DNA of 64,000 nucleotides from Nonomuraea sp. NBC_00507. Lineage in GTDB: Bacteria; Actinomycetota; Actinomycetes; Streptosporangiales; Streptosporangiaceae. Position numbers and translations under genes: made by a program. The stretch is taken from positions 9,610,001 through 9,674,000 of the forward strand of contig NZ_CP107853.1 of the NCBI RefSeq assembly GCF_036013525.1, written 5' to 3'. Positions 1 to 64,000 of the stretch are shown one piece after another (the first letter of the stretch is position 1; each line of letters opens with the position of its first letter). The notes beneath the pieces were generated by a model. That model searched no databases, was not told the DNA's origin, and saw only the letters and a list, made by a program, of their open reading frames with translations.

Positions 1-37
1 CAAGACACCTGATCCGGATCATGCCGGCGAAGGGAGC
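1..37 (+). promoter_or_regulatory. 3' end of a TPP (thi-box) riboswitch
   Basis: The first bases carry the conserved 3' half of the thiamine pyrophosphate aptamer: ACCTGATCCGGATCATGCC followed by GGCGAAGGGAG. The 5' half lies outside the window. The AAGGGAG at 30-36 doubles as the ribosome binding site of thiO, so TPP binding would be expected to hide the start and repress the thiO-thiS-thiG operon. The aptamer identity is read directly from the consensus; the translational mode is inferred from the overlap. Confidence 0.88.
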
Positions 38-41
38 GCAT

Positions 42-1426
42 GTGGATGTGATCGTAGGCGGCGGCATCGTCGGACTGTCCATCGCGTGGCGGCTGGCCCG
101 GTCGGGGCGGCCGGTCACGGTGGTGGATCCGGCCCCGGCCTCGGGGGCCTCCCACGCGGCGGCGGGGATGCTGGCCCCGGTCAGCGAGGTGACCTACACG
201 GAGACGCCGCTGCTGCGACTGGGGATGGCGTCGCTGCGCCGCTGGCCCTCCTTCGCCGCCGAACTGGCCGAGGACGCGGGCTGGGCCGAGCGCCCGGCGG
301 CATCCGACGGCGAAACGCCGGTTGCGGATGCGGGAGGCCGGGGTGCCCGCGCAGGCGCTTCCGACGGGCCCGCGGCCGGGCCGTCCGGCGGGCCCGGGGT
401 CGGGCCGTCCGGCGGGCCCGGGGTCGGGCCGTCCGGCGGGCCCGGGGTCGGGCCGTCCGGCGGGCTGGAGATCGGCGAAGGGCCACGGCGCGGGCTGGAC
501 CTGCGGGCGGACGGGACGCTCGATGTGGCGTTCGGGGCCGACGATCTGGCGGCGCTGGACGAGCTGGCGGCCTACATGGACAAGCTCGGGCTGCCGGTCG
601 AGCGGCTGACCGGTCGCGAATGCCGGCGCCTGGAGCCCATGCTGGCCCCGTCGGTGCGCGGCGGGCTGCTCGCTCCCGAGGACGCCTGGGTGGACCCGCG
701 GCGGGTGACGGCGGCCCTGCTCGTGGCTCTGGACCGGCTGGGCGTGCCGCTGGTGCGGGCACGCGCCGCGGGTCTCCTGCGGGACGCGGACGGCAAGGTC
801 GTCGGGGTACGCCTGGAGCCGTCACGAGAGCCGTCCGAGATCAGGGCGGAGCGAGTCGTCCTGGCGGCCGGGGCCTGGAGTGCCGAGCTGGCGGACGTGC
901 CGGTGCGGCCGGTCAAGGGGCAGATCATGCGGTTGCGTTCCCCGCAGCCGCTGCTCAGCCGGTGCGTACGCGGCACCGTGCACGGCTCCTACGTCTACCT
1001 GGTCCCCCGTGGCGATGGCGAGCTGGTGGTCGGCGCCACCCAGGAGGAGCTGGGGTTCGACACCAGGGTGACCGCGGGGGGACTCTACGAGCTGCTGCGG
1101 GACGCCAGGGAGCTGGTGCCGGGCGTGAGCGAGCTGGAGGTCGCCGACGTGGTGGCCGGGCTGCGGCCGGGCACGCCGGACAACCTGCCGATCATCGGCC
1201 CGAGCGGGACACCGGGGCTCACCCTGGCCACCGGGCATTACCGGGGCGGCGTGCTGCTCGCCCCGCTCACGGCTGCCCTCGTGCTGGCCGACTCGGGCAG
1301 CTCAGGCAGCTCGGGCGGCTCGGGAGACGTGGGCGGCTTGGGCGGCTTGGGCGGCTTGGGCGGCTTGGGCGGCGATGAGGGTGAGCTGGCGGCGTTGTGC
1401 TCGCCGGGGAGGTTTCGGGAAATCTC

Positions 1427-1430
<4 letters not shown>
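42..1430 (+). CDS. thiO: Glycine oxidase ThiO with low-complexity insertions
   Basis: FAD-dependent glycine oxidase that makes the iminoacetate used to build the thiazole ring of thiamine. The N-terminus has the Rossmann motif VIVGGGIVGLSIAWRLA, and the C-terminal part has the typical RPGTPDNLPIIGPS and ATGHYRGGVLLAP blocks of DadA/ThiO oxidases. GTG at 42 is chosen because the SD AAGGGAG lies 5 nt upstream; the ATG at 21 lies inside the riboswitch. The protein is about 462 aa, longer than the usual ~370 aa. The extra length includes a Gly/Pro/Ser insert around residues 85-145 built from an eight-residue repeat, and a Ser/Gly then Gly-Gly-Leu tail before the C-terminus. First gene of the thiamine thiazole operon; its stop overlaps thiS by 4 bp. 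Confidence 0.9.
378..464 (+). repeat. 24-bp in-frame tandem repeat inside thiO
   Basis: Three identical 24-bp copies (378-401, 402-425, 426-449) plus a 15-bp partial copy (450-464). Each encodes GPSGGPGV. The unit is a multiple of three, so the array lengthens ThiO without breaking frame. It sits in a stretch that looks like a flexible surface loop. Confidence 0.95.
1332..1373 (+). repeat. 9-bp in-frame tandem repeat near the thiO 3' end
   Basis: Four copies of GGCGGCTTG plus a final GGCGGC encode Gly-Gly-Leu repeats. They follow a Gly/Ser-rich run and precede the last ~18 residues of ThiO. Likely replication slippage in a dispensable tail. Confidence 0.93.
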
Positions 1431-2375
<945 letters not shown>

Positions 2376-2377
2376 CA

Positions 2378-2412
2378 CGCCCAACGCCCAACGCCCAACG
2401 CCCAACGCCCAA
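2378..2412. repeat. 7-bp minisatellite after thiG
   Basis: Five perfect copies of CGCCCAA directly after the thiG stop. No hairpin is formed by the array itself. It resembles in composition the 16-bp arrays near 27.9 kb. Confidence 0.95.
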
Positions 2413-2605
2413 CCCAGGCGACACCGCCCACGCCGGGCTCGGCCGACGGCCCGCTTCCGCCGTCCGTCCCCGCCGGGGCGTGAACGGCGGTGGGGTGGTG
2501 GCGCGGGTGAGCCTGTGTCCGGTTCGGGAAGCTTGGGCACGTTCCATCGGGCACGGCTCCGCATCAGTTTCGGGCGGTCGGGCCCTGCGAGTTGCAAAAC
2601 GCCCG

Positions 2606-2611
2606 TAAACT
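2606..2611 (+). promoter_or_regulatory. Candidate -10 element for a leaderless kinase transcript
   Basis: TAAACT ends 7 nt before the preferred GTG start at 2619 and no Shine-Dalgarno is visible. This geometry is typical of leaderless actinobacterial mRNAs. No convincing -35 is seen. Confidence 0.5.
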
Positions 2612-2618
2612 CAGCGGG

Positions 2619-4550
2619 GTGGACACGACGACTGCGGACCCCCTGGTCGGGCGGCTCCTCGATGGGCGTTATCGCATCGAAAGCCGGATCGCCCGGGGCG
2701 GTATGGCGACCGTCTACCTCGCGCTGGACGTCCGGCTCGACCGGACGGTGGCGTTGAAGGTCATGCACAGCTCGCTCGCCGAGGACCCTGCGTTCGTCAG
2801 GAGGTTCATCGGCGAGGCGAAGTCGGTGGCGAGTCTTTCCCACCCCAACGTGGTGCACGTCTTCGACCAGGGCACCGACAACGACGTCGTCTATCTGTCG
2901 ATGGAATACGTGCCCGGCCGGACGCTGCGTGACATCCTGCGCGAGCGCGGCCGGCTGCCGGCCCGCGAGGCGCTGGAGATCATGATTCCGGTGCTCGCCG
3001 CCCTCGGCGCGGCCCACCAGGCCGGGTTGGTGCACCGTGACGTGAAGCCGGAAAACGTCCTGCTGACCGACGACGGCCGGGTCAAGGTCGTCGACTTCGG
3101 CCTGGCCAGGGCCATCGAGGCGACGAACCAGACCCGTACCGGCGTGATGATCGGCACGATCGGTTACATGGCGCCCGAGCAGGTCACGACCGGCGCCGCC
3201 GACGTGCGCAGCGACGTCTACGCCGCGGGCATCATGCTGTTCGAGCTGGTGACGGGGCAGCAGCCGTACGACGGCGAGACGCCTATGTCCGTGGCCTACC
3301 GGCACGTCCACGACACCGTGCCGGCGCCGTCGTCGGTGGTCCCCGAGGTGCCGCCGCTGCTCGACACGCTCGTGGCGCACGCGACGGCACGCGAGCCGGG
3401 GGACCGCCCCGCCGATGCGACGGCCATGCTCGTCGCGGCCGTGGACGCGCACCGGATGTTGCCCAGGACGACCACTCCGCCGCTGTCGCATTCCCAGCCT
3501 CATGGGTCGTTCCGCCAGCCCGCGCCGTCCCAGCCGCACGCCAGGACGAGTGTGCACGGCGCCCCGTCGGCGCCGCAGGCGGCGCCCGCGCACACGCTGA
3601 TCCAGCCGCGGGCCGAGATACCGCAGCGGCGCGGGTTCCGGCCCAACTGGTTCCTGGTGACGCTGGCGGGCGTGATGGTCGTCGCGGTCGCGCTGACCGG
3701 GTGGTTCTTCGCCCAGCCCGATTACGTCCCCGTGCCCGATCTGGTGGGCAAGAGCCTGGACGTGGCCGAGAAGACCGCCGCCAGGGACGGCTTCAAGATC
3801 AAGACGGTGGACGGCATACACGACGAGAACGTGGCCGAAGGGCTCGTCCTCAGGACCGACCCGGTGGCCAAGACCGAGGTGGAGCAGGGCGCCATGATCA
3901 CCTTGGTGCCCTCGCTCGGGCCCAAGCGCGTGATCGTGCCCGACGTCGAGGGCATGACCGACAACGAAGCCCGCGCCGCGATCGCCAGTGCCGGGCTGAC
4001 CGTGGGCTCGGTCACGCGCGTGGCCAACACTGAGGTCGAGCGCGACAAGGTCATCCGCAGTTCTCCGCAGAACGGCGAGAAGGTGAAGGAAGGCGCGAAG
4101 ATCGCCATCTTCGTGAGCGCCGGGCTGGTCATGCCGGACGTCTCGGGCATGCCGAAGGACGAAGCCGCCGCCTACCTCGGCCAGCAGGGCTTCCAGGTGC
4201 AGGTCCAGGAGGTGGACGACGACGCCGAGCCGTGCACGGTGATCGCCCAGACGCCCAAGGCCAAGTCCGAGGTGGATCCTGGCGCGCAGGTCACGGTCAC
4301 GGTGGCGCGCTGCCAGGACTTCCTCAACTGGTTCGGGCGCGGAGGCGACGACGAGGCACGTGACGATCAGGAGTTCCGCCTGGTGCCCGGCGTGATCGGC
4401 AAGGACGTCAAGGACGCGAAGTCGGAGTTGGAGACGCTCGGGTTCAAGGTGCGGGTGCAGCGGCTCGGGAACAGGGGCGTGGTGCAGTTCCAGCGCCCCC
4501 TCCCCAACAGCGAGCGCCCGCCCGGCACCACGGTCCTCCTCTGGCACTGA
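2619..4550 (+). CDS. PASTA-domain Ser/Thr protein kinase (PknB/Stk1 type)
   Basis: Membrane kinase that senses peptidoglycan fragments through external PASTA repeats and phosphorylates cell-wall and division proteins. From the GTG at 2619 it is 643 aa. The kinase domain (about 18-275) has the glycine loop ARGGMATVYLA, catalytic lysine in VALKVM near 47, HRDVKPENVLL near 139, DFGLA near 159 and MAPEQ. A proline-rich juxtamembrane stretch and one transmembrane helix (about 343-365) follow. Four PASTA repeats fill the rest, with starts such as PVPDLVGKSLDVAEKTA, IVPDVEGMTDNEARAA, MPDVSGMPKDEAAAYL and LVPGVIGKDVKDAKSEL. A TTG at 2592 would add nine residues and is less likely. It is not next to division genes, so it may not be the principal PknB. 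Confidence 0.93.
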   Translation: MDTTTADPLVGRLLDGRYRIESRIARGGMATVYLALDVRLDRTVALKVMHSSLAEDPAFVRRFIGEAKSVASLSHPNVVHVFDQGTDNDVVYLSMEYVPGRTLRDILRERGRLPAREALEIMIPVLAALGAAHQAGLVHRDVKPENVLLTDDGRVKVVDFGLARAIEATNQTRTGVMIGTIGYMAPEQVTTGAADVRSDVYAAGIMLFELVTGQQPYDGETPMSVAYRHVHDTVPAPSSVVPEVPPLLDTLVAHATAREPGDRPADATAMLVAAVDAHRMLPRTTTPPLSHSQPHGSFRQPAPSQPHARTSVHGAPSAPQAAPAHTLIQPRAEIPQRRGFRPNWFLVTLAGVMVVAVALTGWFFAQPDYVPVPDLVGKSLDVAEKTAARDGFKIKTVDGIHDENVAEGLVLRTDPVAKTEVEQGAMITLVPSLGPKRVIVPDVEGMTDNEARAAIASAGLTVGSVTRVANTEVERDKVIRSSPQNGEKVKEGAKIAIFVSAGLVMPDVSGMPKDEAAAYLGQQGFQVQVQEVDDDAEPCTVIAQTPKAKSEVDPGAQVTVTVARCQDFLNWFGRGGDDEARDDQEFRLVPGVIGKDVKDAKSELETLGFKVRVQRLGNRGVVQFQRPLPNSERPPGTTVLLWH

Positions 4551-4607
4551 CGCCCCCGTCAGCCGGATGCGCGGTGGACGCGACGGCGGCCCCGAGCCGG
4601 CGGGGCG

Positions 4608-5564
4608 TCAGGTCAGGTGACCGTGGAGGCGGACTCGGGCCAGGCCGCCGTCGGGGTAGACATCGACACGTACATGGGTGATCGGGTCCGTGTGGTCGAG
4701 TCTGAAGCGGTGGGCGGTGTCGGGCTGGAGGCGGGTCCGGGGCAGGAGGTCCACCTGGCGCGTGGCCGGGCCTTCGCCGTCGAGGCCCGTCAGGGAGGTC
4801 CAACCGGGGGCGTTGAAGAGCAGGTTCGTGGTGTCGATCTCGGCGAGCCGGATCAGGCCGCGGCCGGCCAGGCGGATCACCAGCCAGTCGTTGCCCTCGT
4901 CCCTGCGCCGCGCGGTCTCCCAGCCCTCCGCCTGGTGGCGGGCCAGCCCGGGGAAGATGACGTTGTTGGGCGCCGAGTAGAACTCGTTGGAGCAGGCGAT
5001 GACCAGCGCGCCGTTCTGGAGGGCGGCCAGGTCGAGGCTGAGGCCCTCGTACACGGACAGGTCGGGGCGGGGCTCGCCGTGGACGCGGAGGCGGGCGACG
5101 CCCCCGTCGGGGAAGATGTTCAGCCGTACGTGGGTGTAACGGGCCTCGTCGGCCACGTCGAAGTGGTGCTCGGCGTCACCCTTGAGGTCGACTCTCGGGA
5201 CGATCTCCACCCAGTCGGCGGCCGCCAGCTCGGCGGGTGAGGGGTAGCCGTCGACGGCGGCGGCCTCGACGGAGGCGTGCGGCGGGTAGTTGCCCTTGAA
5301 CCAGGCCGTGTCGATCACCACTCCGCGGATCACGCCGGGGATCCCGAGACGCACCAGCGCCCAGTCGTGGCCGGGTTCGCGGCGGCGCCGGGTCTCCCAG
5401 CCGTCGTAGACCTGGCCCTTGTTACCGAACGTCTCCGCCTGGAAGCCGGGCCGGCCCGGCCTGACCAGGCTCTCCTTCTCGGCGAACGACTCGTCGCTGG
5501 CGGCCACGACCGAGCCGCCCAGCGTGCGCAGGGCGAGGTCCGGCAGGGTGGTGAAGCGGGGCAT
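4608..5564 (-). CDS. alc: Allantoicase
   Basis: Hydrolyses allantoate to ureidoglycolate and urea. The 318-aa protein shows the internal duplication typical of allantoicases: a GWET-x-RRR block followed by a Gly-x-Asp-Trp occurs near residue 56 and again near residue 220, each at the start of a jelly-roll domain. The ATG at 5564 directly follows the allB stop (TAG then ATG), with SD GGGAG in the end of allB, so it is translationally coupled. Last gene of the glycerate kinase-allB-alc set. No ureidoglycolate lyase or urease is visible here. Confidence 0.92.
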   Translation of the reverse strand: MPRFTTLPDLALRTLGGSVVAASDESFAEKESLVRPGRPGFQAETFGNKGQVYDGWETRRRREPGHDWALVRLGIPGVIRGVVIDTAWFKGNYPPHASVEAAAVDGYPSPAELAAADWVEIVPRVDLKGDAEHHFDVADEARYTHVRLNIFPDGGVARLRVHGEPRPDLSVYEGLSLDLAALQNGALVIACSNEFYSAPNNVIFPGLARHQAEGWETARRRDEGNDWLVIRLAGRGLIRLAEIDTTNLLFNAPGWTSLTGLDGEGPATRQVDLLPRTRLQPDTAHRFRLDHTDPITHVRVDVYPDGGLARVRLHGHLT

Positions 5565-6935
5565 CTACTTTTCTCCCAAGATCAGGTGCTGCTCGGCCGG
5601 CTCTCCCACCATCATGCGCTCCCCGGCCGGCAGGAACCGTCCGTGCGGCTCGCCGTCCACCGGACGACCTCGCAGCCAGGTGGTCAGGACGGCGCCCTTC
5701 AGTACGCGGCCGTGGTAAGGCGTGACCGCGTTCTTGTGGTGGAGGCGGGCGGCGTCCACGGGGTTGTCGGCGGCGGGGTCGAAGGCGACCAGGTCGGCAT
5801 CGTTGCCCGGTTTAATGCCACCCTTTCCAGAAATATCGGCCAGTGCTGCCGGGTTGGCGGACATCCAGCGCACCACATCCCCCAGGCCGTGCCCCCGGCG
5901 GGACGCCTCCGTCCATACGGCGGGCAACCCGAGCTGCAGTGAGGCGATCCCGCCCCAGGCCGCGGCGAAGTCGGGGACCTTCAGATCGGCGGGCGACGGC
6001 GAGTGGTCGGACACGACGCAACTCAGCACGCCCCTCGCCAGCCCCTCCCACAGCCGGTCCCGGTTGGCCTCGGAGCGGATGGGCGGGCAGCACTTGTACG
6101 CCGTGGCCCCCTCCGGCACCTGCTCGGCCGTCAGCGTCAGGTAGTGGGGGCACGTCTCGGCCGTCACCGCCACGCCGTCGGCCTGGGCGGCCTCCAGCAC
6201 GTCGAGGCAGTCGGCGCTGGAGACGTGGAGGATGTGGACGCGGGCGCCGGTCTCCCTGGCCAGCTCGACGACTCGCTGGACGGCGCTCCGCTCCGACGTT
6301 CCCGGCCGCGATTCCAGGAATTCCGGATATGTGGGGCCTGCGGGATCCCGTAGCAGGGCCGGGTCCTCGGCGTGCACCACCATCAGCCCGCCGGAGCCCG
6401 CAAAGCCGGCGATCTCCTCCAGCGCCCGTCGCAGGTCGGCGTGCTCCAGGGGCGGGAACTCGTCGACGCCCGACGGCGACATGAAGCACTTGAACCCGTA
6501 CACGCCGCGCTCGTGCAGCGGCGCGAGGTCCTTGACGTTGCCCGGCACGGCCCCGCCCCAGAACCCCACGTCCACGTGGCACTGCCCGCGCGCGGCCGCC
6601 AGCTTGGCCTCCAGAGCCGCCACGCTGATCGTGGGCGGGAGGGAGTTGAGCGGCATGTCGACGATCGTGGTGACGCCGCCCGCGGCCGCCGCCCTGGTCG
6701 CCGAGTCGAACCCCTCCCAGTGCGTACGCCCGGGCTCGTTGACGTGGACGTGCGTGTCGACCAGCCCGGGAAGCAGTGCCAGGTCGTGCAGGTCGACGTC
6801 CTCGGCGGCGTCGAGCGGCGCGGCGTAGTCGTACAGGGCCGTGATCTTCTCTCCCCGTACGGCCACCGCGGCCGCCCGCTCCCCTTCCGGCGTGACGGTC
6901 CGGCGGGACCGGACCACGAGGTCCAGCTGCGTCAT
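5565..6935 (-). CDS. allB: Allantoinase
   Basis: Opens the hydantoin ring of allantoin to give allantoate. It is an amidohydrolase of 456 aa with the metal-binding THVHVNEPGR motif (His62, His64), GVYGFKCFMSPSG carrying the likely carbamylated lysine, HAEDP, HILHVSSADCLDVL and VSDHSPS. These features and the length fit allantoinase rather than dihydroorotase, and the neighbours agree. Its ATG abuts the glycerate kinase stop (TAG then ATG, SD GGGGAG), and its stop abuts the alc ATG. Confidence 0.93.
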   Translation of the reverse strand: MTQLDLVVRSRRTVTPEGERAAAVAVRGEKITALYDYAAPLDAAEDVDLHDLALLPGLVDTHVHVNEPGRTHWEGFDSATRAAAAGGVTTIVDMPLNSLPPTISVAALEAKLAAARGQCHVDVGFWGGAVPGNVKDLAPLHERGVYGFKCFMSPSGVDEFPPLEHADLRRALEEIAGFAGSGGLMVVHAEDPALLRDPAGPTYPEFLESRPGTSERSAVQRVVELARETGARVHILHVSSADCLDVLEAAQADGVAVTAETCPHYLTLTAEQVPEGATAYKCCPPIRSEANRDRLWEGLARGVLSCVVSDHSPSPADLKVPDFAAAWGGIASLQLGLPAVWTEASRRGHGLGDVVRWMSANPAALADISGKGGIKPGNDADLVAFDPAADNPVDAARLHHKNAVTPYHGRVLKGAVLTTWLRGRPVDGEPHGRFLPAGERMMVGEPAEQHLILGEK

Positions 6936-8090
6936 CTACTCCCCTTCGAGGTGGTCGGCGGCGATCCTGGCGGCGAGGCGCTCCAGCAGCGGCCCCGCCT
7001 CGGCCATGCAGCGGTCGAGGTCGGGCTCCAGGTCCGTGAGGGCGTACGCGGCCTGGATGCCCGCGGCCTTCAGCTCCTCATCGCTGAGCGTACGCCGCCC
7101 GCAGACGGCCACCACCGGCACACCTGCCTTGGCCGCCGCCTGCGCCACGCCGATCGGCGCCTTGCCGCGCAGCGACTGCTCGTCCAGCGACCCCTCGCCG
7201 GTGACGACCAGCCGCGCGCCCTCGACGTGGGTGCCGAACCCGAGCAGCCCCAGCAGGTAGTCGATGCCGGGCCGGATGTCGGCGTGCAGGAACGCCAGCG
7301 CCGCGAACCCGACCCCGCCGGCCGCCCCCGCCCCCGGCGCCCCGGCGACGCCCATGGGCCGGGGCATATCGTCGTGCTCGACCGCGCCCAGCAGGCCATG
7401 CGTCTGTGTGGCCACGGCCGCCAGCCGGGACAGCGCCGCCTCCAGCGACTTGACGTCTTCGGGGGTGGCGCCCTTCTGGGGCCCGTACACGGCGGCCGCC
7501 CCATGCGGGCCGAGCAGCGGGTTGTCCACGTCGCTCGCCACCACGAACTCAACCCCAGAAATATCCATAAATTCGGACATGTCGATGCGGTCCAGGCTCG
7601 TCAGCGCCGCCCCGCCCCGCGGCAGCTCGTTGCCGCCGACGTCCAGCAGCCGAGCGCCGAGCGCCTGCGCCATCCCCGCTCCCCCATCCGTGCACGCGCT
7701 GCCGCCCAGCCCCAGCACCACCCGCTTGGCCCCGCGCCGCACGGCGTCCGCGACGAGCTCGCCCGTGCCGTAGCTGGTGGCGGTCAGCGGCTCGCGCTCC
7801 CCCGGCAGGCGGCGCAACCCGGACGCCTCGGCCAGCTCGACCACGGCCGTGTCGTCAGCGGTGTGCCAGGCGTACGAGGCGGGGACGCGCTCGCCCGTCG
7901 GCCCGGTCACCTCGATCGTGATCCGGTCGAAGCCACAGGCCACGGCGGCGTCGACGGTCCCGTCGCCGCCGTCGGCCACCGGCAGCTCCACTGTGGGAAC
8001 GCCGAGCCCCGCCGACACCCTCCGGGCCACCTCGGCCGCCGTCAGCGACCCCTTGAACTTGTCGGGGGCCACCAGAACATGCTGAACCAC
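6936..8090 (-). CDS. Glycerate kinase (GarK/GlxK family)
   Basis: Phosphorylates D-glycerate, probably to 2-phosphoglycerate. This would return glyoxylate carbon from allantoin breakdown to central metabolism. The N-terminus VLVAPDKFKGSLTAAEVA is the family hallmark, with GGDGTVDAA near residue 40 and GLGGSACTDGGAGMAQALG in the middle. GTG at 8090 is chosen because GGGAG lies 6 nt upstream, giving 384 aa; the ATG at 8117 would add nine atypical residues. It heads the kinase-allB-alc cluster. The linking enzymes, glyoxylate carboligase and tartronate semialdehyde reductase, are not in the window. Confidence 0.9.
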   Translation of the reverse strand: MVQHVLVAPDKFKGSLTAAEVARRVSAGLGVPTVELPVADGGDGTVDAAVACGFDRITIEVTGPTGERVPASYAWHTADDTAVVELAEASGLRRLPGEREPLTATSYGTGELVADAVRRGAKRVVLGLGGSACTDGGAGMAQALGARLLDVGGNELPRGGAALTSLDRIDMSEFMDISGVEFVVASDVDNPLLGPHGAAAVYGPQKGATPEDVKSLEAALSRLAAVATQTHGLLGAVEHDDMPRPMGVAGAPGAGAAGGVGFAALAFLHADIRPGIDYLLGLLGFGTHVEGARLVVTGEGSLDEQSLRGKAPIGVAQAAAKAGVPVVAVCGRRTLSDEELKAAGIQAAYALTDLEPDLDRCMAEAGPLLERLAARIAADHLEGE

Positions 8091-8125
8091 TACGAACTCC
8101 CACACGATGATGAACAATGGCCGGA

Positions 8126-8164
8126 CACGCCTTCCTGCCCGGTGCGAGCGGGCAGGAAGGCGTG
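8126..8164 (-). terminator. Perfect 16-bp hairpin between permease and glycerate kinase
   Basis: Arms 8126-8141 and 8149-8164 are exact reverse complements around a 7-nt loop. There is no T-run, as is common for actinobacterial terminators. It sits 14 bp beyond the permease stop and about 35 bp before the glycerate kinase start, so it likely separates or attenuates these units. Confidence 0.8.
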
Positions 8165-8178
8165 ACGCTCATCATCCC

Positions 8179-9492
8179 TCAGCCCGTCCGCTGGCCGGTG
8201 CGCAGGTGGTTGAAGACGAGGTTCAGCACGATCACCAGGAGACTGCCGGTGCTGATGCCGCTGTTGAGCACGGTCTGGGCCCAGTCGGGGAACTCGGCGT
8301 AGAACTCGGGCGCACCCACCGGGATGGCGGCCACGCCGATGGACACGGCCACGATGACGAGGTTGTGGTTGCCCTCGAAGCTCACCTTGGTCAGCGTGCG
8401 GATGCCGGAGGCGGCCACGGTGCCGAACATCGCGATCCCGGCCCCGCCGAGCACCGGCTGCGGGATGGCCGCGACCACCGCGCCGAGCACGGGGATGAGG
8501 CCGAGCACCACGAGGATGCCGCCGGCCGCCGCCACGACCCAGCGGCTGCGTACGCCGGTCAGCCCGACGAGGCCGACGTTCTGGGCGTAGGCGGTGTAGG
8601 GGAAGGTGTTGAACACGCCGCCGAGCGCGGTGGAGAACCCGTCGGCCCGCAGCCCGTCGGCCAGCCGGCGCGGCGTGAGGTCCGACCCCGTCATCTCCGC
8701 CACGGCCACGAAGTCGCCGGTGGTCTCGGTCATGGACACGAGCATGACCACACACATCGAGATGATCGCGGTGACGTGGAAGGTCGGCAGCCCGAACGCG
8801 AACGGCGTGCTGATGCCGAACAACCCGGCCGACCCGACGTGCGAGAAGTCGGTGAAGCCCAGCGGGATCGCGGCCACCGTGCCGGCCACGATGCCCACCA
8901 GCACCGCCACCCGGCCGAGGAAGCCCTTCGACAGCCGGTAGACGGCCAGGATGAGCAGCAGCACGGCCGCGGCCATGGCGATGTTGCGCGGCTCCCCGTA
9001 CGCCGGGCTGCCGACGCCTCCGGCGGCCCAGTTCGCGGCGACGGGCAGCAGTGACATCCCGATGATCGTGATGATGGTGCCGGTGACGAGCGGCGGGAAG
9101 AACCGCACGATCCTCGCGAAGTAGGGCGCGACCGCCACCACCAGCAGCCCCGAGACGATGACCGCGCCGTAGACGGCGGGCAGCCCGCCCTGCGTGGTGC
9201 CGATCAGCACCATCGGCGTGACGGCCGCGAACGTGCACCCTTGCATGATCGGCAGCCGCACGCCGAACCGCCACACGCCCACGCACTGGATGAGCGTGGC
9301 GATGCCGCTGATGAGGAGGTCGGCGTTGATCAGGTACGCGAGCTGGTCGGGAGGCAGCTTCAGCGCGCCGCCCACGATGAGCGGCACCGCCACCGCTCCC
9401 GCGTACATCGCCAGCACGTGCTGCAGTCCCAGCGTGCCCAGTTGCGCCGCCGGCAGCCGCGCGTCGACCGGATGCACCTCGTTCGTCACCAT
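8179..9492 (-). CDS. NCS2-family purine/xanthine/urate permease
   Basis: Proton- or sodium-coupled nucleobase importer of the inner membrane. It is 437 aa from the ATG at 9492 (SD GGAG 7 nt upstream) and almost entirely hydrophobic. The NCS2 signature is seen as AQNVGLVGLTGVRSRWV in the C-terminal half, preceded by SMTETTGDFVAVAEMTG. N-terminal LQHVLAMYAGAVAVPLI is typical of UraA/UapA proteins. Among genes for urate and allantoin degradation, the likely substrate is xanthine, urate or a related purine; the sequence alone does not settle which. It is followed by a strong hairpin. Confidence 0.88.
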   Translation of the reverse strand: MVTNEVHPVDARLPAAQLGTLGLQHVLAMYAGAVAVPLIVGGALKLPPDQLAYLINADLLISGIATLIQCVGVWRFGVRLPIMQGCTFAAVTPMVLIGTTQGGLPAVYGAVIVSGLLVVAVAPYFARIVRFFPPLVTGTIITIIGMSLLPVAANWAAGGVGSPAYGEPRNIAMAAAVLLLILAVYRLSKGFLGRVAVLVGIVAGTVAAIPLGFTDFSHVGSAGLFGISTPFAFGLPTFHVTAIISMCVVMLVSMTETTGDFVAVAEMTGSDLTPRRLADGLRADGFSTALGGVFNTFPYTAYAQNVGLVGLTGVRSRWVVAAAGGILVVLGLIPVLGAVVAAIPQPVLGGAGIAMFGTVAASGIRTLTKVSFEGNHNLVIVAVSIGVAAIPVGAPEFYAEFPDWAQTVLNSGISTGSLLVIVLNLVFNHLRTGQRTG

Positions 9493-9641
9493 CGGCCACT
9501 CCAGGGGGTTCGGGGGTGGTCTCCAGTGAAACAATGCGCAGACCCGCGAGCCTATGCACATGCTCATCAACCGCCGGCCGCTCCACCCGTCGCCAGGTGT
9601 GTGATCCTCCAACTACGCTCACACCGGAGAGAGGGGCGATT

Positions 9642-10805
9642 GTGCGGATTTCAGCGCGGCAGAGGCAGGCGAGGCTCGCCACGAGGCATCGGCTCGCGGT
9701 CAAGGCGGCCACTCCGGAGGAGGCCGCGGCATCCGTGGTGGCGCTGCACGGCACCGACCCGGCCACGGTGTTCCTGTCCGCGGGCGCGCGGCTGGCCGCG
9801 CCTGGTCCCGAGCCGGTCGAGCGGGCCCTGTACGCCGACCGCACGCTGGTGCGGATGCACGGGATGCGGCGGACGGTCTTCGTGGTGCCGGCCGAGCTCG
9901 TGCCGGTCGTCCACTACTCCTCCAACCTGGTCATCGCCCGCAGGGAGCGCGCCTCGACGCTGAAGGCGTTCGGCGCGGGCGGCTGGGACGAGGCATGGCT
10001 CAAGGACGTCGAGGAGTCCGTGCTGCGGATCCTGGCGGAGGTGGGCGAGGCGACGACGCAGGAGCTGAGCGCGCTGGAGCCGCGGCTGCGCGAGCAGGTC
10101 AGGGTATCGGTGGGCAAGCCCTACGAAGGAGTGATCAGCCTCGGGTCGCGGCTGCTGGGGCTCATGGCGATGGAGGGCCTGCTGGTCCGGTGCGGCCGCG
10201 CGTCGGCCACCTGGATCAGCTCCATCCACCGCTGGGGGCTGGCGCCGGAGATGCGCGAGCTGGCGGCGGCCGAAGCGCAGGCGGAGCTGGTACGCCGATG
10301 GCTGGCGGGGTTCGGGCCGGGCACCGAGGCGGATCTGAAGTGGTGGACCGGCTGGACGCTGACGGAGGTGCGCCGGGCCCTGGCCGCGGTCGGCGCGGCC
10401 GAGGTCGAGCTGGACGAGGGCGTCGGCTACGTGCTGCCGGGCGACCTCGATGAGGTCCCCGAGCCGGAGCCGTGGGCGGCGCTGCTGCCCGCGCTCGACC
10501 CGACGCCGATGGGCTGGCAGGCCCGCGACTGGTACCTGCCGCCCGCGCACCGGGCCGAGTTGTTCGACCGCAGCGGCAACGTCGGGCCGACCGTGTGGTG
10601 GGACGGCCGGGTGGTGGGCGGCTGGGCGCAGCGGGCGAACGGCGAGGTGGTGTGGCGCCTGCTGGCCGACGTGGGCGCCGAGGCCGCGGCCGCCGTCGAG
10701 GCCGCCGTCCATGAGCAGGCGGCCGGGCTGGCCGCCTGGCTCGGCGGCGTCAAGGTGACCCCGCGCTTCCGAACCCCGCTGGAGCGCGGACTGTCCGCGC
10801 TCTAG
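9642..10805 (+). CDS. Winged-helix DNA-binding protein (HTH_42/AlkZ-like)
   Basis: A 387-aa protein of the actinobacterial winged-helix family related to the AlkZ/YcaQ DNA glycosylases. The opening RISARQRQARLATRHRL and the ALHGTDPATVFLSAGARL block are typical, with tandem winged-helix regions following. I do not see the Gln-x-Gln pair used by AlkZ for catalysis, so glycosylase activity is uncertain. GTG at 9642 follows SD GAGGGG. It is the only plus-strand gene inside the purine locus and shares a 4-bp CTAG tail overlap with the convergent EF-hand gene. Confidence 0.75.
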   Translation: MRISARQRQARLATRHRLAVKAATPEEAAASVVALHGTDPATVFLSAGARLAAPGPEPVERALYADRTLVRMHGMRRTVFVVPAELVPVVHYSSNLVIARRERASTLKAFGAGGWDEAWLKDVEESVLRILAEVGEATTQELSALEPRLREQVRVSVGKPYEGVISLGSRLLGLMAMEGLLVRCGRASATWISSIHRWGLAPEMRELAAAEAQAELVRRWLAGFGPGTEADLKWWTGWTLTEVRRALAAVGAAEVELDEGVGYVLPGDLDEVPEPEPWAALLPALDPTPMGWQARDWYLPPAHRAELFDRSGNVGPTVWWDGRVVGGWAQRANGEVVWRLLADVGAEAAAAVEAAVHEQAAGLAAWLGGVKVTPRFRTPLERGLSAL

Positions 10806-11047
10806 GACACCGCGCGGATGAACTCCTCCAGCGAGTAGCGGCCGTCCTGGTCGGAGTCGGCGGACTCGCTCATCGCCCCCAGCGCCTCGGCCGGGAGGTC
10901 GGGGAAGTGCCGCTTCAGCTCGGTCTCGCTGATGTAGCCGTCGCCGTCGGTGTCGATCGACGCGAAGGTGCTCTTGAGCTGCACCAGCCGCTCGTCGGAG
11001 AGTTCCGCCGCCACGGGACCGCCTTTCGGATGCTCGTTTTCGGACAT
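10802..11047 (-). CDS. Small EF-hand calcium-binding protein
   Basis: An 81-aa soluble protein with two canonical EF-hand loops, DTDGDGYISETE and DSDQDGRYSLEE, each with acidic residues at positions 1, 3, 5 and 12. It is likely a cytosolic calcium buffer or sensor. Its start lies 6 bp after the deaminase stop, and its SD (AAGGTGAG) overlaps that stop codon. It should therefore be co-translated as the last gene of the urate operon. There is no known reason for calcium control of purine breakdown, so the link may only be positional. Confidence 0.88.
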   Translation of the reverse strand: MSENEHPKGGPVAAELSDERLVQLKSTFASIDTDGDGYISETELKRHFPDLPAEALGAMSESADSDQDGRYSLEEFIRAVS

Positions 11048-11053
11048 CTCACC

Positions 11054-12463
11054 TTATCCGCGATGGACCTCCCTGACGGCGCGGAAGCCCCGCTCCTCCG
11101 CCAGCCGCAGCAGCCTCCGGCGGGCCTCGGCGCCCGCGCGCCCGGCGGCGTCCTGGGAGACGGTCTTCAGCTCGCCGTCCTCGACCACGGTCCGCCCGCC
11201 GACCAGCACCCTGGCCAGGGGCGGCGGCGGCCCGAAGACCAGCGCGCAGACGGGGTCGGCGACCGCGGCCGTGAACGGCCCGTCGACCCGCCACAGGGCG
11301 ATGTCGGCGAGCTTGCCCGGCTCCAGCGACCCGATCTCGTTCTCCCTGCCGAGGTTGCGTGCCCCGCCGAGGGTGGCGAGCTCCAGTGCCTGCCTGGCGC
11401 TGAGCGCGTCCGGCCCGTACCGGGCCCGCTGGAACAGCAGGGTCTGCCGCATCTCCCCGGCCAGCGGCGTCAGCTCGGAGGAGGCGCTGCCGTCCACGCC
11501 GAGCCCGACGTTCGCGCCGCGGCGCAGCATCTCGGACACGCGGGCGATGCCCGCGCCGAGCCGCCCGTTCGAGGAGGGGCAGTGCGCGGAGCCGGTGCCG
11601 GTGGCGGCGAGCTTGCCGATGTCGGCGTCGCTCAGGTGCACGGCGTGCGCGAACCACACGTCAGGACCCAGCCAGCCGAGCTTCTCCATGTAGTCGACGG
11701 GCCGCAGCCCGAACTGCGCCAGGCAGTGCTCGTCCTCGTCGAGGGTCTCGGCCAGGTGCGTGTGCAGGCGCACGCCCTTGGCCCTGGCCAGGGCGGCGGA
11801 CTCGGTCATGAGGTCGGCGCTGGCCGAGAACGGCGAGCACGGCGCGACCACGACCCGCAGCATCGAGGAGAACGACGGGTCGTGATAGGCCTCGACGGCC
11901 TCGGCCGTGGCGGCCAGGATGTCGTCGAGCTCCTCGATCACGGCGTCCGGCGGCAGCCCGCCGTGCGACTCGCCCCTGTCCATGGAGCCGCGCGCGGGAT
12001 GGAACCGGATGCCGATCTCGCGGGCCGCCTCGATGCCGGCCGCGAACAGGTCTCCCCTGCCCTTGGGGAAGATGTAGTGGTGGTCGCTGGAGGTGGTGCA
12101 GCCGGACAACGCCAGCCAGCCGAGCCCCGCCGTAGCGGCGCCTTGGACCACGTCGGCGTCCATGGCGGCCCACACCTGGTAGAGCGCCACCAGCCACTCG
12201 AACAGCGTCGCGTCCTGCGCGAGCCCCTGCGAGGCCCACTGGTAGAGGTGGTGATGGGTGTTGACGAGTCCTGGGGTGGCCAGGCACCCGGTGCCGTCGA
12301 CGCGGACGACCTCCGGCTCCCCGGACCCGCCGGTCGCGTCTGGGGCCGGGCCGGAGCCCAGGGCGATGATCCGATCTCCCTCGATCCAGATATATCCGGA
12401 CTCGATCTCCGGCCCGGCAACCGGCGCGATGGCCACGTTCTCGATCAGCAGGCGTGGGCTCAC
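11054..12463 (-). CDS. Amidohydrolase of the 8-oxoguanine/guanine deaminase type
   Basis: Zinc amidohydrolase of 469 aa, closest in pattern to bacterial 8-oxoguanine deaminases and AtzA/TrzN-type aminohydrolases. Metal motifs are NTHHHLYQW near residue 69, HTHLAETLDEDEHC, HAVHLSD and LGVDGSASSE. Deamination of 8-oxoguanine would give urate directly; of guanine, xanthine. The start is GTG at 12463, overlapping the stop of the 2Fe-2S subunit gene (GTGA), so it is coupled to the operon. The substrate is inferred from context; S-adenosylhomocysteine-type deaminases share the fold. Confidence 0.8.
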   Translation of the reverse strand: MSPRLLIENVAIAPVAGPEIESGYIWIEGDRIIALGSGPAPDATGGSGEPEVVRVDGTGCLATPGLVNTHHHLYQWASQGLAQDATLFEWLVALYQVWAAMDADVVQGAATAGLGWLALSGCTTSSDHHYIFPKGRGDLFAAGIEAAREIGIRFHPARGSMDRGESHGGLPPDAVIEELDDILAATAEAVEAYHDPSFSSMLRVVVAPCSPFSASADLMTESAALARAKGVRLHTHLAETLDEDEHCLAQFGLRPVDYMEKLGWLGPDVWFAHAVHLSDADIGKLAATGTGSAHCPSSNGRLGAGIARVSEMLRRGANVGLGVDGSASSELTPLAGEMRQTLLFQRARYGPDALSARQALELATLGGARNLGRENEIGSLEPGKLADIALWRVDGPFTAAVADPVCALVFGPPPPLARVLVGGRTVVEDGELKTVSQDAAGRAGAEARRRLLRLAEERGFRAVREVHRG

Positions 12464-12933
12464 GCGGCCCCCGCCTTCCGCGCCGCCGCCAGCCGTACCG
12501 CGTCGAGGATCTTCTCGTACCCCGTGCACCGGCACAGGTTGCCCGCCAGGGCCTCCCTGATCTCGGCGTCGGCGGGTCGTTCGACGCGCTCCAGCAGGTC
12601 GTGGGCCTGCACGATGAGTCCGGGAGTGCAGAAGCCGCATTGCACGGCCCCGCACTCCACGAACGCCTCCTGCACCGGGTCGAGCCTGTCCCCCTCGGCC
12701 AGGCCCTCGACGGTGCGCACCTGACGTCCCTCCGCCTGCCCGGCGGCGACCAGGCAGGAGCAGACGGGGACGCCGTCGAGGTAGACGGTGCAGGAGCCGC
12801 ATTCGCCCTGCTCACAGGCGTTCTTGGAGCCGGGCAGGCCGAGGCGCTCGCGCAGCACGTACAGGAGGCTCTCGCCCTCCCACACGCCGTCGGCGCTCTC
12901 CTCGCGGCCGTTGACGGTGAAGGTGACGCGCAT
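12460..12933 (-). CDS. Xanthine dehydrogenase-type 2Fe-2S subunit
   Basis: Small iron-sulfur subunit of a molybdenum hydroxylase, 157 aa. The plant-type cluster cysteines are Cys40, Cys45, Cys48 and Cys60 (CEQGECGSC and CSC). The second cluster uses CGFC at 99-102 and CRC at 134-136. It passes electrons from the molybdenum site to FAD. It overlaps the FAD subunit gene at TGATG and the deaminase gene at GTGA. The molybdopterin-binding catalytic subunit it needs is not encoded anywhere in this window. Confidence 0.92.
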   Translation of the reverse strand: MRVTFTVNGREESADGVWEGESLLYVLRERLGLPGSKNACEQGECGSCTVYLDGVPVCSCLVAAGQAEGRQVRTVEGLAEGDRLDPVQEAFVECGAVQCGFCTPGLIVQAHDLLERVERPADAEIREALAGNLCRCTGYEKILDAVRLAAARKAGAA

Positions 12934-13796
12934 CAGGCGGCCCTCCTTCCGAGGTAGTCGTTCCAGGCCCAGGTGAGCGTGCGGCGGGCCATCACGTCGA
13001 TGGCGTGCACGCGGTACTCGGCGGTGCCGCGCACGTCGTCGATCGGCGCGGCGGCGCTCGCGCAGAGCCGTCCGAACCGCCTGAGCAGCGCCGGGTCGAG
13101 TGCCGGCGCGTCCCAGTCGAGCTCCGTGGCCAGCAGCTCCTCCGCCTCCAGCGCCCGGCGGGGGGTGGGCGCCGCGGAGCCGATCCCGGTGCCGACCCGC
13201 CGCTCCTCCGGGTGCAGCGCGACGGCGAACGAGCACACCGCGATCACCATGGCGTTCCGGGTGCCGACCTTGGAGAAGTATTGGGGACCGGACGCGGGCT
13301 TGACGTGCACGGCCTTGATCAGCTCGTCCGGCTCCAGCGCGCTGCGCTTGACCCCGAGGTAGAAGGCGGCCGCGGGGATCATCCTGACGCCCCGCTCGCG
13401 CGACTCCACCTCGATCACCGCGTCCGCGGCCAGCAGCGGCGGATGGCTGTCACCGGCGGGCGAGGCCGCGCCGAGGTTCCCGCCCACGGTGCCGCGGTTG
13501 CGGATCTGCGGCGAGCCGACCGTGCGCGAGGCCTGCGCCAGCCCGGGCAGCGTGCCGCCGAGCTCCTCGATGACGGCCGTGTACGGCACGCCGGCCCCGA
13601 CCCGGCACACGCCGTCCACCACGTCCCATTCCCGCAACTCGGCCACCCCGTTGAGGTCGAGCAGCGCCACCGGCCTGCGCACGTCGAAGTTGATCTCGAC
13701 CATCACGTCGGTGCCGCCCTGGATGGGCACGGCCTCCGGCTGGTCCGCCTTGGCGGCCAGCGCCTCCGCCCACGTCGTGGGCCGCAAGAAGTCCAT
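12933..13796 (-). CDS. Xanthine dehydrogenase-type FAD-binding subunit
   Basis: FAD subunit (CoxM/PucC-like) of a molybdenum hydroxylase, 287 aa. The FAD pyrophosphate motif is IQGGTDVMVEIN near residue 25, and the second FAD block is SPQIRNRGTVGGNLGAASPA near 100. The C-terminal CO_deh_flav_C region is present. It lies 6 bp after urate oxidase and overlaps the 2Fe-2S gene. Oxidation of hypoxanthine/xanthine to urate is the role inferred from context. Confidence 0.92.
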   Translation of the reverse strand: MDFLRPTTWAEALAAKADQPEAVPIQGGTDVMVEINFDVRRPVALLDLNGVAELREWDVVDGVCRVGAGVPYTAVIEELGGTLPGLAQASRTVGSPQIRNRGTVGGNLGAASPAGDSHPPLLAADAVIEVESRERGVRMIPAAAFYLGVKRSALEPDELIKAVHVKPASGPQYFSKVGTRNAMVIAVCSFAVALHPEERRVGTGIGSAAPTPRRALEAEELLATELDWDAPALDPALLRRFGRLCASAAAPIDDVRGTAEYRVHAIDVMARRTLTWAWNDYLGRRAA

Positions 13797-13802
13797 CTCT
13801 GC

Positions 13803-14663
13803 CTACTCCCAGGCGAATTCGGCGTCGGGCGCGTCCTCGCGCAGCACACTGCCCTCGATCAGGCCGTACGGGCGGTCGGCCGCGTAGTAGACCTCGTTGT
13901 CGTTGTCCAGGCCGAACGGGGACAGGTCCACGAGGAAGTGGTGTTTGTTCGGCATCGCGAGCCTGACCTCGCAGATCTCGCCGCAGGTGGTCAGGGCGCG
14001 CTCGCCCATGGCGTACAGGGTCTGCTGCAGTGACAGGCTGTGGGTGTCCGCGAACGCCTCCAGCAGGCAGCCGCGCACCTGCTCGTACGACTTGCCGTAC
14101 GCATCGGTGTCCCCGGTGTGCCGCCACCGGGCGGCGACGGCGGTGGCCAGGACGCGGTCGGTGGTGGGCCGCAGTGTCGTGTACGGGTCGACGATGTAGC
14201 CGTGGAACTCCGACCCGGTGGTGTTGAGCAGCACCAGGTCCTTCAGCCCGGACACGACGGTGGTGCGGCCGTCCCTGTCGTGGTGGACGACGCACGTGCG
14301 CACCTCACCGCCGGCGCGGACGAACGAGTGCGGGCCGCCCCGGTTCCACGCGTACTCGTCGATCTCCACCCTGGCGTGGTGGATCGTGGGCTGCGTTTCG
14401 ACGAAGTGCCTGGCCAGTAGGAGCGCGAACTCCTCGATCTGGCCGACGCCGTGCTCGGCGGCGAACGCGTACACGGTGTTCTTCTGCGAGTCGGTCGGCA
14501 GGACGGCGGCGTTGTCGCCGGTCAGGTGCACGGCCTCCATGTCGCCGGAGAGCGAGGTGCTGACGTTGAGGTCCTTGATGTGGTGGACGGGACCGTCCCT
14601 GACGACGCGGACGAGCCTGGTCTCCGCCTTGCCGTAGCGGTTGGGTCCGAGCTTGACGGACAT
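13803..14663 (-). CDS. uox: Urate oxidase (cofactor-independent uricase)
   Basis: Oxidises urate to 5-hydroxyisourate with O2. The 286-aa protein has the two T-fold (tunnelling) halves of uricase. Seen are KLGPNRYGKAETRLVRV at the N-terminus, DNAAVLPTDSQKNTVYAFA with the catalytic Thr, the QPTIHHARVEIDEYAW segment and the C-terminal KHHFLVDLSPFGLDN. The ATG directly follows the uraH stop. Central gene of the urate operon. Confidence 0.95.
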   Translation of the reverse strand: MSVKLGPNRYGKAETRLVRVVRDGPVHHIKDLNVSTSLSGDMEAVHLTGDNAAVLPTDSQKNTVYAFAAEHGVGQIEEFALLLARHFVETQPTIHHARVEIDEYAWNRGGPHSFVRAGGEVRTCVVHHDRDGRTTVVSGLKDLVLLNTTGSEFHGYIVDPYTTLRPTTDRVLATAVAARWRHTGDTDAYGKSYEQVRGCLLEAFADTHSLSLQQTLYAMGERALTTCGEICEVRLAMPNKHHFLVDLSPFGLDNDNEVYYAADRPYGLIEGSVLREDAPDAEFAWE

Positions 14664-14963
14664 CTAGCTCCCTCGGTAGGTGGAGTAGGCGTACGGGCTG
14701 AGCAGCAGCGGCACGTGGTAGTGCTGCGCGGGATCGGTCACGGTGAAGGTGATGACGACCTCGGGATAGAAGGTCTCCGGCAGGTACGCCCCGGTGTCGA
14801 AGACGACACGGTGGACGCCTTCTCCCGGGTCCCACCCCTTGATCCGGCCGTCGTCGTCGGTGATCCCTTCGGCGACGATCTCGCCCTCGTGCTCCAGCCG
14901 CACGTGGACCCCGGCGGCCGGGCGGCCGGTGACCGCGTCGAGCACGTGTGTGGAGAAACTCAT
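14664..14963 (-). CDS. uraH: 5-Hydroxyisourate hydrolase (transthyretin-like)
   Basis: Hydrolyses 5-hydroxyisourate to OHCU. The 99-aa protein begins STHVLDAVTGRPAAGV and ends YSTYRGS, the C-terminal Tyr-Arg-Gly-Ser signature of this enzyme as opposed to true transthyretin. The catalytic His is in the N-terminal STHVLD. It overlaps uraD by 4 bp (ATGA at 14960-14963), and its stop abuts the urate oxidase start. Confidence 0.95.
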   Translation of the reverse strand: MSFSTHVLDAVTGRPAAGVHVRLEHEGEIVAEGITDDDGRIKGWDPGEGVHRVVFDTGAYLPETFYPEVVITFTVTDPAQHYHVPLLLSPYAYSTYRGS

Positions 14964-15469
14964 CGCTCCCCCTCCATGAGCTTGACCAGCCGCAGCCGGG
15001 TGATCTTCGCCAGTTCCTCCCGCACGACCGCCTGCTCGCTCTCCTCGTCGTTGCCCAGCCGTTCGCGCAGCTTGGCGAGCATGCGCGCCCCGCTCAGCCC
15101 GGTGGCGCAGACCAGGTAGACGTGCCCGAACCGGGCCTCGTAGTCCCGGTTCCCCGCGGCGAGTGCCGCACGCAGGTCGTCCTCGACCCCGGACTGCTCC
15201 TGCCGCGACCACGCCGCCTCCCGTCCTGCGCCACCCGCCCGTTCCCCGATCCTCGGATGCGCGGCGAGGGCTTGCAGGACGTCCGGCCACTCCAGCCCCC
15301 TGACGGTCTCCTCGGCGGCCGTGAGCAGCGCCGCGAGGTCGCCATAGGGCCTGCGGGAGGCCACCTCCGCCGCGAAGGCGCGAGAGGCGCAGCAGGCGAG
15401 CAGCTCCTCCTCGGCCCCGGCGGGCGAGCGGGCGTTGAAGGCGTCGAGCGCGGTCAGCGTGTCGGGCAT
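14960..15469 (-). CDS. uraD: OHCU decarboxylase
   Basis: Converts 2-oxo-4-hydroxy-4-carboxy-5-ureidoimidazoline to S-allantoin. The 169-aa helical protein has the catalytic HPRIGERA motif (His in AAHPRIG near residue 80) and the substrate-loop FGHVYLVCATGLS. ATG 15469 is preferred by homology, but no SD is present. A TGTACT box 6 nt upstream suggests a leaderless start; GTG at 15484 is the alternative. First gene of the seven-gene operon uraD-uraH-uox-FAD subunit-2Fe-2S subunit-deaminase-EF-hand. Confidence 0.92.
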   Translation of the reverse strand: MPDTLTALDAFNARSPAGAEEELLACCASRAFAAEVASRRPYGDLAALLTAAEETVRGLEWPDVLQALAAHPRIGERAGGAGREAAWSRQEQSGVEDDLRAALAAGNRDYEARFGHVYLVCATGLSGARMLAKLRERLGNDEESEQAVVREELAKITRLRLVKLMEGER

Positions 15470-15520
15470 GTCAGAAGTACACACATGCGCTTCGTGCCCG
15501 GTCCATCCGCGAGAACTCCG

Positions 15521-15547
15521 AACCGGCGGGCACCTTGACCGCCGGTT
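15521..15547. promoter_or_regulatory. 9-bp inverted repeat between uraD and nfo
   Basis: AACCGGCGG (15521-15529) and CCGCCGGTT (15539-15547) are exact inverted repeats with a 9-nt spacer. A TTTTC run follows on the plus strand. In the divergent uraD/nfo promoter region it could be an operator for the urate operon or a hairpin blocking read-through. Confidence 0.6.
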
Positions 15548-15606
15548 TTCGTGTCATGCTCCAAGTCGCGGCGCGCGTGGCCGGTCGGGATGTCGGAGGG
15601 TGAGCC

Positions 15607-15632
15607 TAAACTTGGGCTCATCATGAGCCCAA
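15607..15632 (+). promoter_or_regulatory. -10 box and 21-bp palindrome over the nfo start codon
   Basis: TAAACT (15607-15612) is a candidate -10. It is joined to a perfect palindrome, TTGGGCTCAT-C-ATGAGCCCAA at 15612-15632, whose right arm begins with the nfo ATG. A second, partial inverted repeat, TGAGCC (15601) with GGCTCA (15615), overlaps it. Repressor binding or an RNA hairpin here would block initiation. Confidence 0.6.
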
Positions 15633-16462
15633 CATCCCTGATCGGCGGACACGTGTCCGTGGCGGGCGGCCTGGCGACGGGCGGCCTGAAATACATGACC
15701 GAGATCGGCGCCGAGATGATCCAGGTGTTCGTCACCAACCCCCGCGGCTGGGCGCTCACCGAGGGCAGGCCCGACGAGGACGCCAAGCTGGCCGAGTCGG
15801 GTGTCGAGACCTTCATCCACGTGCCCTATCTGGTCAACTTCGGCTCGCCGAGCCCGGAGACGCTGGCCAACTCGATCGCGATCGTCCGCCACACGTTGCG
15901 GCGCGGCGTGGACACCGGCGCCAAGGGCGTCGTGGTGCACACCGGCTCGGCGGTGACGCAGTCGCGCGACGACGCGCTGCGCCAGCTGCGCGACAACCTG
16001 CTTCCCTTGCTGGAGGAGATCCCCGACGGCGGGCCGGACCTGCTGCTGGAGCCGATGGCGGGGCAGGGCGCCATGTTGTGCGCCACCGTCCAGGATCTGG
16101 AGCCCTACCTGGCGACGCTGGACTGGCATCCGCGGGCCGGCATCTGCCTCGACACCTGCCACGCTTTCACCGCCGGCCACGACCTCAGCGCCGAAGGCGG
16201 GGTGGCGGAGACGTTCGACGCGCTGCACAAGATCGCGCCCGGGCGGCTCAGGCTGATCCACGCCAACGACTCGAAGGACCCGTGCGGGTCCAAGAGAGAC
16301 CGCCACGAGAACATCGGGGCCGGGCACATCGGCGCCCAGCCGTTCGCCGACCTGATGCGGCATCCGGCGGTGGCGGGCGTCCCGATCTGCATCGAGACGC
16401 CGGGCAAGGCTCCCAAACACGCCGAGGACATCGCCCTGCTGAAGAAGCTGCGTGACGGCTGA
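15623..16462 (+). CDS. nfo: Deoxyribonuclease IV (apurinic endonuclease)
   Basis: AP endonuclease of the xylose-isomerase-like TIM barrel fold that incises abasic sites in base-excision repair. It is 279 aa from ATG 15623. Zinc-ligand segments are all visible: VVHTGSAV, LLLEPMAGQG, CLDTCHAFTAGHDL, IHANDSKDP, DRHENIGAGHIG and CIETPGK. No SD is present; the start lies in a palindrome next to a -10-like box. A strong hairpin follows the gene. Confidence 0.93.
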   Translation: MSPTSLIGGHVSVAGGLATGGLKYMTEIGAEMIQVFVTNPRGWALTEGRPDEDAKLAESGVETFIHVPYLVNFGSPSPETLANSIAIVRHTLRRGVDTGAKGVVVHTGSAVTQSRDDALRQLRDNLLPLLEEIPDGGPDLLLEPMAGQGAMLCATVQDLEPYLATLDWHPRAGICLDTCHAFTAGHDLSAEGGVAETFDALHKIAPGRLRLIHANDSKDPCGSKRDRHENIGAGHIGAQPFADLMRHPAVAGVPICIETPGKAPKHAEDIALLKKLRDG

Positions 16463-16525
16463 GCCGTCCCCGAGTGCCGTCCCCGAGGACGATGATCCGG
16501 AAACCGTGATAGGGACGTCCGCTCT

Positions 16526-16558
16526 CGCGATCCGGCCGCCCCCGAAGGCCGGATCGCG
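16526..16558 (+). terminator. Terminator hairpin after nfo
   Basis: Arms CGCGATCCGGCC (16526-16537) and GGCCGGATCGCG (16547-16558) are exact complements around a 9-nt loop, about 65 bp past the nfo stop. No T-run, as usual in this clade. Confidence 0.8.
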
Positions 16559-17240
16559 GGCCGGTGTGACGGCCCAGCGGACGCCCCTTCACGAACCGGC
16601 TTGGCGGGCCCTACCCCCCGGTCAAGGGCCCGACAGCCGCGGCGACCTGCGCGGTCACCGGTGAGTCCGGCGCATCAGAAACTGCGGTGAGCCTCTCGGC
16701 TCGTCCCCCCGATGCGCCGAGGTGGCTTTCCGATGCCGAAACACTACGGTCGCGATCTTGTGGGCGAAACCCCGTTTATAGGCAGCTCGTTGAACGGTCC
16801 GTAGCCAGCGATATACGGAGAGTGCTGTTGCGACGAGCGGTCACCGCCGATCGACGAACGGTCGATTCGGGGGCTCGCAACGCGCTCCGGCGGATTCAAC
16901 CCGGCCCCCGTCCACTCGCCCCACGCCGCAGCCGACCGGTTTGACCAGGGGAATCATGACCATCGCGGCGAAGGCGAGCGGCACGGCGACCGGGCGCGGG
17001 GCGCGAACCGCGCACGCCCATTCACGCCCACCTTGCGCCGCGGAACGCACCTCCCGGCTGACCGCGGCACCCGCGTCAGGCACGGCGGCCAAGCGCCTGC
17101 GACGCCACCAGGACGCCTCCAGAGGCGGCCATGACGGCCCTAAGGCCCCAGGCCGCGTAGACGGTTCCCCGCCGCCATCCCTACGGCTCCAGGAAGCTTC
17201 CTGACGGACGACGGCGGCTACAGGGCGGCGGCCGGGAGCG
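16559..17240. other. Gene-poor stretch, about 680 bp
   Basis: No reading frame here has a recognisable protein, a good ribosome site or conserved motifs on either strand. Parts near 16.73-16.83 kb are less GC-rich than the flanks. No tRNA, IS end or riboswitch was recognised. It may be a decayed gene or a spacer. Confidence 0.5.
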
Positions 17241-17981
17241 TCACGACATCACACCCCTGTGCTGGCGCACGAGCTGCTCGCGCACCTGCCGGCTGTGCCG
17301 CCTGCTGACTTGGAGCGTCTCCGTGCCGACGGTGAGCGTCACCCGCCCGCCTTCGAACCTGAGCTCGCTGACGTGCCTGGCCGACACCAGCGTGCTGCGG
17401 TGGATGCGCAGGAATCCGTCCTCCGACCAGCGTCGCTCCAGCGCGGCCAGTGACATGCGCACCAGATAGCTGCCGTCGACCGTGTGCAGGCGCACGTAGT
17501 CGCCTTTGGCCTCGGCGAACCAGACGGCCTGCTGCGGCACGAACCTGGTCCGCCCGCCCAGCTCGACCGGGATCACGTCGTCCTGGCCGGGCTCGGGCGC
17601 GGGGGCGGTGGCGGCCTCCAGCCGGCGCACGGCCTCGGCCAGCCGCTCGGCCCGCACCGGCTTGAGCAGATAGTCCACGGCCTCCAGCTCGAACGCCTGC
17701 ACCGCGCACTCTTCGTGCGCCGTGACGAACACCAGCCGGGGCGGGCTCGGGAAGCCGCCGACCAGCCTGGCCAGGTCCAGCCCGTCGAGCCCGGGCATCC
17801 GGATGTCGAGGAACACCCCGTCGAGCCGCTCGCCGCCGCCGATCATCTGGACCATGTCCTGCAATGCCGTGACGCCGTCGGCCGCGGTCATCACGTGCTC
17901 GATCCGGTCGTCCTGGCGCAGCAGATAGGCGAGCTCTTCCAGGGCGGGCACCTCATCATCCACGGCCAGAACTCTCAGCAT
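17241..17981 (-). CDS. LytTR-family response regulator
   Basis: Two-component regulator of 246 aa. The receiver domain (1-120) has LAVDDEVPALEELAYLL with acidic Asp9-Asp10, phospho-acceptor Asp in GVFLDIRMPGLDGL, conserved Thr/Ser in FVTAHEE and Lys in DYLLKPV. The C-terminal LytTR domain (about 145-245) has the HTVDGSYLVRMSLAALERRW and FLRIHRSTLVSARHV patterns and binds DNA by beta-strands. It lies 65 bp downstream of its likely partner kinase and is probably in one transcript. Its targets are not evident. Confidence 0.92.
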   Translation of the reverse strand: MLRVLAVDDEVPALEELAYLLRQDDRIEHVMTAADGVTALQDMVQMIGGGERLDGVFLDIRMPGLDGLDLARLVGGFPSPPRLVFVTAHEECAVQAFELEAVDYLLKPVRAERLAEAVRRLEAATAPAPEPGQDDVIPVELGGRTRFVPQQAVWFAEAKGDYVRLHTVDGSYLVRMSLAALERRWSEDGFLRIHRSTLVSARHVSELRFEGGRVTLTVGTETLQVSRRHSRQVREQLVRQHRGVMS

Positions 17982-18046
17982 GTCCCCACGCTGCCGCATG
18001 CGAGCAAAGGCCACAAGGGACACGCCAACATTACGTAAGGATATGA

Positions 18047-19192
18047 CTACAATGAGCTAAGTTGCGTCTTGGGCACCCGCAGCCGCACCTTGGTGCCGGC
18101 GCCCAGCGCCGTCTCGACGACGAGCCCGTAGCCGTCACCGTAGATCTGGCGCATCCGCAGATCCACGTTGGCCAGCCCGATGCCGCTGCCCTCGCGGGCG
18201 GGGTCGGCGTCCAGGATGCGCCTGGCGCATTCCGGGTCCATCCCGGCGCCGTCGTCCTCGACCGTGATGTGCGCCTCGGGGCCGGCGTCGCGCACCACGA
18301 CGCGGACCTCGCCGGCGCCGCGGCGGCCTCGCATGCCGTGCTTGATGGCGTTCTCGACCAGTGGTTGCAGGCACAGGAACGGCACGGGCACGGGCAGCAC
18401 CTCCGGCGCCACCTGCATGCTGAAGCGCAGCCTGTCGCCGAACCGGGCACGCTCCAGCAGCAGGTAGCGGTCGACGCAGGTCAGCTCGTCGGCCAGGGTG
18501 GTGAAGTCTTGGGCCCGGCCCAGCGCGTACCGGGCGAAGTCGGCGAAGTCGAGCAGCAGCTCGCGGGCGCGCTTGGGGTCCGTGCGGACGAACGAGGCGA
18601 TCGTCGTCAGCGCGTTGTAGACGAAGTGCGGCGAGATCTGGGCACGCAGCGCGCGCATCTCCGCCTCGAGCGCGTGCCGCCGCGAGGCGTCGAGCTCGGC
18701 CAGCTCCAGCTGGCCGGAGACCCAGCGGCCGACCTCGGACACGGTACGGACCAGCGCGGCGCTGATCTCGTCGTCGAAGGCCGCCAGCGCCCCGACGACC
18801 GTGCCGTCCACGGTCAGCGGCACCACGACGGCTCCGTGCGGCTCTCCCGCGAAGACCTCCGGCCGCCCGGCGGCCAGCGCGGCGCGAGCGTAGGTGACGA
18901 CGTCGTCCGTGCACGGCCCGTCCCAGGCCAGCGCGGCCTCGGTCGAGGTGATCGCGACGGCGCGGGTGCCGAGCAACGCGCGCAGATGGCGTACGGCCTT
19001 GCTAGCGGAGTCGCGGTTGAGCCCCGTGCGCAGGGCCGGGGCGGCCATCGCGGCGATGTGCAGCGTGGCGAACGTCGCCTCTTCCTTACACCGGCCGGCC
19101 GGCGGCGCGGGGCGGCGCGAGCGCGCCCGGGCGAGGACGTGGCCGGCGACGAAGGCCAGGCTTGACAGCGCCACGCACGCGGTGGTCAGCAT
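18047..19192 (-). CDS. LytS/YehU-type sensor histidine kinase
   Basis: Kinase of 381 aa with one N-terminal membrane helix (about 5-22), a GAF-like region (about 45-165) and a His_kinase module. The H-box is ISPHFVYNALTTIASF with the phospho-acceptor His. The ATPase part has VENAIKHG, DDGAGMD and GSGIGLANVDLRM. It differs from multi-pass LytS in having only one membrane segment, so the signal may be cytoplasmic. A TACGGT box (19200-19205) 7 nt before the ATG suggests a leaderless transcript. Partner: the LytTR regulator downstream. Confidence 0.9.
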   Translation of the reverse strand: MLTTACVALSSLAFVAGHVLARARSRRPAPPAGRCKEEATFATLHIAAMAAPALRTGLNRDSASKAVRHLRALLGTRAVAITSTEAALAWDGPCTDDVVTYARAALAAGRPEVFAGEPHGAVVVPLTVDGTVVGALAAFDDEISAALVRTVSEVGRWVSGQLELAELDASRRHALEAEMRALRAQISPHFVYNALTTIASFVRTDPKRARELLLDFADFARYALGRAQDFTTLADELTCVDRYLLLERARFGDRLRFSMQVAPEVLPVPVPFLCLQPLVENAIKHGMRGRRGAGEVRVVVRDAGPEAHITVEDDGAGMDPECARRILDADPAREGSGIGLANVDLRMRQIYGDGYGLVVETALGAGTKVRLRVPKTQLSSL

Positions 19193-19246
19193 GCCAGTAA
19201 CCGTAGCCAAGAACGCACCGTGTCCGGGTGAAAACGGAGAGTGAAA

Positions 19247-19879
19247 TCAGGGTGGTCCCTCGCCGGGTTCTTCCTGGTAGGAGTAGCGCTGCTCGCGCCA
19301 GGGATCGGCGATGTTGTGGTATCCGCGCTCCTCCCAGAAGCCTCGGCGATCTTCGAGGAGGTATTCGATGCCGCGCACCCATTTGACGCTCTTCCACGCG
19401 TAAAGGTGGGGGACCACGATCCGCAGCGGATAGCCGCGGTCGGGGCTGAGCGGTTTTTCGTCAAGCTCCATGGCGAACAGCGTGTCGGCCGCGGTGAAAT
19501 CGGACATGCGCAGGTTGGCGCTGTAGCCGTATTCGGCCCAGATCATCACGTGCCGGACGCCGGGGTCGGGCGGGGCGGCCGCCATGATCGTGGCCGGGGC
19601 GACCCCGCGCCACTCGTTGGCCATGAGCGAGAACTTGGTGACGCAGTGGAAGTCGGCGAGGCGGGTGGTGCGGGGCAGCGCCTCGAACTCGCCCCAGGTG
19701 AAGCGGTGCTCCGCTCCTGAGGCGGTGGCGCCGAAGACGCGGAAGTCCCAGCTCTCCGGCTTGAACAGCGGCACTCTGCCGTAGTGGATCACGGGTCGGC
19801 CGCGCGGGACGTACTGGCCTGGAGGCAGGCGCGACTCCTCCACGATCACTCCCCTCACCGGTCTCGCGTCTTGGGCCAT
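19247..19879 (-). CDS. Sulfite oxidase-like molybdopterin oxidoreductase
   Basis: A 210-aa protein of the oxidoreductase molybdopterin-binding (SuoX/YedY) superfamily. It lacks a dimerisation domain and a signal peptide, so it is probably cytosolic. The molybdenum-ligand cysteine is in LADFHCVTKFSLMANEWRG. GYPLRIVVPHLYAWKSVKWV and YHNIADPWREQRY are the usual C-terminal blocks of the short actinobacterial members. The physiological substrate is unknown. ATG 19879 is assigned by homology; the local SD is poor. It is divergent from the aroF leader, 58 bp away. Confidence 0.85.
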   Translation of the reverse strand: MAQDARPVRGVIVEESRLPPGQYVPRGRPVIHYGRVPLFKPESWDFRVFGATASGAEHRFTWGEFEALPRTTRLADFHCVTKFSLMANEWRGVAPATIMAAAPPDPGVRHVMIWAEYGYSANLRMSDFTAADTLFAMELDEKPLSPDRGYPLRIVVPHLYAWKSVKWVRGIEYLLEDRRGFWEERGYHNIADPWREQRYSYQEEPGEGPP

Positions 19880-19923
19880 CCTGCCATCGGACCGCTTGTG
19901 GCTCGCGCGCGGGTCTCGTGCGC

Positions 19924-19929
19924 TACCAT
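19924..19929 (+). promoter_or_regulatory. Candidate -10 for the aroF leader transcript
   Basis: TACCAT lies 8 nt before the leader-peptide ATG, so the leader mRNA may be nearly leaderless. No clear -35 is seen. Confidence 0.45.
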
Positions 19930-19937
19930 TACGGGCT

Positions 19938-20006
19938 ATGCGCACCGCGTACGTGTTTTGGTATGGCGACGGACCCGAGTCCGTTCGCCACCTGACGCTG
20001 CGCTAG
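19938..20006 (+). CDS. Aromatic leader peptide of the aroF attenuator
   Basis: A 22-codon open frame MRTAYVFWYGDGPESVRHLTLR ends 71 bp before aroF. It holds Tyr, Phe, Trp and Tyr codons at residues 5, 7, 8 and 9, so it can register shortage of any of the three aromatic amino acids made from DAHP. The stop codon (20004-20006) lies between the arms of the downstream hairpins. Stalling at codons 5-9 would leave 19971 onward free to form the antiterminator. Translation to the stop would cover it and let the terminator form. The frame is seen directly; its translation and role are inferred from this arrangement. Confidence 0.85.
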   Translation: MRTAYVFWYGDGPESVRHLTLR

Positions 20007-20034
20007 CAGACAGGCGAACGAAGGCCCCGGGTCC
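19971..20034 (+). promoter_or_regulatory. Predicted antiterminator of the aroF attenuator
   Basis: GGACCCG (19971-19977) can pair with CGGGTCC (20028-20034), which is part of the left terminator arm. Nested inside, CGTTCGCC (19982-19989) pairs with GGCGAACG (20013-20020). These pairings compete with the terminator and overlap the 3' half of the leader peptide frame. Confidence 0.7.
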
Positions 20035-20052
20035 AACAGGACCCGGGGCCTT
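20021..20052 (+). terminator. Attenuator terminator upstream of aroF
   Basis: AAGGCCCCGGGTCC (20021-20034) and GGACCCGGGGCCTT (20039-20052) form a perfect 14-bp stem with an AACA loop, followed by a T-rich tail CTGTGTTTTC. It sits between the leader peptide and the aroF ribosome site. Confidence 0.9.
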
Positions 20053-20077
20053 CTGTGTTTTCACAGGAGGATTTCAG

Positions 20078-21109
20078 ATGGTGATCGTGATGGGGCCCGA
20101 GGCCACACCCGCGGATCTGGCGTCGATCGTCGAGGTCGTCCAGGCGGCCGGGGTGGAGGCGTTCGTCAGCAAGGGGGTGCGGCGCACGATCGTCGGCCTG
20201 GTCGGCGACGTGACACAGCTCGACGAGGCGAGCCTGCGCGGCATGGGGGGCGTGCGCGAGGTCATGCGCGTGTCCACGCCGTACAAGCTGGTCAGCAGGG
20301 AGAATCATCCGGAACGCTCCACGATCCACGTGGGCGGCGTGCCGATCGGTCCCGACACTGTGACGTTGATCGCGGGGCCGTGTGCCGTGGAGACGCATCA
20401 GCAGACCCTCGACGCGGCGAGGATGGCGCAGGCGGCCGGGGCGACGCTGCTGCGCGGCGGCGCGTTCAAGCCGCGCACCTCGCCGTACGCCTTCCAGGGT
20501 CTGGGCGAGAAGGGCCTGCGCATCCTGGCCGACGTGCGCGAGGAGACCGGGCTGCCGATCGTCACCGAGGTGGTGGACGCCCAGGACGTGGCGCTGGTGG
20601 CCTCCTACGCGGACATGCTGCAGGTCGGCACCCGCAACATGCAGAACTTCGCGCTGCTGCAGGCGGTCGGCGCGGCGGGGAAGCCGGTGATGCTCAAGCG
20701 CGGCATGAGCTCCACGATCGAGGAGTGGCTCATGGCCGCCGAGTACATCGCCCAGCGCGGCAACCTCGACATCGTGCTGTGCGAGCGGGGCATCAGGACG
20801 TTCGAGAAGGCGACCCGCAACACGCTCGACGTGTCGGCCGTGCCGGTGGCGCAGCGCCTGTCCCACCTGCCGGTCATCGTCGATCCTTCGCACTCGGGCG
20901 GGCGGCGCGACCTGGTGCTGCCGCTGACCCGGGCGGCCATCGCGGTCGGCGCGGACGGTGTGATCATCGACGTGCACCCGCAGCCCGAGCAGGCGCTCTG
21001 CGACGGCCCGCAGGCTCTGATCGACTCCGACCTGGGCGAGCTGGCCCAGGTCATGACCGACTTCCCGGCTATGCTCGGCAAGTCGGCCGCGACCGTGGTC
21101 ACCGTCTGA
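20078..21109 (+). CDS. aroF: DAHP synthase, AroF type I-beta
   Basis: Condenses phosphoenolpyruvate and erythrose 4-phosphate to DAHP, the first step of aromatic amino acid synthesis. It is 343 aa from ATG 20078, with SD AGGAGG 7 nt upstream. Residues 1-70 form the ferredoxin-like regulatory domain of Thermotoga-type enzymes. The barrel has LIAGPCAVET, GGAFKPRTSPYAFQGLG, VGTRNMQNFALLQA, MLKRGMSS, DPSHSGGRRDL and DVHPQPEQALCDGPQAL. Streptomyces more often use the unrelated type II enzyme. Control is probably by attenuation through the upstream leader, possibly with allosteric control through the N-domain. Confidence 0.95.
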   Translation: MVIVMGPEATPADLASIVEVVQAAGVEAFVSKGVRRTIVGLVGDVTQLDEASLRGMGGVREVMRVSTPYKLVSRENHPERSTIHVGGVPIGPDTVTLIAGPCAVETHQQTLDAARMAQAAGATLLRGGAFKPRTSPYAFQGLGEKGLRILADVREETGLPIVTEVVDAQDVALVASYADMLQVGTRNMQNFALLQAVGAAGKPVMLKRGMSSTIEEWLMAAEYIAQRGNLDIVLCERGIRTFEKATRNTLDVSAVPVAQRLSHLPVIVDPSHSGGRRDLVLPLTRAAIAVGADGVIIDVHPQPEQALCDGPQALIDSDLGELAQVMTDFPAMLGKSAATVVTV

Positions 21110-21204
21110 CCTGCCGGCACGGCCGGGCCGGCTGGGTGTACTCAGCGGTAACTTGAGTATTTCGCCCGATGCGCCGCGCCGACCCGGGAACACACCATGG
21201 GCGC

Positions 21205-21492
21205 ATGACGAAGCCCATCCAACCGACGCAGACCACCGCGTTCTACGTCCAGGCGATCCTGTCGTTCGCCGTCTCGCTGACCTCCGTGGTGATCGCCCTG
21301 GTCTACCTGCCCGTCGAAGGGTGGATCAGGGCGTTCCTCGGGCTCGGGCTGCTGTACGTGGTCACCTCCACGGTCACGCTCTGCAAGATCGTACGCGACC
21401 GGCAGGAGCTGGCCGAGGTGAGCAAGCGCGTCGACCAGGCCAGGCTCGACAAGCTGCTGACCGAGCACGACCCGTTCAAGGTTGACGCCTGA
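21205..21492 (+). CDS. YiaA/YiaB-type two-helix membrane protein
   Basis: A 95-aa protein with two hydrophobic helices (about 13-33 and 40-62; AILSFAVSLTSVVIALVYLP and GLGLLYVVTSTVTLCKIV) joined by a short loop. A charged C-terminal helix ends DPFKVDA. The pattern fits the YiaAB two-helix domain, which has no known function. An inverted repeat TACTCA/TGAGTA (21139-21144, 21154-21159) lies in its upstream region. ATG 21205 is chosen by the domain; no strong SD. Confidence 0.75.
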   Translation: MTKPIQPTQTTAFYVQAILSFAVSLTSVVIALVYLPVEGWIRAFLGLGLLYVVTSTVTLCKIVRDRQELAEVSKRVDQARLDKLLTEHDPFKVDA

Positions 21493-21540
21493 CCTGACGA
21501 CGGCGATCGCCGGCGGGCGGATCCGGGACAGGGACGGCCC

Positions 21541-22458
21541 TCAGAGGTCGCGTGTCCACCACTGCTCGGTGAGCTCGATCCCGTTCTCCCTCCCCTTCTC
21601 CTCCTTCTCCAGCTGGAACCCGGCTGCCTGGTAGATGCGCCGCGCGCTCACCAGGCAGTCGCGCGTCCACAGCGTGATGCGCTTGCAGCCCTCCGCCTTG
21701 GCGTGGCGCAGGCACTCCTCCACCAGCCGCCGGCCGAGGCCCATCCCGCGCGCGGACGGCTCGACCAGCAACATCCGCAGCTTGGCCGTCGTGTCGTCCT
21801 GACGCACGTAGAACACGCACCCGGCGCGTTCCCCGCCGGCCTCGGCGATCCACCCGGCGTCCTTGGAGAAGTCGAGATCGCCCACGATCTTCGCGACGGT
21901 CTGCTCGAACGCGGTGCCCCAGCCGTACTCGCGGCTGTAGAGCTCGCCGTGCCGGTAGACGACCCAGCCCAGATCGCCGGTGCGCGGCGGCCTGATCACG
22001 TACGGCTCCCGGCCGGGCTCCGGCGCCAGCAGGCCCCTGATCGTCGCCATGCTCGCCACGAGCCGCTCCTGGTCCCCCTCCGGCAGCCCGGACAGCAGCC
22101 GCTCGATCTCCTCGGCCGAGCGCTTGTCGAGCCCCGCGAAGGTGGCCGCGCCCGCGGGCGTGAGGCGCAGGAGCTGCTTGCGCGCGTCGGCGGCGGACCG
22201 CTCGCGCTCGACCAGCCCGTCGCTCTCGAACCGGGTCAGGATCCTGCTGAGGTAGCCCGCGTCCAGGCCGAGCAGGGCACGCAGCTCGCCGGTCTCCATC
22301 CGCTCGGCGTGCGCGAGCTCGAACAGCACCCGCACTTCGGTCAACGAGTACGGCGAGTCGAGCAGCCCTGACTGCAGGACGCCGATCACCTTCGTATAGA
22401 ACCGATTGAAGGCTCTTACTTCAGAAACCCTTGCTTCTGTCAATGAACTCACTGTCAT
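21541..22458 (-). CDS. MarR-GNAT bifunctional regulator/acetyltransferase
   Basis: A 305-aa fusion. Residues 1-145 are a MarR winged helix (SLTEVRVLFELAH, GLDAGYLSRILTRFESDGLV, RSAADARKQLLRLTPAG). Residues 150-305 are a GNAT acetyltransferase with the acetyl-CoA loop VEPSARGMGLGRRLVEECL. This architecture is a known family; targets are unknown. ATG 22458 is 25 bp from the divergent lactonase start, so it probably controls that promoter and its own. The sequence between is rich in TGTCA/TGAC half-sites. Confidence 0.88.
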   Translation of the reverse strand: MTVSSLTEARVSEVRAFNRFYTKVIGVLQSGLLDSPYSLTEVRVLFELAHAERMETGELRALLGLDAGYLSRILTRFESDGLVERERSAADARKQLLRLTPAGAATFAGLDKRSAEEIERLLSGLPEGDQERLVASMATIRGLLAPEPGREPYVIRPPRTGDLGWVVYRHGELYSREYGWGTAFEQTVAKIVGDLDFSKDAGWIAEAGGERAGCVFYVRQDDTTAKLRMLLVEPSARGMGLGRRLVEECLRHAKAEGCKRITLWTRDCLVSARRIYQAAGFQLEKEEKGRENGIELTEQWWTRDL

Positions 22459-22483
22459 AGTCAACCATGGAAGGATCGCCGCT

Positions 22484-23398
22484 GTGAAGCAGCTGCGCAT
22501 AGGCGGATACGGCCCAGGCATCGTCACCATCGCCGCGGGTATCAGCCCGGGTCTCACCGAAGTCGCGGCGCCGTCGTTCCTGGCCGCCCACCCCTCGCTG
22601 CCGGTGCTGTACGCGGCGAGTGAGCTCGACAGCGGCGTGCTCACCGCCTTCGACGCCCGCGACGGGCTGACACCGCTGGACGAGCGGCCGAGCGAGGGCT
22701 CGCTGCCCTGTCACGTGGCCGTCGATCCCACGGGGAGCCTGCTCGCGGCGGCCAACTACGGCGACGGCACGGCGATCATCCAGCGGCTGGACGGGCGGGG
22801 CGCGTTCGACGGCGACCCGATCGTGCTGCGCCACAAGGGCTCGGGCCCGGTCGCCGGCCGCCAGGAAGGTCCACACGCCCACCAGGCCGTCTTCCACGAC
22901 GGCCTGCTGCACGTCTCCGACCTCGGCACGGACGAGATCCGCCGCTACCGCTACGACGGCACGCCGGTGGAGCCGATCGTCCTGCACCCGGGCACCGGCC
23001 CGCGGCACTTCGCCTTCGCGGGCTCCCGCCTGTACGTGGCGGGCGAGCTCGACGGCGCCGTCACCCTCATCGACGGCGAGTGGCGCACGGTCGCGCCCGC
23101 CTCCCGTCACGAGGGCGAGAACTCCCTGTCCCACCTGCAGCTCGAGGGCGACCTGGTCTATGTGGGCAACCGGGGGCCCAACACGATCTCGGTGCTGCGG
23201 GCCGCCGACCTGTCCCTGGTGGCCGAGCTGCCCTCCGGAGGCGACTGGCCCCGGCACTTCGCCATCGACGGCGACCGTCTGTACGTGGCCAATCAGCGCT
23301 CGAACGCCGTGACCGTCTTCGCGCTGCGCGACGGCGTCCCGGAGCCGACCGGCGAGGCGTACGAGGTCGAGAGCCCGGCCTGCGTGCTGAGCACGTAG
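22484..23398 (+). CDS. Lactonase family beta-propeller (6-phosphogluconolactonase-like)
   Basis: A 304-aa seven-bladed beta-propeller of the lactonase family. Repeated blade motifs are visible: CHVAVDPTGSLLAAANYGDG, QEGPHAHQAVFHDG, GTGPRHFAFAG, SHLQLEGDLVYVGNRG and WPRHFAIDGDRLYVANQRS. The conserved PHAHQ and GPRH residues match Pgl-type active sites. Hydrolysis of 6-phosphogluconolactone or another sugar lactone is likely. GTG 22484 follows SD GGAAGGA. Divergent from the MarR-GNAT gene. Confidence 0.82.
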   Translation: MKQLRIGGYGPGIVTIAAGISPGLTEVAAPSFLAAHPSLPVLYAASELDSGVLTAFDARDGLTPLDERPSEGSLPCHVAVDPTGSLLAAANYGDGTAIIQRLDGRGAFDGDPIVLRHKGSGPVAGRQEGPHAHQAVFHDGLLHVSDLGTDEIRRYRYDGTPVEPIVLHPGTGPRHFAFAGSRLYVAGELDGAVTLIDGEWRTVAPASRHEGENSLSHLQLEGDLVYVGNRGPNTISVLRAADLSLVAELPSGGDWPRHFAIDGDRLYVANQRSNAVTVFALRDGVPEPTGEAYEVESPACVLST

Positions 23399-23607
23399 GG
23401 GGACACCGCCCTGGCGATCAGGTACGAATCCACCGTCCCCACCGCCACACAACCCAGCCGGACTCGGGGAAATGCTGGGCGAATTCCCTTGGACGCAATA
23501 TGCCCGTTTTCGGGGACAACGAGCGCGGTGATCCCTATTGTCCCAGCGATGGCCGACACACCCGCGAAATTTCCTCCGTGCGATGTTTGCGTTACGGACC
23601 TGGCGTT

Positions 23608-23619
23608 TGGTCTAGACCA
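23608..23619. promoter_or_regulatory. DasR-like operator (dre) upstream of pfkA
   Basis: TGGTCTAGACCA is a perfect 12-bp palindrome and equals the core of the dre consensus bound by the GntR-family GlcNAc regulator DasR. It lies 76 bp before the pfkA start. The surrounding 297-bp spacer (23399-23695) holds no gene that I can support. Confidence 0.75.
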
Positions 23620-23695
23620 CTGGGCGCGCGGACGGGCAGAATGCGAGTCTGAATACTGAGGTTTGGTCCGTGAACCCCATCGGGAGGAACCCGCC

Positions 23696-24721
23696 ATGCG
23701 TATTGGAGTGCTCACAGGGGGCGGCGACTGCCCCGGGCTCAACGCCGTGATCAGGGCAGTGGTGCGTAAGGGGGTGAGCGTCTACGGCCACGAGTTCGTC
23801 GGCTTCCGCGACGGCTGGCGCGGCCCCCTCGAAGGCGACACGATGCCGCTGGACATCCAGTCCGTGCGCGGCATCCTGCCCCGCGGCGGGACCATCCTGG
23901 GCTCCTCCCGGACCAACCCCATCAAGATCGAGGGCGGAGTCGACCGGATCAAGGACAACCTGGCCACCACCGGCGTGGACGCGCTGATCGCCATCGGCGG
24001 CGAGGACACCCTCGGCGTCGCCAAGCAGCTCTACGACCGCGGCGTCCACGTCGTGGGCGTGCCCAAGACCATCGACAACGACCTGTCGGGCACCGACTAC
24101 ACCTTCGGCTTCGACACCGCCGTCAACATCGCGACGGAGGCCATCGACCGCCTCCACACCACCGCGGAGTCCCACCACCGCGCCCTCATCTGCGAGGTCA
24201 TGGGCCGGCACGCGGGCTGGATCGCGCTGCACGCGGGCATGGCGGGCGGCGCCAATGTCATCCTCATCCCGGAGAAGCCGTTCGACATCGACCAGGTCTG
24301 CGAATACGTCGAGTCCCGCTTCCGCACCCGCTACTCGCCGATCATCGTGGTCGCCGAGGGCGCGCATCCGATCGAGGGCCAGATGGAGCTGCAGGCCGGC
24401 GAGCTCGACGCCTTCGGCCACGTCCGGCTGGGCGGCATCGGCGAGATGCTGGCCAAGGAGATCGAGAAGCGCACCGGCAAGGAGGCGCGCACCACGGTGC
24501 TCGGCCACATCCAGCGCGGCGGCACCCCGTCGGCCTACGACCGGGTGCTGGCCACCCGCTTCGGGCTGCAGGCCATCGACGCGGCCCACGAGGGCGACTT
24601 CGGCACGATGGTCGCCCTGCGCGGCACCGACATCGTCCGCGTCGGCCTCGACGAGGCCACGGCCGAGCTGAAGACCGTGCCGGTGGAGCGTTATTCCGAG
24701 GCCGAGGTCTTCTTCGGTTAG
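23696..24721 (+). CDS. pfkA: 6-Phosphofructokinase, likely pyrophosphate-dependent
   Basis: Phosphorylates fructose 6-phosphate. It is 341 aa from ATG 23696 (SD GGGAGGA). N-terminal VLTGGGDCPGLNAVIRA, catalytic PKTIDND at 123-129 and VMGRHAGWIALHAG are all present. The loop reads GGED, placing Asp at position 104, and the next motif has Lys at 124. In this family Asp104 with Lys124 marks PPi as phosphoryl donor, while Gly104 marks ATP. It should therefore be a reversible PPi-type enzyme like that of Amycolatopsis methanolica; this needs enzymology. A DasR-like palindrome upstream suggests control by aminosugar supply. Confidence 0.93.
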   Translation: MRIGVLTGGGDCPGLNAVIRAVVRKGVSVYGHEFVGFRDGWRGPLEGDTMPLDIQSVRGILPRGGTILGSSRTNPIKIEGGVDRIKDNLATTGVDALIAIGGEDTLGVAKQLYDRGVHVVGVPKTIDNDLSGTDYTFGFDTAVNIATEAIDRLHTTAESHHRALICEVMGRHAGWIALHAGMAGGANVILIPEKPFDIDQVCEYVESRFRTRYSPIIVVAEGAHPIEGQMELQAGELDAFGHVRLGGIGEMLAKEIEKRTGKEARTTVLGHIQRGGTPSAYDRVLATRFGLQAIDAAHEGDFGTMVALRGTDIVRVGLDEATAELKTVPVERYSEAEVFFG

Positions 24722-24787
24722 TTGAAAGCGGCTTGCAAGTGGCGCCCGTACCTTTGAGTCAGCGGGGTTTCCGCTACAACCCGCTCA

Positions 24788-24846
24788 AGGGTACGGCTTG
24801 CGCCGCAGCGAGTCGGCGGCCCACCACGCGTCGCAAGCCGTACCCT
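24788..24846. terminator. Bidirectional terminator-like inverted repeat
   Basis: A perfect 15-bp inverted repeat (24788-24802 and 24832-24846, core GGGTACGGCTTGCG) with a 29-nt loop lies between the convergent pfkA and MHYT genes. Confidence 0.75.
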
Positions 24847-24859
24847 CTCACCCGGCCGG

Positions 24860-25675
24860 TCACCGCCGGGGCGTGCCGAAGAGATCGACTTCCGGCGCGC
24901 CCTCGTCGCGGTCGCGCAGCCGCTCCCTGAACTCCGCCTCGCTGCGCAGCTCCTTCTCCGAGGGCGACAGGATGACGGTGAGCAGCAGCCCCACGGTGAT
25001 CACACTGATGCCGACGATCAGCGGCAGCAGGAAGTCGAGGGCTTTCGCGCCGGACAACGGCCCAGCCTCGCCGTGCATCTGCACTGTCATGGAGTACATG
25101 CCCGTGTAATGCATGCCGCAGACCGCCACGCCCATGACCAGCGCCGCCGCGCCGATCTTGAGAGCGCCGCTGACCCGCAGCGTGAACCACAGCGCCACCG
25201 TCGCCGCCGCGATCGCGATCAGGACCGAGAGCGACACGATGACGGGGTCATAGGTGACGTGGCCGGACATGTTCATGGCGGCCATGCCGAGATAGTGCAT
25301 GCCGGCCACGCCGCACCCGGTCAGGGTGCCGCCGGCGAGCAGGAACACCAGACGCTCGCCGCCGTACGAGGCGAGAAACAGGCCCATGCCGACGACCACG
25401 ACCGCGATGAGCGCGGAGGCGGCGGTGAGCAGGACGTCGTAGCGAATGACCGAGCCGCTCACCGAAAAGCCGAGCATCGCGATGAAATGCATGGTCCAGA
25501 TGCCGGTGCCACCGATCGCGAACGCGGCGCCCACCAGCCAGAACTTGCCCTCGCGCCCGCCCACGAGACGGGCCCGCGAGGTCAGCAGAAGGCCCAGCAT
25601 CGAACCGATGCTGGACATGATGTACGCGAGCACGGGCGTTAACAGCCCAAAAGTGAAATGGTCGATCGGCGACAT
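24860..25675 (-). CDS. MHYT-domain integral membrane sensor protein (copy B)
   Basis: A 271-aa protein with seven predicted membrane helices and three MHYT-type motifs: TMHFIAMLGF, AGMHYLGMAAMNMSG and CGMHYTGMYSMTV. The Met/His residues are thought to bind copper and sense O2, CO or NO. The C-terminus is a short charged tail (SPSEKELRSEAEFRERL) with no signalling domain attached, so it must act alone or through a partner. It lies 63 bp downstream of its paralogue and is clearly a tandem duplicate of it. ATG 25675 is preferred; ATG 25687 is possible. Confidence 0.88.
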   Translation of the reverse strand: MSPIDHFTFGLLTPVLAYIMSSIGSMLGLLLTSRARLVGGREGKFWLVGAAFAIGGTGIWTMHFIAMLGFSVSGSVIRYDVLLTAASALIAVVVVGMGLFLASYGGERLVFLLAGGTLTGCGVAGMHYLGMAAMNMSGHVTYDPVIVSLSVLIAIAAATVALWFTLRVSGALKIGAAALVMGVAVCGMHYTGMYSMTVQMHGEAGPLSGAKALDFLLPLIVGISVITVGLLLTVILSPSEKELRSEAEFRERLRDRDEGAPEVDLFGTPRR

Positions 25676-25738
25676 ACCCCCACCCATCCCCTTACGCACC
25701 GATAAGGGAGTATGAGCAGGGTGTCGCCGTCCGCGCAA

Positions 25739-26620
25739 CTACCTTCTGCGTGCCCGCATCGGCGACATTTGCGGCATTTGCTGTATTGGCTGCTGACGGG
25801 GTACAGGCGGCGCCGGATAAGTCAGATGTTGCTGCTGGGCGGTGCGTCTGCGCAATTCGAGTTTGGCGACGAGTTCGGCGTCCTCGTGCAGTTCCTCTTC
25901 CGACGGGGACAGGATCACCATGAGCAGCATGGTCAGCGTGATCAGGCTGATCACGGTCATGAGCGGGACGAGGAAGTCCAGCGCGTCGGCTCCGGCGACC
26001 ACACCGGGCGCGGCGTCGACCGTGACGCGCATCGCGTACATGCCGGTGTAGTGCATGCCCGCGACGGCCACGCCCATGACGAGCGCGGCGGCGGTGATCC
26101 AGACGGGCTTCTTGACACGCAGCGTGAACCAGAGCGCCACCGTCGCGGCGACCACCGCGATGCCCACGGAGAGCGCCACGACGAGGCGGTCGTAGGAGAC
26201 GTGGGCGGACATGTTCATCGCGTACATGCCCAGGTAGTGCATGGAGGCCACCCCGAGGCCGGTGAGCAGGCCGCCGCCGAGGAGCGCCAGGATCCGGCCG
26301 CGGCCGTACGAGACGAGGAACAGGCCGGTGCCCACGACCACGATCGCCACCACCGCCGAGGCGACGGTGAGCGGCACGTCGTACTTGATCTGGGTGCCCT
26401 CCACATCGAAGCCCATCATGGCGATGAAGTGCATGACCCAAATGCCGGTGCCGCCGATGGACACTGCCGCGCCGAGCAGCCAGCGCGCCCGGGTGCCACC
26501 CCGGGAGGCATGGGCCTGGGCGGTGAGCCGCAGGCCAAGCATCGACCCCATGCAGGACATCACGTAGGCGAGCACCGGCGTGAGCAGGCCATGGGTGAAA
26601 TGATTTACAGCGGAGGTCAT
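25739..26620 (-). CDS. MHYT-domain integral membrane sensor protein (copy A)
   Basis: A 293-aa paralogue of the downstream gene with the same seven-helix layout and motifs VMHFIAMMGF, ASMHYLGMYAMNMSA and AGMHYTGMYAMRV. The N-terminus HFTHGLLTPVLAYVMSCMGSMLGL is almost shared. It has a longer Gln/Pro-rich cytosolic tail (about 255-293). No enzymatic domain is attached. It is divergent from a histidine kinase gene across 112 bp containing a perfect inverted repeat, so the pair may feed that two-component system. The function link is inference. Confidence 0.88.
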   Translation of the reverse strand: MTSAVNHFTHGLLTPVLAYVMSCMGSMLGLRLTAQAHASRGGTRARWLLGAAVSIGGTGIWVMHFIAMMGFDVEGTQIKYDVPLTVASAVVAIVVVGTGLFLVSYGRGRILALLGGGLLTGLGVASMHYLGMYAMNMSAHVSYDRLVVALSVGIAVVAATVALWFTLRVKKPVWITAAALVMGVAVAGMHYTGMYAMRVTVDAAPGVVAGADALDFLVPLMTVISLITLTMLLMVILSPSEEELHEDAELVAKLELRRRTAQQQHLTYPAPPVPRQQPIQQMPQMSPMRARRR

Positions 26621-26646
26621 AGACGGGGTTCCTTGAGTTAGGGGTC

Positions 26647-26666
26647 CCCGGATTGTGCCATCCGGG
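26647..26666. promoter_or_regulatory. 20-bp palindrome between MHYT and kinase genes
   Basis: CCCGGAT (26647-26653) and ATCCGGG (26660-26666) are exact inverted repeats with a 6-nt spacer, in the middle of the divergent promoter region. Good candidate operator; the regulator is unknown. Confidence 0.5.
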
Positions 26667-26732
26667 ATGTCCCTTTCGCATGGATATCAGAACTATCTGT
26701 CAAGGTCCCTGTCGGAAACATGAGAGGGTCTC

Positions 26733-27863
26733 ATGGCTATCGAGGTCCCGTTCTGGCGGGCGATCGCGGTCTATCGTGTGGCGTCGCTGGTCTACGCGGC
26801 CGTGCTCATGGCGCAGCAGCGCGGCTACGGACAGCCGGTCGCGGGCTGGCTGGTCATCGGCGTGATGGCGCTGTGGACGGCGGGCGCGACGTACGCCTAT
26901 TCGGTCCCGGTGCTGCGGCGCCGGCCGCTGCTGGTCATGGACCTGCTGGTGACGTTGGCGTGCCTGCTGTCCTCGCCGTACGTGCAGGGCTCCTTACCGG
27001 GCGCCGCCGGCACGACGCCGCTCCCCGCGAGCTGGGTGGCGGGGATGATGCCGGTCCCCGCGACCTGGGTGGCCGCCCCCGTGCTCGCCTGGGCCGTCTA
27101 CGGCGGGCGGCGCGCGGGGGCGGTGGCGGCCGCCGTGGTGGCGGCCGGCGACCTGTGGTTCGTCCGCACGCCCGACGAGTCTGTTGTGATCAACGGGGCG
27201 GTCCTGCTGTTCCTCGCGGGCGTCGTGGTCGGCCACGTGGCCCGGCTGGCCAAGCAGGCCGAGGAGCGCATGCAGCGGGCCATCGAGATGGAGGCCGCCC
27301 AGCGCGAGCGTGACCGCCTGGCGCGCGACATCCACGACTCGGTCCTGCAGGTCCTGGCGCTGGTTCAGCGGCGCGGGCGGCAGATCGGCGGGGAGGCCGC
27401 CGAGTTGGGGCGCCTGGCCGGCGAGCAGGAGGCCGCACTGCGCGAGCTCATCGCCACCCGGCCCGCAGCCCCCGAGGGCACGACCGACCTGCGCTCCCTG
27501 CTGCTGCGGTACGTCTCGCCCGAGGTGACGGTCTCCACCCCGGCGACCCCGTTGATCCTGCCGGCCGAGACGGCCAGAGGAGCGGCCGCGGCTGTCAAGG
27601 CCGCCCTTGACAACGTGCGCGCGCACTGCGGGCCGCAGGCACGCGCATGGGTGCTGGCCGAGTCGGGCGAGGAGACGGTGACGGTCAGCATTCGAGACGA
27701 CGGGCCCGGCATCCCGGACGGCCGCCTCGACCAGGCCCGCGCCGACGGCCGCCTGGGGGTGGCGGAATCCATCCGGGGGCGGGTGGCGGAGGTGGGGGGC
27801 CAGGTCTCGATCGTCAGCGTCCCCGGGCAGGGCACCGAGGTCGAAATTACCCTCCCGTCCTGA
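26733..27863 (+). CDS. MacS-like sensor histidine kinase
   Basis: A 376-aa NarX/MacS-type kinase with five or six membrane helices (about 10-165) and no large external domain. The coiled linker ERMQRAIEMEAAQRERDRLA leads into the H-box RDIHDSVLQVLALVQRRG. The ATPase domain has ALDNVRAHCG (N-box), DDGPGIPDG and GQGTEVEITLPS. It resembles the MacS kinases of Streptomyces, normally adjacent to the LuxR-type regulator MacR. Here the regulator is about 800 bp away behind tandem repeats. Signal unknown; a membrane or redox cue is plausible. Confidence 0.88.
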   Translation: MAIEVPFWRAIAVYRVASLVYAAVLMAQQRGYGQPVAGWLVIGVMALWTAGATYAYSVPVLRRRPLLVMDLLVTLACLLSSPYVQGSLPGAAGTTPLPASWVAGMMPVPATWVAAPVLAWAVYGGRRAGAVAAAVVAAGDLWFVRTPDESVVINGAVLLFLAGVVVGHVARLAKQAEERMQRAIEMEAAQRERDRLARDIHDSVLQVLALVQRRGRQIGGEAAELGRLAGEQEAALRELIATRPAAPEGTTDLRSLLLRYVSPEVTVSTPATPLILPAETARGAAAAVKAALDNVRAHCGPQARAWVLAESGEETVTVSIRDDGPGIPDGRLDQARADGRLGVAESIRGRVAEVGGQVSIVSVPGQGTEVEITLPS

Positions 27864-27888
27864 CATTCGCCGTCACGGCGCCCCGCCA

Positions 27889-28038
27889 GCGCCCACCACC
27901 GTCGGCGCCCAACACCGTCGGCGCCCAACACCGTCGGGGCCCAACACCGTCGGCGCCCAACACCGTCGAGGCCCCGACGCCGCCGCCTGTACCGGACACC
28001 ACCTTCGCCCGACACCACCTTCGCCCGACACCGCCGCG
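27889..28038. repeat. 16-bp minisatellite after the kinase gene
   Basis: Five units of GCGCCCAACACCGTCG with 0-1 change run from 27889 to 27968. After a 23-bp break, a second degenerate 16-bp array follows (CCGGACACCACCTTCG at 27992, CCCGACACCACCTTCG at 28008, CCCGACACCGCC from 28024). Sixteen is not a multiple of three, so the array cannot keep a reading frame phase. Confidence 0.93.
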
Positions 28039-28080
28039 CCCACGGCCGCCCGGCCAACGGTGAACTGCGACCGAGCGCAC

Positions 28081-28452
28081 CACCGGCCCGCCATGCCAGC
28101 CGGGCGGCCAGCAGGGCCCGCTGCCACGGAGTGTGTGCCGTCACCAGACGCGCTGCCATCAGCCGGCCCCGCCATCGTGCCGGTGCGGGTCGGGCGGCGC
28201 AGCCATCACGCGACGCAGCCGGGTAGCATCCCGGCGACCGGGCTCGGCGGCGTCAGCCTGCGATGTCTGCACGTCCGCATCGCGGCCGTCCGGGCGCTTG
28301 CCGTCAGGTGGCTGCCACCGAGCGCCACCAGCCCGCCGGGTCGGCCTAGCAGCCAGCAGGGCCCGCTGCCATGGGGTGTGTGCTGTCACCAGACGCGCTG
28401 CCCTCAGCTGGCCCCACCATAGGGCCGGTGCGGGTCGGGCGGCGCTCCCATC
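28081..28452. repeat. Segmental direct duplication, offset 245 bp
   Basis: A block of about 127 bp at 28081-28207 recurs with roughly 15-20 percent change at 28326-28452. Shared anchors include CAGCAGGGCCCGCTGCCA, GTCACCAGACGCGCTGCC and CGGTGCGGGTCGGGCGGCGC, all shifted by exactly 245 bp. Each copy ends with the 16-bp unit that is expanded after the second copy. Confidence 0.9.
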
Positions 28453-28612
28453 GGGCGGCGCTCCCATCGGGCGGCGCTCCCATCGGGCGGCGCAGCCATC
28501 GGGCGGCGCAGCCATCGGGCGGCGCAGCCATCGGGCGGCGCAGCCATCGGGCGGCGCAGCCATCGGGCGGCGCAGCCATCGGGCAGCGCAGCCATCACGC
28601 GGCGCAGCCATC
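28437..28612. repeat. Eleven-copy 16-bp minisatellite
   Basis: Eleven contiguous 16-bp units: three GGGCGGCGCTCCCATC, six GGGCGGCGCAGCCATC, then two variants (GGGCAGCGCAGCCATC and ACGCGGCGCAGCCATC). The ordered variants indicate expansion by slippage. No spacers, so it is not a CRISPR. With the arrays before it, it fills 27864-28648, a stretch without a gene. Confidence 0.97.
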
Positions 28613-28648
28613 GGGCCGGTGCGGGTCGGTCGGCGGGCGGTGGCGGTT

Positions 28649-28654
28649 TAGAGT
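28649..28654 (+). promoter_or_regulatory. -10 box for a leaderless response-regulator transcript
   Basis: TAGAGT ends 6 nt before the ATG at 28661 with no SD between. The regulator therefore probably has its own promoter at the edge of the minisatellite. Confidence 0.5.
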
Positions 28655-28660
28655 TGCGGC

Positions 28661-29314
28661 ATGGTGCGGGTCATGGTGGTGGACGACCATCCCATGTGGC
28701 GCGACGGGGTCGCCAGAGACCTCGCCGAGGCGGGCTACGAGGTCGTGGCCGCCGTCGGGGAAGGCCGGCAGGCGATACGCGCGGCCGCGGCGGTGCGGCC
28801 CGACGTCGTCGTGCTTGATCTGCGACTGCCCGACATGCCGGGTGCGGTGGTGGCCGCCGGGCTGGCCGAGGTGGAGCCGCCGCCTCGCGTGCTGGTGTTG
28901 TCGGCCAGCGCCGAGCAGGACGACGTGCTGGAGGCGGTCAAGGCGGGCGCGTCCGGATATCTGGTGAAGTCGGCCAGCAGGGAGGAGTTCCTTGACGCGG
29001 TCCGCCGTACCGCCGAGGGCGACGCCGTCTTCACCCCCGGCCTCGCCGGACTCGTGCTCGGCGAATACCGGCGGCTGGCCGCGCAGGACGTGCCGAATGA
29101 CGGGTCGGCCGAGAGGCCGCGCCTGACCGACCGGGAGACCGAGGTCCTGAGGCTGGTCGCCAAGGGGTTGTCGTACAGGCAGATCGCCGACCGCCTGGTG
29201 CTCTCCCACCGCACCGTGCAGAACCACGTGCAGAACACCCTCCGCAAGCTCCAGCTCCACAACCGTGTGGAGCTGGTGCGATATGCGATCGAGCAAGGAC
29301 TGGACGCGGACTAA
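28661..29314 (+). CDS. MacR-like NarL/LuxR response regulator
   Basis: A 217-aa regulator. The receiver has VMVVDDHPMWRDGVARDL, phospho-acceptor Asp in DVVVLDLRLPDMPG, LVLSASAEQDDVLEAVKAGA and GYLVKSAS. The C-terminal LuxR HTH is LTDRETEVLRLVAKGLSYRQ with HRTVQNHVQNTLRKLQLHNR. It is the expected partner of the MacS-like kinase upstream; in relatives the two genes are adjacent. Here they have apparently become separate transcription units. Target genes are not evident. Confidence 0.9.
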   Translation: MVRVMVVDDHPMWRDGVARDLAEAGYEVVAAVGEGRQAIRAAAAVRPDVVVLDLRLPDMPGAVVAAGLAEVEPPPRVLVLSASAEQDDVLEAVKAGASGYLVKSASREEFLDAVRRTAEGDAVFTPGLAGLVLGEYRRLAAQDVPNDGSAERPRLTDRETEVLRLVAKGLSYRQIADRLVLSHRTVQNHVQNTLRKLQLHNRVELVRYAIEQGLDAD

Positions 29315-29378
29315 ACTCAAGAGGGCTCGGCGTTGCCTTCAACACGTGCCCGTTCCCCGTCTTCCCGGAGGTTCCACC

Positions 29379-30575
29379 ATGACGATGTCCGCCCTGGGCG
29401 AGCCGTGCGTTCTGCTCAAGCTGGGCGAGATCGTCCTCAAGGGCAAGAACCGCGAGGTGTTCGAGCGGCGCTTGATCGCCAACATCCGCGACGCGCTGCA
29501 GAGCCTCGACATCAAGGTCGACGTGCGCAAGCGGCACGGCGTCTTCGCGATCTTCCTGCCCCAGGGCGCCACCGCCGAGCAGGCCGAGGCCGTGGCCCAG
29601 CGGGTCGCCGACGTGCCCGGGCTGGTCTGGATCCACCGCGCCTGGCGGGTCGCCAAGGACCCCGACGCCGTGCTCAAGGCCGGCCTGGAGCTGGTGGGCG
29701 AGAGCGAGGAGGTCAAGCGGGGCGCCCGTTTCGCGGTCCGCTCCCGCCGCCGCGACAAGCGCTTCCCCCTGCGCTCCAACGAGCTCGACCGGCTCGTCGG
29801 CGGCGCGATCAACGACGAATACGGCCTGCCGGTCGATCTGAAGAACCCTGAGCTGACCGTCTTCATCGAGGTCGACAGGGACGAGGTGTTCGTCTTCACC
29901 GGCGGCATCCCCGGCCAGGGCGGCCTGCCGGTCGGCAGCAGCGGCAGGGCTCTGGTGCTCATGTCGGGCGGCATCGACTCGCCGGTGGCGGCCTACCGGA
30001 TGATGCGGCGCGGCCTGCACGTCGACTTCCTGCACTTCTCCGGCATCCCGTTCACCACGTCCGAGTCGATCTACAAGGCGTACGCGCTGGTCAGGAAGCT
30101 CGACAGGTTCCAGGGCAAGTCGCGGCTGTGGGTGGTGCCGTTCGGCAAGGCGCAGCAGTCGATCCGCACCTCGGGCCAGGACCGGCTGGCCGTGATCGCG
30201 CAGCGGCGGCTCATGCTCAAGACGGCCGAGGAGGTCGCCCACCGCATCCACGCCGCCGCGCTGATCACCGGCGACGCGCTCGGCCAGGTCTCCTCGCAGA
30301 CCCTGACCAACATCACCGCCCAGGACAACGCGGTGGACCTGCCGATCCTGCGGCCGCTGGTGGGCTGGGACAAGACCGAGATCATGGCCGAGGCCCGGCG
30401 CATCGGCACGCTGGAGATCTCCGAGCTGCCCGATGAGGACTGCTGCTCGTTGCTGGCTCCCAAGCGCGCCGAGACGCGGGCCAGGATCGAGGACCTCAAG
30501 CAGATCGAGAAACGGCTCGACGCCGAAGAGCTCTGCGTGCAGCTCGCCGACTCGATCCAGGAATACACGCTCTAG
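29379..30575 (+). CDS. thiI: tRNA 4-thiouridine synthase ThiI (no rhodanese domain)
   Basis: Adenylates U8 of tRNA for conversion to 4-thiouridine, and in some bacteria supplies sulfur to ThiS. It is 398 aa from ATG 29379 (SD GGAGG). An N-terminal ferredoxin-like and THUMP region (about 10-165, LKLGEIVLKGKNREVFERRL) precedes the PP-loop ALVLMSGGIDSPVAAYRMM near residue 190. The C-terminus ends at the AANH-type domain with LPDEDCCSLLAPKRA; the rhodanese domain of E. coli ThiI is absent. It sits 27 kb from thiOSG. It shares a CTAG stop overlap with the MMPL gene. Confidence 0.93.
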   Translation: MTMSALGEPCVLLKLGEIVLKGKNREVFERRLIANIRDALQSLDIKVDVRKRHGVFAIFLPQGATAEQAEAVAQRVADVPGLVWIHRAWRVAKDPDAVLKAGLELVGESEEVKRGARFAVRSRRRDKRFPLRSNELDRLVGGAINDEYGLPVDLKNPELTVFIEVDRDEVFVFTGGIPGQGGLPVGSSGRALVLMSGGIDSPVAAYRMMRRGLHVDFLHFSGIPFTTSESIYKAYALVRKLDRFQGKSRLWVVPFGKAQQSIRTSGQDRLAVIAQRRLMLKTAEEVAHRIHAAALITGDALGQVSSQTLTNITAQDNAVDLPILRPLVGWDKTEIMAEARRIGTLEISELPDEDCCSLLAPKRAETRARIEDLKQIEKRLDAEELCVQLADSIQEYTL

Positions 30576-32755
30576 CCGGCCACACTGCTTTCGTCACGTC
30601 GGGACCTTTCGGGCCACCAGTTGAGGGGCCCTGCCAGGCGCATGAGAGCCGGCACGAGCACCGCCCTGATCACGGTCGCGTCCACCAGCACGGCCACGGC
30701 CATGCCGACGCCCAGCATCTGCACGAACGTCACCCGCGCGGTGGCGTACGCGGCGAAGGTGAGCGCCAGGATGCCGCCGGCCGCCGTGATCAGGGGCGCG
30801 CCCCGCTGCAGGCCGGTGGCCACGGCCTCCTCGGTGTCGCCGGTCCTGTCGTACTCCTCCTTGATGCGCGACAGCAGGAACACCTCGTAGTCCATGGACA
30901 GGCCGTAGGCCACGCAGAGCATGAGGATGGGGATGCTCGGGTCGAGCGTGCCCGTCGGGGTGAAGCCGAGCAGGCCTGACAGGTTGCCGTCCTGGAAGAT
31001 CCAGACGATGGCGCCGAACATGACGCCGAGGCTGAGGACGTTGAGCAGGGTCGCCTTGATCGGAAGGATCAGGCTGCGCGTCATCAGGAGCAGGACGACG
31101 AACGTCACGCCCAGCATGAGCGCGAGCACCAGCGGCAGCCGGTCCACGACCGAGGCCCGGTAGTCGGACAGCTCGGCGGGGTAGCCGCCGACCAGCACGC
31201 CGAAGGGCGCTTCCACCGCGCGGACGGCCTCGACGAGCCGTACGGGGTCGTCGGCCAGGGCGGCGGCGGACGGGACCACCGACAGCCACGTGCCCTCCCC
31301 CTGGAACCTGGACGGGTCCCCGTCGCCCACCCGCTGCCCGTTCGCGAACGACCCGGCGGCGGAGTCGACCTGAGCCACACCGGGCAACCTGGACAGGCTC
31401 GTCGCGTACGCGGTGACCTCGCCCGCCGCGGCCTCGCGCGAGACCAGCTGGATGGCGTCGGTCTCCTCAGCGGGGAACTCCTTGCGGATGACCTCTTGGG
31501 TCTGCCGGGAGGGCGCCTCCAGCGGCAGGATGCGGTCGTCGGCCACGCCGAAGCGCAGGCCCAGGAACGGCGAGGCGAGCACCAGCAGCAGCACGGTCGC
31601 CACTCCCCCGAACACCAGCGGCCGGCGCATCACGCGGGTGGCCAGCGCATGCCAGAACCCCGCCGCCCGCTCCGGCCTCTCCCGCTTGGGCAGCATCGTG
31701 CCGCCGATGGAGGCGAGCACGGCAGGCAGCACCAGCACCGCCGCGACCAGGCCGCCGATGACGACGGCGATGCCGGAGTAGGCGAAGGAGCGCAGGAAGT
31801 CGAACGGCAGCGCGAACAGCACCGCGAGCGACGCGGCCACGGTCACGCCGCTGAACAGCACGGTCCGGCCCGCGTGCTCGACCGCCCCGGCGACGGCCGC
31901 CGCCCGGTCCTTGCCGTTTCGTGTCTCCTCGCGGAAGCGCTGGATCACGAACAGGCAGTAGTCGATGCCGAGGCCGAGCCCCATGGCCAGCGTCAGGTTC
32001 AGGGCGAACGTCGAAATCTCGGTGAATGTCAGGACGGCACTCAGGAGGGCCAGCCCGATCACCATCGCGAACAGCCCGGCCAGGATCGGCACCAGGGCCG
32101 ACATCGCGCGCCGCTGGTAGAGCCAGAGCAGCACGAACGCCAGCGGGAAGATGACCAGCTCGGCCCGGACGAAGTCCTGCCTGGCCAGCGGCACGGTCTC
32201 GCGGAAGACCTCCTCCCCTCCCCCGGCCCGCACCTGTAGCAGGTCCGTGCCCCGGGTGATCTCGGGGACCAGCGTGGGCAGCACCCGCGCCCGCACGTGG
32301 TCGGCGTCCCCCGGAATGCGGACGACGATCAGCGCGTGCCTGCCGTCCTCACTGCGCATCGTGGCCGGCTTGCCGCGGGTCCAGTACGAGGCCGCCTCGG
32401 CGACGTCGCTCTCGCGCCCGACCCGGGCGGTCAGCTCCCTGCCCGCGGTCTCGACGGCCGGATCGTCCACCGTGCCGCTCTTCGCGGTTACCAGGAAGAT
32501 CATATCGGGGCTTCCCGTGCCGAACCGCTCGGCCAGCTCGGCCTGCGCCCGGTCGGATTCCGAGCCCGGGGCCTCGAATCTGGCCAGCGACAGCCGGGGC
32601 ACCACGCCCGCGGCGAGGACTCCGGCGGCGATCAGTCCGAGCAGGGCCAGCGTGAGGACGAGCCTGCGGCGGCGTACCAGGAGGAAGCCGAGCCTGCGCA
32701 GCGGCGGCCCCGTGGTCGCCGCGGCGGCGGGCCGCAGGCGCGTGTCCACCGTCAT
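30572..32755 (-). CDS. MMPL-family membrane exporter
   Basis: An RND-superfamily exporter of 727 aa with two MMPL repeats. Each repeat has one helix, an external loop domain (about 60-180 and 390-510) and five helices. Typical residues are GLGIDYCLFVIQRFREE in the first half and YGLSMDYEVFLLSRIKEEY in the second, the Asp-Tyr pairs forming the proton relay. It probably exports a lipid or hydrophobic toxic compound. ATG 32755 has SD GGAG. It is divergent from a TetR gene with a palindromic operator between them. Confidence 0.9.
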   Translation of the reverse strand: MTVDTRLRPAAAATTGPPLRRLGFLLVRRRRLVLTLALLGLIAAGVLAAGVVPRLSLARFEAPGSESDRAQAELAERFGTGSPDMIFLVTAKSGTVDDPAVETAGRELTARVGRESDVAEAASYWTRGKPATMRSEDGRHALIVVRIPGDADHVRARVLPTLVPEITRGTDLLQVRAGGGEEVFRETVPLARQDFVRAELVIFPLAFVLLWLYQRRAMSALVPILAGLFAMVIGLALLSAVLTFTEISTFALNLTLAMGLGLGIDYCLFVIQRFREETRNGKDRAAAVAGAVEHAGRTVLFSGVTVAASLAVLFALPFDFLRSFAYSGIAVVIGGLVAAVLVLPAVLASIGGTMLPKRERPERAAGFWHALATRVMRRPLVFGGVATVLLLVLASPFLGLRFGVADDRILPLEAPSRQTQEVIRKEFPAEETDAIQLVSREAAAGEVTAYATSLSRLPGVAQVDSAAGSFANGQRVGDGDPSRFQGEGTWLSVVPSAAALADDPVRLVEAVRAVEAPFGVLVGGYPAELSDYRASVVDRLPLVLALMLGVTFVVLLLMTRSLILPIKATLLNVLSLGVMFGAIVWIFQDGNLSGLLGFTPTGTLDPSIPILMLCVAYGLSMDYEVFLLSRIKEEYDRTGDTEEAVATGLQRGAPLITAAGGILALTFAAYATARVTFVQMLGVGMAVAVLVDATVIRAVLVPALMRLAGPLNWWPERSRRDESSVAG

Positions 32756-32818
32756 GGGAACTCCGATCAAAACTCGGTAAACTACTCGTGTTTGCTGTTC
32801 CCCATCAGAAATACAAGT

Positions 32819-32832
32819 AAATGCTCGCATTT
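32819..32832. promoter_or_regulatory. TetR operator candidate AAATGC-TC-GCATTT
   Basis: A perfect 14-bp palindrome in the 93-bp gap between the MMPL exporter and tetR starts. The local sequence is AT-rich compared with the window. A related half-site pair (CTCGTGTTTG near 32786) lies 38 bp away. Confidence 0.65.
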
Positions 32833-32848
32833 GTCAACGAGGTGCCGC

Positions 32849-33442
32849 ATGGCTGAACGCACGGTGCGCCGGCAGGCGCGCGGCCTGAAGCGCATGGAGG
32901 AGATCCTCGACGCCGCCGAGCTGGTGATCGCCGAGGTCGGCTTCCCGGACCTGACGACGAACCAGGTCGCCGCGCGGGCGGGGATGTCTCCGGGGTCGCT
33001 GTATCAGTTCTTCCGCAACAAGGAGGAGATCCTGGACGGGCTGGTGTCCCGCTACACCGACGACCGCCAGGAGTTCTGGGCCGCCCGCCTGGCCGGGGTC
33101 ACGCCGGACGTCCCGCTGGAGGTGCTGGTCGGGCAGCTCGTGGACGAGAGCGTGCGGTTCAAGAGCCGCTCACCGGCCTACTGGTCGCTGCTGTACGGAT
33201 CCGCCACCGGCGACCGGTTCGCCGCGGCCTCACAGCGGCTGCACGAGGACATCTCCGGGCAGCTCGCGGCCATGCTGCGCCGTCTCAGGCCCGAACTCGC
33301 AGAGGACCGGGCCCGGCTCATGGGCACGATGATGTTGTCCATGGTGAAGACGGTGATGCCAATGATCACCACGGCCACACCCGAGCACAGCGCCGAGCTG
33401 GTGGACGAGCTCAAGTTCATGCTCGTCCGCTATTTGACCTAG
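32849..33442 (+). CDS. TetR-family regulator of the MMPL exporter
   Basis: A 197-aa repressor. The HTH is ILDAAELVIAEVGFPDLTTN through AARAGMSPGSLYQFFRNKEE (residues about 17-62), followed by an all-helical ligand domain. ATG 32849 has SD GAGGTG 5 nt upstream. Divergent placement and the palindrome indicate self-regulation and control of the exporter. The inducer is unknown; it would likely be a substrate of the pump. Confidence 0.9.
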   Translation: MAERTVRRQARGLKRMEEILDAAELVIAEVGFPDLTTNQVAARAGMSPGSLYQFFRNKEEILDGLVSRYTDDRQEFWAARLAGVTPDVPLEVLVGQLVDESVRFKSRSPAYWSLLYGSATGDRFAAASQRLHEDISGQLAAMLRRLRPELAEDRARLMGTMMLSMVKTVMPMITTATPEHSAELVDELKFMLVRYLT

Positions 33443-33522
33443 CCGCGGGAGGCGCCGGTTGCGTGTGGCCCTCCGAGCTAGCCGCGGAAGGGGCCCGTCA
33501 CCTCGAACGTGTGGCCCTCCGC
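33439..33522. repeat. Imperfect direct duplication of a gene 3' end
   Basis: CTAGCCGCGG followed by GTGTGGCCCTCCG occurs at 33439-33477 and again at 33478-33522. The second copy is the real 3' end of the PhoX-like gene (stop CTA at 33478). The first abuts the tetR stop. It looks like a remnant of local duplication or of a trimmed second gene. Confidence 0.7.
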
Positions 33523-34500
33523 GCGGCCGCGCCTCGCCGAGAAGTAGAGCCGGTCACCGCGCGGCGAGAACGCCAGCCCGGTCAGCTCGGCCCCCTCGTG
33601 CCCCTCCAGCCGGAGGAACGGCGTGACCGCGCGGTCCGGCGCGATGACGTCGATCTGCATCGTCTCCCTGGCGACGTAGAGGTCGCCGGACGGCGCGGCG
33701 GTGATGGCGCGCACGCCCTCGCAGAGCCGGTCGAGTGTGGAGGTCTGCGCGTCATAGGCCCACAGGCCCGTGTCGCCCTTGGTGGTGAAGTAGCAGACCT
33801 CACCCGCGTAGTGGCAGGCCTCGCCGCCGTCGAAGTGGCGGGCGTCCTCGACCTGGTGGCGGGTCTCCTGGAGCAGCGCCGCCGGCGACGGCACCACCCG
33901 CCAGCGGCCGGAGGAGCACAGCACCTCCAGCGTGCCCTCGGTCAGATCGCCCCAGTCGCCCGGCCTGAACCGATAGAAGCAGCCGTCGGGCTCGTCCTCG
34001 GTCATGTAGACCACGCCGCGCTCGGGGTCGCAGGCCGCGGCCTCGTGTTTGAAGCGGCCCATGGCCAGGCGTGGGCGGCCGGCGCGGGCGCCGTAGGGGT
34101 CGCACTCGAAGACGCGGCCGCGGTGGCCGAGCTCGCACGACAACCAGCTGTGCCAGGGCGTGGCGCCGCCCGCGCAGTTGAGGTCGGTGCCCGACAGGAT
34201 GCGGTAGGCGTCGCCGACGCTGCCGTCCGCGCGGAACCGCAGCGCGGAGGCGCCGCCGAGCAGGGGCAGCTCGGAGTTGGAGACGTAGATCCAGCCGTCG
34301 CCGTCGGGGAAGCAGGCGCCGCCGTCGGGCGCCATGTGCCAGGTGAGGCCGGCGATCTTGTGACCCGAGCGGGCCACGACCCGGCCGGTGAACCCCGAGG
34401 GCAGCGCGAGTCCGCCGGCGCCCGGCAGGCCGAGCGACCCGTAGGGGCTGGCGCCGCCCGGCAAGAGCGGGCCCGTGCGGAGGAGAGTCTTGTGGGACAT
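33478..34500 (-). CDS. PhoX-like (DUF839) protein
   Basis: A 340-aa protein with beta-propeller-like repeats similar to the PhoX/DUF839 phosphatase family. Segments such as AGLTWHMAPDGGACFPDGDG, HSWLSCELGHRGRVFECDP, RFKHEAAACDPERGVVYMTE and DEPDGCFYRFRPG recall the calcium- and metal-binding loops of PhoX. No signal peptide or Tat motif is visible, unlike secreted PhoX, so it may be cytosolic and not a phosphatase. ATG 34500 follows SD GGGAGG. Confidence 0.72.
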   Translation of the reverse strand: MSHKTLLRTGPLLPGGASPYGSLGLPGAGGLALPSGFTGRVVARSGHKIAGLTWHMAPDGGACFPDGDGWIYVSNSELPLLGGASALRFRADGSVGDAYRILSGTDLNCAGGATPWHSWLSCELGHRGRVFECDPYGARAGRPRLAMGRFKHEAAACDPERGVVYMTEDEPDGCFYRFRPGDWGDLTEGTLEVLCSSGRWRVVPSPAALLQETRHQVEDARHFDGGEACHYAGEVCYFTTKGDTGLWAYDAQTSTLDRLCEGVRAITAAPSGDLYVARETMQIDVIAPDRAVTPFLRLEGHEGAELTGLAFSPRGDRLYFSARRGRAEGHTFEVTGPFRG

Positions 34501-34672
34501 CGTGGGGCCTCCCTCTAGGTGCCACGCTAGTCGACCGCACCGACATGAATGGGAGGGACTCGCGACACCAAACTCTGCGCAAACCCCATGGGCCCGTCCC
34601 GCGATCATCAGATTGCGGTGACGTACGAAAGCCCGGGGCCGATGCGGCTCCCGGACTCCCGTCGTGCCTTGG

Positions 34673-35140
34673 TCACCTCATGGCCTGGAACATCCAGTGC
34701 TGCTTGTCGATGTCCTGTGCCACGGAGATGAGCAGATCCTGGCTGACCGGGTCGGGCTGGTCGGTGGCCCGGACGCGCTCGTGCATGCGCCTGCTGATGC
34801 CGTCCAGGACGTCGATGATCGTCGCGAGGACCTTTCCGTCCTCCACCCAGCCGCTCTCCAGCTGCGCGAGCTTGGTCGACTTGGCGACCGTGGCGGCCCG
34901 GCCGTCCGGGTTGGCCCCGAGGGCGACCGCACGCTCGGCGATGGTGTCCATGTGCGTCCGCGCCAAGTCCGTGACCTTGTCGAGCTGAAGGTGGATGGAG
35001 CGGAAGTGCGAGCCGATCAGGTTCCAGTGTGCCTGCTTGGCGACCAGTGACAGGTCTATGAGATCGACCAGGGCGCCCTGCAGGGCGTCCGTGACCGTGT
35101 TCTTGGCGTCTCCCGATAGCGGACCAGTGATCTTCGCCAT
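34673..35140 (-). CDS. dps: Dps-family ferritin-like protein
   Basis: A 155-aa DNA-protection/iron-storage protein forming dodecamers. Ferroxidase ligands are in VAKQAHWNLIGSHFRSIHLQLD (His and the following Asp region) and the AVALGANPDGRAATVA segment. It oxidises Fe(II) with H2O2 and protects DNA in stationary phase or stress. SD GGGAGG precedes ATG 35140. Divergent from a merR gene; a 25-bp palindrome 86 bp upstream of dps may control both. Confidence 0.92.
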   Translation of the reverse strand: MAKITGPLSGDAKNTVTDALQGALVDLIDLSLVAKQAHWNLIGSHFRSIHLQLDKVTDLARTHMDTIAERAVALGANPDGRAATVAKSTKLAQLESGWVEDGKVLATIIDVLDGISRRMHERVRATDQPDPVSQDLLISVAQDIDKQHWMFQAMR

Positions 35141-35225
35141 GTCGCAATTCCTCCCCGTTCGATGAGCTTTGTCCGCTTATTTCCGTACACGCATCCACAT
35201 GCCCAAACTTCCGAGCCCTTAACGT

Positions 35226-35250
35226 TGACACTGTAATAATGACAGTGTCA
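35226..35250. promoter_or_regulatory. 25-bp palindromic operator between dps and merR
   Basis: TGACACTGT (35226-35234) and ACAGTGTCA (35242-35250) are perfect 9-bp arms with a 7-nt AT-rich spacer. TTGACA (35225-35230) inside it looks like a -35 for merR. A single regulator could set both promoters. Confidence 0.7.
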
Positions 35251-35260
35251 TTGTGGAGGT

Positions 35261-36082
35261 ATGAGCGACACCTGGACCATCGGCGAGCTGGCCGAGCACG
35301 CGGCCCTGGCGCTGCGCGCCGGCGCCGCGCCGGCCAACGGCCGGGTCCGCGACGTGCCCGGAGAGCGGCTGATCAGGTGGTATACGACCATCGGCCTCGT
35401 CGACCCGCCCCTGACCCGGCGCGGCCGGATCGCCCAGTACGGACGGCGGCACCTGCTGCAACTGCTGGCCATCAAGCGACTGCAGGCGGCAGGCCACTCG
35501 ATCGCCGAGATCCAGGCGGCCCTGGCGGGCGCCACGGATCGGATGCTCGAGGACACGGCGAGTGCTGCGCGTGCCATGGCTCTGGAGGATGCGGACGGCT
35601 CAGTTCGTGACGAAGCGGGGCGCGAGCGGTTCTGGACCGAGCGGCCCGACGGGGACGGCGTGCATCGTGCCGCCGAGACGCCGCCCTATGCTGCGGCGCC
35701 CGACCAGGGGAGCGCCGACGCCCCCATGCCCGGCAGCGGTGCAGATCTCGTCATGCCCAGCAGCGGTGCAGATCTCGCCCTGCCCCACGGCCGCGTGGGC
35801 GTCGAGGCGGCAGGTAATCCCGATGTCGATAGGCAATCCTCGAGGCGAACGCGTCCCGGGATGTCCGGGTGGCGGCCGGGAGGGCGCGCCGACGTGGCCG
35901 GGCGACAGACGGGAACGGAGGGGCGCGGCGGCGCCGGGGCGGTGGTCGCCGGAGTCAGGTTGAGTGATGGGGTGAGGCTGGTGCTGGACGGCGGGCGCGC
36001 CCTGTCCGAGGAGGACGTTCAGGCGGTGCTGGCGGCGGCGGGACCGCTGCTCGCGGTGCTCGAAGAAAGGGAGCTGATATGA
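35261..36082 (+). CDS. MerR-family regulator with long disordered linker
   Basis: A 273-aa protein. The N-terminal MerR HTH (about 5-90) reads WTIGELAEHAALALRAG, ERLIRWYTTIGLVDPPLTRR and LLAIKRLQAAGHSIAEIQAAL. A Gly/Ala/Asp-rich linker of about 120 residues follows, including a nine-residue tandem repeat. The last 40 residues (RLSDGVRLVLDGGRALSEED) form a small conserved C-terminal piece. Its stop overlaps the VIT/VWA gene start (ATGA), so the two are coupled. SD GGAGG is unusually close (1 nt) to ATG 35261. Confidence 0.85.
   Translation: MSDTWTIGELAEHAALALRAGAAPANGRVRDVPGERLIRWYTTIGLVDPPLTRRGRIAQYGRRHLLQLLAIKRLQAAGHSIAEIQAALAGATDRMLEDTASAARAMALEDADGSVRDEAGRERFWTERPDGDGVHRAAETPPYAAAPDQGSADAPMPGSGADLVMPSSGADLALPHGRVGVEAAGNPDVDRQSSRRTRPGMSGWRPGGRADVAGRQTGTEGRGGAGAVVAGVRLSDGVRLVLDGGRALSEEDVQAVLAAAGPLLAVLEERELI
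35726..35779 (+). repeat. 27-bp in-frame duplication inside merR
   Basis: Two 27-bp copies, differing at two positions, encode MPGSGADLV and MPSSGADLA in the disordered linker. Confidence 0.9.
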
Positions 36083-38496
36083 AGATCACTTCGCTGGAGC
36101 CCGCCCGGTGCCTGCCGGTGCCGGACGCCGGGTTCGGCGCGCTGCTGACCGAGCGCGGCAACCTGCCGCTGGAGAGCGTGGACGTGAGCGCGGACATCTC
36201 GGGCCTCATCGCCGGGGTCGAGGTCACGCAGGGGTTCAGGAACCCGTTCGACGTCACGCTGGAGGCCACGTACGTCTTTCCGCTGCCCGACCGGGCGGCC
36301 GTGACCGCGTTCCGGATGGAGGCCGACGACCGGGTGGTCGAGGGCGTGCTGAAGGAGCGCGGCCAGGCCAGGGCGGACTACGACCGCGCCCTGCGGGAGG
36401 GCAGGCGGGCCGCCATCGCCGAGGAGGACCGGCCGGACGTGTTCACGATCCGGGTGGGCAACATCCTGCCCGGCGAGCATGTCTCGGTCAGGCTGACGAT
36501 GAGCCAGCCGTTGCCGTACGAGGACGGGGCGGCCACGTTCCGTTTCCCGCTGGTGGTGGCGCCGCGTTACATCCCGGGCACGCCAATCGACGGCCGGCCC
36601 GCGGGTGACGGCGTCGTGCCCGACACCGACGCCGTGCCGGACGCGTCCAGGATCAGCCCGCCCGTGCTGCTGCCCGGCTTCCCCAACCCGGTGCGCCTGT
36701 CGCTCGCCGCGACCGTGGACGCCGCCGGTCTGGAGCTGCGTGAGCTGGCCTCCAGCCTGCACGTGGTCGAGGAGGAGGGCCACACGGTGCGGCTGCGTCC
36801 GGGTGAGCGGCTGGACCGGGACCTCATCCTGCGGATGTCGTTCGACGCCTCCACATCGTTGCAGCTCGACAGCCCGGCCGGGCAAGGGGGGACGTTCGCG
36901 CTCACCGTCGTGCCGCCGCCGCTGCAGGCCACGCGCACGCCGCGGGATCTGGTGCTGCTGCTCGACCGCTCGGGCAGCATGGGCGGCTGGAAGATGGTGG
37001 CCGCGCGCCGGGCCGCCGCCCGCATCGTCGACACGCTGACGCCGCAGGACCGCTTCGCGGTGCTGACGTTCGACTCAGTAGTGGAGCGGGCGTTCGAGGG
37101 GCTCGTGGAGGCGTCGGACCGCAACCGGTACCGCGCCGTGGAGCACCTCGCCCGGGTCGACGCCCGCGGCGGCACGGAGTTGCTCGAGCCGCTGCGCCAG
37201 GCCATCGCCCTGCTGGGCGCCCCGGCCGAGCGGGAGCGGGTCGTGGTGCTGGTCACCGACGGCCAGGTGGGCAACGAGGACCAGATCCTGGAGCAGGCGG
37301 GCGGCGCGCTGTCGGCCATGCGCGTGCACACGGTCGGCATCGACCGGGCCGTGAACGCCGGCTTCCTCGGCAGGCTCGCCGGGCTCGGCGCGGGCCGGTG
37401 TGAGCTGGTCGAGTCGGAGGACCGGCTCGACGCGGCCATGGACCACATCCACCGCAGGATCGGCGCTCCCCTGGTGACCGACCTCTCGCTCAAGGGGCTG
37501 GAGGTCGAGCCCGGTACGGTCACGCATCTCGGGTCGATCTTCCCTGGTGTCCCGCTGCGCGTGTACGGGCGCTACCGCGAAGGGTCCTCGGTGACCGTAC
37601 GCGGAATGGCCGCCGGCGGCCCGTGGGAGGAGCAGGTCGCGGGTGTCACAGTCGACAATCCGGCCGTCCGCGCCGTGTGGGCCCGCGCGCACCTGCGGGA
37701 GCTCGAGGACCGTTACGCCATGGGCGAGCACGAGCTGGAGTCGCGCATCGTCCGCACGTCGCTCGAGCACGGCGTGCTCTGCCGCTTCACCGCGTACGTG
37801 GCGGTCGACACCAGGCAGGTCGCCGACGGCGGGCCCGAGCACCGCGTCATCCAGCCGGTCGAGCCGCCGAGCGGCTGGGAGCCGCCGCAGGCCGCGCCGA
37901 TGATGGGCGGCGGCTTCACGGCGCACACCGCGATGATGGCCATGCCCGCGGCCGCGCCGCGGATGCAGCGGCCTGAGCCCGGGTTCGGCGCCGCCGAGAT
38001 GGCCCGTGACGACGAGGGGTTCCTGGCCCGTGGCGGCGGGCTCAAGCCCGGTCCCCGGCCCAGTCAGCCTGGGCGGCTCGGGGGCGGGCCGAGGTTCGCT
38101 CCGGGGCCGCGTCCCGCGGGCCGGCTGGAGTCGGTCCGGCCGCAACTGGTGGCCGAGCTGGATCGGCTCACGGCGCTGCCCGCGCCCGATCTGCTGTACC
38201 TGGCCGACCTGGGCTCGCGGCTGGCGGCGCTCGCGGAATACCTGGGCGGCGACGAGCAGCTGGTGAGGCTGGCTCGCGAGCTGGAAGCGGCCGAGCGGCC
38301 GGGCGCGGACGCCCAGGCGCTGCACGACCACGCCATCGCGGTCCTCAGGGCCCTGATCGGCGGCTCCACACCGCCGCCCCGACCCACGCCGGGCCGCGGG
38401 CACCTCGGCGACGAGGGCGGGCAACCCGGTGGTGGGCATCCCGGTGGCCCACTGCCCGGCGGCGACCGTCGTACGCCCTTCTGGAAGCGTCACTGA
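36079..38496 (+). CDS. VIT and von Willebrand A domain protein
   Basis: An 805-aa protein with an N-terminal VIT domain (about 10-135; VEVTQGFRNPFDVTLEATYV, EGVLKERGQARADYDRAL), then a VWA domain (about 290-460) with the metal-ion site LVLLLDRSGSMGG, a conserved Thr in RGGTELLEPLRQ and Asp in LVTDGQVGNED. A Pro/Gly/Met-rich linker and a helical C-terminal part follow. No signal peptide is seen, so it is cytosolic or peripheral. The architecture resembles inter-alpha-trypsin inhibitor heavy chains; bacterial function is unknown. It is translationally coupled to merR and next to divergent dps. Confidence 0.88.
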   Translation: MKITSLEPARCLPVPDAGFGALLTERGNLPLESVDVSADISGLIAGVEVTQGFRNPFDVTLEATYVFPLPDRAAVTAFRMEADDRVVEGVLKERGQARADYDRALREGRRAAIAEEDRPDVFTIRVGNILPGEHVSVRLTMSQPLPYEDGAATFRFPLVVAPRYIPGTPIDGRPAGDGVVPDTDAVPDASRISPPVLLPGFPNPVRLSLAATVDAAGLELRELASSLHVVEEEGHTVRLRPGERLDRDLILRMSFDASTSLQLDSPAGQGGTFALTVVPPPLQATRTPRDLVLLLDRSGSMGGWKMVAARRAAARIVDTLTPQDRFAVLTFDSVVERAFEGLVEASDRNRYRAVEHLARVDARGGTELLEPLRQAIALLGAPAERERVVVLVTDGQVGNEDQILEQAGGALSAMRVHTVGIDRAVNAGFLGRLAGLGAGRCELVESEDRLDAAMDHIHRRIGAPLVTDLSLKGLEVEPGTVTHLGSIFPGVPLRVYGRYREGSSVTVRGMAAGGPWEEQVAGVTVDNPAVRAVWARAHLRELEDRYAMGEHELESRIVRTSLEHGVLCRFTAYVAVDTRQVADGGPEHRVIQPVEPPSGWEPPQAAPMMGGGFTAHTAMMAMPAAAPRMQRPEPGFGAAEMARDDEGFLARGGGLKPGPRPSQPGRLGGGPRFAPGPRPAGRLESVRPQLVAELDRLTALPAPDLLYLADLGSRLAALAEYLGGDEQLVRLARELEAAERPGADAQALHDHAIAVLRALIGGSTPPPRPTPGRGHLGDEGGQPGGGHPGGPLPGGDRRTPFWKRH

Positions 38497-38535
38497 CCGC
38501 CCGCTCCGGCCCTGCCCAGGCATCGGGCGGGGCCG

Positions 38536-38688
38536 GGGCTGCAGCGCCCCGCTGTCGTCCGCCCACGGCCCGGCGCTCACCAGCCGCCCCTCCTCCTTGA
38601 GCCGCCGCAGGGGCTCCCGGTGCGCGGGGCGGGCCGTGAGCCGTCGTGGATCGCCGTCGAAGGCCAGTTGCAACACGTATCTCGCCAT
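38536..38688 (-). pseudogene. YCII-domain gene fragment (5' end only)
   Basis: From ATG 38688 the frame reads MARYVLQLAFDGDPRRLTA then EEGRLVSAGPWADDSGAL, the first half of a YCII-related (YciI-like) protein. After about 50 residues the similarity stops and the frame runs on as arginine/proline-rich antisense of the VIT/VWA gene. The second half of the domain is missing, so the gene is truncated. Confidence 0.6.
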
Positions 38689-38762
38689 GTCCCCGCACGC
38701 TAGGGGACGATCGGGTCCTCGCTCCGCATCGCGAGGCACCGGCAGGGTGTATACGGGGATAC

Positions 38763-39193
38763 ATGACGTACACGCTGGCCGACCTGCCGATGTTGGGCGG
38801 GCTTGGCGAGGAGCGGCTGCGGGCGCTGGCGGCCCTGACCCGGCGCAGGCGCTATCCGGCCGGGCAGGTGCTGTGCACCGAGGGCGACCCGGCCGATCAG
38901 CTGATCGTGCTGCTCGGCGGCCGGGTGAAGGCGGGCCACGTACGGCGGTGCTCGAGCTCGTCGCCACCGAGCCGTCCGTCGCGGCGCGGCTGCTGCGCAC
39001 GCTGGCCGCGACCGTCCGCGACCTCGACGACCGGCTCACCGACCCGACGGTGCGTGACGTGCCGGCACGCGTGGCCACCTGGCTGGTACGCCGCGCCCTT
39101 CGCTCGTTCGAACGCCGCGGGATGATCGAGATCGGCCCCGGCGAGGTGACCGTCCCGGATCACCATGCTCTGGCCCGCGTGGCCGCCGGCTGA
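38763..39193 (+). pseudogene. Decayed Crp/Fnr-family regulator
   Basis: ATG 38763 opens MTYTLADLPMLGGLGEERLR through LIVLLGGRVKAG, the start of a cyclic-nucleotide-binding domain. Near 38937 the homology jumps to another frame, PRTAVLELVATEPSVAARLL through VRDVPARVATWLV and ALRSFERRGMIEIGPGEVTV. Total coding potential is about 143 residues against about 220 for the family. Most of the beta-roll and the recognition HTH are deleted, in addition to the frameshift. No functional product is expected. It is divergent from the YCII fragment. Confidence 0.75.
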
Positions 39194-39281
39194 ATGACGA
39201 CCCCGCCCTCGCCCGCGTAGCCGCCGTCTGAACCCCGGCCGAATATCGGACGAGCGTCTATCCGAGCCGGTCAGGCTGTTC

Positions 39282-39287
39282 TATCGT
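39282..39287 (+). promoter_or_regulatory. -10 box for leaderless otsB
   Basis: TATCGT ends 7 nt before the ATG at 39295; no SD lies between. Confidence 0.45.
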
Positions 39288-39294
39288 CACGACC

Positions 39295-40128
39295 ATGGCG
39301 ACTCCTCGCGCCCCGCTCCGCTTCGCCGAAGCAGTCTCGGCCACCGTTTCCGAGAGCAGGAAATCCGGCTTCTTCTTCGACTTCGACGGCACGATCGCCC
39401 CGATCATGCGAGATCCCGGCGCCGTGCTCCCCGTTCCGGGGGCGGTGGAGCGCTTGCAGGCGCTGACGAGCCTGGTCGGCAGGGTCGCCGTGGTCTCGGC
39501 CCGCCCGGCCGCGTTCCTGTGCGAGCGGTTCTCGCGCGCGCCGCAGGTCGCCCTGTTCGGCCTCTACGGGATGCAGACCGTCGTCGATGGCCGGGTACGC
39601 ACCGATGCGGCGGCCGAGCCGTGGGCCCCGATCATGCGCCGGTTGGCCGCGGACGCCGCCCGCGATCTGCCGGGCGAGGTCCTGATCGAGGACAAGGCGC
39701 TGGTGGTGTCGCTGCACTACCGCGCGGTCCCGGCGCTGCGCGGCGCGGTGGAGCGGTGGGCCTCGGGCAAGGCGGTCGAGCTGGGCCTGCGCGAGCAGCA
39801 CGGCCGCATGGTGGTGGAGCTCCGGCCGCCGGTGGAGTGCGACAAGGGCACGGTCATCGCCCAGGAGGCGGAGACGCTGACCCGCGCCTGGTATTTCGGC
39901 GACGACATCTCCGACGGCCGCGCGTTCGACGCGTTGCGCTGCAGGGAGGAGCGGGATCCCGGGTTCATGGGCGTCCGGGTCGCGGTGGCCAACCGGGAGA
40001 CGGGCGACGAGCTGGCGCGCCGGGCCGACTTCACGGTGGACTCCCCCGAAGACACGCCGGTCCTGCTCGAGCAGGTGATCAGCTCCTTTCCCGGCCATCC
40101 TCCGCCTGCTCTTACCCTGGATGGGTGA
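39295..40128 (+). CDS. otsB: Trehalose-6-phosphate phosphatase
   Basis: A HAD-superfamily phosphatase of 277 aa that makes trehalose from trehalose 6-phosphate. Motif I is FFFDFDGTIAPIMRDPGA, motif II lies in VAVVSARPAAFL, and motif IV is WYFGDDISDGRAFDAL. The cap segment has GLYGMQTV and VIEDKALVVSLHYR, typical of OtsB. No otsA is in the window. Its stop overlaps the mmuM start (GTGA), so the two genes are coupled although they share no pathway. Confidence 0.92.
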   Translation: MATPRAPLRFAEAVSATVSESRKSGFFFDFDGTIAPIMRDPGAVLPVPGAVERLQALTSLVGRVAVVSARPAAFLCERFSRAPQVALFGLYGMQTVVDGRVRTDAAAEPWAPIMRRLAADAARDLPGEVLIEDKALVVSLHYRAVPALRGAVERWASGKAVELGLREQHGRMVVELRPPVECDKGTVIAQEAETLTRAWYFGDDISDGRAFDALRCREERDPGFMGVRVAVANRETGDELARRADFTVDSPEDTPVLLEQVISSFPGHPPPALTLDG

Positions 40129-40991
40129 CCACACTTGTCCTGGACGGGGGCCTGTCCACCCACCTCGAACGGCTCGGTGCCGACCTCAGCGACGACCTCT
40201 GGTCGGCGCGGTTGCTGCTGGAGCAGCCGGAGCTGATCCGGCAGGCGCACGCCGACTACTTCACGGCGGGGGCCGACGTGGCCATCACCGCGAGCTACCA
40301 GGCCACGATCCCGGGCTTCATGCGGCGCGGCCTGGGAGCGGCACAGGCGGAGGCGCTGATCAGGCTGTCGGTGGTGCTGGCCGGGCAGGCGCGCGACCAG
40401 GCCGGCCGCGGGCTGGTGGCGGCCTCGGTCGGCCCGTACGGCGCGTTCCTGGCCAACGGCGCCGAATACACCGGCGACTACGACCTCGACGAGGACGGCC
40501 TCTACTCCTGGCACCTGCCGCGCTGGGAGATCCTGGCCACGGCCGGTGCCGACCTGCTGGCCTGCGAGACGATTCCGTCCTATCTGGAGGCGCGGGCTCT
40601 GGCCAGGCTGCTGGAGCGCACGCCGGGGGTCAAGGCGTGGGTGAGCTTCTCCTGCCGGGACGGCGAGCGGCTCAACGACGGCACGCCGATCCGCGAGGCG
40701 GCCGCCCTGTTCAGCGGGAATCCGCAGGTGGTGGCCGTCGGCGCGAACTGCACGGCGCCCCGCCACATCCCCGGGCTCATCGCGTGCCTGTCCGGCGGGC
40801 TGCCCGTCGTGGTCTACCCCAACTCGGGCGAGAGCTGGGACGCCGGGCATCGGCGCTGGCTGGGCCTGGCCGATCCGGTGGAGTTCGGGCAGGCCGCCAA
40901 GGAGTGGCAGCTGGCGGGCGCGTCGCTGATCGGCGGCTGCTGCCGGACGACTCCCGATCACATCACGCAGATCCGCGCCCATCTGTCGTAG
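40125..40991 (+). CDS. mmuM: Homocysteine S-methyltransferase
   Basis: Transfers a methyl group from S-methylmethionine (or SAM) to homocysteine, giving methionine. It is a zinc barrel enzyme of 288 aa. VLDGGLSTHLERLGADLSDD at the N-terminus, GANCTAP near 205 and the C-terminal zinc pair GGCCRTTPDHI match MmuM/YagD. Start GTG 40125 overlaps the otsB stop. A TACCCT box 5 nt upstream could give a separate leaderless transcript. Confidence 0.92.
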   Translation: MTTLVLDGGLSTHLERLGADLSDDLWSARLLLEQPELIRQAHADYFTAGADVAITASYQATIPGFMRRGLGAAQAEALIRLSVVLAGQARDQAGRGLVAASVGPYGAFLANGAEYTGDYDLDEDGLYSWHLPRWEILATAGADLLACETIPSYLEARALARLLERTPGVKAWVSFSCRDGERLNDGTPIREAAALFSGNPQVVAVGANCTAPRHIPGLIACLSGGLPVVVYPNSGESWDAGHRRWLGLADPVEFGQAAKEWQLAGASLIGGCCRTTPDHITQIRAHLS

Positions 40992-41088
40992 GACGCAGCC
41001 CGGACCGGTCCGAGGGACCGGCCTACGACGCCGACCCCGCGCACGCCTGGCTGAGGGAGCGGGTGCGCGGGGTCCTCGGGGGCCGAAG

Positions 41089-41517
41089 TCAGGCGGAGAC
41101 CGACTCGGCGGTGCGGCGGCGGCCGAAGACGCGGTCGAGCGCCAGCGCGCCGCCGCCGGTGAAGCCGATGGCCAGGCTCGCCGCGGCCAGCGCCAGGACG
41201 AGCTCATAGCCACCCTCGGCGGCGCCGAAGCCGTTGGCGGCGTGGACGAAGACGATCGCGCCGATCATGTCGAGGGCCAGCAGCGTGCCGACGATCGGCA
41301 GCGCGGCGCCGAGGATCAGCGCCAGGCCGCCGGCCACCTCCAGCACCGCGACGGCCGGAGCGGCCACGCCGGCCAGCGGGATGCCGACGGACTCGAAGAA
41401 CTTGGTCGTGCCCGCGATGCCCATGGTCGCGAACTTCTGGTAGCCGTGCACGAGGAAGATCACCCCGAGGGCGATTCTCGCGAGCAGCAGGACGACGGGA
41501 CGGGCCTGGTCGACCAT
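41089..41517 (-). CDS. DoxX-family membrane protein
   Basis: A 142-aa protein with four membrane helices (about 8-26, 48-66, 72-94, 102-125). The opening LLLARIALGVIFLVHGYQKF, with TMGIAGTTKFFESVGIP after the first helix, is the DoxX signature. Members act in redox or thiol stress membrane complexes in mycobacteria. It is divergent from a marR gene, with a clear MarR-type box between, so it is the likely target. Confidence 0.9.
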   Translation of the reverse strand: MVDQARPVVLLLARIALGVIFLVHGYQKFATMGIAGTTKFFESVGIPLAGVAAPAVAVLEVAGGLALILGAALPIVGTLLALDMIGAIVFVHAANGFGAAEGGYELVLALAAASLAIGFTGGGALALDRVFGRRRTAESVSA

Positions 41518-41537
41518 GCGACCTCCTAGTGAGATAG

Positions 41538-41555
41538 TTGTTCAGTTTTGAACAA
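41538..41555. promoter_or_regulatory. MarR operator TTGTTCA-N4-TGAACAA
   Basis: A perfect 7-bp inverted repeat with a 4-nt spacer lies 20 bp upstream of doxX. A further half-site TGAACAAA lies at 41584-41591, just upstream of the marR -10. Binding would cover both promoters. Confidence 0.75.
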
Positions 41556-41596
41556 GAGCACTGTAGCAGGGAAAGTTAAAATCTGAACAAACGCGG

Positions 41597-41602
41597 TAGA
41601 CT
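41597..41602 (+). promoter_or_regulatory. -10 box for leaderless marR
   Basis: TAGACT ends 6 nt before GTG 41609; no SD lies between. The operator half-site is 5 bp upstream. Confidence 0.5.
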
Positions 41603-41608
41603 GGGCAG

Positions 41609-42076
41609 GTGACGCAACCCCGATGGCTCGACTCGACGGAGATGGCGGCCTGGCGCGCCTTCCTGTCGACTTCCCACTTGCTCGACAGGCGGATCGAAGA
41701 GCAGCTCAAGGCCGCGGCGGGGCTGACGCACCCGCAGTTCGAGATCCTGGTGCGGCTCGCCGAGGCCCCCGGCCGCCAGGAGCGGATGACGGAGCTGGCC
41801 AAGGGTGTCGTGGTGTCGAAGAGCGCGCTGACGTACCAGATCACTCAGCTGGAGAAGGCGGGGCTGGTGGAGCGTGCCACCTGTCCGTCGGACGAGCGCG
41901 GTGTGCTGGCGGTGATCACCGAGGCGGGCCTGCGGTGCCTGGAGCGAGTGGCGCCGGGGCACGTGGAGGTCGTCAGGAGATATCTGATCGATCGGCTCAG
42001 CCGGGAGGAGCTGCACACGATGACGGCCGCCCTGCGGAAGACGGAGGAGGCACTACGCTCCTCGGACGTCCGCTAG
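41609..42076 (+). CDS. MarR-family regulator
   Basis: A 155-aa winged-helix dimer. LTHPQFEILVRLAEAPGRQE, the recognition helix VVSKSALTYQITQLEKAGLV and the wing CPSDERGVLAVITEAG are clear. Probably represses itself and doxX in response to a phenolic, oxidant or drug. It overlaps the convergent acyltransferase gene by CTAG. Confidence 0.9.
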   Translation: MTQPRWLDSTEMAAWRAFLSTSHLLDRRIEEQLKAAAGLTHPQFEILVRLAEAPGRQERMTELAKGVVVSKSALTYQITQLEKAGLVERATCPSDERGVLAVITEAGLRCLERVAPGHVEVVRRYLIDRLSREELHTMTAALRKTEEALRSSDVR

Positions 42077-42780
42077 TCCCTGGCGGCGGCGGCGCGGGCG
42101 GCGCGCTCCATCTCGACGCGGGCGCTGGCGGCGTATTTGTCGACGTATTCCTGCTCGGACAGCTCCATCAGCGCATACATGATCTCGTCGGTCACCGCGC
42201 GCAGCACCAGGCGGTCGTCCTCCATCCCGTAGTAGCGGGAGAAGTCGAGCGGCTTGCCGAACCGGACGCCCGGCCGGATCCCGAACTTGGGGAGCACCCG
42301 CCCCGGCGGCATCATCTCGTACGTGTTGATCATCGCCCAGGGGATGACCGGGGCCCGCGACTCCAGGGCCAGCCGGGCCACACCGGTCTTGCCCTTGTAG
42401 AGCCGGCCGTCGGGCGAGCGGGTGCCCTCCGGGTAGATGCCCAGGACGTTGCCCTCGCGCAGGATGCGCAGGCCGGTGCGGAGCGCCGCCTCGCTGGCCT
42501 TGCCCCCGGAGCGGTCGATCGGCACGGTGCCGACGCCGCTGAAGAACAGCCGGGTGAAGAAGCCCTTCACGCCGCGGCCGGTGAAGTAGTCGGACTTGCC
42601 CAGCGAGATGACCTTGCGGCGCAGCTGGAGCGGGCCGAAGAAATGATCGGCGAACGACAGGTGGTTGCCGGCCAGGATCGCCGGCCCTTCCTTCGGCACG
42701 TTTTCCGTGCCCTCCGTCCACGGCCTGAACACAAGGTGGAGGATCGGCCCCAAGATGGCCTTGACCACCCAGTAGAACAC
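42073..42780 (-). CDS. 1-Acyl-sn-glycerol-3-phosphate acyltransferase family
   Basis: A PlsC-type acyltransferase of 235 aa. The catalytic NHLSFADHFF contains the H-x4-D motif; the glycerophosphate motif is YPEGTRSPDGRLYKGKTG. One N-terminal membrane-anchoring helix (FYWVVKAILGPILHLVF) is present. It makes phosphatidic acid or acylates a related lipid. GTG 42780 has SD GAGG. It corresponds in position to Rv2182c of M. tuberculosis, a member of the same conserved neighbourhood. Confidence 0.88.
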   Translation of the reverse strand: MFYWVVKAILGPILHLVFRPWTEGTENVPKEGPAILAGNHLSFADHFFGPLQLRRKVISLGKSDYFTGRGVKGFFTRLFFSGVGTVPIDRSGGKASEAALRTGLRILREGNVLGIYPEGTRSPDGRLYKGKTGVARLALESRAPVIPWAMINTYEMMPPGRVLPKFGIRPGVRFGKPLDFSRYYGMEDDRLVLRAVTDEIMYALMELSEQEYVDKYAASARVEMERAARAAAARD

Positions 42781-42949
42781 CGCGGCACCTCTTCTCCAGC
42801 ACGTCGTCGGCAGGCAGAGTCATCTTCCCATCTCGACGGCCATGCTCCTACACCAGCGCTCGCACAATCACCCCTGAACGTGCGACGATCGGGCCGTTCC
42901 TGGATGAACGCCCCGGTCCCCCGGAATGAAATCGCATGGAGGAGCTGTT

Positions 42950-43708
42950 ATGCCGCTCATGCCAGGCGCGGAGCCCTACAACCATGACGCAGGCGAGGTC
43001 GGCGTGCTGCTCTGCCATGGGTTCACGGGCACCCCGCAATCGTTACGACCCTGGGGCCAGTTCCTGGCCGGGCACGGGGTCAGCGTTTCGCTGCCCCGCC
43101 AGCCGGGGCACGGCACCCGATGGCAGGAGATGAACCGCACGCGCTGGGAGGACTGGTACGCCGAGGTGGAGAAGGCGTTCGCAGACCTGCAGGGCCGTTG
43201 TGCGGACGTGTTCGTGGCGGGGTTGTCGCTGGGCGGCTGCCTGGCGCTGCGGCTGGCCGAGGTGCACGGCCCAGCGATCAGGGGCGTGGTGCTGGTCAAC
43301 CCGTCCATCGCCAACGACGTGCCGCTGCTGAAGCTGGCGCCGCTGCTGAAGTGGTTCGTGCCGTCCGTGCCCGGCGTCGCCAATGACGTCAAGAAGCCCG
43401 GCGTGACCGAGCTGGCCTACTCCCGCACCCCGGTGAAGGCGGCCGCGTCGCTGCCGGGACTGTGGTCGCTGGTGCAGGCCGACCTGGTGAAGGTGACGCA
43501 GCCGCTGCTGGTCTTCCACAGCGTGGACGACCATGTGGTGAAGCCGACGAGTGTGGCGATCATTCGCCAAAGGGTCCCGCAGGCCACGATCGAGGAGCTT
43601 ACCGATAGCTACCATGTTGCGACGCTCGACAATGATGCCGACAGGATCTTTGCCGGTAGCCTCGACTTCATCCGGACACATGCCTCGGTACCCTTGCAGA
43701 GGGACTGA
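42950..43708 (+). CDS. Alpha/beta hydrolase (Est30-like carboxylesterase)
   Basis: A 252-aa carboxylesterase. The oxyanion motif VLLCHGFTGTPQSLRPW, nucleophile elbow VAGLSLGGCLALR with catalytic Ser, Asp in VFHSVDDHVVKPTS and His in DSYHVATLDNDAD are all in place. Likely acts on short-chain esters or monoacylglycerols. ATG 42950 follows SD GGAGGAG. Probably transcribed with the following small membrane protein, 46 bp downstream. Confidence 0.9.
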   Translation: MPLMPGAEPYNHDAGEVGVLLCHGFTGTPQSLRPWGQFLAGHGVSVSLPRQPGHGTRWQEMNRTRWEDWYAEVEKAFADLQGRCADVFVAGLSLGGCLALRLAEVHGPAIRGVVLVNPSIANDVPLLKLAPLLKWFVPSVPGVANDVKKPGVTELAYSRTPVKAAASLPGLWSLVQADLVKVTQPLLVFHSVDDHVVKPTSVAIIRQRVPQATIEELTDSYHVATLDNDADRIFAGSLDFIRTHASVPLQRD

Positions 43709-43754
43709 TCGCACCCAGGGGGAAGTCGCGATCGCTGCGGAGAGGCCCATCTAG

Positions 43755-44213
43755 GTGACGCCCCAGAGTGACGAGGACGAGGTCTGGCGGCAGATCGTCG
43801 CGTCCTTCAACGACACAGCCGAGCGCGACTCGGCCGACCAGCCATGGCCGGACAGCGAAAACGTCCCTGCTGAGCCCACCCGGCGGGTGGTCAAGCCCTC
43901 GGAGGAGCTCGAGGAGGATCTCGACGAGCCTGAGGACAAGCAGGACGACGACGAGGAAGAAGGGGAGGGGCACTTCGTGCCGCCTCCGCCCCCGCCGTTG
44001 CCGAAGCTCGATCTGCCGGCCAAGCTGGCGTGGGTGGCGCTGTTCGGCGGCCCGGCCTACCTCCTGGTCGCGGCGATGGCGAGCTGGCAGATGGACGGGT
44101 GGGCGCTGTTCACGGCGGTGGCGGCGTTCATCGGCGGGTTCGTGGCCCTGGTGGTGCGCATGGGCGACGGCCCGCCGAACGACTCCGGCTGGGACGACGG
44201 TGCGGTCCTTTAG
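43755..44213 (+). CDS. Acidic membrane protein of unknown function
   Basis: A 152-aa protein. The N-terminal half is a very acidic cytosolic tail with Glu/Asp runs (SEELEEDLDEPEDKQDDDEE) and a proline stretch. Two membrane helices follow (about 92-110 and 116-134). It ends with a short exposed tail. I do not recognise a characterised family, though similar acidic two-helix proteins occur after this esterase in other actinobacteria. GTG 43755 is the likely start. Confidence 0.72.
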   Translation: MTPQSDEDEVWRQIVASFNDTAERDSADQPWPDSENVPAEPTRRVVKPSEELEEDLDEPEDKQDDDEEEGEGHFVPPPPPPLPKLDLPAKLAWVALFGGPAYLLVAAMASWQMDGWALFTAVAAFIGGFVALVVRMGDGPPNDSGWDDGAVL

Positions 44214-44257
44214 GACCCGCTCTCCATCGCCCTTTTAGGACTTGCCCTCCATCGCCT
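44208..44257. repeat. 25-bp direct repeat over convergent gene ends
   Basis: Two copies (44208-44232, 44233-44257) share TTAGGAC and CTCCATCGCC. The first contains the stop of the acidic membrane protein. The second contains the stop and last codons of the convergent secreted protein. Duplication of one gene's end appears to have supplied the other's stop. Confidence 0.75.
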
Positions 44258-45347
44258 TGGGTGCGAACGACTCCACGACGTCGGTGTAGCGGTCGCGGGT
44301 GTCGACCGCGTGCCCGACCGCCCACACCGTGCTCTTGCCCGCGAGATAGGCCACGGCCTGCAGACGCACGGTGCTCCTGCCCCGCTCGGCCTCGCCGCGG
44401 ATGATCTCGCACGCGGCCTTCTCGCAGCGCATCATGAACGGCTCGGCCGCCCGCGCCGGGTCATAGCCGGCCATCCAGTAGCGTCCCTTGCCGTCGCCGG
44501 TCACGCCGTAGAGGCGGGCGTCTGACTCGGGCAGTGCCAGCTGCTTCCACCGCTTGCCGTTCCAGGTGAGCACGAGCGGGGAGATGTCGCCCGGGCCCCG
44601 GTAGACGCCGCCGACGGCCACCGCCCGCTTGGCGCTGTCGGCCTGGACGTCGCGCAGGTAGCCGCCGGGGATGGAGGGCAGCGGCATCGACTTCCACGAG
44701 CCACCCGAGTAGTGCACGACCAGCGGCTCGGTGCCGGTGTCGCCGACGGCGAACCCGCCCGCCACCGCGTAGAGAGCGCCTTCTTCCTTGGTCTGCTCGG
44801 CGCTCCAGGTGTTGCCCTGCCCGGTGAGGATGAGCCCCTGCTTGTCGCGGCTGCCGACCGCCACCACCTTGCCCTGCTTGGCGTCGACGCCGGCGAGCCA
44901 GTCGCCGGCCCGCAGCCCCGGCGGCCTGACCCGGTCGAATCCGGCCAGGTTGCCGTGCGCGAGGTAGGGCAGCCCGTCGTGCCCGTCGCCGACCGCCCAC
45001 ACGTCGGACGACCCCGCGGCGGCCAGGCTGCGCAGGTTGCCCGCGGCCGTGGCGTCGCGGATGGCCACCTCGGTCCACCGGGCGCCGTTCCAGTGGCGGA
45101 TGGTGCCGCGGTTCTTCCACACGTCCCAGATCTCCTGCTGCCCGACCGCCCAGACGTCGCTGGAGGACAGCGCCAGCACGTCGGAGAGCGAGCCGTCGGC
45201 CTGCAGGCGCACGCTGGTCGACTGCTGCCACGCCTCGATCGTGGTGGGGCGGCGAGGATCGGCATGCGCGGCGGGCGTGACCTGCGGCAAGGCCACGGAC
45301 GTCGCCAAGATCAAGGAGAGCGCACGCCGCTGAGAGCGACGAGTCAT
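44235..45347 (-). CDS. Secreted beta-propeller-like protein
   Basis: A 370-aa protein with a Sec signal peptide (RRSQRRALSLILATSVALPQ, cleavage near AHA-DP). At least five repeats of about 45-50 residues contain a Trp-Ala-Val-Gly pattern (SDVWAVGQQ, SDVWAVGDG, STVWAVGHA), as in Kelch/BNR-type propellers. Two cysteines near the C-terminus (CEKAACEI) may bond. Extracellular role unknown. A TAGCAT box (45355-45360) 7 nt before the ATG suggests a leaderless transcript. Confidence 0.8.
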   Translation of the reverse strand: MTRRSQRRALSLILATSVALPQVTPAAHADPRRPTTIEAWQQSTSVRLQADGSLSDVLALSSSDVWAVGQQEIWDVWKNRGTIRHWNGARWTEVAIRDATAAGNLRSLAAAGSSDVWAVGDGHDGLPYLAHGNLAGFDRVRPPGLRAGDWLAGVDAKQGKVVAVGSRDKQGLILTGQGNTWSAEQTKEEGALYAVAGGFAVGDTGTEPLVVHYSGGSWKSMPLPSIPGGYLRDVQADSAKRAVAVGGVYRGPGDISPLVLTWNGKRWKQLALPESDARLYGVTGDGKGRYWMAGYDPARAAEPFMMRCEKAACEIIRGEAERGRSTVRLQAVAYLAGKSTVWAVGHAVDTRDRYTDVVESFAPKAMEGKS

Positions 45348-45385
45348 GGTGCAAATGCTACGGGCTGACCGGCCCCTCTTGCCCT

Positions 45386-46081
45386 TTAGTGCCCAAGTCG
45401 CAACTCTGCGATAACAGGAAGATGGTCACTGGCCCCGGCCAGATCGGCGATCTCGGCGTCCACTCCCCCGCACGACACCACACGCGCCTCGCGCGCGGCG
45501 AACACCCCGTCGATGCGTACGGCGGGCCGCGCCGCCGGGAACGTCAGCCCGTCGCCCTTGGGCGCCACCGCGTAGCAGTCGGCCAGCCGCCCGGCCAGAT
45601 ACCGCCAGGCCGGCTGGTGCGGCTGCTCGTTGACGTCGCCGCCGAGCACGATCGCCGCGCCGAACGGGGCGGCCGCCCGCTCCATCAGCGCCACCGCCTC
45701 GGCCGCGTGGTGCACCCTGGCCGGGTCGTTGAGGTCGAGGTGGAGCGAGCCGACGGCCAGCCGCGCCCCGTCGGCCTCGACGACGGCCACGGCCAGCCCG
45801 CGTAGCTCCAGCCCGAGGAAGGCCCGCAGCGCGTGGCTCTCGGCCCGCAGCACCCGGACGCGCCGGCCGGCGAGCACCGCCACGCCGCCGAGCCTGCCGG
45901 GGGTGGCCAGGCGCAGCCCCGCGGCGGCGGCCAGCGCCCGGCGTCTGGCCCGCCAGCGGTAGAACCTGGGGGCCTCCTGCACGCACAGCACGTCGGCGCG
46001 CATGGCGGTGATGACCCGGGTCAGCGCGGTCGCGCTGTCGCGCAGCCCGCGCACGTTGTAGGTGCCGACCCTGATCGTCAC
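45386..46081 (-). CDS. Endonuclease/exonuclease/phosphatase family protein
   Basis: A 231-aa metal-dependent phosphodiesterase fold. Catalytic motifs are TYNVRGLRD, LCVQEAPRF, VGSLHLDLN, VLGGDVNEQP and GASDHLPVIAEL. No signal peptide, so it is cytosolic; the substrate (nucleic acid or a phospho-compound) is open. It follows the ROK kinase by 6 bp and is probably co-transcribed with it. Confidence 0.87.
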   Translation of the reverse strand: MTIRVGTYNVRGLRDSATALTRVITAMRADVLCVQEAPRFYRWRARRRALAAAAGLRLATPGRLGGVAVLAGRRVRVLRAESHALRAFLGLELRGLAVAVVEADGARLAVGSLHLDLNDPARVHHAAEAVALMERAAAPFGAAIVLGGDVNEQPHQPAWRYLAGRLADCYAVAPKGDGLTFPAARPAVRIDGVFAAREARVVSCGGVDAEIADLAGASDHLPVIAELRLGH

Positions 46082-46087
46082 GCGGCC

Positions 46088-47020
46088 CTAGCGCAGCCTG
46101 GCCAGGTCGGCGGCGCCCACCACCCCGGCCGAGGCGCCGAGCTCGGCCAGCCTGATCTCGGCGAGCGGCCGGTGCCCGTGCCCGGTGAGCCGCTCGGCGT
46201 AGGTCGCGCGGGCCTGGTCGATGAACAGGTCGGCGGCCCTGGACACACCGCCGCCGACGATGAAACAGCCGGGGTCGAGCACGGCCGCCAGGTCGGCCAT
46301 CCCCTGGCCGAGCCATTCGGCGAAGGAGGCGAACGCGGCCAGCGAGACCTGGTCGCCCAGCCGCGCCGCCTCGGTGACCTCCTCGCCCTCGATCTTGCCG
46401 CCGGCCAGCCCGAGCAGGATCTCCGCCTGCTCCGGCCGGGCCGCGGCCAATTCCCTGGCCTCCTTGACGAGGCCCTGGCCGCTGGCATATTGCTCCCAGC
46501 AGCCGACGTTGCCGCAGCCGCACGGCCGCCCGCCGGGCTGGACCTGCATGTGGCCGAACTCGGCGCCCGCTCCCCAGCGGCCGCGGTAGAGCGCGCCGTC
46601 GAAGACGAGACCGCCGCCGATGCCGGTGCCGAGCGTGATGCAGACCACGTGGGACTGGCCGCGCCCGGCGCCGAACCTGGTCTCGCCCCAGGCCATGGCG
46701 TTGGCGTCGTTCTCGATCACGACCGGCAGGCCGACCAGGCCGCTGATCTTCTTCTGCAGCGGCTCATCGCGCCAGGCGAGGTTGGGCGCGAAGCGCACCA
46801 TCGACCGGGTCTCGTCGACGAACCCGGCCGCGCCCACCCCGACGGCCTCGATCTCCCGGTCCGCGGACAGCTCGCGAACGACGTCGGCCACCGTCTCGGC
46901 CACCACGTCAGGGCGGTCGGCGGCGGTGGGCCGCAACGTATGGGCGACGATCTTCCCTTGGTCGTCGACCACACCCGCGGCGACCTTGGTCCCGCCGATG
47001 TCGACACCGATCGTGAGCAT
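46088..47020 (-). CDS. glkA: ROK-family glucokinase (GlkA-like)
   Basis: A 310-aa sugar kinase that phosphorylates glucose with ATP. It has N-terminal GVDIGGTKVAAGVVD, NDANAMAWGE with the catalytic Asp, LGTGIGGGLVFDG, and the ROK zinc site GCGNVGCWEQYASG with flanking CGCG. In Streptomyces coelicolor, GlkA also mediates carbon catabolite repression and lies beside the same kinds of genes. No HTH is attached, so this is an enzyme and not a ROK repressor. Confidence 0.92.
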   Translation of the reverse strand: MLTIGVDIGGTKVAAGVVDDQGKIVAHTLRPTAADRPDVVAETVADVVRELSADREIEAVGVGAAGFVDETRSMVRFAPNLAWRDEPLQKKISGLVGLPVVIENDANAMAWGETRFGAGRGQSHVVCITLGTGIGGGLVFDGALYRGRWGAGAEFGHMQVQPGGRPCGCGNVGCWEQYASGQGLVKEARELAAARPEQAEILLGLAGGKIEGEEVTEAARLGDQVSLAAFASFAEWLGQGMADLAAVLDPGCFIVGGGVSRAADLFIDQARATYAERLTGHGHRPLAEIRLAELGASAGVVGAADLARLR

Positions 47021-47046
47021 GCCCCTGTGTCACTCCTCTTATCGCC

Positions 47047-47063
47047 CGGGAGCTCCGCTCCCG
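47047..47063 (-). promoter_or_regulatory. Small hairpin between the Cys-rich gene and glkA
   Basis: CGGGAG (47047-47052) and CTCCCG (47058-47063) form a 6-bp stem with a 5-nt loop in the 46-bp gap. It could trim read-through into glkA. Confidence 0.4.
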
Positions 47064-47066
47064 TTG

Positions 47067-47465
47067 TCATCCCAGATCTATGTGTTCCACGTCCTCGCGG
47101 CGATCACGATTATCGCGCTCCCGCTGCTGTGTGCTAGGGGCGGGCCTGCTCAGCGCGTCCAGCGCCCCGCGGAACGCGGCGAACAGCTCCCCGCCCGCGG
47201 CCATGAGGTGCCCGGTCACGTCGGCGCCCGACTCGCGACGTGCCGCGATCGCCCGGCAGAGCGGGCAGGCGCGGCAGATGTATTCGTCGTGGGGCTCGGA
47301 CACCGCTTCTTCCCACACGTCCCGGTCCCTGCGCCCGCCGCCGGTGAACGAGTTGAGCACCGTCTTGCCGACCTGGCGCGTGGCGCGTCCCTGGATCGAC
47401 TCGAACAGCTTGCGTGCCTCGTCGGCGACGGTCCCGATCGGGTCTCTGTCGTTGCTCTCCGTCAT
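47067..47465 (-). CDS. Small Cys-rich protein upstream of glkA (SCO2127-like position)
   Basis: A 132-aa protein with an acidic/helical N-terminus and a C-x2-C-x2-C cluster (CRACPLCRAIAARRESG) near residue 70, a possible metal or redox site. The C-terminus is charged. The gene occupies the place of SCO2127, the small gene before glkA in S. coelicolor that has been linked to glucose kinase function. The cysteine pattern fits that group, but I cannot confirm homology from sequence alone. It is likely cotranscribed with the ArsA-type ATPase gene upstream. Confidence 0.72.
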   Translation of the reverse strand: MTESNDRDPIGTVADEARKLFESIQGRATRQVGKTVLNSFTGGGRRDRDVWEEAVSEPHDEYICRACPLCRAIAARRESGADVTGHLMAAGGELFAAFRGALDALSRPAPSTQQRERDNRDRREDVEHIDLG

Positions 47466-47495
47466 CTGGCCCTCCCTGCGTGCCGGGTCCCCGCG

Positions 47496-48647
47496 TTATG
47501 GGGTCCCCGAGATGAACCGTACTCGGAGCACGCCGTCGCGGAGCGCGGCTGCGCTGATCTTCCTGCGGGCCAGCGCCGCGGGCAGCGCCAGGATCCTCCG
47601 GTACGGCCCCGCGGTGATGATCAGCTCGTCCCCCTTGCGCGCCAGGTCCACGTCGCCGCGGTCCGCGCCGGGCAGGGCCAGGGTCAGCTCGTCGGCGCTC
47701 ATCCGCAGCGGCGGGTCGACGGTGGGGGCGGCGAACGGGTCGTGCTCGCCGTAGAGCTTGGCTCCCACCGCGGCCAGCGCGTCCTTGCCGACGGGCTCGG
47801 CGGGCAGGTAGGGGACGATGTGGATGGGCAGCGGCGCGAACGACTGCTCCGCCTCGGCCAGCAGTCGCGACTGCGCCGCCACCCACTGGGCGCGCCACGC
47901 GTCGGCGTCGTCCGAGGGGAAGACCCGGTTGGCGATCACCGCGTCGACGCGGTAGCCGTAAAGGTTGAGCGAGGTGAGGGTGCGCCTGGCCTCGGCCAGC
48001 ACCACCGACTCCGGGGTGAGCACGAGCCGCACGGAGGCGCGGTCGCCGGTGAGCAGCTCGCGCACCTCCATGAGGCCGCGGTGGAAACGCTCGGCGGCGT
48101 TCATGACGCCTTCGCCGGGCGCGCTGACGTGGGCGACGCTGCGCACGAATGGCGAGACCAGCCGCACGAGCTTGCGGCCGACCGGCATGAGCCTGCCGAC
48201 GTGCCAGTCGAGCGCCTCGGGCAGGGCCAGCAGGCGCAGCGTCTCGGCGGTCGGCGCGCAGTCGACGACGATCACGTCCCAGCGGCCCTCGCGGGCGTGC
48301 TCGCGCAGCTCCAGCAGGGCGATGACCTCCTCGGCGCCCGGCAGCACCGTGATCTCCTCGGAGGTGATCTCGTCCAGGCCCAGCTCGCCCAGCAGGCCGC
48401 GGGCGTAGTCCTGCAGCTCGCCCCAGTGACGCTCCAGCGTCTTCTGCGTGTCGACCTGGTGCAGGTGCAGGCCGGGCGCGACCTCGCCCGGCTCGACGGC
48501 GAGCGCGTCGGCCAGCGAGTGTGCCGTGTCGGTGGAGACGATGAGCGTCTTGAGGCCGCGCCGCGCGGCGAGCGTGGCCGTGGCGGCGGCGGCCGTGGTC
48601 TTGCCGACGCCGCCCTTGCCGGTGAAGAGCAGGACCCGCGGGGTCAC
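47496..48647 (-). CDS. ArsA/GET3-type ATPase with Hsp20-like tail
   Basis: A 383-aa ATPase of the anion-pump/GET3 family. The deviant Walker A is LLFTGKGGVGKTTAAAATA. Switch I is STDTAHSLADAL, and Walker B/switch II is VIVVDCAPTAETLRLL. The last ~80 residues (about 305-383) form the alpha-crystallin-like ArsA-HSP20 domain. It corresponds to Rv2184c. Arsenite transport is unlikely, since no arsB or metal cysteines are present; targeting or chaperoning of a client is more plausible. GTG 48647 is 1 nt from the preceding stop, so it is coupled to the SRPBCC gene. Confidence 0.88.
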   Translation of the reverse strand: MTPRVLLFTGKGGVGKTTAAAATATLAARRGLKTLIVSTDTAHSLADALAVEPGEVAPGLHLHQVDTQKTLERHWGELQDYARGLLGELGLDEITSEEITVLPGAEEVIALLELREHAREGRWDVIVVDCAPTAETLRLLALPEALDWHVGRLMPVGRKLVRLVSPFVRSVAHVSAPGEGVMNAAERFHRGLMEVRELLTGDRASVRLVLTPESVVLAEARRTLTSLNLYGYRVDAVIANRVFPSDDADAWRAQWVAAQSRLLAEAEQSFAPLPIHIVPYLPAEPVGKDALAAVGAKLYGEHDPFAAPTVDPPLRMSADELTLALPGADRGDVDLARKGDELIITAGPYRRILALPAALARRKISAAALRDGVLRVRFISGTP

Positions 48648-48648
48648 C

Positions 48649-49086
48649 TCAGCGGCCTTCTACGCGCTTCTTGAGACCCTTGAGTGCGGTGTCCACGATC
48701 ACCTTCTCCGCCTTGCGCTTGATCATGCCGATCATGGGCACGCTCAGATCGACCGTCAGCTCATATGTCACATCGGTGCCACTGCCCTTGTCGGTGAGCT
48801 GGTAACTCCCTCTGAGGTCGGAGACCATCTTCCCCGGCTCGACCACCTGCCAGCTCACGCTCTGGTCGTCCTGCCAGGTGTAGCCGAGGGTGTAGGTGTC
48901 GCTGATCATCCCGGCGTCGAGGACGAACCGCACCGTCCGCGGCCTGCCGTCGTCACCGGTGCTGAGGACCTCCGCGTTCTTGATCGACCCGGCCCATTCG
49001 GGGTAGGACGGGAAGTCCGCGATGACCGCCATGACATCGGCGCGCCCGGCGTCGATGGTGGTGCTGGAAGTGGTGCGATCAGCCAT
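48649..49086 (-). CDS. SRPBCC/START-like lipid-binding protein
   Basis: A 145-aa helix-grip protein of the polyketide cyclase/dehydrase group. TTSSTTIDAGRADVMAVIAD and FPSYPEWAGSIKNAEVL open the fold, and a long C-terminal helix (MIGMIKRKAEKVIVDTALKG) closes the cavity. It corresponds to Rv2185c in the conserved locus and precedes the ArsA ATPase, with coupled translation. A TACCGT box (49093-49098) 6 nt before the ATG suggests a leaderless transcript. Confidence 0.85.
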   Translation of the reverse strand: MADRTTSSTTIDAGRADVMAVIADFPSYPEWAGSIKNAEVLSTGDDGRPRTVRFVLDAGMISDTYTLGYTWQDDQSVSWQVVEPGKMVSDLRGSYQLTDKGSGTDVTYELTVDLSVPMIGMIKRKAEKVIVDTALKGLKKRVEGR

Positions 49087-49146
49087 GCGACCACGGTAGT
49101 GCACAATCCGCTCCTGGCGGTGGAGCGGCCTTACGCGACCTGCTGG

Positions 49147-49914
49147 TCACCATTCGAGGACGAAGGGGACGCCCCTTCCGCGGAAGTGCCCGACGTTCAG
49201 GCACTCGGTGCGGCCGACGCGGATCCGGTCGTGGAGGGGGTTGTGCACGTGGCCGAACAGGGCGTAGCGCGGCTGGGTGCGCCTGATCGCCTCCAGCGTG
49301 GCCTCGCTGCCGCGCTCGAACCTCCTGGCGACCACGTCGTAGAGCAGCTCGGGCACGGCGGGCGGAATGTGGCAGCACAGCACGTCCACCTCGCCGATGG
49401 CCTCGACCTTGGCGGCGTACTCCTCGTCGCTGATCTCGTAGGGAGTGCGGTAGGGGGTCCTGAGCCCGCCGCCCACGAAGCCGAACCGTAGCCCGCCGAT
49501 CTCCGCCACCTGCCCGTCGAGCACGTGGTGGCCGGGCTGCGCGAACTCCGGCCACAGGCGCGGGATGTCCACGTTGCCGTAGGTGAGGTAGGCGGGCGCC
49601 GGCATGGCCGCGAAGAGGGCGGCGTACTGGGCGCGGACATTGCGCTCGATGTGCTCGCGCGGGTCGCCGTCGAGCGTGGCCCACAGCGCCGCGGACATTT
49701 CCCTGGCCTCGTCGAACCGCTTGGCCGTGCGCAGCGCGACGTACTCGGCGGCCTTCTGTGCGCCGAACAGGGCGGGGAAGATGCCCTGCGCGTGGTCGGC
49801 GTAGTCGATGAAGAGGATCAGGTCGCCCAGGCAGATCAGTGCGTCCGCGCCGTCACCCGCTCTGGCCAGCGCGTCGGCTCTGCCGTGGACGTCGCTCACC
49901 ACATGGATCCTCAT
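49147..49914 (-). CDS. Metallophosphoesterase
   Basis: A 255-aa calcineurin-like phosphoesterase. The dimetal motifs are HVVSDVHGR, ICLGDLILF, TYGNVDIP, CCHIPPAVPE and FGHVHNPLH, with GHxH read as GHVH. Substrate unknown; small nucleotides or phosphodiesters are likely. A TAGGAT box (49923-49928) 8 nt upstream may be its -10. Confidence 0.88.
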   Translation of the reverse strand: MRIHVVSDVHGRADALARAGDGADALICLGDLILFIDYADHAQGIFPALFGAQKAAEYVALRTAKRFDEAREMSAALWATLDGDPREHIERNVRAQYAALFAAMPAPAYLTYGNVDIPRLWPEFAQPGHHVLDGQVAEIGGLRFGFVGGGLRTPYRTPYEISDEEYAAKVEAIGEVDVLCCHIPPAVPELLYDVVARRFERGSEATLEAIRRTQPRYALFGHVHNPLHDRIRVGRTECLNVGHFRGRGVPFVLEW

Positions 49915-49981
49915 GGTGGGAAATCCTATGAGCGACGGCTGCTAGCGTGATGAATGCCCTTCATAACGCCTCAATGACAGG

Positions 49982-50010
49982 GCTACCGACGCGTAACTTA
50001 ACGCGGTAGC
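49982..50010. promoter_or_regulatory. Inverted repeat in the fadD15-like promoter region
   Basis: GCTACCG (49982-49988) and CGGTAGC (50004-50010) flank an AT-richer TAACTTAACG. It lies 32 bp before the GTG start and may be an operator. Confidence 0.5.
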
Positions 50011-50042
50011 GTCACGGCGTCACCCGAAGAGGAGTTGAGTTC

Positions 50043-51791
50043 GTGCGCGAGTACAGCGTCCCGGTCCTGGTCGACGTGCCCGCCTCGGCGAGCCTGGCCG
50101 ACACCGTCTTCCGACGGGCCGAGCAGGAGCCCGGCGCCGTCATCATGCGCCGCAAGAGCGACGCGGGGTGGCCGGTGGTCACCGCGTCGGAGTTCCGCGA
50201 CCAGGTGGTCGCGGTGGCCAAAGGACTGATCGCGGCAGGCATCGAACACGGCGACAGGGTGGCGCTGATGTCGCGCACCCGCTACGAGTGGACGCTCGTC
50301 GACTACGCGATCTGGTCCATCGGGGCGGTCACCGTGCCGATCTACGAGACCTCGTCGGCCGATCAGGTCGGCTGGATCCTGTCCGACAGCGAGGCCAAGG
50401 CGGCCTTCGTCGAGCTGGAGGGGCACGAGGAGACCGTGCGCGCGGCGGTGCCCGGCCTGAAGGCGCTCTGGCGGATCGACGCCACACCGGAGGCCGGCGC
50501 CGTCACGGACGCCGACGTGGACGAGCGGCGCGCCCGGGTGACGGGCGGCGACCTGGCCACGATCGTCTACACCTCCGGCACCACGGGCCGGCCCAAGGGC
50601 TGCCGCATCACCCACGACAACCTGCTGTTCACCGCGCTCAACGTGCTGCGGGGGCCGCTGGAGCCGCTGTTCGCCCGCAAGGACCCGGCCGCGTTGCTGT
50701 TCCTGCCGCTGGCGCACATCTTCGCGCGGATGATCCAGGTGGTCCTGCTCGAGGCGGGCGCGGTCATCGCGCACACGCCGAACATGAAGAACGTCGCCCC
50801 GGACCTGCAGGACTTCCAGCCCACGTTCCTGCTGGGCGTGCCGCGGGTGTTCGAGAAGGTCTACAACGCGGCCGAGCAGAAGGCCATCGCGGGCGGCAAG
50901 GGCAAGATCTTCGCCCGCGCCGTGGACGTGGCGGTGGCCTGGAGCCGCGCGGAGAGCTCGGGCGGCGCGTCGCTGGGGCTGCGGCTGCAGCGGGCGGTGT
51001 TCGACAAGCTGGTCTACGCCAAGCTGCGGGCCGCCACCGGCGGGCGGCTGTCTGCCGCCGTGTCCGGCGGCTCGGCGCTGGGCGAGCGGCTCGGCCACTT
51101 CTTCAGGGGCGTCGGCATCGAGGTCTTTGAGGGCTACGGCCTGACCGAGACCTCCGCCCCGTGCTCGGTCAACATGCCGGGCGCCAACAAGATCGGCACC
51201 GTGGGCAAGCCGCTGCCCGGCGTCACGCTGCGCATCGCCGACGACGGCGAGGTCCTGGCCAGGGGCAGAAACGTCTTCGCCGGCTACTGGAAGAACGACG
51301 AGGCCACGGCCGAGGTGATCGACGACGGCGGCTGGTTCCACACGGGTGACGTGGGCGAGCTGGACGCCGACGGCTACCTGCGCATCACGGGACGCAAGAA
51401 GGAGATCCTGGTGACCGCGGCGGGCAAGAACGTCGCGCCGGGTCCGCTGGAGGACGCGCTGCGCGCCCACCCGCTGGTCTCGCAAGCCATGATCATCGGC
51501 GATGGCCGGCCGTTCGTGGCGGCCCTCGTCACGCTGGATCCCGAGGCCTTGCCCGCCGGGTCGTCGGTGTCGGAGCTGCGGGCGGACCCGAAGGTGCAGG
51601 CGGAGATCCAGGAGGCGGTGGACCGGGCGAACCAGTCGGTGTCGAAGGCCGAGCAGATCAAGAAGTTCTTGATCCTGGACCGGGACATCACCGAGGACAG
51701 CGGGCATCTGACGCCGACGCTGAAGGTCAAGCGCGGCCTCGTCATGCGCGACTTCGCCAAGGAGATCGACGAGCTCTACAGCAGCCGTTAG
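50043..51791 (+). CDS. fadD15: Long-chain fatty acid-CoA ligase (FadD15-like)
   Basis: Activates fatty acids to acyl-CoA through acyl-AMP. The 582-aa AMP-forming ligase has the P-loop IVYTSGTTGRPKGCRITHDN, the L-motif linker region, EGYGLTETSAPCSVN and the adenine/hinge motif GELDADGYLRITGRKKEIL. GTG 50043 follows SD GAGGAG. Length and context match Rv2187 (FadD15), which in mycobacteria lies tail to tail with pimB'. Here that partner is displaced by 6 kb. Confidence 0.92.
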   Translation: MREYSVPVLVDVPASASLADTVFRRAEQEPGAVIMRRKSDAGWPVVTASEFRDQVVAVAKGLIAAGIEHGDRVALMSRTRYEWTLVDYAIWSIGAVTVPIYETSSADQVGWILSDSEAKAAFVELEGHEETVRAAVPGLKALWRIDATPEAGAVTDADVDERRARVTGGDLATIVYTSGTTGRPKGCRITHDNLLFTALNVLRGPLEPLFARKDPAALLFLPLAHIFARMIQVVLLEAGAVIAHTPNMKNVAPDLQDFQPTFLLGVPRVFEKVYNAAEQKAIAGGKGKIFARAVDVAVAWSRAESSGGASLGLRLQRAVFDKLVYAKLRAATGGRLSAAVSGGSALGERLGHFFRGVGIEVFEGYGLTETSAPCSVNMPGANKIGTVGKPLPGVTLRIADDGEVLARGRNVFAGYWKNDEATAEVIDDGGWFHTGDVGELDADGYLRITGRKKEILVTAAGKNVAPGPLEDALRAHPLVSQAMIIGDGRPFVAALVTLDPEALPAGSSVSELRADPKVQAEIQEAVDRANQSVSKAEQIKKFLILDRDITEDSGHLTPTLKVKRGLVMRDFAKEIDELYSSR

Positions 51792-53668
51792 GGCAGGTCG
51801 GGCGGCCTCGGGAGCGGCAGCACGCCGGGGAAGCCGTCCGGGAGGGCGCCGGGACCGGGCACGGCTTCGTCCTGATAGCCGCTGGCCTGGATTCTGAACA
51901 TCCGCGCGTACAACCCGTCCGCGGCCATCAGCTCGTCGTGGCAGCCCTGCTCGGCGATCTCCCCGTCCTGCAGCACCGCGATCACGTCCGCCTCGCGTAC
52001 CGCGTTGAGCCGGTGCGAGATCAGCAGGCTCGTCCGGTCGGCCCGGTAGCGGCGCATCCGCTGGTGCACGTCATGCTCCGCCTCCGGGTCCAGCCCCGAG
52101 CTGGGCTCGTCCAGGATCATGAAGTCGGCGTGGTCCCGCAGGAACGCCCTGGCCAGCGCCACCCGCTGCCACTGGCCACCGGACAGCATGACGCCGGTCG
52201 ACGGCTGCTTTCCCCGCTTGAGGGTGAAGATGAACATCCTGGTCAGCGCCGTGTCGTAGCCGTCGGGCAGCGCGCTGATCGCCTCGTCCACGCCGGCGTG
52301 GACGGCCGCCCGCTTGATGCGGTCGAGGTCGTCGAGCACCCTCAGGTCGCCGACCGCGATGTTGTCGCGGGCGCTGAAGTCGTACGTCATGTGGTCCTGG
52401 AACACCGCGCCGAGCCGGGCCCGCAGCTCGGCCGGATCCAGGTCGCGCAGGTCCACGCCGTCCCAGTGGATGGACCCGCGCGTCGGGTCGTACAGGCGGC
52501 ACAGCAGCTTGGCGAGGGTGCTCTTGCCGGCGCCGTTGAACCCGACGACGGCGACCGCCTTGCCGTACGGGATGGTGAGCGTGACGCCCCGCAGGGTCCA
52601 CGGCAGGTCGTCGGCGTAGCGGAACCACACGTCGCGCAGCTCGATGCCCTGCCGCAGCGGCGGCGTGGGGCGGGGGTCGGCGGCGACGGGCAGGTCGGGC
52701 TCGATGTGCACGACGTCGGCGTAGTGGCCGAACAGCAGCAGCTGGTGGTGCGTGGAGGCGATGCCGCGCACCAGCGACGACAGCCCACCCTGCAGCCCGG
52801 CCACGGCGGCGATGAACATCGACACGTCGCCGACCGTCAGCGTGCCGCTGCCGGCGGCGAGCACCGCCCAGACCAGGCCGCCGCCGGCGATCAGTGCGCC
52901 CAGCAGCTCGAGGCCGCTCTCGATGAGCAGGTCCCTGCGCTCCAGGGCACGGTTGGCCACGTCGGCGGTGTGGCGCTCGGCCAGCATCCGGGCGCGCATG
53001 AACGCGCCGAGCCCGAACAGCCGCACCTCCTTGGCCGCCTCGACGCTGCTGAGCAGGTGGGAGTAGAAGAACTCGCGGCGCTGCACGGGCGCGAGCTCCA
53101 GCATCAGCTTGGCCCGCCTCCTGGCCAGTGCGATCTGCGCGATCAGTGCCGGGATGCCCGCGACCATGACGACGCCGGCCATTACCGGGGAGAGCAGCAC
53201 GACGGAGCCGATGAACCCGCCGATGGTGAGCACGGTGCTGCCCAGTCCGAAGGCGCCGTCGACGAAGACGGGCGCCATCATGCCGCCCTGCGAGGCCAGC
53301 CGGAGCCGGTCCAGGAACGCGGGCGTCTCGAACGGGCCGAGGCCGATGATGCGCTCCAGGGCGACGTACAGCCGGTCGAGGGCGTAGGTCGACACGCGCC
53401 TGCCCAGCTCCGTCCCGACGTAAGCGCCGAGCTGGGGCAACGCGGCGATGGCCACGCCGACGGCCACCAGTGGCACGAGGAGGGCGGCCAGCTCCGCGAC
53501 CGTGGCGCCGCGGACCAGCGCGTCCAGCACCAGCTTGGTCAGCCAGGCGACCGCCACGGGCAGCGCGGCCTGGACAAAAGTGATGATCGCGTGGCACACC
53601 GCCCGGATGGGGCCGGCGTGCCAGACTAAACCCGCAGCCTCCGCGACGCTGCGGCGCGTGGAGCTCAT
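51788..53668 (-). CDS. ABC transporter, fused membrane and ATPase domains
   Basis: A 626-aa half-transporter of the exporter type. Six membrane helices (about 20-320) precede the ATPase. Walker A is VVGFNGAGKSTLAKLL, the Q-loop AVFQDHMTYD, the signature VMLSGGQWQRVALARAF, Walker B FMILDEPSSGLDP, and the H-loop is in LLISHRLNAVREAD. The signature has Gln-Trp after SGG, a slight variant. It is coupled to the deoR gene, 5 bp upstream. Likely exports a peptide, lipid or drug. It shares a TTAG stop overlap with fadD15. Confidence 0.9.
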   Translation of the reverse strand: MSSTRRSVAEAAGLVWHAGPIRAVCHAIITFVQAALPVAVAWLTKLVLDALVRGATVAELAALLVPLVAVGVAIAALPQLGAYVGTELGRRVSTYALDRLYVALERIIGLGPFETPAFLDRLRLASQGGMMAPVFVDGAFGLGSTVLTIGGFIGSVVLLSPVMAGVVMVAGIPALIAQIALARRRAKLMLELAPVQRREFFYSHLLSSVEAAKEVRLFGLGAFMRARMLAERHTADVANRALERRDLLIESGLELLGALIAGGGLVWAVLAAGSGTLTVGDVSMFIAAVAGLQGGLSSLVRGIASTHHQLLLFGHYADVVHIEPDLPVAADPRPTPPLRQGIELRDVWFRYADDLPWTLRGVTLTIPYGKAVAVVGFNGAGKSTLAKLLCRLYDPTRGSIHWDGVDLRDLDPAELRARLGAVFQDHMTYDFSARDNIAVGDLRVLDDLDRIKRAAVHAGVDEAISALPDGYDTALTRMFIFTLKRGKQPSTGVMLSGGQWQRVALARAFLRDHADFMILDEPSSGLDPEAEHDVHQRMRRYRADRTSLLISHRLNAVREADVIAVLQDGEIAEQGCHDELMAADGLYARMFRIQASGYQDEAVPGPGALPDGFPGVLPLPRPPDLP

Positions 53669-53673
53669 GACCG

Positions 53674-54444
53674 TCAGGCTACGTCCGCGATGACGAGTTC
53701 GCCGACCTGCTCCGACAGCGCCTCCCGCGCCGAGCGGGGCAGCCCGGCGTCGGAGACGAGCACGTCGGCCTCGCCGAGCTTGGCGATGGTGCTGATGCCG
53801 ACCGTTCCCCACTTGGTGTGGTCGGCGAGCACGACCAGCCGGCCGGCGGCCTCCACGAGCGCGCGGTCGGTCTCCGCCTCCATCATGTTCGGGGTGGTGA
53901 AGCCGGCCCGGACGGTCATGCCGTGCACGCCGAGGAAGAGCAGGTCCACGTTGAGCTGGCGGATCGCCGTCACGGCGACCGGTCCGACCAGGGCGTCGGA
54001 GGGGGTGCGCACGCCACCGGTGAGCACGACCGTCTGGTCGGTCCGTCCCGTGCGCTGGAAGACGTCGGCGACGCGCACCGAGTTCGTCACGATAGTGAGG
54101 GCGGGGACGGCGGCCAGGCGGTGGGCGAGCGCCCACGTGGTGGTGCCCGCCGACAGCGCGACCGCGGTGCCCGCGTCCACCAGGGCGGCGGCGTGCCGGG
54201 CGATGGCCCGTTTCTCCTCCTCCTGGCGTACGGACTTGGCGGCGAAGCCGGGCTCGTCGGTGGAGCCGACAGCGGTGGCGCCGCCGTGCACCTTGGCCAG
54301 CAGGCCGCGCTCGGCCAGCATCTCCAGGTCGCGGCGGATGGTGATGTCGGAGACGCCGAACGCCCGCACCAGCTCGATCACGCGGACGCCGCCGTGCTGC
54401 CTGACGAGCTCGACAATCGCCTGCTGTCGCTGCGGGGCGAGCAT
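53674..54444 (-). CDS. DeoR-family sugar regulator
   Basis: A 256-aa repressor. The HTH spans residues 5-58 (RQQAIVELVRQHGGVRVIEL, VSDITIRRDLEMLAERGLL and KVHGGATAV, the DeoR signature). The effector domain is a phosphosugar-isomerase-like fold (ALSAGTTTWALAHRL, LFLGVHGMTVRAGFTTPN). The ligand is probably a phosphorylated sugar. Divergent from the sugar ABC operon, it most likely represses that operon and itself with the ABC exporter gene. Confidence 0.9.
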   Translation of the reverse strand: MLAPQRQQAIVELVRQHGGVRVIELVRAFGVSDITIRRDLEMLAERGLLAKVHGGATAVGSTDEPGFAAKSVRQEEEKRAIARHAAALVDAGTAVALSAGTTTWALAHRLAAVPALTIVTNSVRVADVFQRTGRTDQTVVLTGGVRTPSDALVGPVAVTAIRQLNVDLLFLGVHGMTVRAGFTTPNMMEAETDRALVEAAGRLVVLADHTKWGTVGISTIAKLGEADVLVSDAGLPRSAREALSEQVGELVIADVA

Positions 54445-54528
54445 CGCACCACCAGATCCCAACAGATTCCGTCATCGTTCTCGATCGCATGATGACACGA
54501 TCGTGACGCCGGGACTGTGGCTGATTCG

Positions 54529-54579
54529 TCATGAAACCGGGCGTTGACAGTATGAAATATGCGCTTTTCGATGAATGAA
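54529..54579. promoter_or_regulatory. Promoter and repeated ATGAAA boxes, sugar ABC operon
   Basis: TTGACA (54544-54549) is a good -35 for the plus strand. ATGAAA occurs at 54529-54534 and 54553-54558, and ATGAATGAA at 54571-54579. These direct repeats straddle the promoter and could be DeoR sites. Confidence 0.5.
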
Positions 54580-54628
54580 GGTGAGCGAACTCGGGGGAAT
54601 CTGAAGGGTCCGGCTAGGAGGAACCCCC

Positions 54629-55918
54629 ATGGCCCAACGACTGCCGATATCCCGCCGCAATCTGCTGCTCGGAGCCGCCGCGCTCGGCGTCCCCGCTGCC
54701 CTCGTCGGATGCGGATCCGACACCCCCTCCCCCGCCCCCGGCGGCGGTACGGCCGCAGGCAACCTCGGCACGGTCACACTCGGCTCGAACGCCTCCGACG
54801 AGATCCCGAAGAAGTCCCTCGACACCCAGGTCAAGGCCTTCACCCAGGCCACGGTCAAGATCAATACCGTGGACCACAACACGTTCCAGGAGAACATCAA
54901 CCGTTACCTCAGAGGCACGCCCGACGACGTGTTCACCTGGTTCGCGGGCTACCGCATGCAGTTCTTCGCCGAGCAGGGGCTGGCCATCGACATCTCGGAC
55001 GTGTGGCGGGAGATCGGCGGCGACTACACGCAGGCGTTCAAGGACCAGTCGACGGGCGTCGACGGCAAGCAGTACTTCATCCCGTCCACGTACTATCCGT
55101 GGGCGGTCTTCTACCGCAAGAGCGTCTGGCAGGAGAAGGGGTACGAGCCGCCCGCGACGCTGGACGAGTTCACCACGCTGGCCAAGAAGATGAAGGCCGA
55201 CGGGATCATCCCCATCGCGTTCGCCGACAAGGACGGCTGGCCGGCGATGGGCACGTTCGACATCCTCAACATGCGCACGAACGGCTACGACTTCCACATC
55301 TCGCTCATGGGCGGCAAGGAGTCGTGGACGGACCCCCGGGTCAAGCAGGTGTTCGACACCTGGCGAGGGCTGATGGAGTATCACCAGCCCGCGGCGCTGG
55401 GGCGTACATGGCAGGAGGCCGGGCAGTCGCTGGCGCAGAAGAAGACCGGGATGTATGTGCTCGGCATGTTCGTCGCCCAGCAGTTCCCCGAGGCCGACCG
55501 CGACGACCTCGACTTCTTCACCTTCCCGGAGATCAACCCGCAGTACGGCACCGACTCGATCGACGCCCCCATCGACGGCTACATGATCTCCGCCAAGGCC
55601 AAGAACGTGGACGGCGCCAAGGCGCTGCTCAAGCACCTGGCCCAGGCCTCTTCGCAGAACATCGCCACCAAGCTGGACCCGGGCACGCTCGCGGCCAGTT
55701 CCAAGGCCGACACCTCCGGCTACAGCGCCCTGCAGAAGCGCGGCGCCGAGCTGGTGTCGAAGGCCACGCACATCGCGCAGTTCCTCGACCGCGACACGCG
55801 GCCGGACTTCGCCTCCACCGTGATGATCCCATCGCTGCAGTCGTTCGTGAGCAAGCCCAACGAGATCGACTCCCTGCTGGCGAGCATCGAGAAGCAGAAG
55901 GCCAACATCTTCCGCTGA
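54629..55918 (+). CDS. Sugar ABC transporter substrate-binding lipoprotein
   Basis: A 429-aa family 1 solute-binding protein. The signal has a twin-arginine-like SRRNLLLGAAALGV and the lipobox ALVGC, so it is exported and lipid-anchored. The body shows the MalE/UgpB pattern (VDHNTFQENINRYLRGTPDD, DGKQYFIPSTYYPWAVFYRK, YEPPATLDEFTTLAKKMKAD). The sugar is not predictable from sequence. SD AGGAGG. First gene of the lipoprotein-permease-permease operon. Confidence 0.92.
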   Translation: MAQRLPISRRNLLLGAAALGVPAALVGCGSDTPSPAPGGGTAAGNLGTVTLGSNASDEIPKKSLDTQVKAFTQATVKINTVDHNTFQENINRYLRGTPDDVFTWFAGYRMQFFAEQGLAIDISDVWREIGGDYTQAFKDQSTGVDGKQYFIPSTYYPWAVFYRKSVWQEKGYEPPATLDEFTTLAKKMKADGIIPIAFADKDGWPAMGTFDILNMRTNGYDFHISLMGGKESWTDPRVKQVFDTWRGLMEYHQPAALGRTWQEAGQSLAQKKTGMYVLGMFVAQQFPEADRDDLDFFTFPEINPQYGTDSIDAPIDGYMISAKAKNVDGAKALLKHLAQASSQNIATKLDPGTLAASSKADTSGYSALQKRGAELVSKATHIAQFLDRDTRPDFASTVMIPSLQSFVSKPNEIDSLLASIEKQKANIFR

Positions 55919-56793
55919 TGGCTGTCAAGACCCGTCGCTACTCCGCCCGCGACGTGACCGTTCTGGTCATCGGGCTGGGGATGGCCGTCATCGTCAACGT
56001 GGGCTTCATCTGGGGGCCCACGCTGGCCTCCGCCGGGCTGTCCGCCACCGACTGGGGCGGCATCGGGCCCATCGAGTGGATCGGCGGACAGAACTACCAC
56101 GACCTGGCCGCCGAGTATCCGCCGTTCTGGTCGGCCATCCGCAACAACGTGTTGTGGCTGGCCTTCCTCGGGCTGGTCGCGACGCCGTTCGGCCTGTTCT
56201 GCGCGGTGCTGCTGGATCGGCGGCTGCGCCTGTCGCGGGTCTACCAGAGCGCGCTCTACATGCCGGTCGTGTTGTCCCTGGCCGTCGTCGGCTTCATCGC
56301 GCAGCTGGTCTACTCCTCCGACTACGGCGTGCTGAACGCGGTGACCGGGCTGAGCGTGGACTGGCTCGGCGACAGCTCGATCAACATCTGGGTCGTCGTG
56401 GTCGCGGCCGCCTGGCGGCACGTCGGCTACGTCATGATCATCTATCTGGCGGGGCTGAAGGCGGTCGATCCGGCACTGAAGGAGGCGGCGGCCATCGACG
56501 GGGCCAACGAGCGGCAGGCGTTCTTCCGTGTGGTGTTCCCGACGCTGCGGCCGATCAACGTGATCGTGCTGGTGATCACGGTGATCGAGGCACTGCGGGC
56601 GTTCGACATCGTCTACGCCATCAACAAGGGCAGGAACGGGCTCGAGCTGCTGTCCGTGCTGGTCACCGAGAACATCGTGGGCGAGGCCAGCAGGATCGGG
56701 TTCGGCTCGGCGATCGCGGTGGTGCTGCTGGTGATCTCGCTGGGGTTCATCGTCACGTACCTGTCGCAGCTGTTCAAGGGGGAGGAGCGATGA
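55918..56793 (+). CDS. Sugar ABC transporter permease (MalF/UgpA-like)
   Basis: A 291-aa permease with six membrane helices. The EAA loop reads EAAAIDGANERQAFFRVVFP, which docks the ATPase. The start overlaps the lipoprotein stop (TGATG). A moderately long first external loop (about 35-70) is present. Confidence 0.92.
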   Translation: MAVKTRRYSARDVTVLVIGLGMAVIVNVGFIWGPTLASAGLSATDWGGIGPIEWIGGQNYHDLAAEYPPFWSAIRNNVLWLAFLGLVATPFGLFCAVLLDRRLRLSRVYQSALYMPVVLSLAVVGFIAQLVYSSDYGVLNAVTGLSVDWLGDSSINIWVVVVAAAWRHVGYVMIIYLAGLKAVDPALKEAAAIDGANERQAFFRVVFPTLRPINVIVLVITVIEALRAFDIVYAINKGRNGLELLSVLVTENIVGEASRIGFGSAIAVVLLVISLGFIVTYLSQLFKGEER

Positions 56794-57707
56794 CGCTCAC
56801 CGCACCGGCCGCCGCTCCCCCGGCCGAGTCGCAGCGCTCGCCGTCACGGCGGCCGGTCCGGCCGTTGCGGATCCTGCTGCACGCGTTCCTGGTGCTGGTG
56901 GCGCTGGGGTGGCTGCTGCCGCTCGTCTTGGCGGTGTACGCGTCGCTGCGTCCGTACGAGGAGACCGCCCGGCTCGGCTACTTCTCGCTGCCCGAGCACC
57001 TCACGCTCGACTACTACGGACAGGCGTGGAGCCAGGCCGAGCTGCCCCGCTACTACCTCAACACGTTGATCATCGTGATCCCCGGCGTGCTGATCACGTT
57101 GTTCATGGCGTCGTTCACGGCGTTCGCGATCGCACGGCTGCGCATCCCCGGCCGCAAGACGCTGCTGATCGTGTTCACCGCTGGAAACCTGCTGCCGCCG
57201 CAGGTCCTCATCACCCCGCTCTACACCCTCTACACGCTCATCCCGCTGCCCGCGTGGCTGTCGGACTCGCAGTCGCTCTACGACTCCTACCTGGGGCTGA
57301 TCCTCATCCACGTGGCCTTCCAGTTCGGCTTCTGCGTCTTCGTCATGGCCAACTTCATGCGCACGATCCCCGAGGAGATCAGCGAGGCGGCGCTGGTGGA
57401 CGGGGCCGGGGTGTGGAAACGCTACTGGCGGCTGACGTTGCCGCTGTGCCGGCCGGTGCTGGCGGCGCTGTCCACGCTGCAGTTCACCTGGATGTACAAC
57501 GACTTCCTGTGGGCGCTGGTGCTGATGTCGTCGGGCGACAAGCTGCCCGTCACCTCGGCGCTGAACAACCTGCGCGGCCAGTTCTTCACCGACTACAACC
57601 TGCTGGCCGCCGGGTCGATGCTGGTGGCGCTGCCGACGCTGATCGTGTTCCAGATGTTGCACAAGCAGTTCGTGGCCGGGCTCACGCTCGGCTCGACCAA
57701 AGGTTAG
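56790..57707 (+). CDS. Sugar ABC transporter permease (MalG/UgpE-like)
   Basis: A 305-aa permease with six membrane helices after a Pro/Arg-rich cytosolic N-terminus. The EAA loop reads EAALVDGAGVWKRYWRLTLP. The start overlaps the first permease (ATGA), with SD GGAGGAG. No ATPase gene follows, so the system probably borrows a shared MsiK-type ATPase from elsewhere. It shares a TTAG stop overlap with the convergent glycosyltransferase gene. Confidence 0.92.
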   Translation: MTLTAPAAAPPAESQRSPSRRPVRPLRILLHAFLVLVALGWLLPLVLAVYASLRPYEETARLGYFSLPEHLTLDYYGQAWSQAELPRYYLNTLIIVIPGVLITLFMASFTAFAIARLRIPGRKTLLIVFTAGNLLPPQVLITPLYTLYTLIPLPAWLSDSQSLYDSYLGLILIHVAFQFGFCVFVMANFMRTIPEEISEAALVDGAGVWKRYWRLTLPLCRPVLAALSTLQFTWMYNDFLWALVLMSSGDKLPVTSALNNLRGQFFTDYNLLAAGSMLVALPTLIVFQMLHKQFVAGLTLGSTKG

Positions 57708-58789
57708 AGGAGGCTCTGGAAGCGGGCCGCGACGTGGTCCCACGACCAATCGCCGGCGATCCAGTCGCGGCCACCCGCGCCCATCTTGCGAGCCCTGTCC
57801 GGGTCGCTCAGCAGCTCGACGATCGCCTGCGCGATCTCCTCCGGGTCCGTGCCGTCCACCACGAGCCCGGTCTCGCCGTGCTTGACCGCGTCGGGCGCGC
57901 CGCCCGACGCGCCGGCCACCACCGGCAGGCCGGTGGCCGACGCCTCCAGGAACACGATCCCGAGCCCTTCCACGTCCACCCCGCCCCACCGGGTACGGCA
58001 GGGCATCGCGAACACGTCGGCGGCCGCGTAGTAACCGGGCAGGCTCGCGGCCGGCACCGTGCCGGTGAACCTGATCGACTCGTGCCCGGCCGCCAGCCGC
58101 TCCAGCGTGCGCCGGTAGGGTCCGCCGCCCACCAGCAGCAGGACGGCGTCAGGCACCGCCCGCAGCACCCGGGGCCAGGCCCTGATGAGCTGGTCCTGGC
58201 CCTTGCGTGGCACCAGCCGGGATACGCATGCCACGACCGGCCTGCCCTGCAGGCCCAGCTCGGCCTTGGGCGCGCCGGGGTGGAACAGGCCGGCGTCCAC
58301 GCCCGGCGCGAGCCGTACGAGCTTGTCCGGCGGGATGGCCGCGACCAGCCGCCGCCGCGTGTACTCCCCCAGATACGTGACTACGTCGGCGTGCTCGCCG
58401 ATCCTGCGCAGCACGGCGCGGAAGCCCGGTGCGCTCGCCCACGACGCCTCGTGGCCGTGGGTGAGCATCACCACGCGCCGCGCGCCCGCCCTGCGCACGT
58501 GCGGAGCGAGCAGGCCGAGCGGCGCCGCCGCCCCGAACACGACGGTGCCCGCCTCGTGCTCGACCACCAGCCGGGCCGCGCGGCGTGCCACGGCCGGGGT
58601 CGGCAGCATGAGCCGTGTCGGATGCCGCACCACCCGGAACGGCTGCCGCCGGTCGAACTCAGCGCAGCCCGGCCAGGCGGGTGCGTAGACGGCCACTCCC
58701 GGTGTGCGCAGCGCGAGCCCGTGCACGAACGACTGGATGCCGCCCGGCCTGGGCGGGAAGTCGTTCGTGACGATGACCACATGGGTCAC
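57704..58789 (-). CDS. pimB: GT4 glycosyltransferase (PimB'-like mannosyltransferase)
   Basis: A 361-aa GT-B transferase. The N-domain has VVIVTNDFPPRPGGIQSFVH. The C-domain has VVACVSRLVPRKGQDQLI and the EGLGIVFLEASATGLPVVAG nucleotide-sugar signature. PimB' adds the second mannose to phosphatidylinositol mannosides with GDP-mannose. The FadD15/ArsA/SRPBCC neighbourhood supports this, but other GT4 roles are possible. GTG 58789 overlaps the M48 gene stop (GTGA). Confidence 0.8.
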   Translation of the reverse strand: MTHVVIVTNDFPPRPGGIQSFVHGLALRTPGVAVYAPAWPGCAEFDRRQPFRVVRHPTRLMLPTPAVARRAARLVVEHEAGTVVFGAAAPLGLLAPHVRRAGARRVVMLTHGHEASWASAPGFRAVLRRIGEHADVVTYLGEYTRRRLVAAIPPDKLVRLAPGVDAGLFHPGAPKAELGLQGRPVVACVSRLVPRKGQDQLIRAWPRVLRAVPDAVLLLVGGGPYRRTLERLAAGHESIRFTGTVPAASLPGYYAAADVFAMPCRTRWGGVDVEGLGIVFLEASATGLPVVAGASGGAPDAVKHGETGLVVDGTDPEEIAQAIVELLSDPDRARKMGAGGRDWIAGDWSWDHVAARFQSLL

Positions 58790-60204
58790 GGCACCGGGAT
58801 GCCGTTCAGCTTCGCCCATGCGCGGGCCATGGCGATGCGCTCGGGGCTGGTGGGATGGGAGGCATAGAGCACATATTCCACCGCATCCGGCGACAAGTCG
58901 GAAATATTGGTTACTGCCAGACGTTTCTGCATTTTTATGAATGTGGCGGGATCTCTGGTGAGGTTGAGGGCGTGGACATCGGCCCGGGCCTCGACGCGGC
59001 GGCTGATCACGTTCTCCGCGGGTCCCAGGAGCAGTGAGCCCAGGGTCATCAGGCCCAGTACCGCGCCCACGGCGCGAGGGTCGGCGATCGAGGTGACGCC
59101 GGTGCGGCGGCGTACCGGATCGAAGACCAGGAACAGCAGCACGGCGCCCAGGCCGGCGCCCAGGCCGCCGATGAGCGTGCCGGTGAGCACGTCGTTGTCC
59201 TTGGCGTGGCCCAACTCGTGCGCCACGACCAGCTCCACCTCCGGCTGCGGGGCCTTGAGCAGCGTGTCGTAGACGACGATGCGGCGCGTGGCGCCGAAGC
59301 CGGACACGTAGGCGTTGAGCGCCGTCGTCCGGCGCGAGGCGTCGGCCACCAGCACGTCCTTCACCGGCACGCCGTCGCGTTCGGCCATGGCCAGCAGGTT
59401 CGTGCGCAGCGGGCCTTGCGGCATGGACCTGAAGTCGTTGAACAGCGGCTCGAACAGCACCGGATACACGAACGACGCCACCACTGTCAGCGCGAACGCC
59501 CCGACGGCCGCCGGGATCCACCAGCGCCGCACCTTGCGGGCCAAGGCCACGAGCACAACCAGCATCAGGCAGAGGATGGCCGTCTGCACGCCCATGTTCT
59601 TGAGCCGGTCGCCGGCCCAGGACCCCCAGTCCTGGGTGGACAGGCCGAAGGCGCGCAGCAGCGTCTCGAACCACATCCCGAGCGGCCAGCGGACCAGCTC
59701 GGTGAGCGCGGTGATGACGACGACGCCCAGGATCACCCGCAGCCACCAGGGGCCCCTCAGCCAGCCCACGGCCTTCGCACCGATCGGGGTGGCCACCAGG
59801 AGGCCCGCGATGATGATCGACAGGGCCAGTGATAGGTAGCTCGGGAGGGTGGTGGCCGCGTCGAACGCCTGCGCTCTGGCGATCTGGGCGGCGGTGAAGT
59901 CGCGGGCAGGGTCGGGCGGGCCCCCGGTCAGCACCCGCCAGGGGGTCGCGAAGGCGGCCACGGCCAGGATCACCACCCCCAGCGCCACGGCCGCGACCGC
60001 CGCCTCCCGCCGCAACCGCCTCCCGTCCGCATCCGGAGCCCCGCCCTTGCCGGCACGCCGATCGCCGCCCACGGCCCGGCCGCCGTCGCCGCCGCCACCC
60101 GGGCTCCGAGCGTCGCCGACGGCGGTGGGATCGCCGGTCGAGACCTCGGTTCGGGGCTTCCTCGTCCCTGGTCCTGCGTCGTCCGTGTCGTGCCGTTCGC
60201 TCAT
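58786..60204 (-). CDS. M48-family membrane metallopeptidase
   Basis: A 472-aa integral membrane zinc protease of the Ste24/HtpX group. A low-complexity Gly/Arg/Asp N-terminus (about 1-65) precedes several helices (about 68-88, 118-140, 150-172, 205-225, 232-250). The zinc motif is VVAHELGHAKDND, with a downstream Glu in NVISRRVEARADVHAL. The segment LFEPLFNDFRSMPQGPLR resembles CAAX prenyl protease. It is coupled to the glycosyltransferase gene and may process a membrane substrate. Confidence 0.9.
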   Translation of the reverse strand: MSERHDTDDAGPGTRKPRTEVSTGDPTAVGDARSPGGGGDGGRAVGGDRRAGKGGAPDADGRRLRREAAVAAVALGVVILAVAAFATPWRVLTGGPPDPARDFTAAQIARAQAFDAATTLPSYLSLALSIIIAGLLVATPIGAKAVGWLRGPWWLRVILGVVVITALTELVRWPLGMWFETLLRAFGLSTQDWGSWAGDRLKNMGVQTAILCLMLVVLVALARKVRRWWIPAAVGAFALTVVASFVYPVLFEPLFNDFRSMPQGPLRTNLLAMAERDGVPVKDVLVADASRRTTALNAYVSGFGATRRIVVYDTLLKAPQPEVELVVAHELGHAKDNDVLTGTLIGGLGAGLGAVLLFLVFDPVRRRTGVTSIADPRAVGAVLGLMTLGSLLLGPAENVISRRVEARADVHALNLTRDPATFIKMQKRLAVTNISDLSPDAVEYVLYASHPTSPERIAMARAWAKLNGIPVP

Positions 60205-60217
60205 CGGCCTCCCCCTC

Positions 60218-61036
60218 TTACGTGAGCTGCTCCCGGACGTACACGCGCCACCGTGCCGTCAGCGTCGCCACGGACAGCCCCAGCGAGGAGAGCGCCCGAT
60301 CGACGCCGGACGCCTGGGCATCACGGTAGAACCCCACCAGGGTCTCCTCACTGAACCGGTCGGCGAGGAAGCGACACGCCAGCCACGCCTCCTGGTACGC
60401 CCGTGCGAGCCGCACGGGATCCCGGCCATCCGCCGCGAACGCCGCAGGCCCCGGCAATTCGCTCGGCACCCGCCCGGCCCGCACCTCGTCGGCCAGCTCG
60501 GCGGCGGCCGTCCGCACGGGCAGCCCCGCGTCCCGGTAGCCCACGTAGTCGGCGAACCCCTCGTAGAGCCAGACGGGCAGGTCGCCGGTGCCCGCCACGA
60601 CGTGGGTGAGCTCGTGCGTGAGCACCACGTCCTTCCCCGTGGAGTTGAGCCTGGCGAAGACCTCCGGGACGACGATCACCCGGCCGCCGTCGGCCACCGC
60701 GGCCAGCCCGTCGACCCGCTCGACCCCGGCCAGCCCTGCCGCCTCGCGGGCGGACCCGGGTACGACGACGAGCGGCCGCACAGGCCTGCCGAGGACGTCC
60801 GACACCCGGCGTCCCGCCGTGTCGGCCCGCCGCGCCAGCTCGTCCAGCGTGCCGGGCGGGGTGTGGCGGCCGACGACGAGGGAACGCCCTGCGCGGGCCA
60901 GGACGACGCCGTCGCGCCACAGGTCACGTGCTTCCGGGGGAAGAAGGGGGGATTCGGGGACCGGGGCGCTGGCGGGGGCGAGGGCGAGGAGCAGGAGTCC
61001 GGCCACCACGGCTCGTCGGCTCACCTGCTCGGACAC
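60218..61036 (-). CDS. Secreted zinc-peptidase-like protein (HExxH)
   Basis: About 272 aa from GTG 61036. An N-terminal signal sequence (SRRAVVAGLLLLALAPASA) with an Arg pair suggests export, possibly by Tat. The zinc motif is VVLTHELTHVVAG, followed by LPVWLYEGFADYVGY whose Glu is the likely third ligand, as in the peptidase MA family. The C-terminal helical half holds no other domain. The start is uncertain: ATG 61084 or GTG 61024 are alternatives. It is 13 bp upstream of the M48 gene and probably in the same operon. Confidence 0.8.
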   Translation of the reverse strand: MSEQVSRRAVVAGLLLLALAPASAPVPESPLLPPEARDLWRDGVVLARAGRSLVVGRHTPPGTLDELARRADTAGRRVSDVLGRPVRPLVVVPGSAREAAGLAGVERVDGLAAVADGGRVIVVPEVFARLNSTGKDVVLTHELTHVVAGTGDLPVWLYEGFADYVGYRDAGLPVRTAAAELADEVRAGRVPSELPGPAAFAADGRDPVRLARAYQEAWLACRFLADRFSEETLVGFYRDAQASGVDRALSSLGLSVATLTARWRVYVREQLT

Positions 61037-61242
61037 GATGTCCGATCGTAGCCGGGCCGGATCGTAGCCGGGCCCGACCGTCATCGGGCCGATCGTCGCC
61101 GGGCCCCGATGTGCCACGGCAGGCGGCCCACGTCGCGTCGTAACGGCGGCCTGCTTGTGAAGGGATCAGACACCGTCTCCCTGGAGGGCCATCAGCCCCG
61201 TACGGCGGGTGGGGGACGGTGGCTCGCCGTACAAGAAAGAGG

Positions 61243-61305
61243 GTGTGCATGAAGAACAAAAGCGGATGTGCATGAAGAACAAAAAAGCGGGTGTGCATGA
61301 AGAAA
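61243..61305. repeat. Three-copy 23-25 bp tandem repeat
   Basis: Units starting GTGTGCATGAAGAA at 61243, 61266 (first base A) and 61291 are separated by ACAAAAGCGG-type spacers of slightly different length. The tract is A-rich, unlike the rest of the window, and lies in a 298-bp gene-free gap (61037-61334). An 8-bp inverted repeat GTACGGCG/CGCCGTAC (61200-61207, 61225-61232) precedes it. Confidence 0.88.
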
Positions 61306-61331
61306 GGGCCCCGATGGGATCGGAGCCCTTT
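61303..61331. terminator. Terminator at the 3' end of the NlpC/P60 gene
   Basis: AAAGGGC-C-CCGAT (61303-61315) pairs with ATCGG-A-GCCCTTT (61319-61331) with a single mismatch and a GGG loop. The stem ends within 4 bp of the hydrolase stop. Flanking T and A runs make it work on either strand. Confidence 0.82.
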
Positions 61332-61334
61332 TCC

Positions 61335-61907
61335 TCACAAGCCGGGACGGACAGCGCCGACGAAAGACGCCTTGCGCCAGCTGCTCAGCTTGTCGATACG
61401 CACCCGCTCGCCTGTCCGCGGGGAGTGGAGCATCTTGCCGTTGCCGACGTAGATGCCCACGTGACCGAGCCCTCTGAAGAACATCAGGTCGCCTGGCTGG
61501 AGATTCTTCCAGGAGACCTTCTTCCTGATGCCGGCGAACTGGCTGGCCGCCACGCGGGGGATCTTCACGCCGGCCTTCTTCCAGGCGTACTGGGTCAGGC
61601 CGGAGCAGTCGAACGAACCAGGGCCCGTGGCACCGTACCGGTAAGGGTCACCGATCTGGTCCTTGGCCACGGCGACGGCCTTGCTGGCCTTCGCCTGCTG
61701 CCGGGCGATCCTGAGAGCCTTGGCCGACTTCGCGGAGCTAGCCGCCGTACTGGCCTTGGCCGTGGAGGCACCGGCTGAATCGCTGGTCGTCGCCGCCTGC
61801 GCCGTCGGGGCATGGAGGATCAGACCTCCGGCCGTCACGGTCATGGTGAGCGCTACGCCACTCAGGGCAATGCGGGACAGACGGGGGTTCTGCGGGGAGG
61901 TAGACAG
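61335..61907 (-). CDS. Secreted NlpC/P60 peptidoglycan hydrolase, apparent CTG start
   Basis: A cell-wall endopeptidase of about 190 aa. The NlpC/P60 domain fills the C-terminal 115 residues, with the catalytic Cys in GSFDCSGLTQYAWKKAG, His in LGHVGIYVGNGKMLH and a third residue near the last HS. A signal peptide and an Ala/Ser/Lys-rich linker precede it. The ATG at 61844 would give a signal peptide without a charged start. An upstream in-frame segment, STSPQNPRLSRIALSGVALT, restores it. That segment has no ATG, GTG or TTG; a CTG at 61905-61907 sits 5 nt from a perfect AAGGAG. The c-di-AMP riboswitch just upstream fits expression control of wall lysis. Confidence 0.85.
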   Translation of the reverse strand: MSTSPQNPRLSRIALSGVALTMTVTAGGLILHAPTAQAATTSDSAGASTAKASTAASSAKSAKALRIARQQAKASKAVAVAKDQIGDPYRYGATGPGSFDCSGLTQYAWKKAGVKIPRVAASQFAGIRKKVSWKNLQPGDLMFFRGLGHVGIYVGNGKMLHSPRTGERVRIDKLSSWRKASFVGAVRPGL

Positions 61908-61929
61908 GATTTCTCCTTGGGTCTTCCAC

Positions 61930-62067
61930 GAACGCCTACCGGGTTAGCTGACGGATTCGGGCCTGGAAGTCGCCCTACGGCGCGATACGCGCCGATTCAC
62001 CCCTGATCCCGGGAAGGGATCGATGGTTCCCCGGCTCCGTGCCTCCTGGCTGCACGGACTCGGCAGG
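61930..62067 (-). ncRNA. Cyclic di-AMP riboswitch (ydaO-yuaA)
   Basis: On the minus strand the leader carries the conserved blocks in order: CTGCCGAGTCCG, GAGCCGGGGAACC, GGGGTGAATC, GTAGGGCGACTTCC, then CCCGAATCCGTCAGCTAACC and GGTAGGCG. This is the ydaO-type aptamer that binds c-di-AMP and commonly controls resuscitation factors and NlpC/P60 hydrolases in actinobacteria. The 3' end lies about 12 nt before the AAGGAG ribosome site, so ligand binding could act on translation as well as on elongation. Confidence 0.92.
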
Positions 62068-62302
62068 TCGCCGTCCGGTGTCGTGTTCGACAAGGGGACG
62101 TACGGCGGCGACCGGCGGATCTCTATCTGGCTCACATCGGGGGACCGATGCGGATTCGCGGCGACATGGCTTGTCGCTGCGACGCCAGAAGCTACGCCGA
62201 AACGTCAAGACTCGGCAAAGCGCCAGTCAGGTTGTAAAGATCCAACAACTGGTTCTGTCAGGTCCGAAACCCCTGTTGGAACGCCAGGTTCAGTTATGGA
62301 AA

Positions 62303-62318
62303 TGTGACCCTTCTCACA
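62303..62318. promoter_or_regulatory. Crp-like site TGTGA-N6-TCACA
   Basis: TGTGACCCTTCTCACA matches the Crp consensus exactly in both half-sites and spacing. CATAAC (62293-62298 on the minus strand) next to it is a possible -10 for the riboswitch transcript. No other gene start is near; the sequence 62068-62361 holds no gene that I can support. Confidence 0.65.
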
Positions 62319-62361
62319 AACTGCGGCACACTGTCGTGTAAGGTCCCAATTGTCACTTTCG

Positions 62362-63114
62362 TCACACGCTTCGCGCCGTCATCCTGAAGCCGGTGGGCGG
62401 GAGCGTTCCCGCGGCCATACGGTCCCGTTCGATGCGCCATAGCTCGTTGAGGACGTCGGTGCCGCCGTTCGTCACCTTTCCGCCGATATATCGTGACAAG
62501 TACGGTTCTCGCCGCATGCTCGTGACCTGGAACCGTTCGGCAAGGGCGGCGAGCATGGCGTCCGCGGGGGTGTGGTCCCCATGCGCCTCGCGCCATCGCT
62601 CGAGCGGGTCACGTCCGGGACCGCCGGGCTCGCGCGTGACATCCGCCACTCCCGCGGCGGCGAGCAACGATCCGGCATCGTAGAACCAGGTGGCTGCGGC
62701 CAGGTCGGCCCAATCCCACCCGAACTCGTCCACCACCAGCAGCCCGCCCGGCCGGAGCAGTGACCGTACGCGGTCCAGCGCCGCCTGGAGCGGATGCACG
62801 TGGTGCAGCGAGAGCGACATGACGACCGCATCGAACAACGATTCACCGTCGTAGTGGCGGACGAGCGCCGGGTCGTCGGCGGCGGAGTCGGGATAGGTCA
62901 CGACATCGGCCTGCACCGCCGGCACCCCGGCCGCCCGCGCCGCTCCGACCGCCTCCGGCGAGATGTCGATAGCGGTGACCGAGTGACCGCGCCGCATCAA
63001 CTCGGAGGCCAGCACGCCCCGCCCGCAGCCGACGTCGAGGATCCGCTGCGGCTGCCGGGGAAGCACCTGACTCAGCCACGCGTACTGGTGGTTGTCCACC
63101 GTTTCTGTCTCCAT
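62362..63114 (-). CDS. SAM-dependent methyltransferase
   Basis: A class I methyltransferase of 250 aa. Motif I is RILDVGCGRGVLASELMRRG, followed by VTAIDISPEAVGAARAAG (acidic SAM-ribose ligand) and MSLSLHHVHPLQAALDRVRS with LLRPGGLLVVDEF. The substrate is unknown; UbiE/Methyltransf_11-type small molecules are likely. ATG 63114 or ATG 63126 could be the start. Divergent from a LysR gene. Confidence 0.87.
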   Translation of the reverse strand: METETVDNHQYAWLSQVLPRQPQRILDVGCGRGVLASELMRRGHSVTAIDISPEAVGAARAAGVPAVQADVVTYPDSAADDPALVRHYDGESLFDAVVMSLSLHHVHPLQAALDRVRSLLRPGGLLVVDEFGWDWADLAAATWFYDAGSLLAAAGVADVTREPGGPGRDPLERWREAHGDHTPADAMLAALAERFQVTSMRREPYLSRYIGGKVTNGGTDVLNELWRIERDRMAAGTLPPTGFRMTARSV

Positions 63115-63185
63115 GCGACCGAGCATGACCGCCCGCAGCCATGCACACCACTGCAGGCTCGGCATGGAACCCATAAGCTCGGTGC

Positions 63186-64000
63186 ATGCTTGATGTGTGG
63201 TCGCTGAAGGTGCTGGTGGAGGTGGGGAGGCTGGGATCGTTCTCGGCGGCGGCCGAGGAGCTGTCGATGACGCAGCCCGCCGTGTCGCGGCAGATCGCCA
63301 CGCTGGAGCGGCACACCGGCGTACGGTTGTTCGAACGGCTGCCGCGTGGCGTCCGGCCGACGGACGCGGGGCGGGCGGCACTGGAGCAGGCGGATGAGGT
63401 GCTGCGGGGGTTGAGGCTGTTCGAAACGCGGATGCGGGCCTTCGCGACGGCGGAGGCGGGGCGGGTCCGGGTGTCGGCCTTCCCGAGCGCCGCGACCAGC
63501 TACCTTCCCGACCGGTTCCGTTCGTTCGCGGCCAGGCATCCGGACGTGGAGCTCTCCCTCACGGTCCGCTCCGGCGAGCACGACCCGTGCGCCGCCGTCC
63601 TGGACGGTGAGACCGACATCGCCCTCCTGACCTCCTGGGACATGGGCGGCCCTTCGGGAACCGCGGGCATGCCCGGGGTGGCGCTGACGCCGCTGCACGA
63701 GGACGAGCTGCTGGTCGCGCTGGCGGTCAGCCATCCGCTGGCGAAGCGAAGCCGGGTGCGGCTGCGGGATCTCGCGGCGGATCCGTGGATCGACGGCACC
63801 CATCCCGACTGCCTCGGTCCCATCGCCCAGCTCGCGGCGGCTCTGGGCCGGGCGCCACGGATCAGTCACGTGTGCGACGACTGGAACGGCAGGCAGGGGT
63901 TGGTCGCCGCCGGGGTGGGGGTGATGCTCTATCCGTCGATCGCGGGCTACTCGACCGCCCGCCCGGACATCCGGCTCCTGCGCCCCTCACCGCCCCTGCC
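63186..64000 (+). CDS. LysR-family regulator, cut by the window end
   Basis: At least 271 aa. The N-terminal HTH is LGSFSAAAEELSMTQPAVSR with the following RQIATLERHTGVRLFERLPR. The periplasmic-binding-like effector domain starts near residue 88 (VRVSAFPSAATSYLPDRF) and continues past the window. Its ATG is 71 bp from the divergent methyltransferase gene, the probable target. The ligand is not evident. Confidence 0.9.
   Translation, partial: MLDVWSLKVLVEVGRLGSFSAAAEELSMTQPAVSRQIATLERHTGVRLFERLPRGVRPTDAGRAALEQADEVLRGLRLFETRMRAFATAEAGRVRVSAFPSAATSYLPDRFRSFAARHPDVELSLTVRSGEHDPCAAVLDGETDIALLTSWDMGGPSGTAGMPGVALTPLHEDELLVALAVSHPLAKRSRVRLRDLAADPWIDGTHPDCLGPIAQLAAALGRAPRISHVCDDWNGRQGLVAAGVGVMLYPSIAGYSTARPDIRLLRPSPPL

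Follow-up and report, generated by a model that had tools for sequence, protein, structure and literature searches.

A leader with Phe, Trp and Tyr codons and a candidate transcription attenuator upstream of aroF in Nonomuraea and related actinobacteria

The leader region of aroF

The window analysed here, a stretch of 64,000 nucleotides from Nonomuraea sp. NBC_00507, carries the DAHP synthase gene aroF, preceded by a short leader frame rich in aromatic codons and by a set of hairpins (Table 1). The AroF protein scores 389 bits against TIGR01361 (cut-off 267.75) and 597 against the BagF/FevY model, under the cut-off of 700 of the latter, and type I-beta is assumed here as the label of its DAHP synthase family. 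The genome, of 12.9 Mb, possesses a type II DAHP synthase besides aroF, and no aromatic leader was found within 400 nt upstream of the domain match of this type II enzyme.

Table 1. Features of the aroF leader region, in window positions
Feature	Position	Strand	Basis and remarks
-10 element TACCAT; promoter probably leaderless	19924..19929	+	Read directly; TANNNT recurs in relatives
Leader ORF MRTAYVFWYGDGPESVRHLTLR	19938..20006	+	22 codons and stop; ATG 19938, TAG 20006; read directly
Aromatic codon block TAC GTG TTT TGG TAT (Tyr5 Val6 Phe7 Trp8 Tyr9)	19950..19964	+	Read directly
Segment 1, 5' arm of the 1:2 hairpin, GGCGACGGAC	19965..19974	+	Folding and comparison across leaders
GGACCCG, 5' strand of the outer antiterminator helix	19971..19977	+	Partner 20028-20034; two-sided changes in 3 of 7 pairs
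Segment 2, 3' arm of the 1:2 hairpin	19979..19989	+	19982-19989 CGTTCGCC pairs with segment 3 too
Segment 3a, inner antiterminator helix, GGCGAACG	20013..20020	+	Partner 19982-19989; folding, window sequence only
Terminator 5' arm, segment 3b	20020..20034	+	Covarying helix
Terminator 3' arm (20039-20053) and T-rich tail TGTGTTTT	20039..20061	+	Read directly; terminator scan
Shine-Dalgarno-like AGGAGGA of aroF	20065..20071	+	Read directly
aroF, DAHP synthase, 343 aa	20078..21109	+	TIGR01361 and PRK08673 above cut-off

A preliminary description of this region had claimed a 22-codon frame with the run Tyr-Val-Phe-Trp-Tyr, a terminator with a T-rich tail, a Shine-Dalgarno sequence and then aroF, as well as the pairing of GGACCCG with the left terminator arm, and all of these were recovered by direct reading and folding. 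The stem, however, had been given as a perfect 14 bp, and it consists of 15 perfect pairs (20020-20034 with 20039-20053) closed by a 4-nt loop. Two terminator-like sites occur in 19700-20300, compared to a shuffle mean of 0.2, the second one being a weak 6-bp site at 19937-19951. All four segments of a classical attenuator are found in the window, with free folding energies of -15.6 kcal/mol for the 1:2 hairpin, -33.2 for the antiterminator and -36.2 for the terminator.

The leader transcript is probably leaderless, because TACCAT ends 8 nt from the ATG and no Shine-Dalgarno sequence is seen ahead of this codon; a scan for the sigma-70 consensus found no promoter-like site. The attenuators studied by Neshat et al. 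in 2014, among them aroR before aroF of Corynebacterium glutamicum, are reportedly leaderless as well. On the minus strand, a divergent ORF (19247-19945) has matches to the MsrP/SoxC molybdopterin sulfite oxidase family, far below cut-off, and its true start probably lies further in, since the longest ORF, with its GTG at 19945, would run into the leader. A search of 17000-24000 against Rfam returned three matches at E ≤1, none overlapping 19924-20077, so that a riboswitch or T-box in the leader is unsupported.

Conservation, codon choice and covariation

Upstream regions were collected from the best 80 of 578 confirmed aroF loci, from a second homologue set (196 of 200 family genomes matched at E ≤0.001, some weakly, in at least 150 places, giving 29 new loci) and from another 60 places, 46 of which represent one genus each. 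Including the window, this resulted in 170 regions, reduced to 157 by merging those identical in their last 160 nt, of which 154 are at least 150 nt long. To be called a leader, an ORF had to span 10-45 codons and to hold three or more aromatics in six residues. The conservation that the preliminary description had proposed to look for is present, as an aromatic leader ORF was called in 133 of the 154 distinct regions, compared to 2.7% of 1540 dinucleotide shuffles, these counts coming from related sequences and not from independent events. Leaders with at least four aromatics occur in 108 regions (0.06% of shuffles), and in 130 the leader start codon has TANNNT 4-9 nt ahead of it, as opposed to none of the 1540 shuffles.

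After three doubtful calls were dropped, 130 leaders were kept: that of the window, 55 of 78 from the set of the best 80 of 578, and 74 of 75 from the other loci. They represent 112 distinct peptides, and near-identical rows remain; the closest match among those listed, Nonomuraea sp. G32 (L004), has an AroF protein 100% identical to that of the window and a single difference in the last 160 nt. The eight-codon block contains F, W and Y in 113 leaders, F and Y in 16 and F and W in one, several of the W-less blocks belonging to Nocardioides and Actinoallomurus. At this threshold no leader was called in 21 of the 154 regions, all within the best 80 of 578, including Actinophytocola, Amycolatopsis, bins of Frankiales and Pseudonocardiales, one Streptomyces, the second copy of Actinomadura oligospora and some Nocardioides (L057, L066, L080) with just two aromatics in their leader.

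Some individual loci can be mentioned. Streptosporangium canum (L044) and A. oligospora (L052) have an I-beta aroF without a called leader, L052 being a second aroF copy in the same assembly as L030, which carries one. In L058, within about 190 nt before the gene, the leader-like MQQLTYWFGH... apparently runs without an in-frame stop before aroF and was not called. In the genome of the window, the covariance model R1 gave 22 matches at E ≤1, the best (112.7 bits) being the window itself and the next reaching 36.5 bits. ORF scans of four of these loci (L175, L177, L180, L181) found no convincing aromatic leader, and they were taken as plain GC-rich hairpins and not as a second copy of the element.

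Two codons of the block, TTT and TAT, are otherwise avoided. In 80 aroF genes, counted over their first 333 codons, TTT accounts for 0 of 479 Phe codons and TAT for 5 of 361 Tyr codons, as opposed to 151 of 249 and 128 of 180, respectively, in the leaders (133, before dropping three). Counting from the last aromatic codon as position 0, TTT makes up 83 of the 95 Phe codons at -2, while Phe at -4 is mostly TTC (56/77). At position 0, Tyr is present in 112 of 128 leaders, in 104 of them as TAT. The use of TTT and TAT at the putative stall positions fits slow, charging-sensitive decoding; alternatively, the bias possibly stems from a need for unpaired U-rich RNA.

A terminator-like hairpin follows 128 of the 130 aroF leaders, with at least three T in 119. 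Regarding the 1:2 hairpin, the first 6 nt after the block are paired (mean P >0.7) in 111 of 119 leaders compared to 29% of shuffles, and its arms vary among groups (GGCGACGG, GGCTACCG, GACCAGCC, GACGAGCC and others) with their complementarity kept. In an alignment of 18 leaders, 7 of 14 terminator pairs show two-sided changes, and the covariation score of the structure formed by the terminator and a start-stop stem was matched by none of 500 shuffles. For the outer antiterminator helix the score was matched by 2 of 500 shuffles, with columns 60/134 holding A-U in 4 and G-C in 12 of the 18 sequences, and the terminator 3' arm changes in step (columns 134/145, C-G in 13 and U-A in 5); two of the five measures of this helix were not above shuffles, namely pairs with two-sided changes (125/500) and further pair types (205/500). 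When antiterminator strands of the GDG type were combined with terminator arms of other clades, pairing dropped from 19.9 to 12.1; the drop was small in the reverse direction (18.0 to 17.1) and absent within clades, and thus the compensatory signal lies mostly between clades. The start-stop stem, in which GCGCA (19940-19944) can pair with TGCGC (19999-20003), is conserved according to RNAalifold, and it may merely reflect the codons, since it has no two-sided changes.

Leaders upstream of chorismate mutase genes

Within the class, R1 matched 248 of 394 genomes at E ≤0.001, and 20 matches outside the family were fetched. Nine of them precede chorismate mutase and five precede an I-beta aroF (L216, L219, L221, L222 and L224, two of them with W, and L221 being seemingly the same locus as L071); the other six lack an aromatic leader and look like plain terminators. 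Two of the nine chorismate mutase proteins were checked against PF01817 and match it over the cut-off (34.7 and 45 vs 27), the remaining seven being named from sequence.

Seven of the nine loci come from one genus, g85, which is probably Streptomyces and in which chorismate mutase is present in 61 of 61 genomes searched. A leader, typically MLTHPTFLFTYGNRPAGCHGRAA, was found in 29 of the 30 g85 loci given, the thirtieth having only about 110 nt upstream. In these 29 leaders the block ends in F-x-F-x-Y or Y-x-F-x-Y and has no W, with Phe encoded by TTT 29 times and TTC 27 times and Tyr by TAT 29 times and TAC three times; their modelled stall profile peaks at -2 (-18.7) and then goes down to -4.9. 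Terminators with at least three T follow 26 of the 29, and the strict TANNNT precedes only part of the leader starts, CATACT standing instead in the six inspected. Leaders of the F-x-F-x-Y kind before g85 chorismate mutase are seen at L231-L260, L212-L215, L226 and L230.

A looser leader threshold was applied to thirty further chorismate mutase loci, of which one (L274) belongs to g85 and 29 to other families. Among the 29, 10 have an aromatic leader, one is doubtful (L292) and 18 have none, including L291 with only 79 nt upstream; the g85 leader L274 contains W (WFSY). The leaders of other families are shorter Phe/Tyr ones, e.g., QRRFFYGYRPAVPVV, at L263-L266, L272, L275, L276, L278, L282 and L284. 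In the genome of the window itself, no aromatic leader was found in the 700 nt scanned before the chorismate mutase domain (L261, L262).

The rule applied to aroF finds W in the block of two of 48 distinct chorismate mutase leaders (L263, L274) and two other rules find it in one (L274), compared to 114 of 130 aroF leaders by all three rules; the corresponding Fisher value for the 29 g85 leaders against the aroF leaders, 1e-20, is inflated by the relatedness of the sequences. As the branch opened by chorismate mutase yields Phe and Tyr and not Trp, the codon content of the leaders appears to follow the pathway, although the W-less aroF blocks (16/130) count against a strict rule for the Trp codon. 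The shared TTTACCTATGGC and CCGGCCCG suggest that the aroF and chorismate mutase leaders may descend from one ancestor. That the Trp codon simply goes with the lack of a type II DAHP synthase is unsupported: the genome of the window has both the codon and the enzyme, and a type II match is found in 163 of 200 family genomes.

Predicted switching, competing explanations and precedents

Stalling was modelled by equilibrium folding of RNA ending in the terminator loop, with the positions covered by the ribosome blocked. With the A site at codons 2-8, the outer antiterminator helix of the window is predicted with P of at least 0.85, dropping to 0.38 at codon 9; the inner helix has about 0.9 throughout codons 2-9, and neither helix forms at codons 13-18. 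The preliminary description had placed GGACCCG under a ribosome finishing the leader, but the ribosome positioned on the stop codon covers roughly 19987-20016, and this motif is at least partly covered from about codon 9 to codon 19. With the ribosome at codons 20-23, the outer helix is able to re-form before the terminator 3' arm exists, and up to the appearance of this arm the antiterminator is also favoured at equilibrium in the RNA without ribosome; in the full-length RNA, the terminator folds in every ribosome state. As equilibrium folding keeps the antiterminator without ribosome, and its outer helix at codons 20-23, timing must matter, and according to the model, termination under rich conditions has to come from the transit of the ribosome, from the 1:2 hairpin folding early or from the very strong terminator.

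Across 128 leaders, the terminator 5' arm is predicted to be sequestered most strongly when the A site lies 1-3 codons ahead of the last aromatic codon (medians of -13.4 to -15.8 kcal/mol, with the median maximum at -2); the effect falls to about -5 at +3 to +9 and is back to about -11 at +11 to +14. Shuffling the stretch between block and terminator weakens the median at -2 from the native -15.8 to -8.1, and 90 of 119 leaders are better than all 10 of their own shuffles. The maximum stays inside the block for ribosome 3' edges of +9, +12 and +15, moving to -1 with +12 and to 0 with +9. The regulatory codons are thus in register with the hairpins, and in equilibrium folding a stall there is predicted to favour the antiterminator.

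The main reading, to which a probability of roughly 0.87 can be given, is a classical ribosome-mediated transcription attenuator, where lack of any of Phe, Trp and Tyr switches aroF on. RNA polymerase would start at or beside the leader AUG, the ribosome then loading on the leaderless 5' end. When the supply of charged Phe, Trp or Tyr tRNA runs low, the ribosome would stall with a codon of the block in its A site, covering segment 1 or keeping the 1:2 hairpin open, so that segment 2 and the stretch after the block could pair with segment 3, including the terminator 5' arm, as the antiterminator, and aroF would be transcribed. With all three tRNAs charged, the ribosome would pass over the antiterminator strands, the terminator would form and transcription would stop. 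This arrangement would act as an OR gate, a shortage of any one aromatic amino acid raising the first enzyme of the common pathway. If true, three end products are read together by one short peptide where a branched pathway begins, the chorismate mutase version is a natural control lacking the Trp input, and the element offers an easy target in the sequence for freeing aromatic supply from control in actinomycetes making aromatic-derived antibiotics.

Each of the three amino acids likely counts. The strongest competitor, which we consider distinctly less probable and still to be taken seriously, accepts the attenuator and holds that one or two aromatics are effective, most likely Phe and Trp as the best-placed, the other codons being passengers. 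It draws on excerpts of a review covering Corynebacterium glutamicum, where the aroR leader answers to Phe and Tyr limitation is ineffective although Tyr is in the leader (PMC11802643), a result that by analogy may serve as a warning on whether all three count. Trp is also absent from 14 of 130 whole aroF leaders, and the contribution of the last block codon, Tyr9 in the window, depends on the modelled footprint: under the longest (+15) it gives about half of the effect (-7.9), whereas it reaches -13.2 with +12, nearly the best, and -15.5 with +9, where the last position is the best. Against passenger codons stand also the preference for Tyr at this last position, mostly as the almost-unused TAT, and the strong difference in Trp between the aroF and chorismate mutase blocks.

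A TnaC-like nascent-peptide arrest, in which the peptide senses free aromatics or stalls the ribosome, could draw on the good conservation of FWYGDGP within one clade, and we regard it as very improbable: residues interchange within the block (W/F at -1, F/R at -2, F/Y/W at -4), the part after it differs among clades (GDGP, GYRP, DQPG) while the hairpin stays, and the block of the window ends at residue 9, which is probably too short for a tunnel-length arrest. Equally hard to credit is a conserved small protein gene followed by a constitutive dampener terminator without sensing, since the conserved peptide stretches that would speak for it come together with a register between codons and antiterminator, the use of otherwise avoided codons and a set of codons that is not the same in the leaders of aroF and of chorismate mutase.

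Beyond the single locus, the attenuator reading can be extended with some reserve, and on balance we lean towards it, to an actinobacterial family of leaderless "aromatic" attenuators whose codons are tuned to the branch: F/W/Y at the I-beta DAHP synthase and, apart from a few exceptions, F/Y at chorismate mutase. A single element would have moved between the genes, losing or gaining the Trp codon, with the stall positions marked by the otherwise avoided TTT and TAT and with a three-input OR gate at the entry of the shikimate pathway.

The AroF controlled by aroR in C. glutamicum is presumably a type I-alpha enzyme. As far as the excerpts of both reports go, this system is the nearest precedent (PMC4046766), sharing with the window a mixed aromatic leader, a DAHP synthase and ribosome stalling (PMC4046766, PMC11802643), but its leader has Phe-Tyr-Phe without Trp instead of YVFWY. 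The preliminary description, which considered a combined sensor unusual, had missed this precedent; its idea of a mixed Tyr/Phe/Trp attenuator is supported here by conservation, structure, register and codon choice, while the 1:2 hairpin and the inner antiterminator helix had escaped it. A limited literature search, covering sources in part, found no description of an FWY leader or of a chorismate mutase leader, which is weak evidence of absence. What appears to be new here is the FWY variant of a known attenuation mechanism.

In the parts of the literature available, other attenuators are more distant. A motif before aroF in Shewanella, of another phylum, is a predicted attenuator sensing tyr-tRNA, thus Tyr alone (PMC2659441), and putative attenuators of unspecified sensing lie ahead of aroA-I-beta operons in other phyla (PMC1173090, Table 7). 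Excerpts of a survey of RNA elements in actinobacteria from 2005 state that conserved RNA structures were not seen ahead of phenylalanine or tyrosine operons (PMC1262725), and the S. lividans table of eight leader peptides, as excerpted, has neither an aroF nor a chorismate mutase element (PMC8079986). The trp attenuators of Corynebacterium and Streptomyces are alike in their classical leader, GC-rich terminator and antiterminator, but respond to the single amino acid Trp, at trpE or trpS (PMC1262725, PMC8079986). The ilv attenuators (IlvL of S. lividans, PMC8079986, Table 4) resemble the window in that one leader serves several end products of a branched pathway, these being branched-chain amino acids, unlike the aromatics of the window. 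In S. lividans, trpL1 is transcribed leaderless, according to the excerpts of the same report (PMC8079986).
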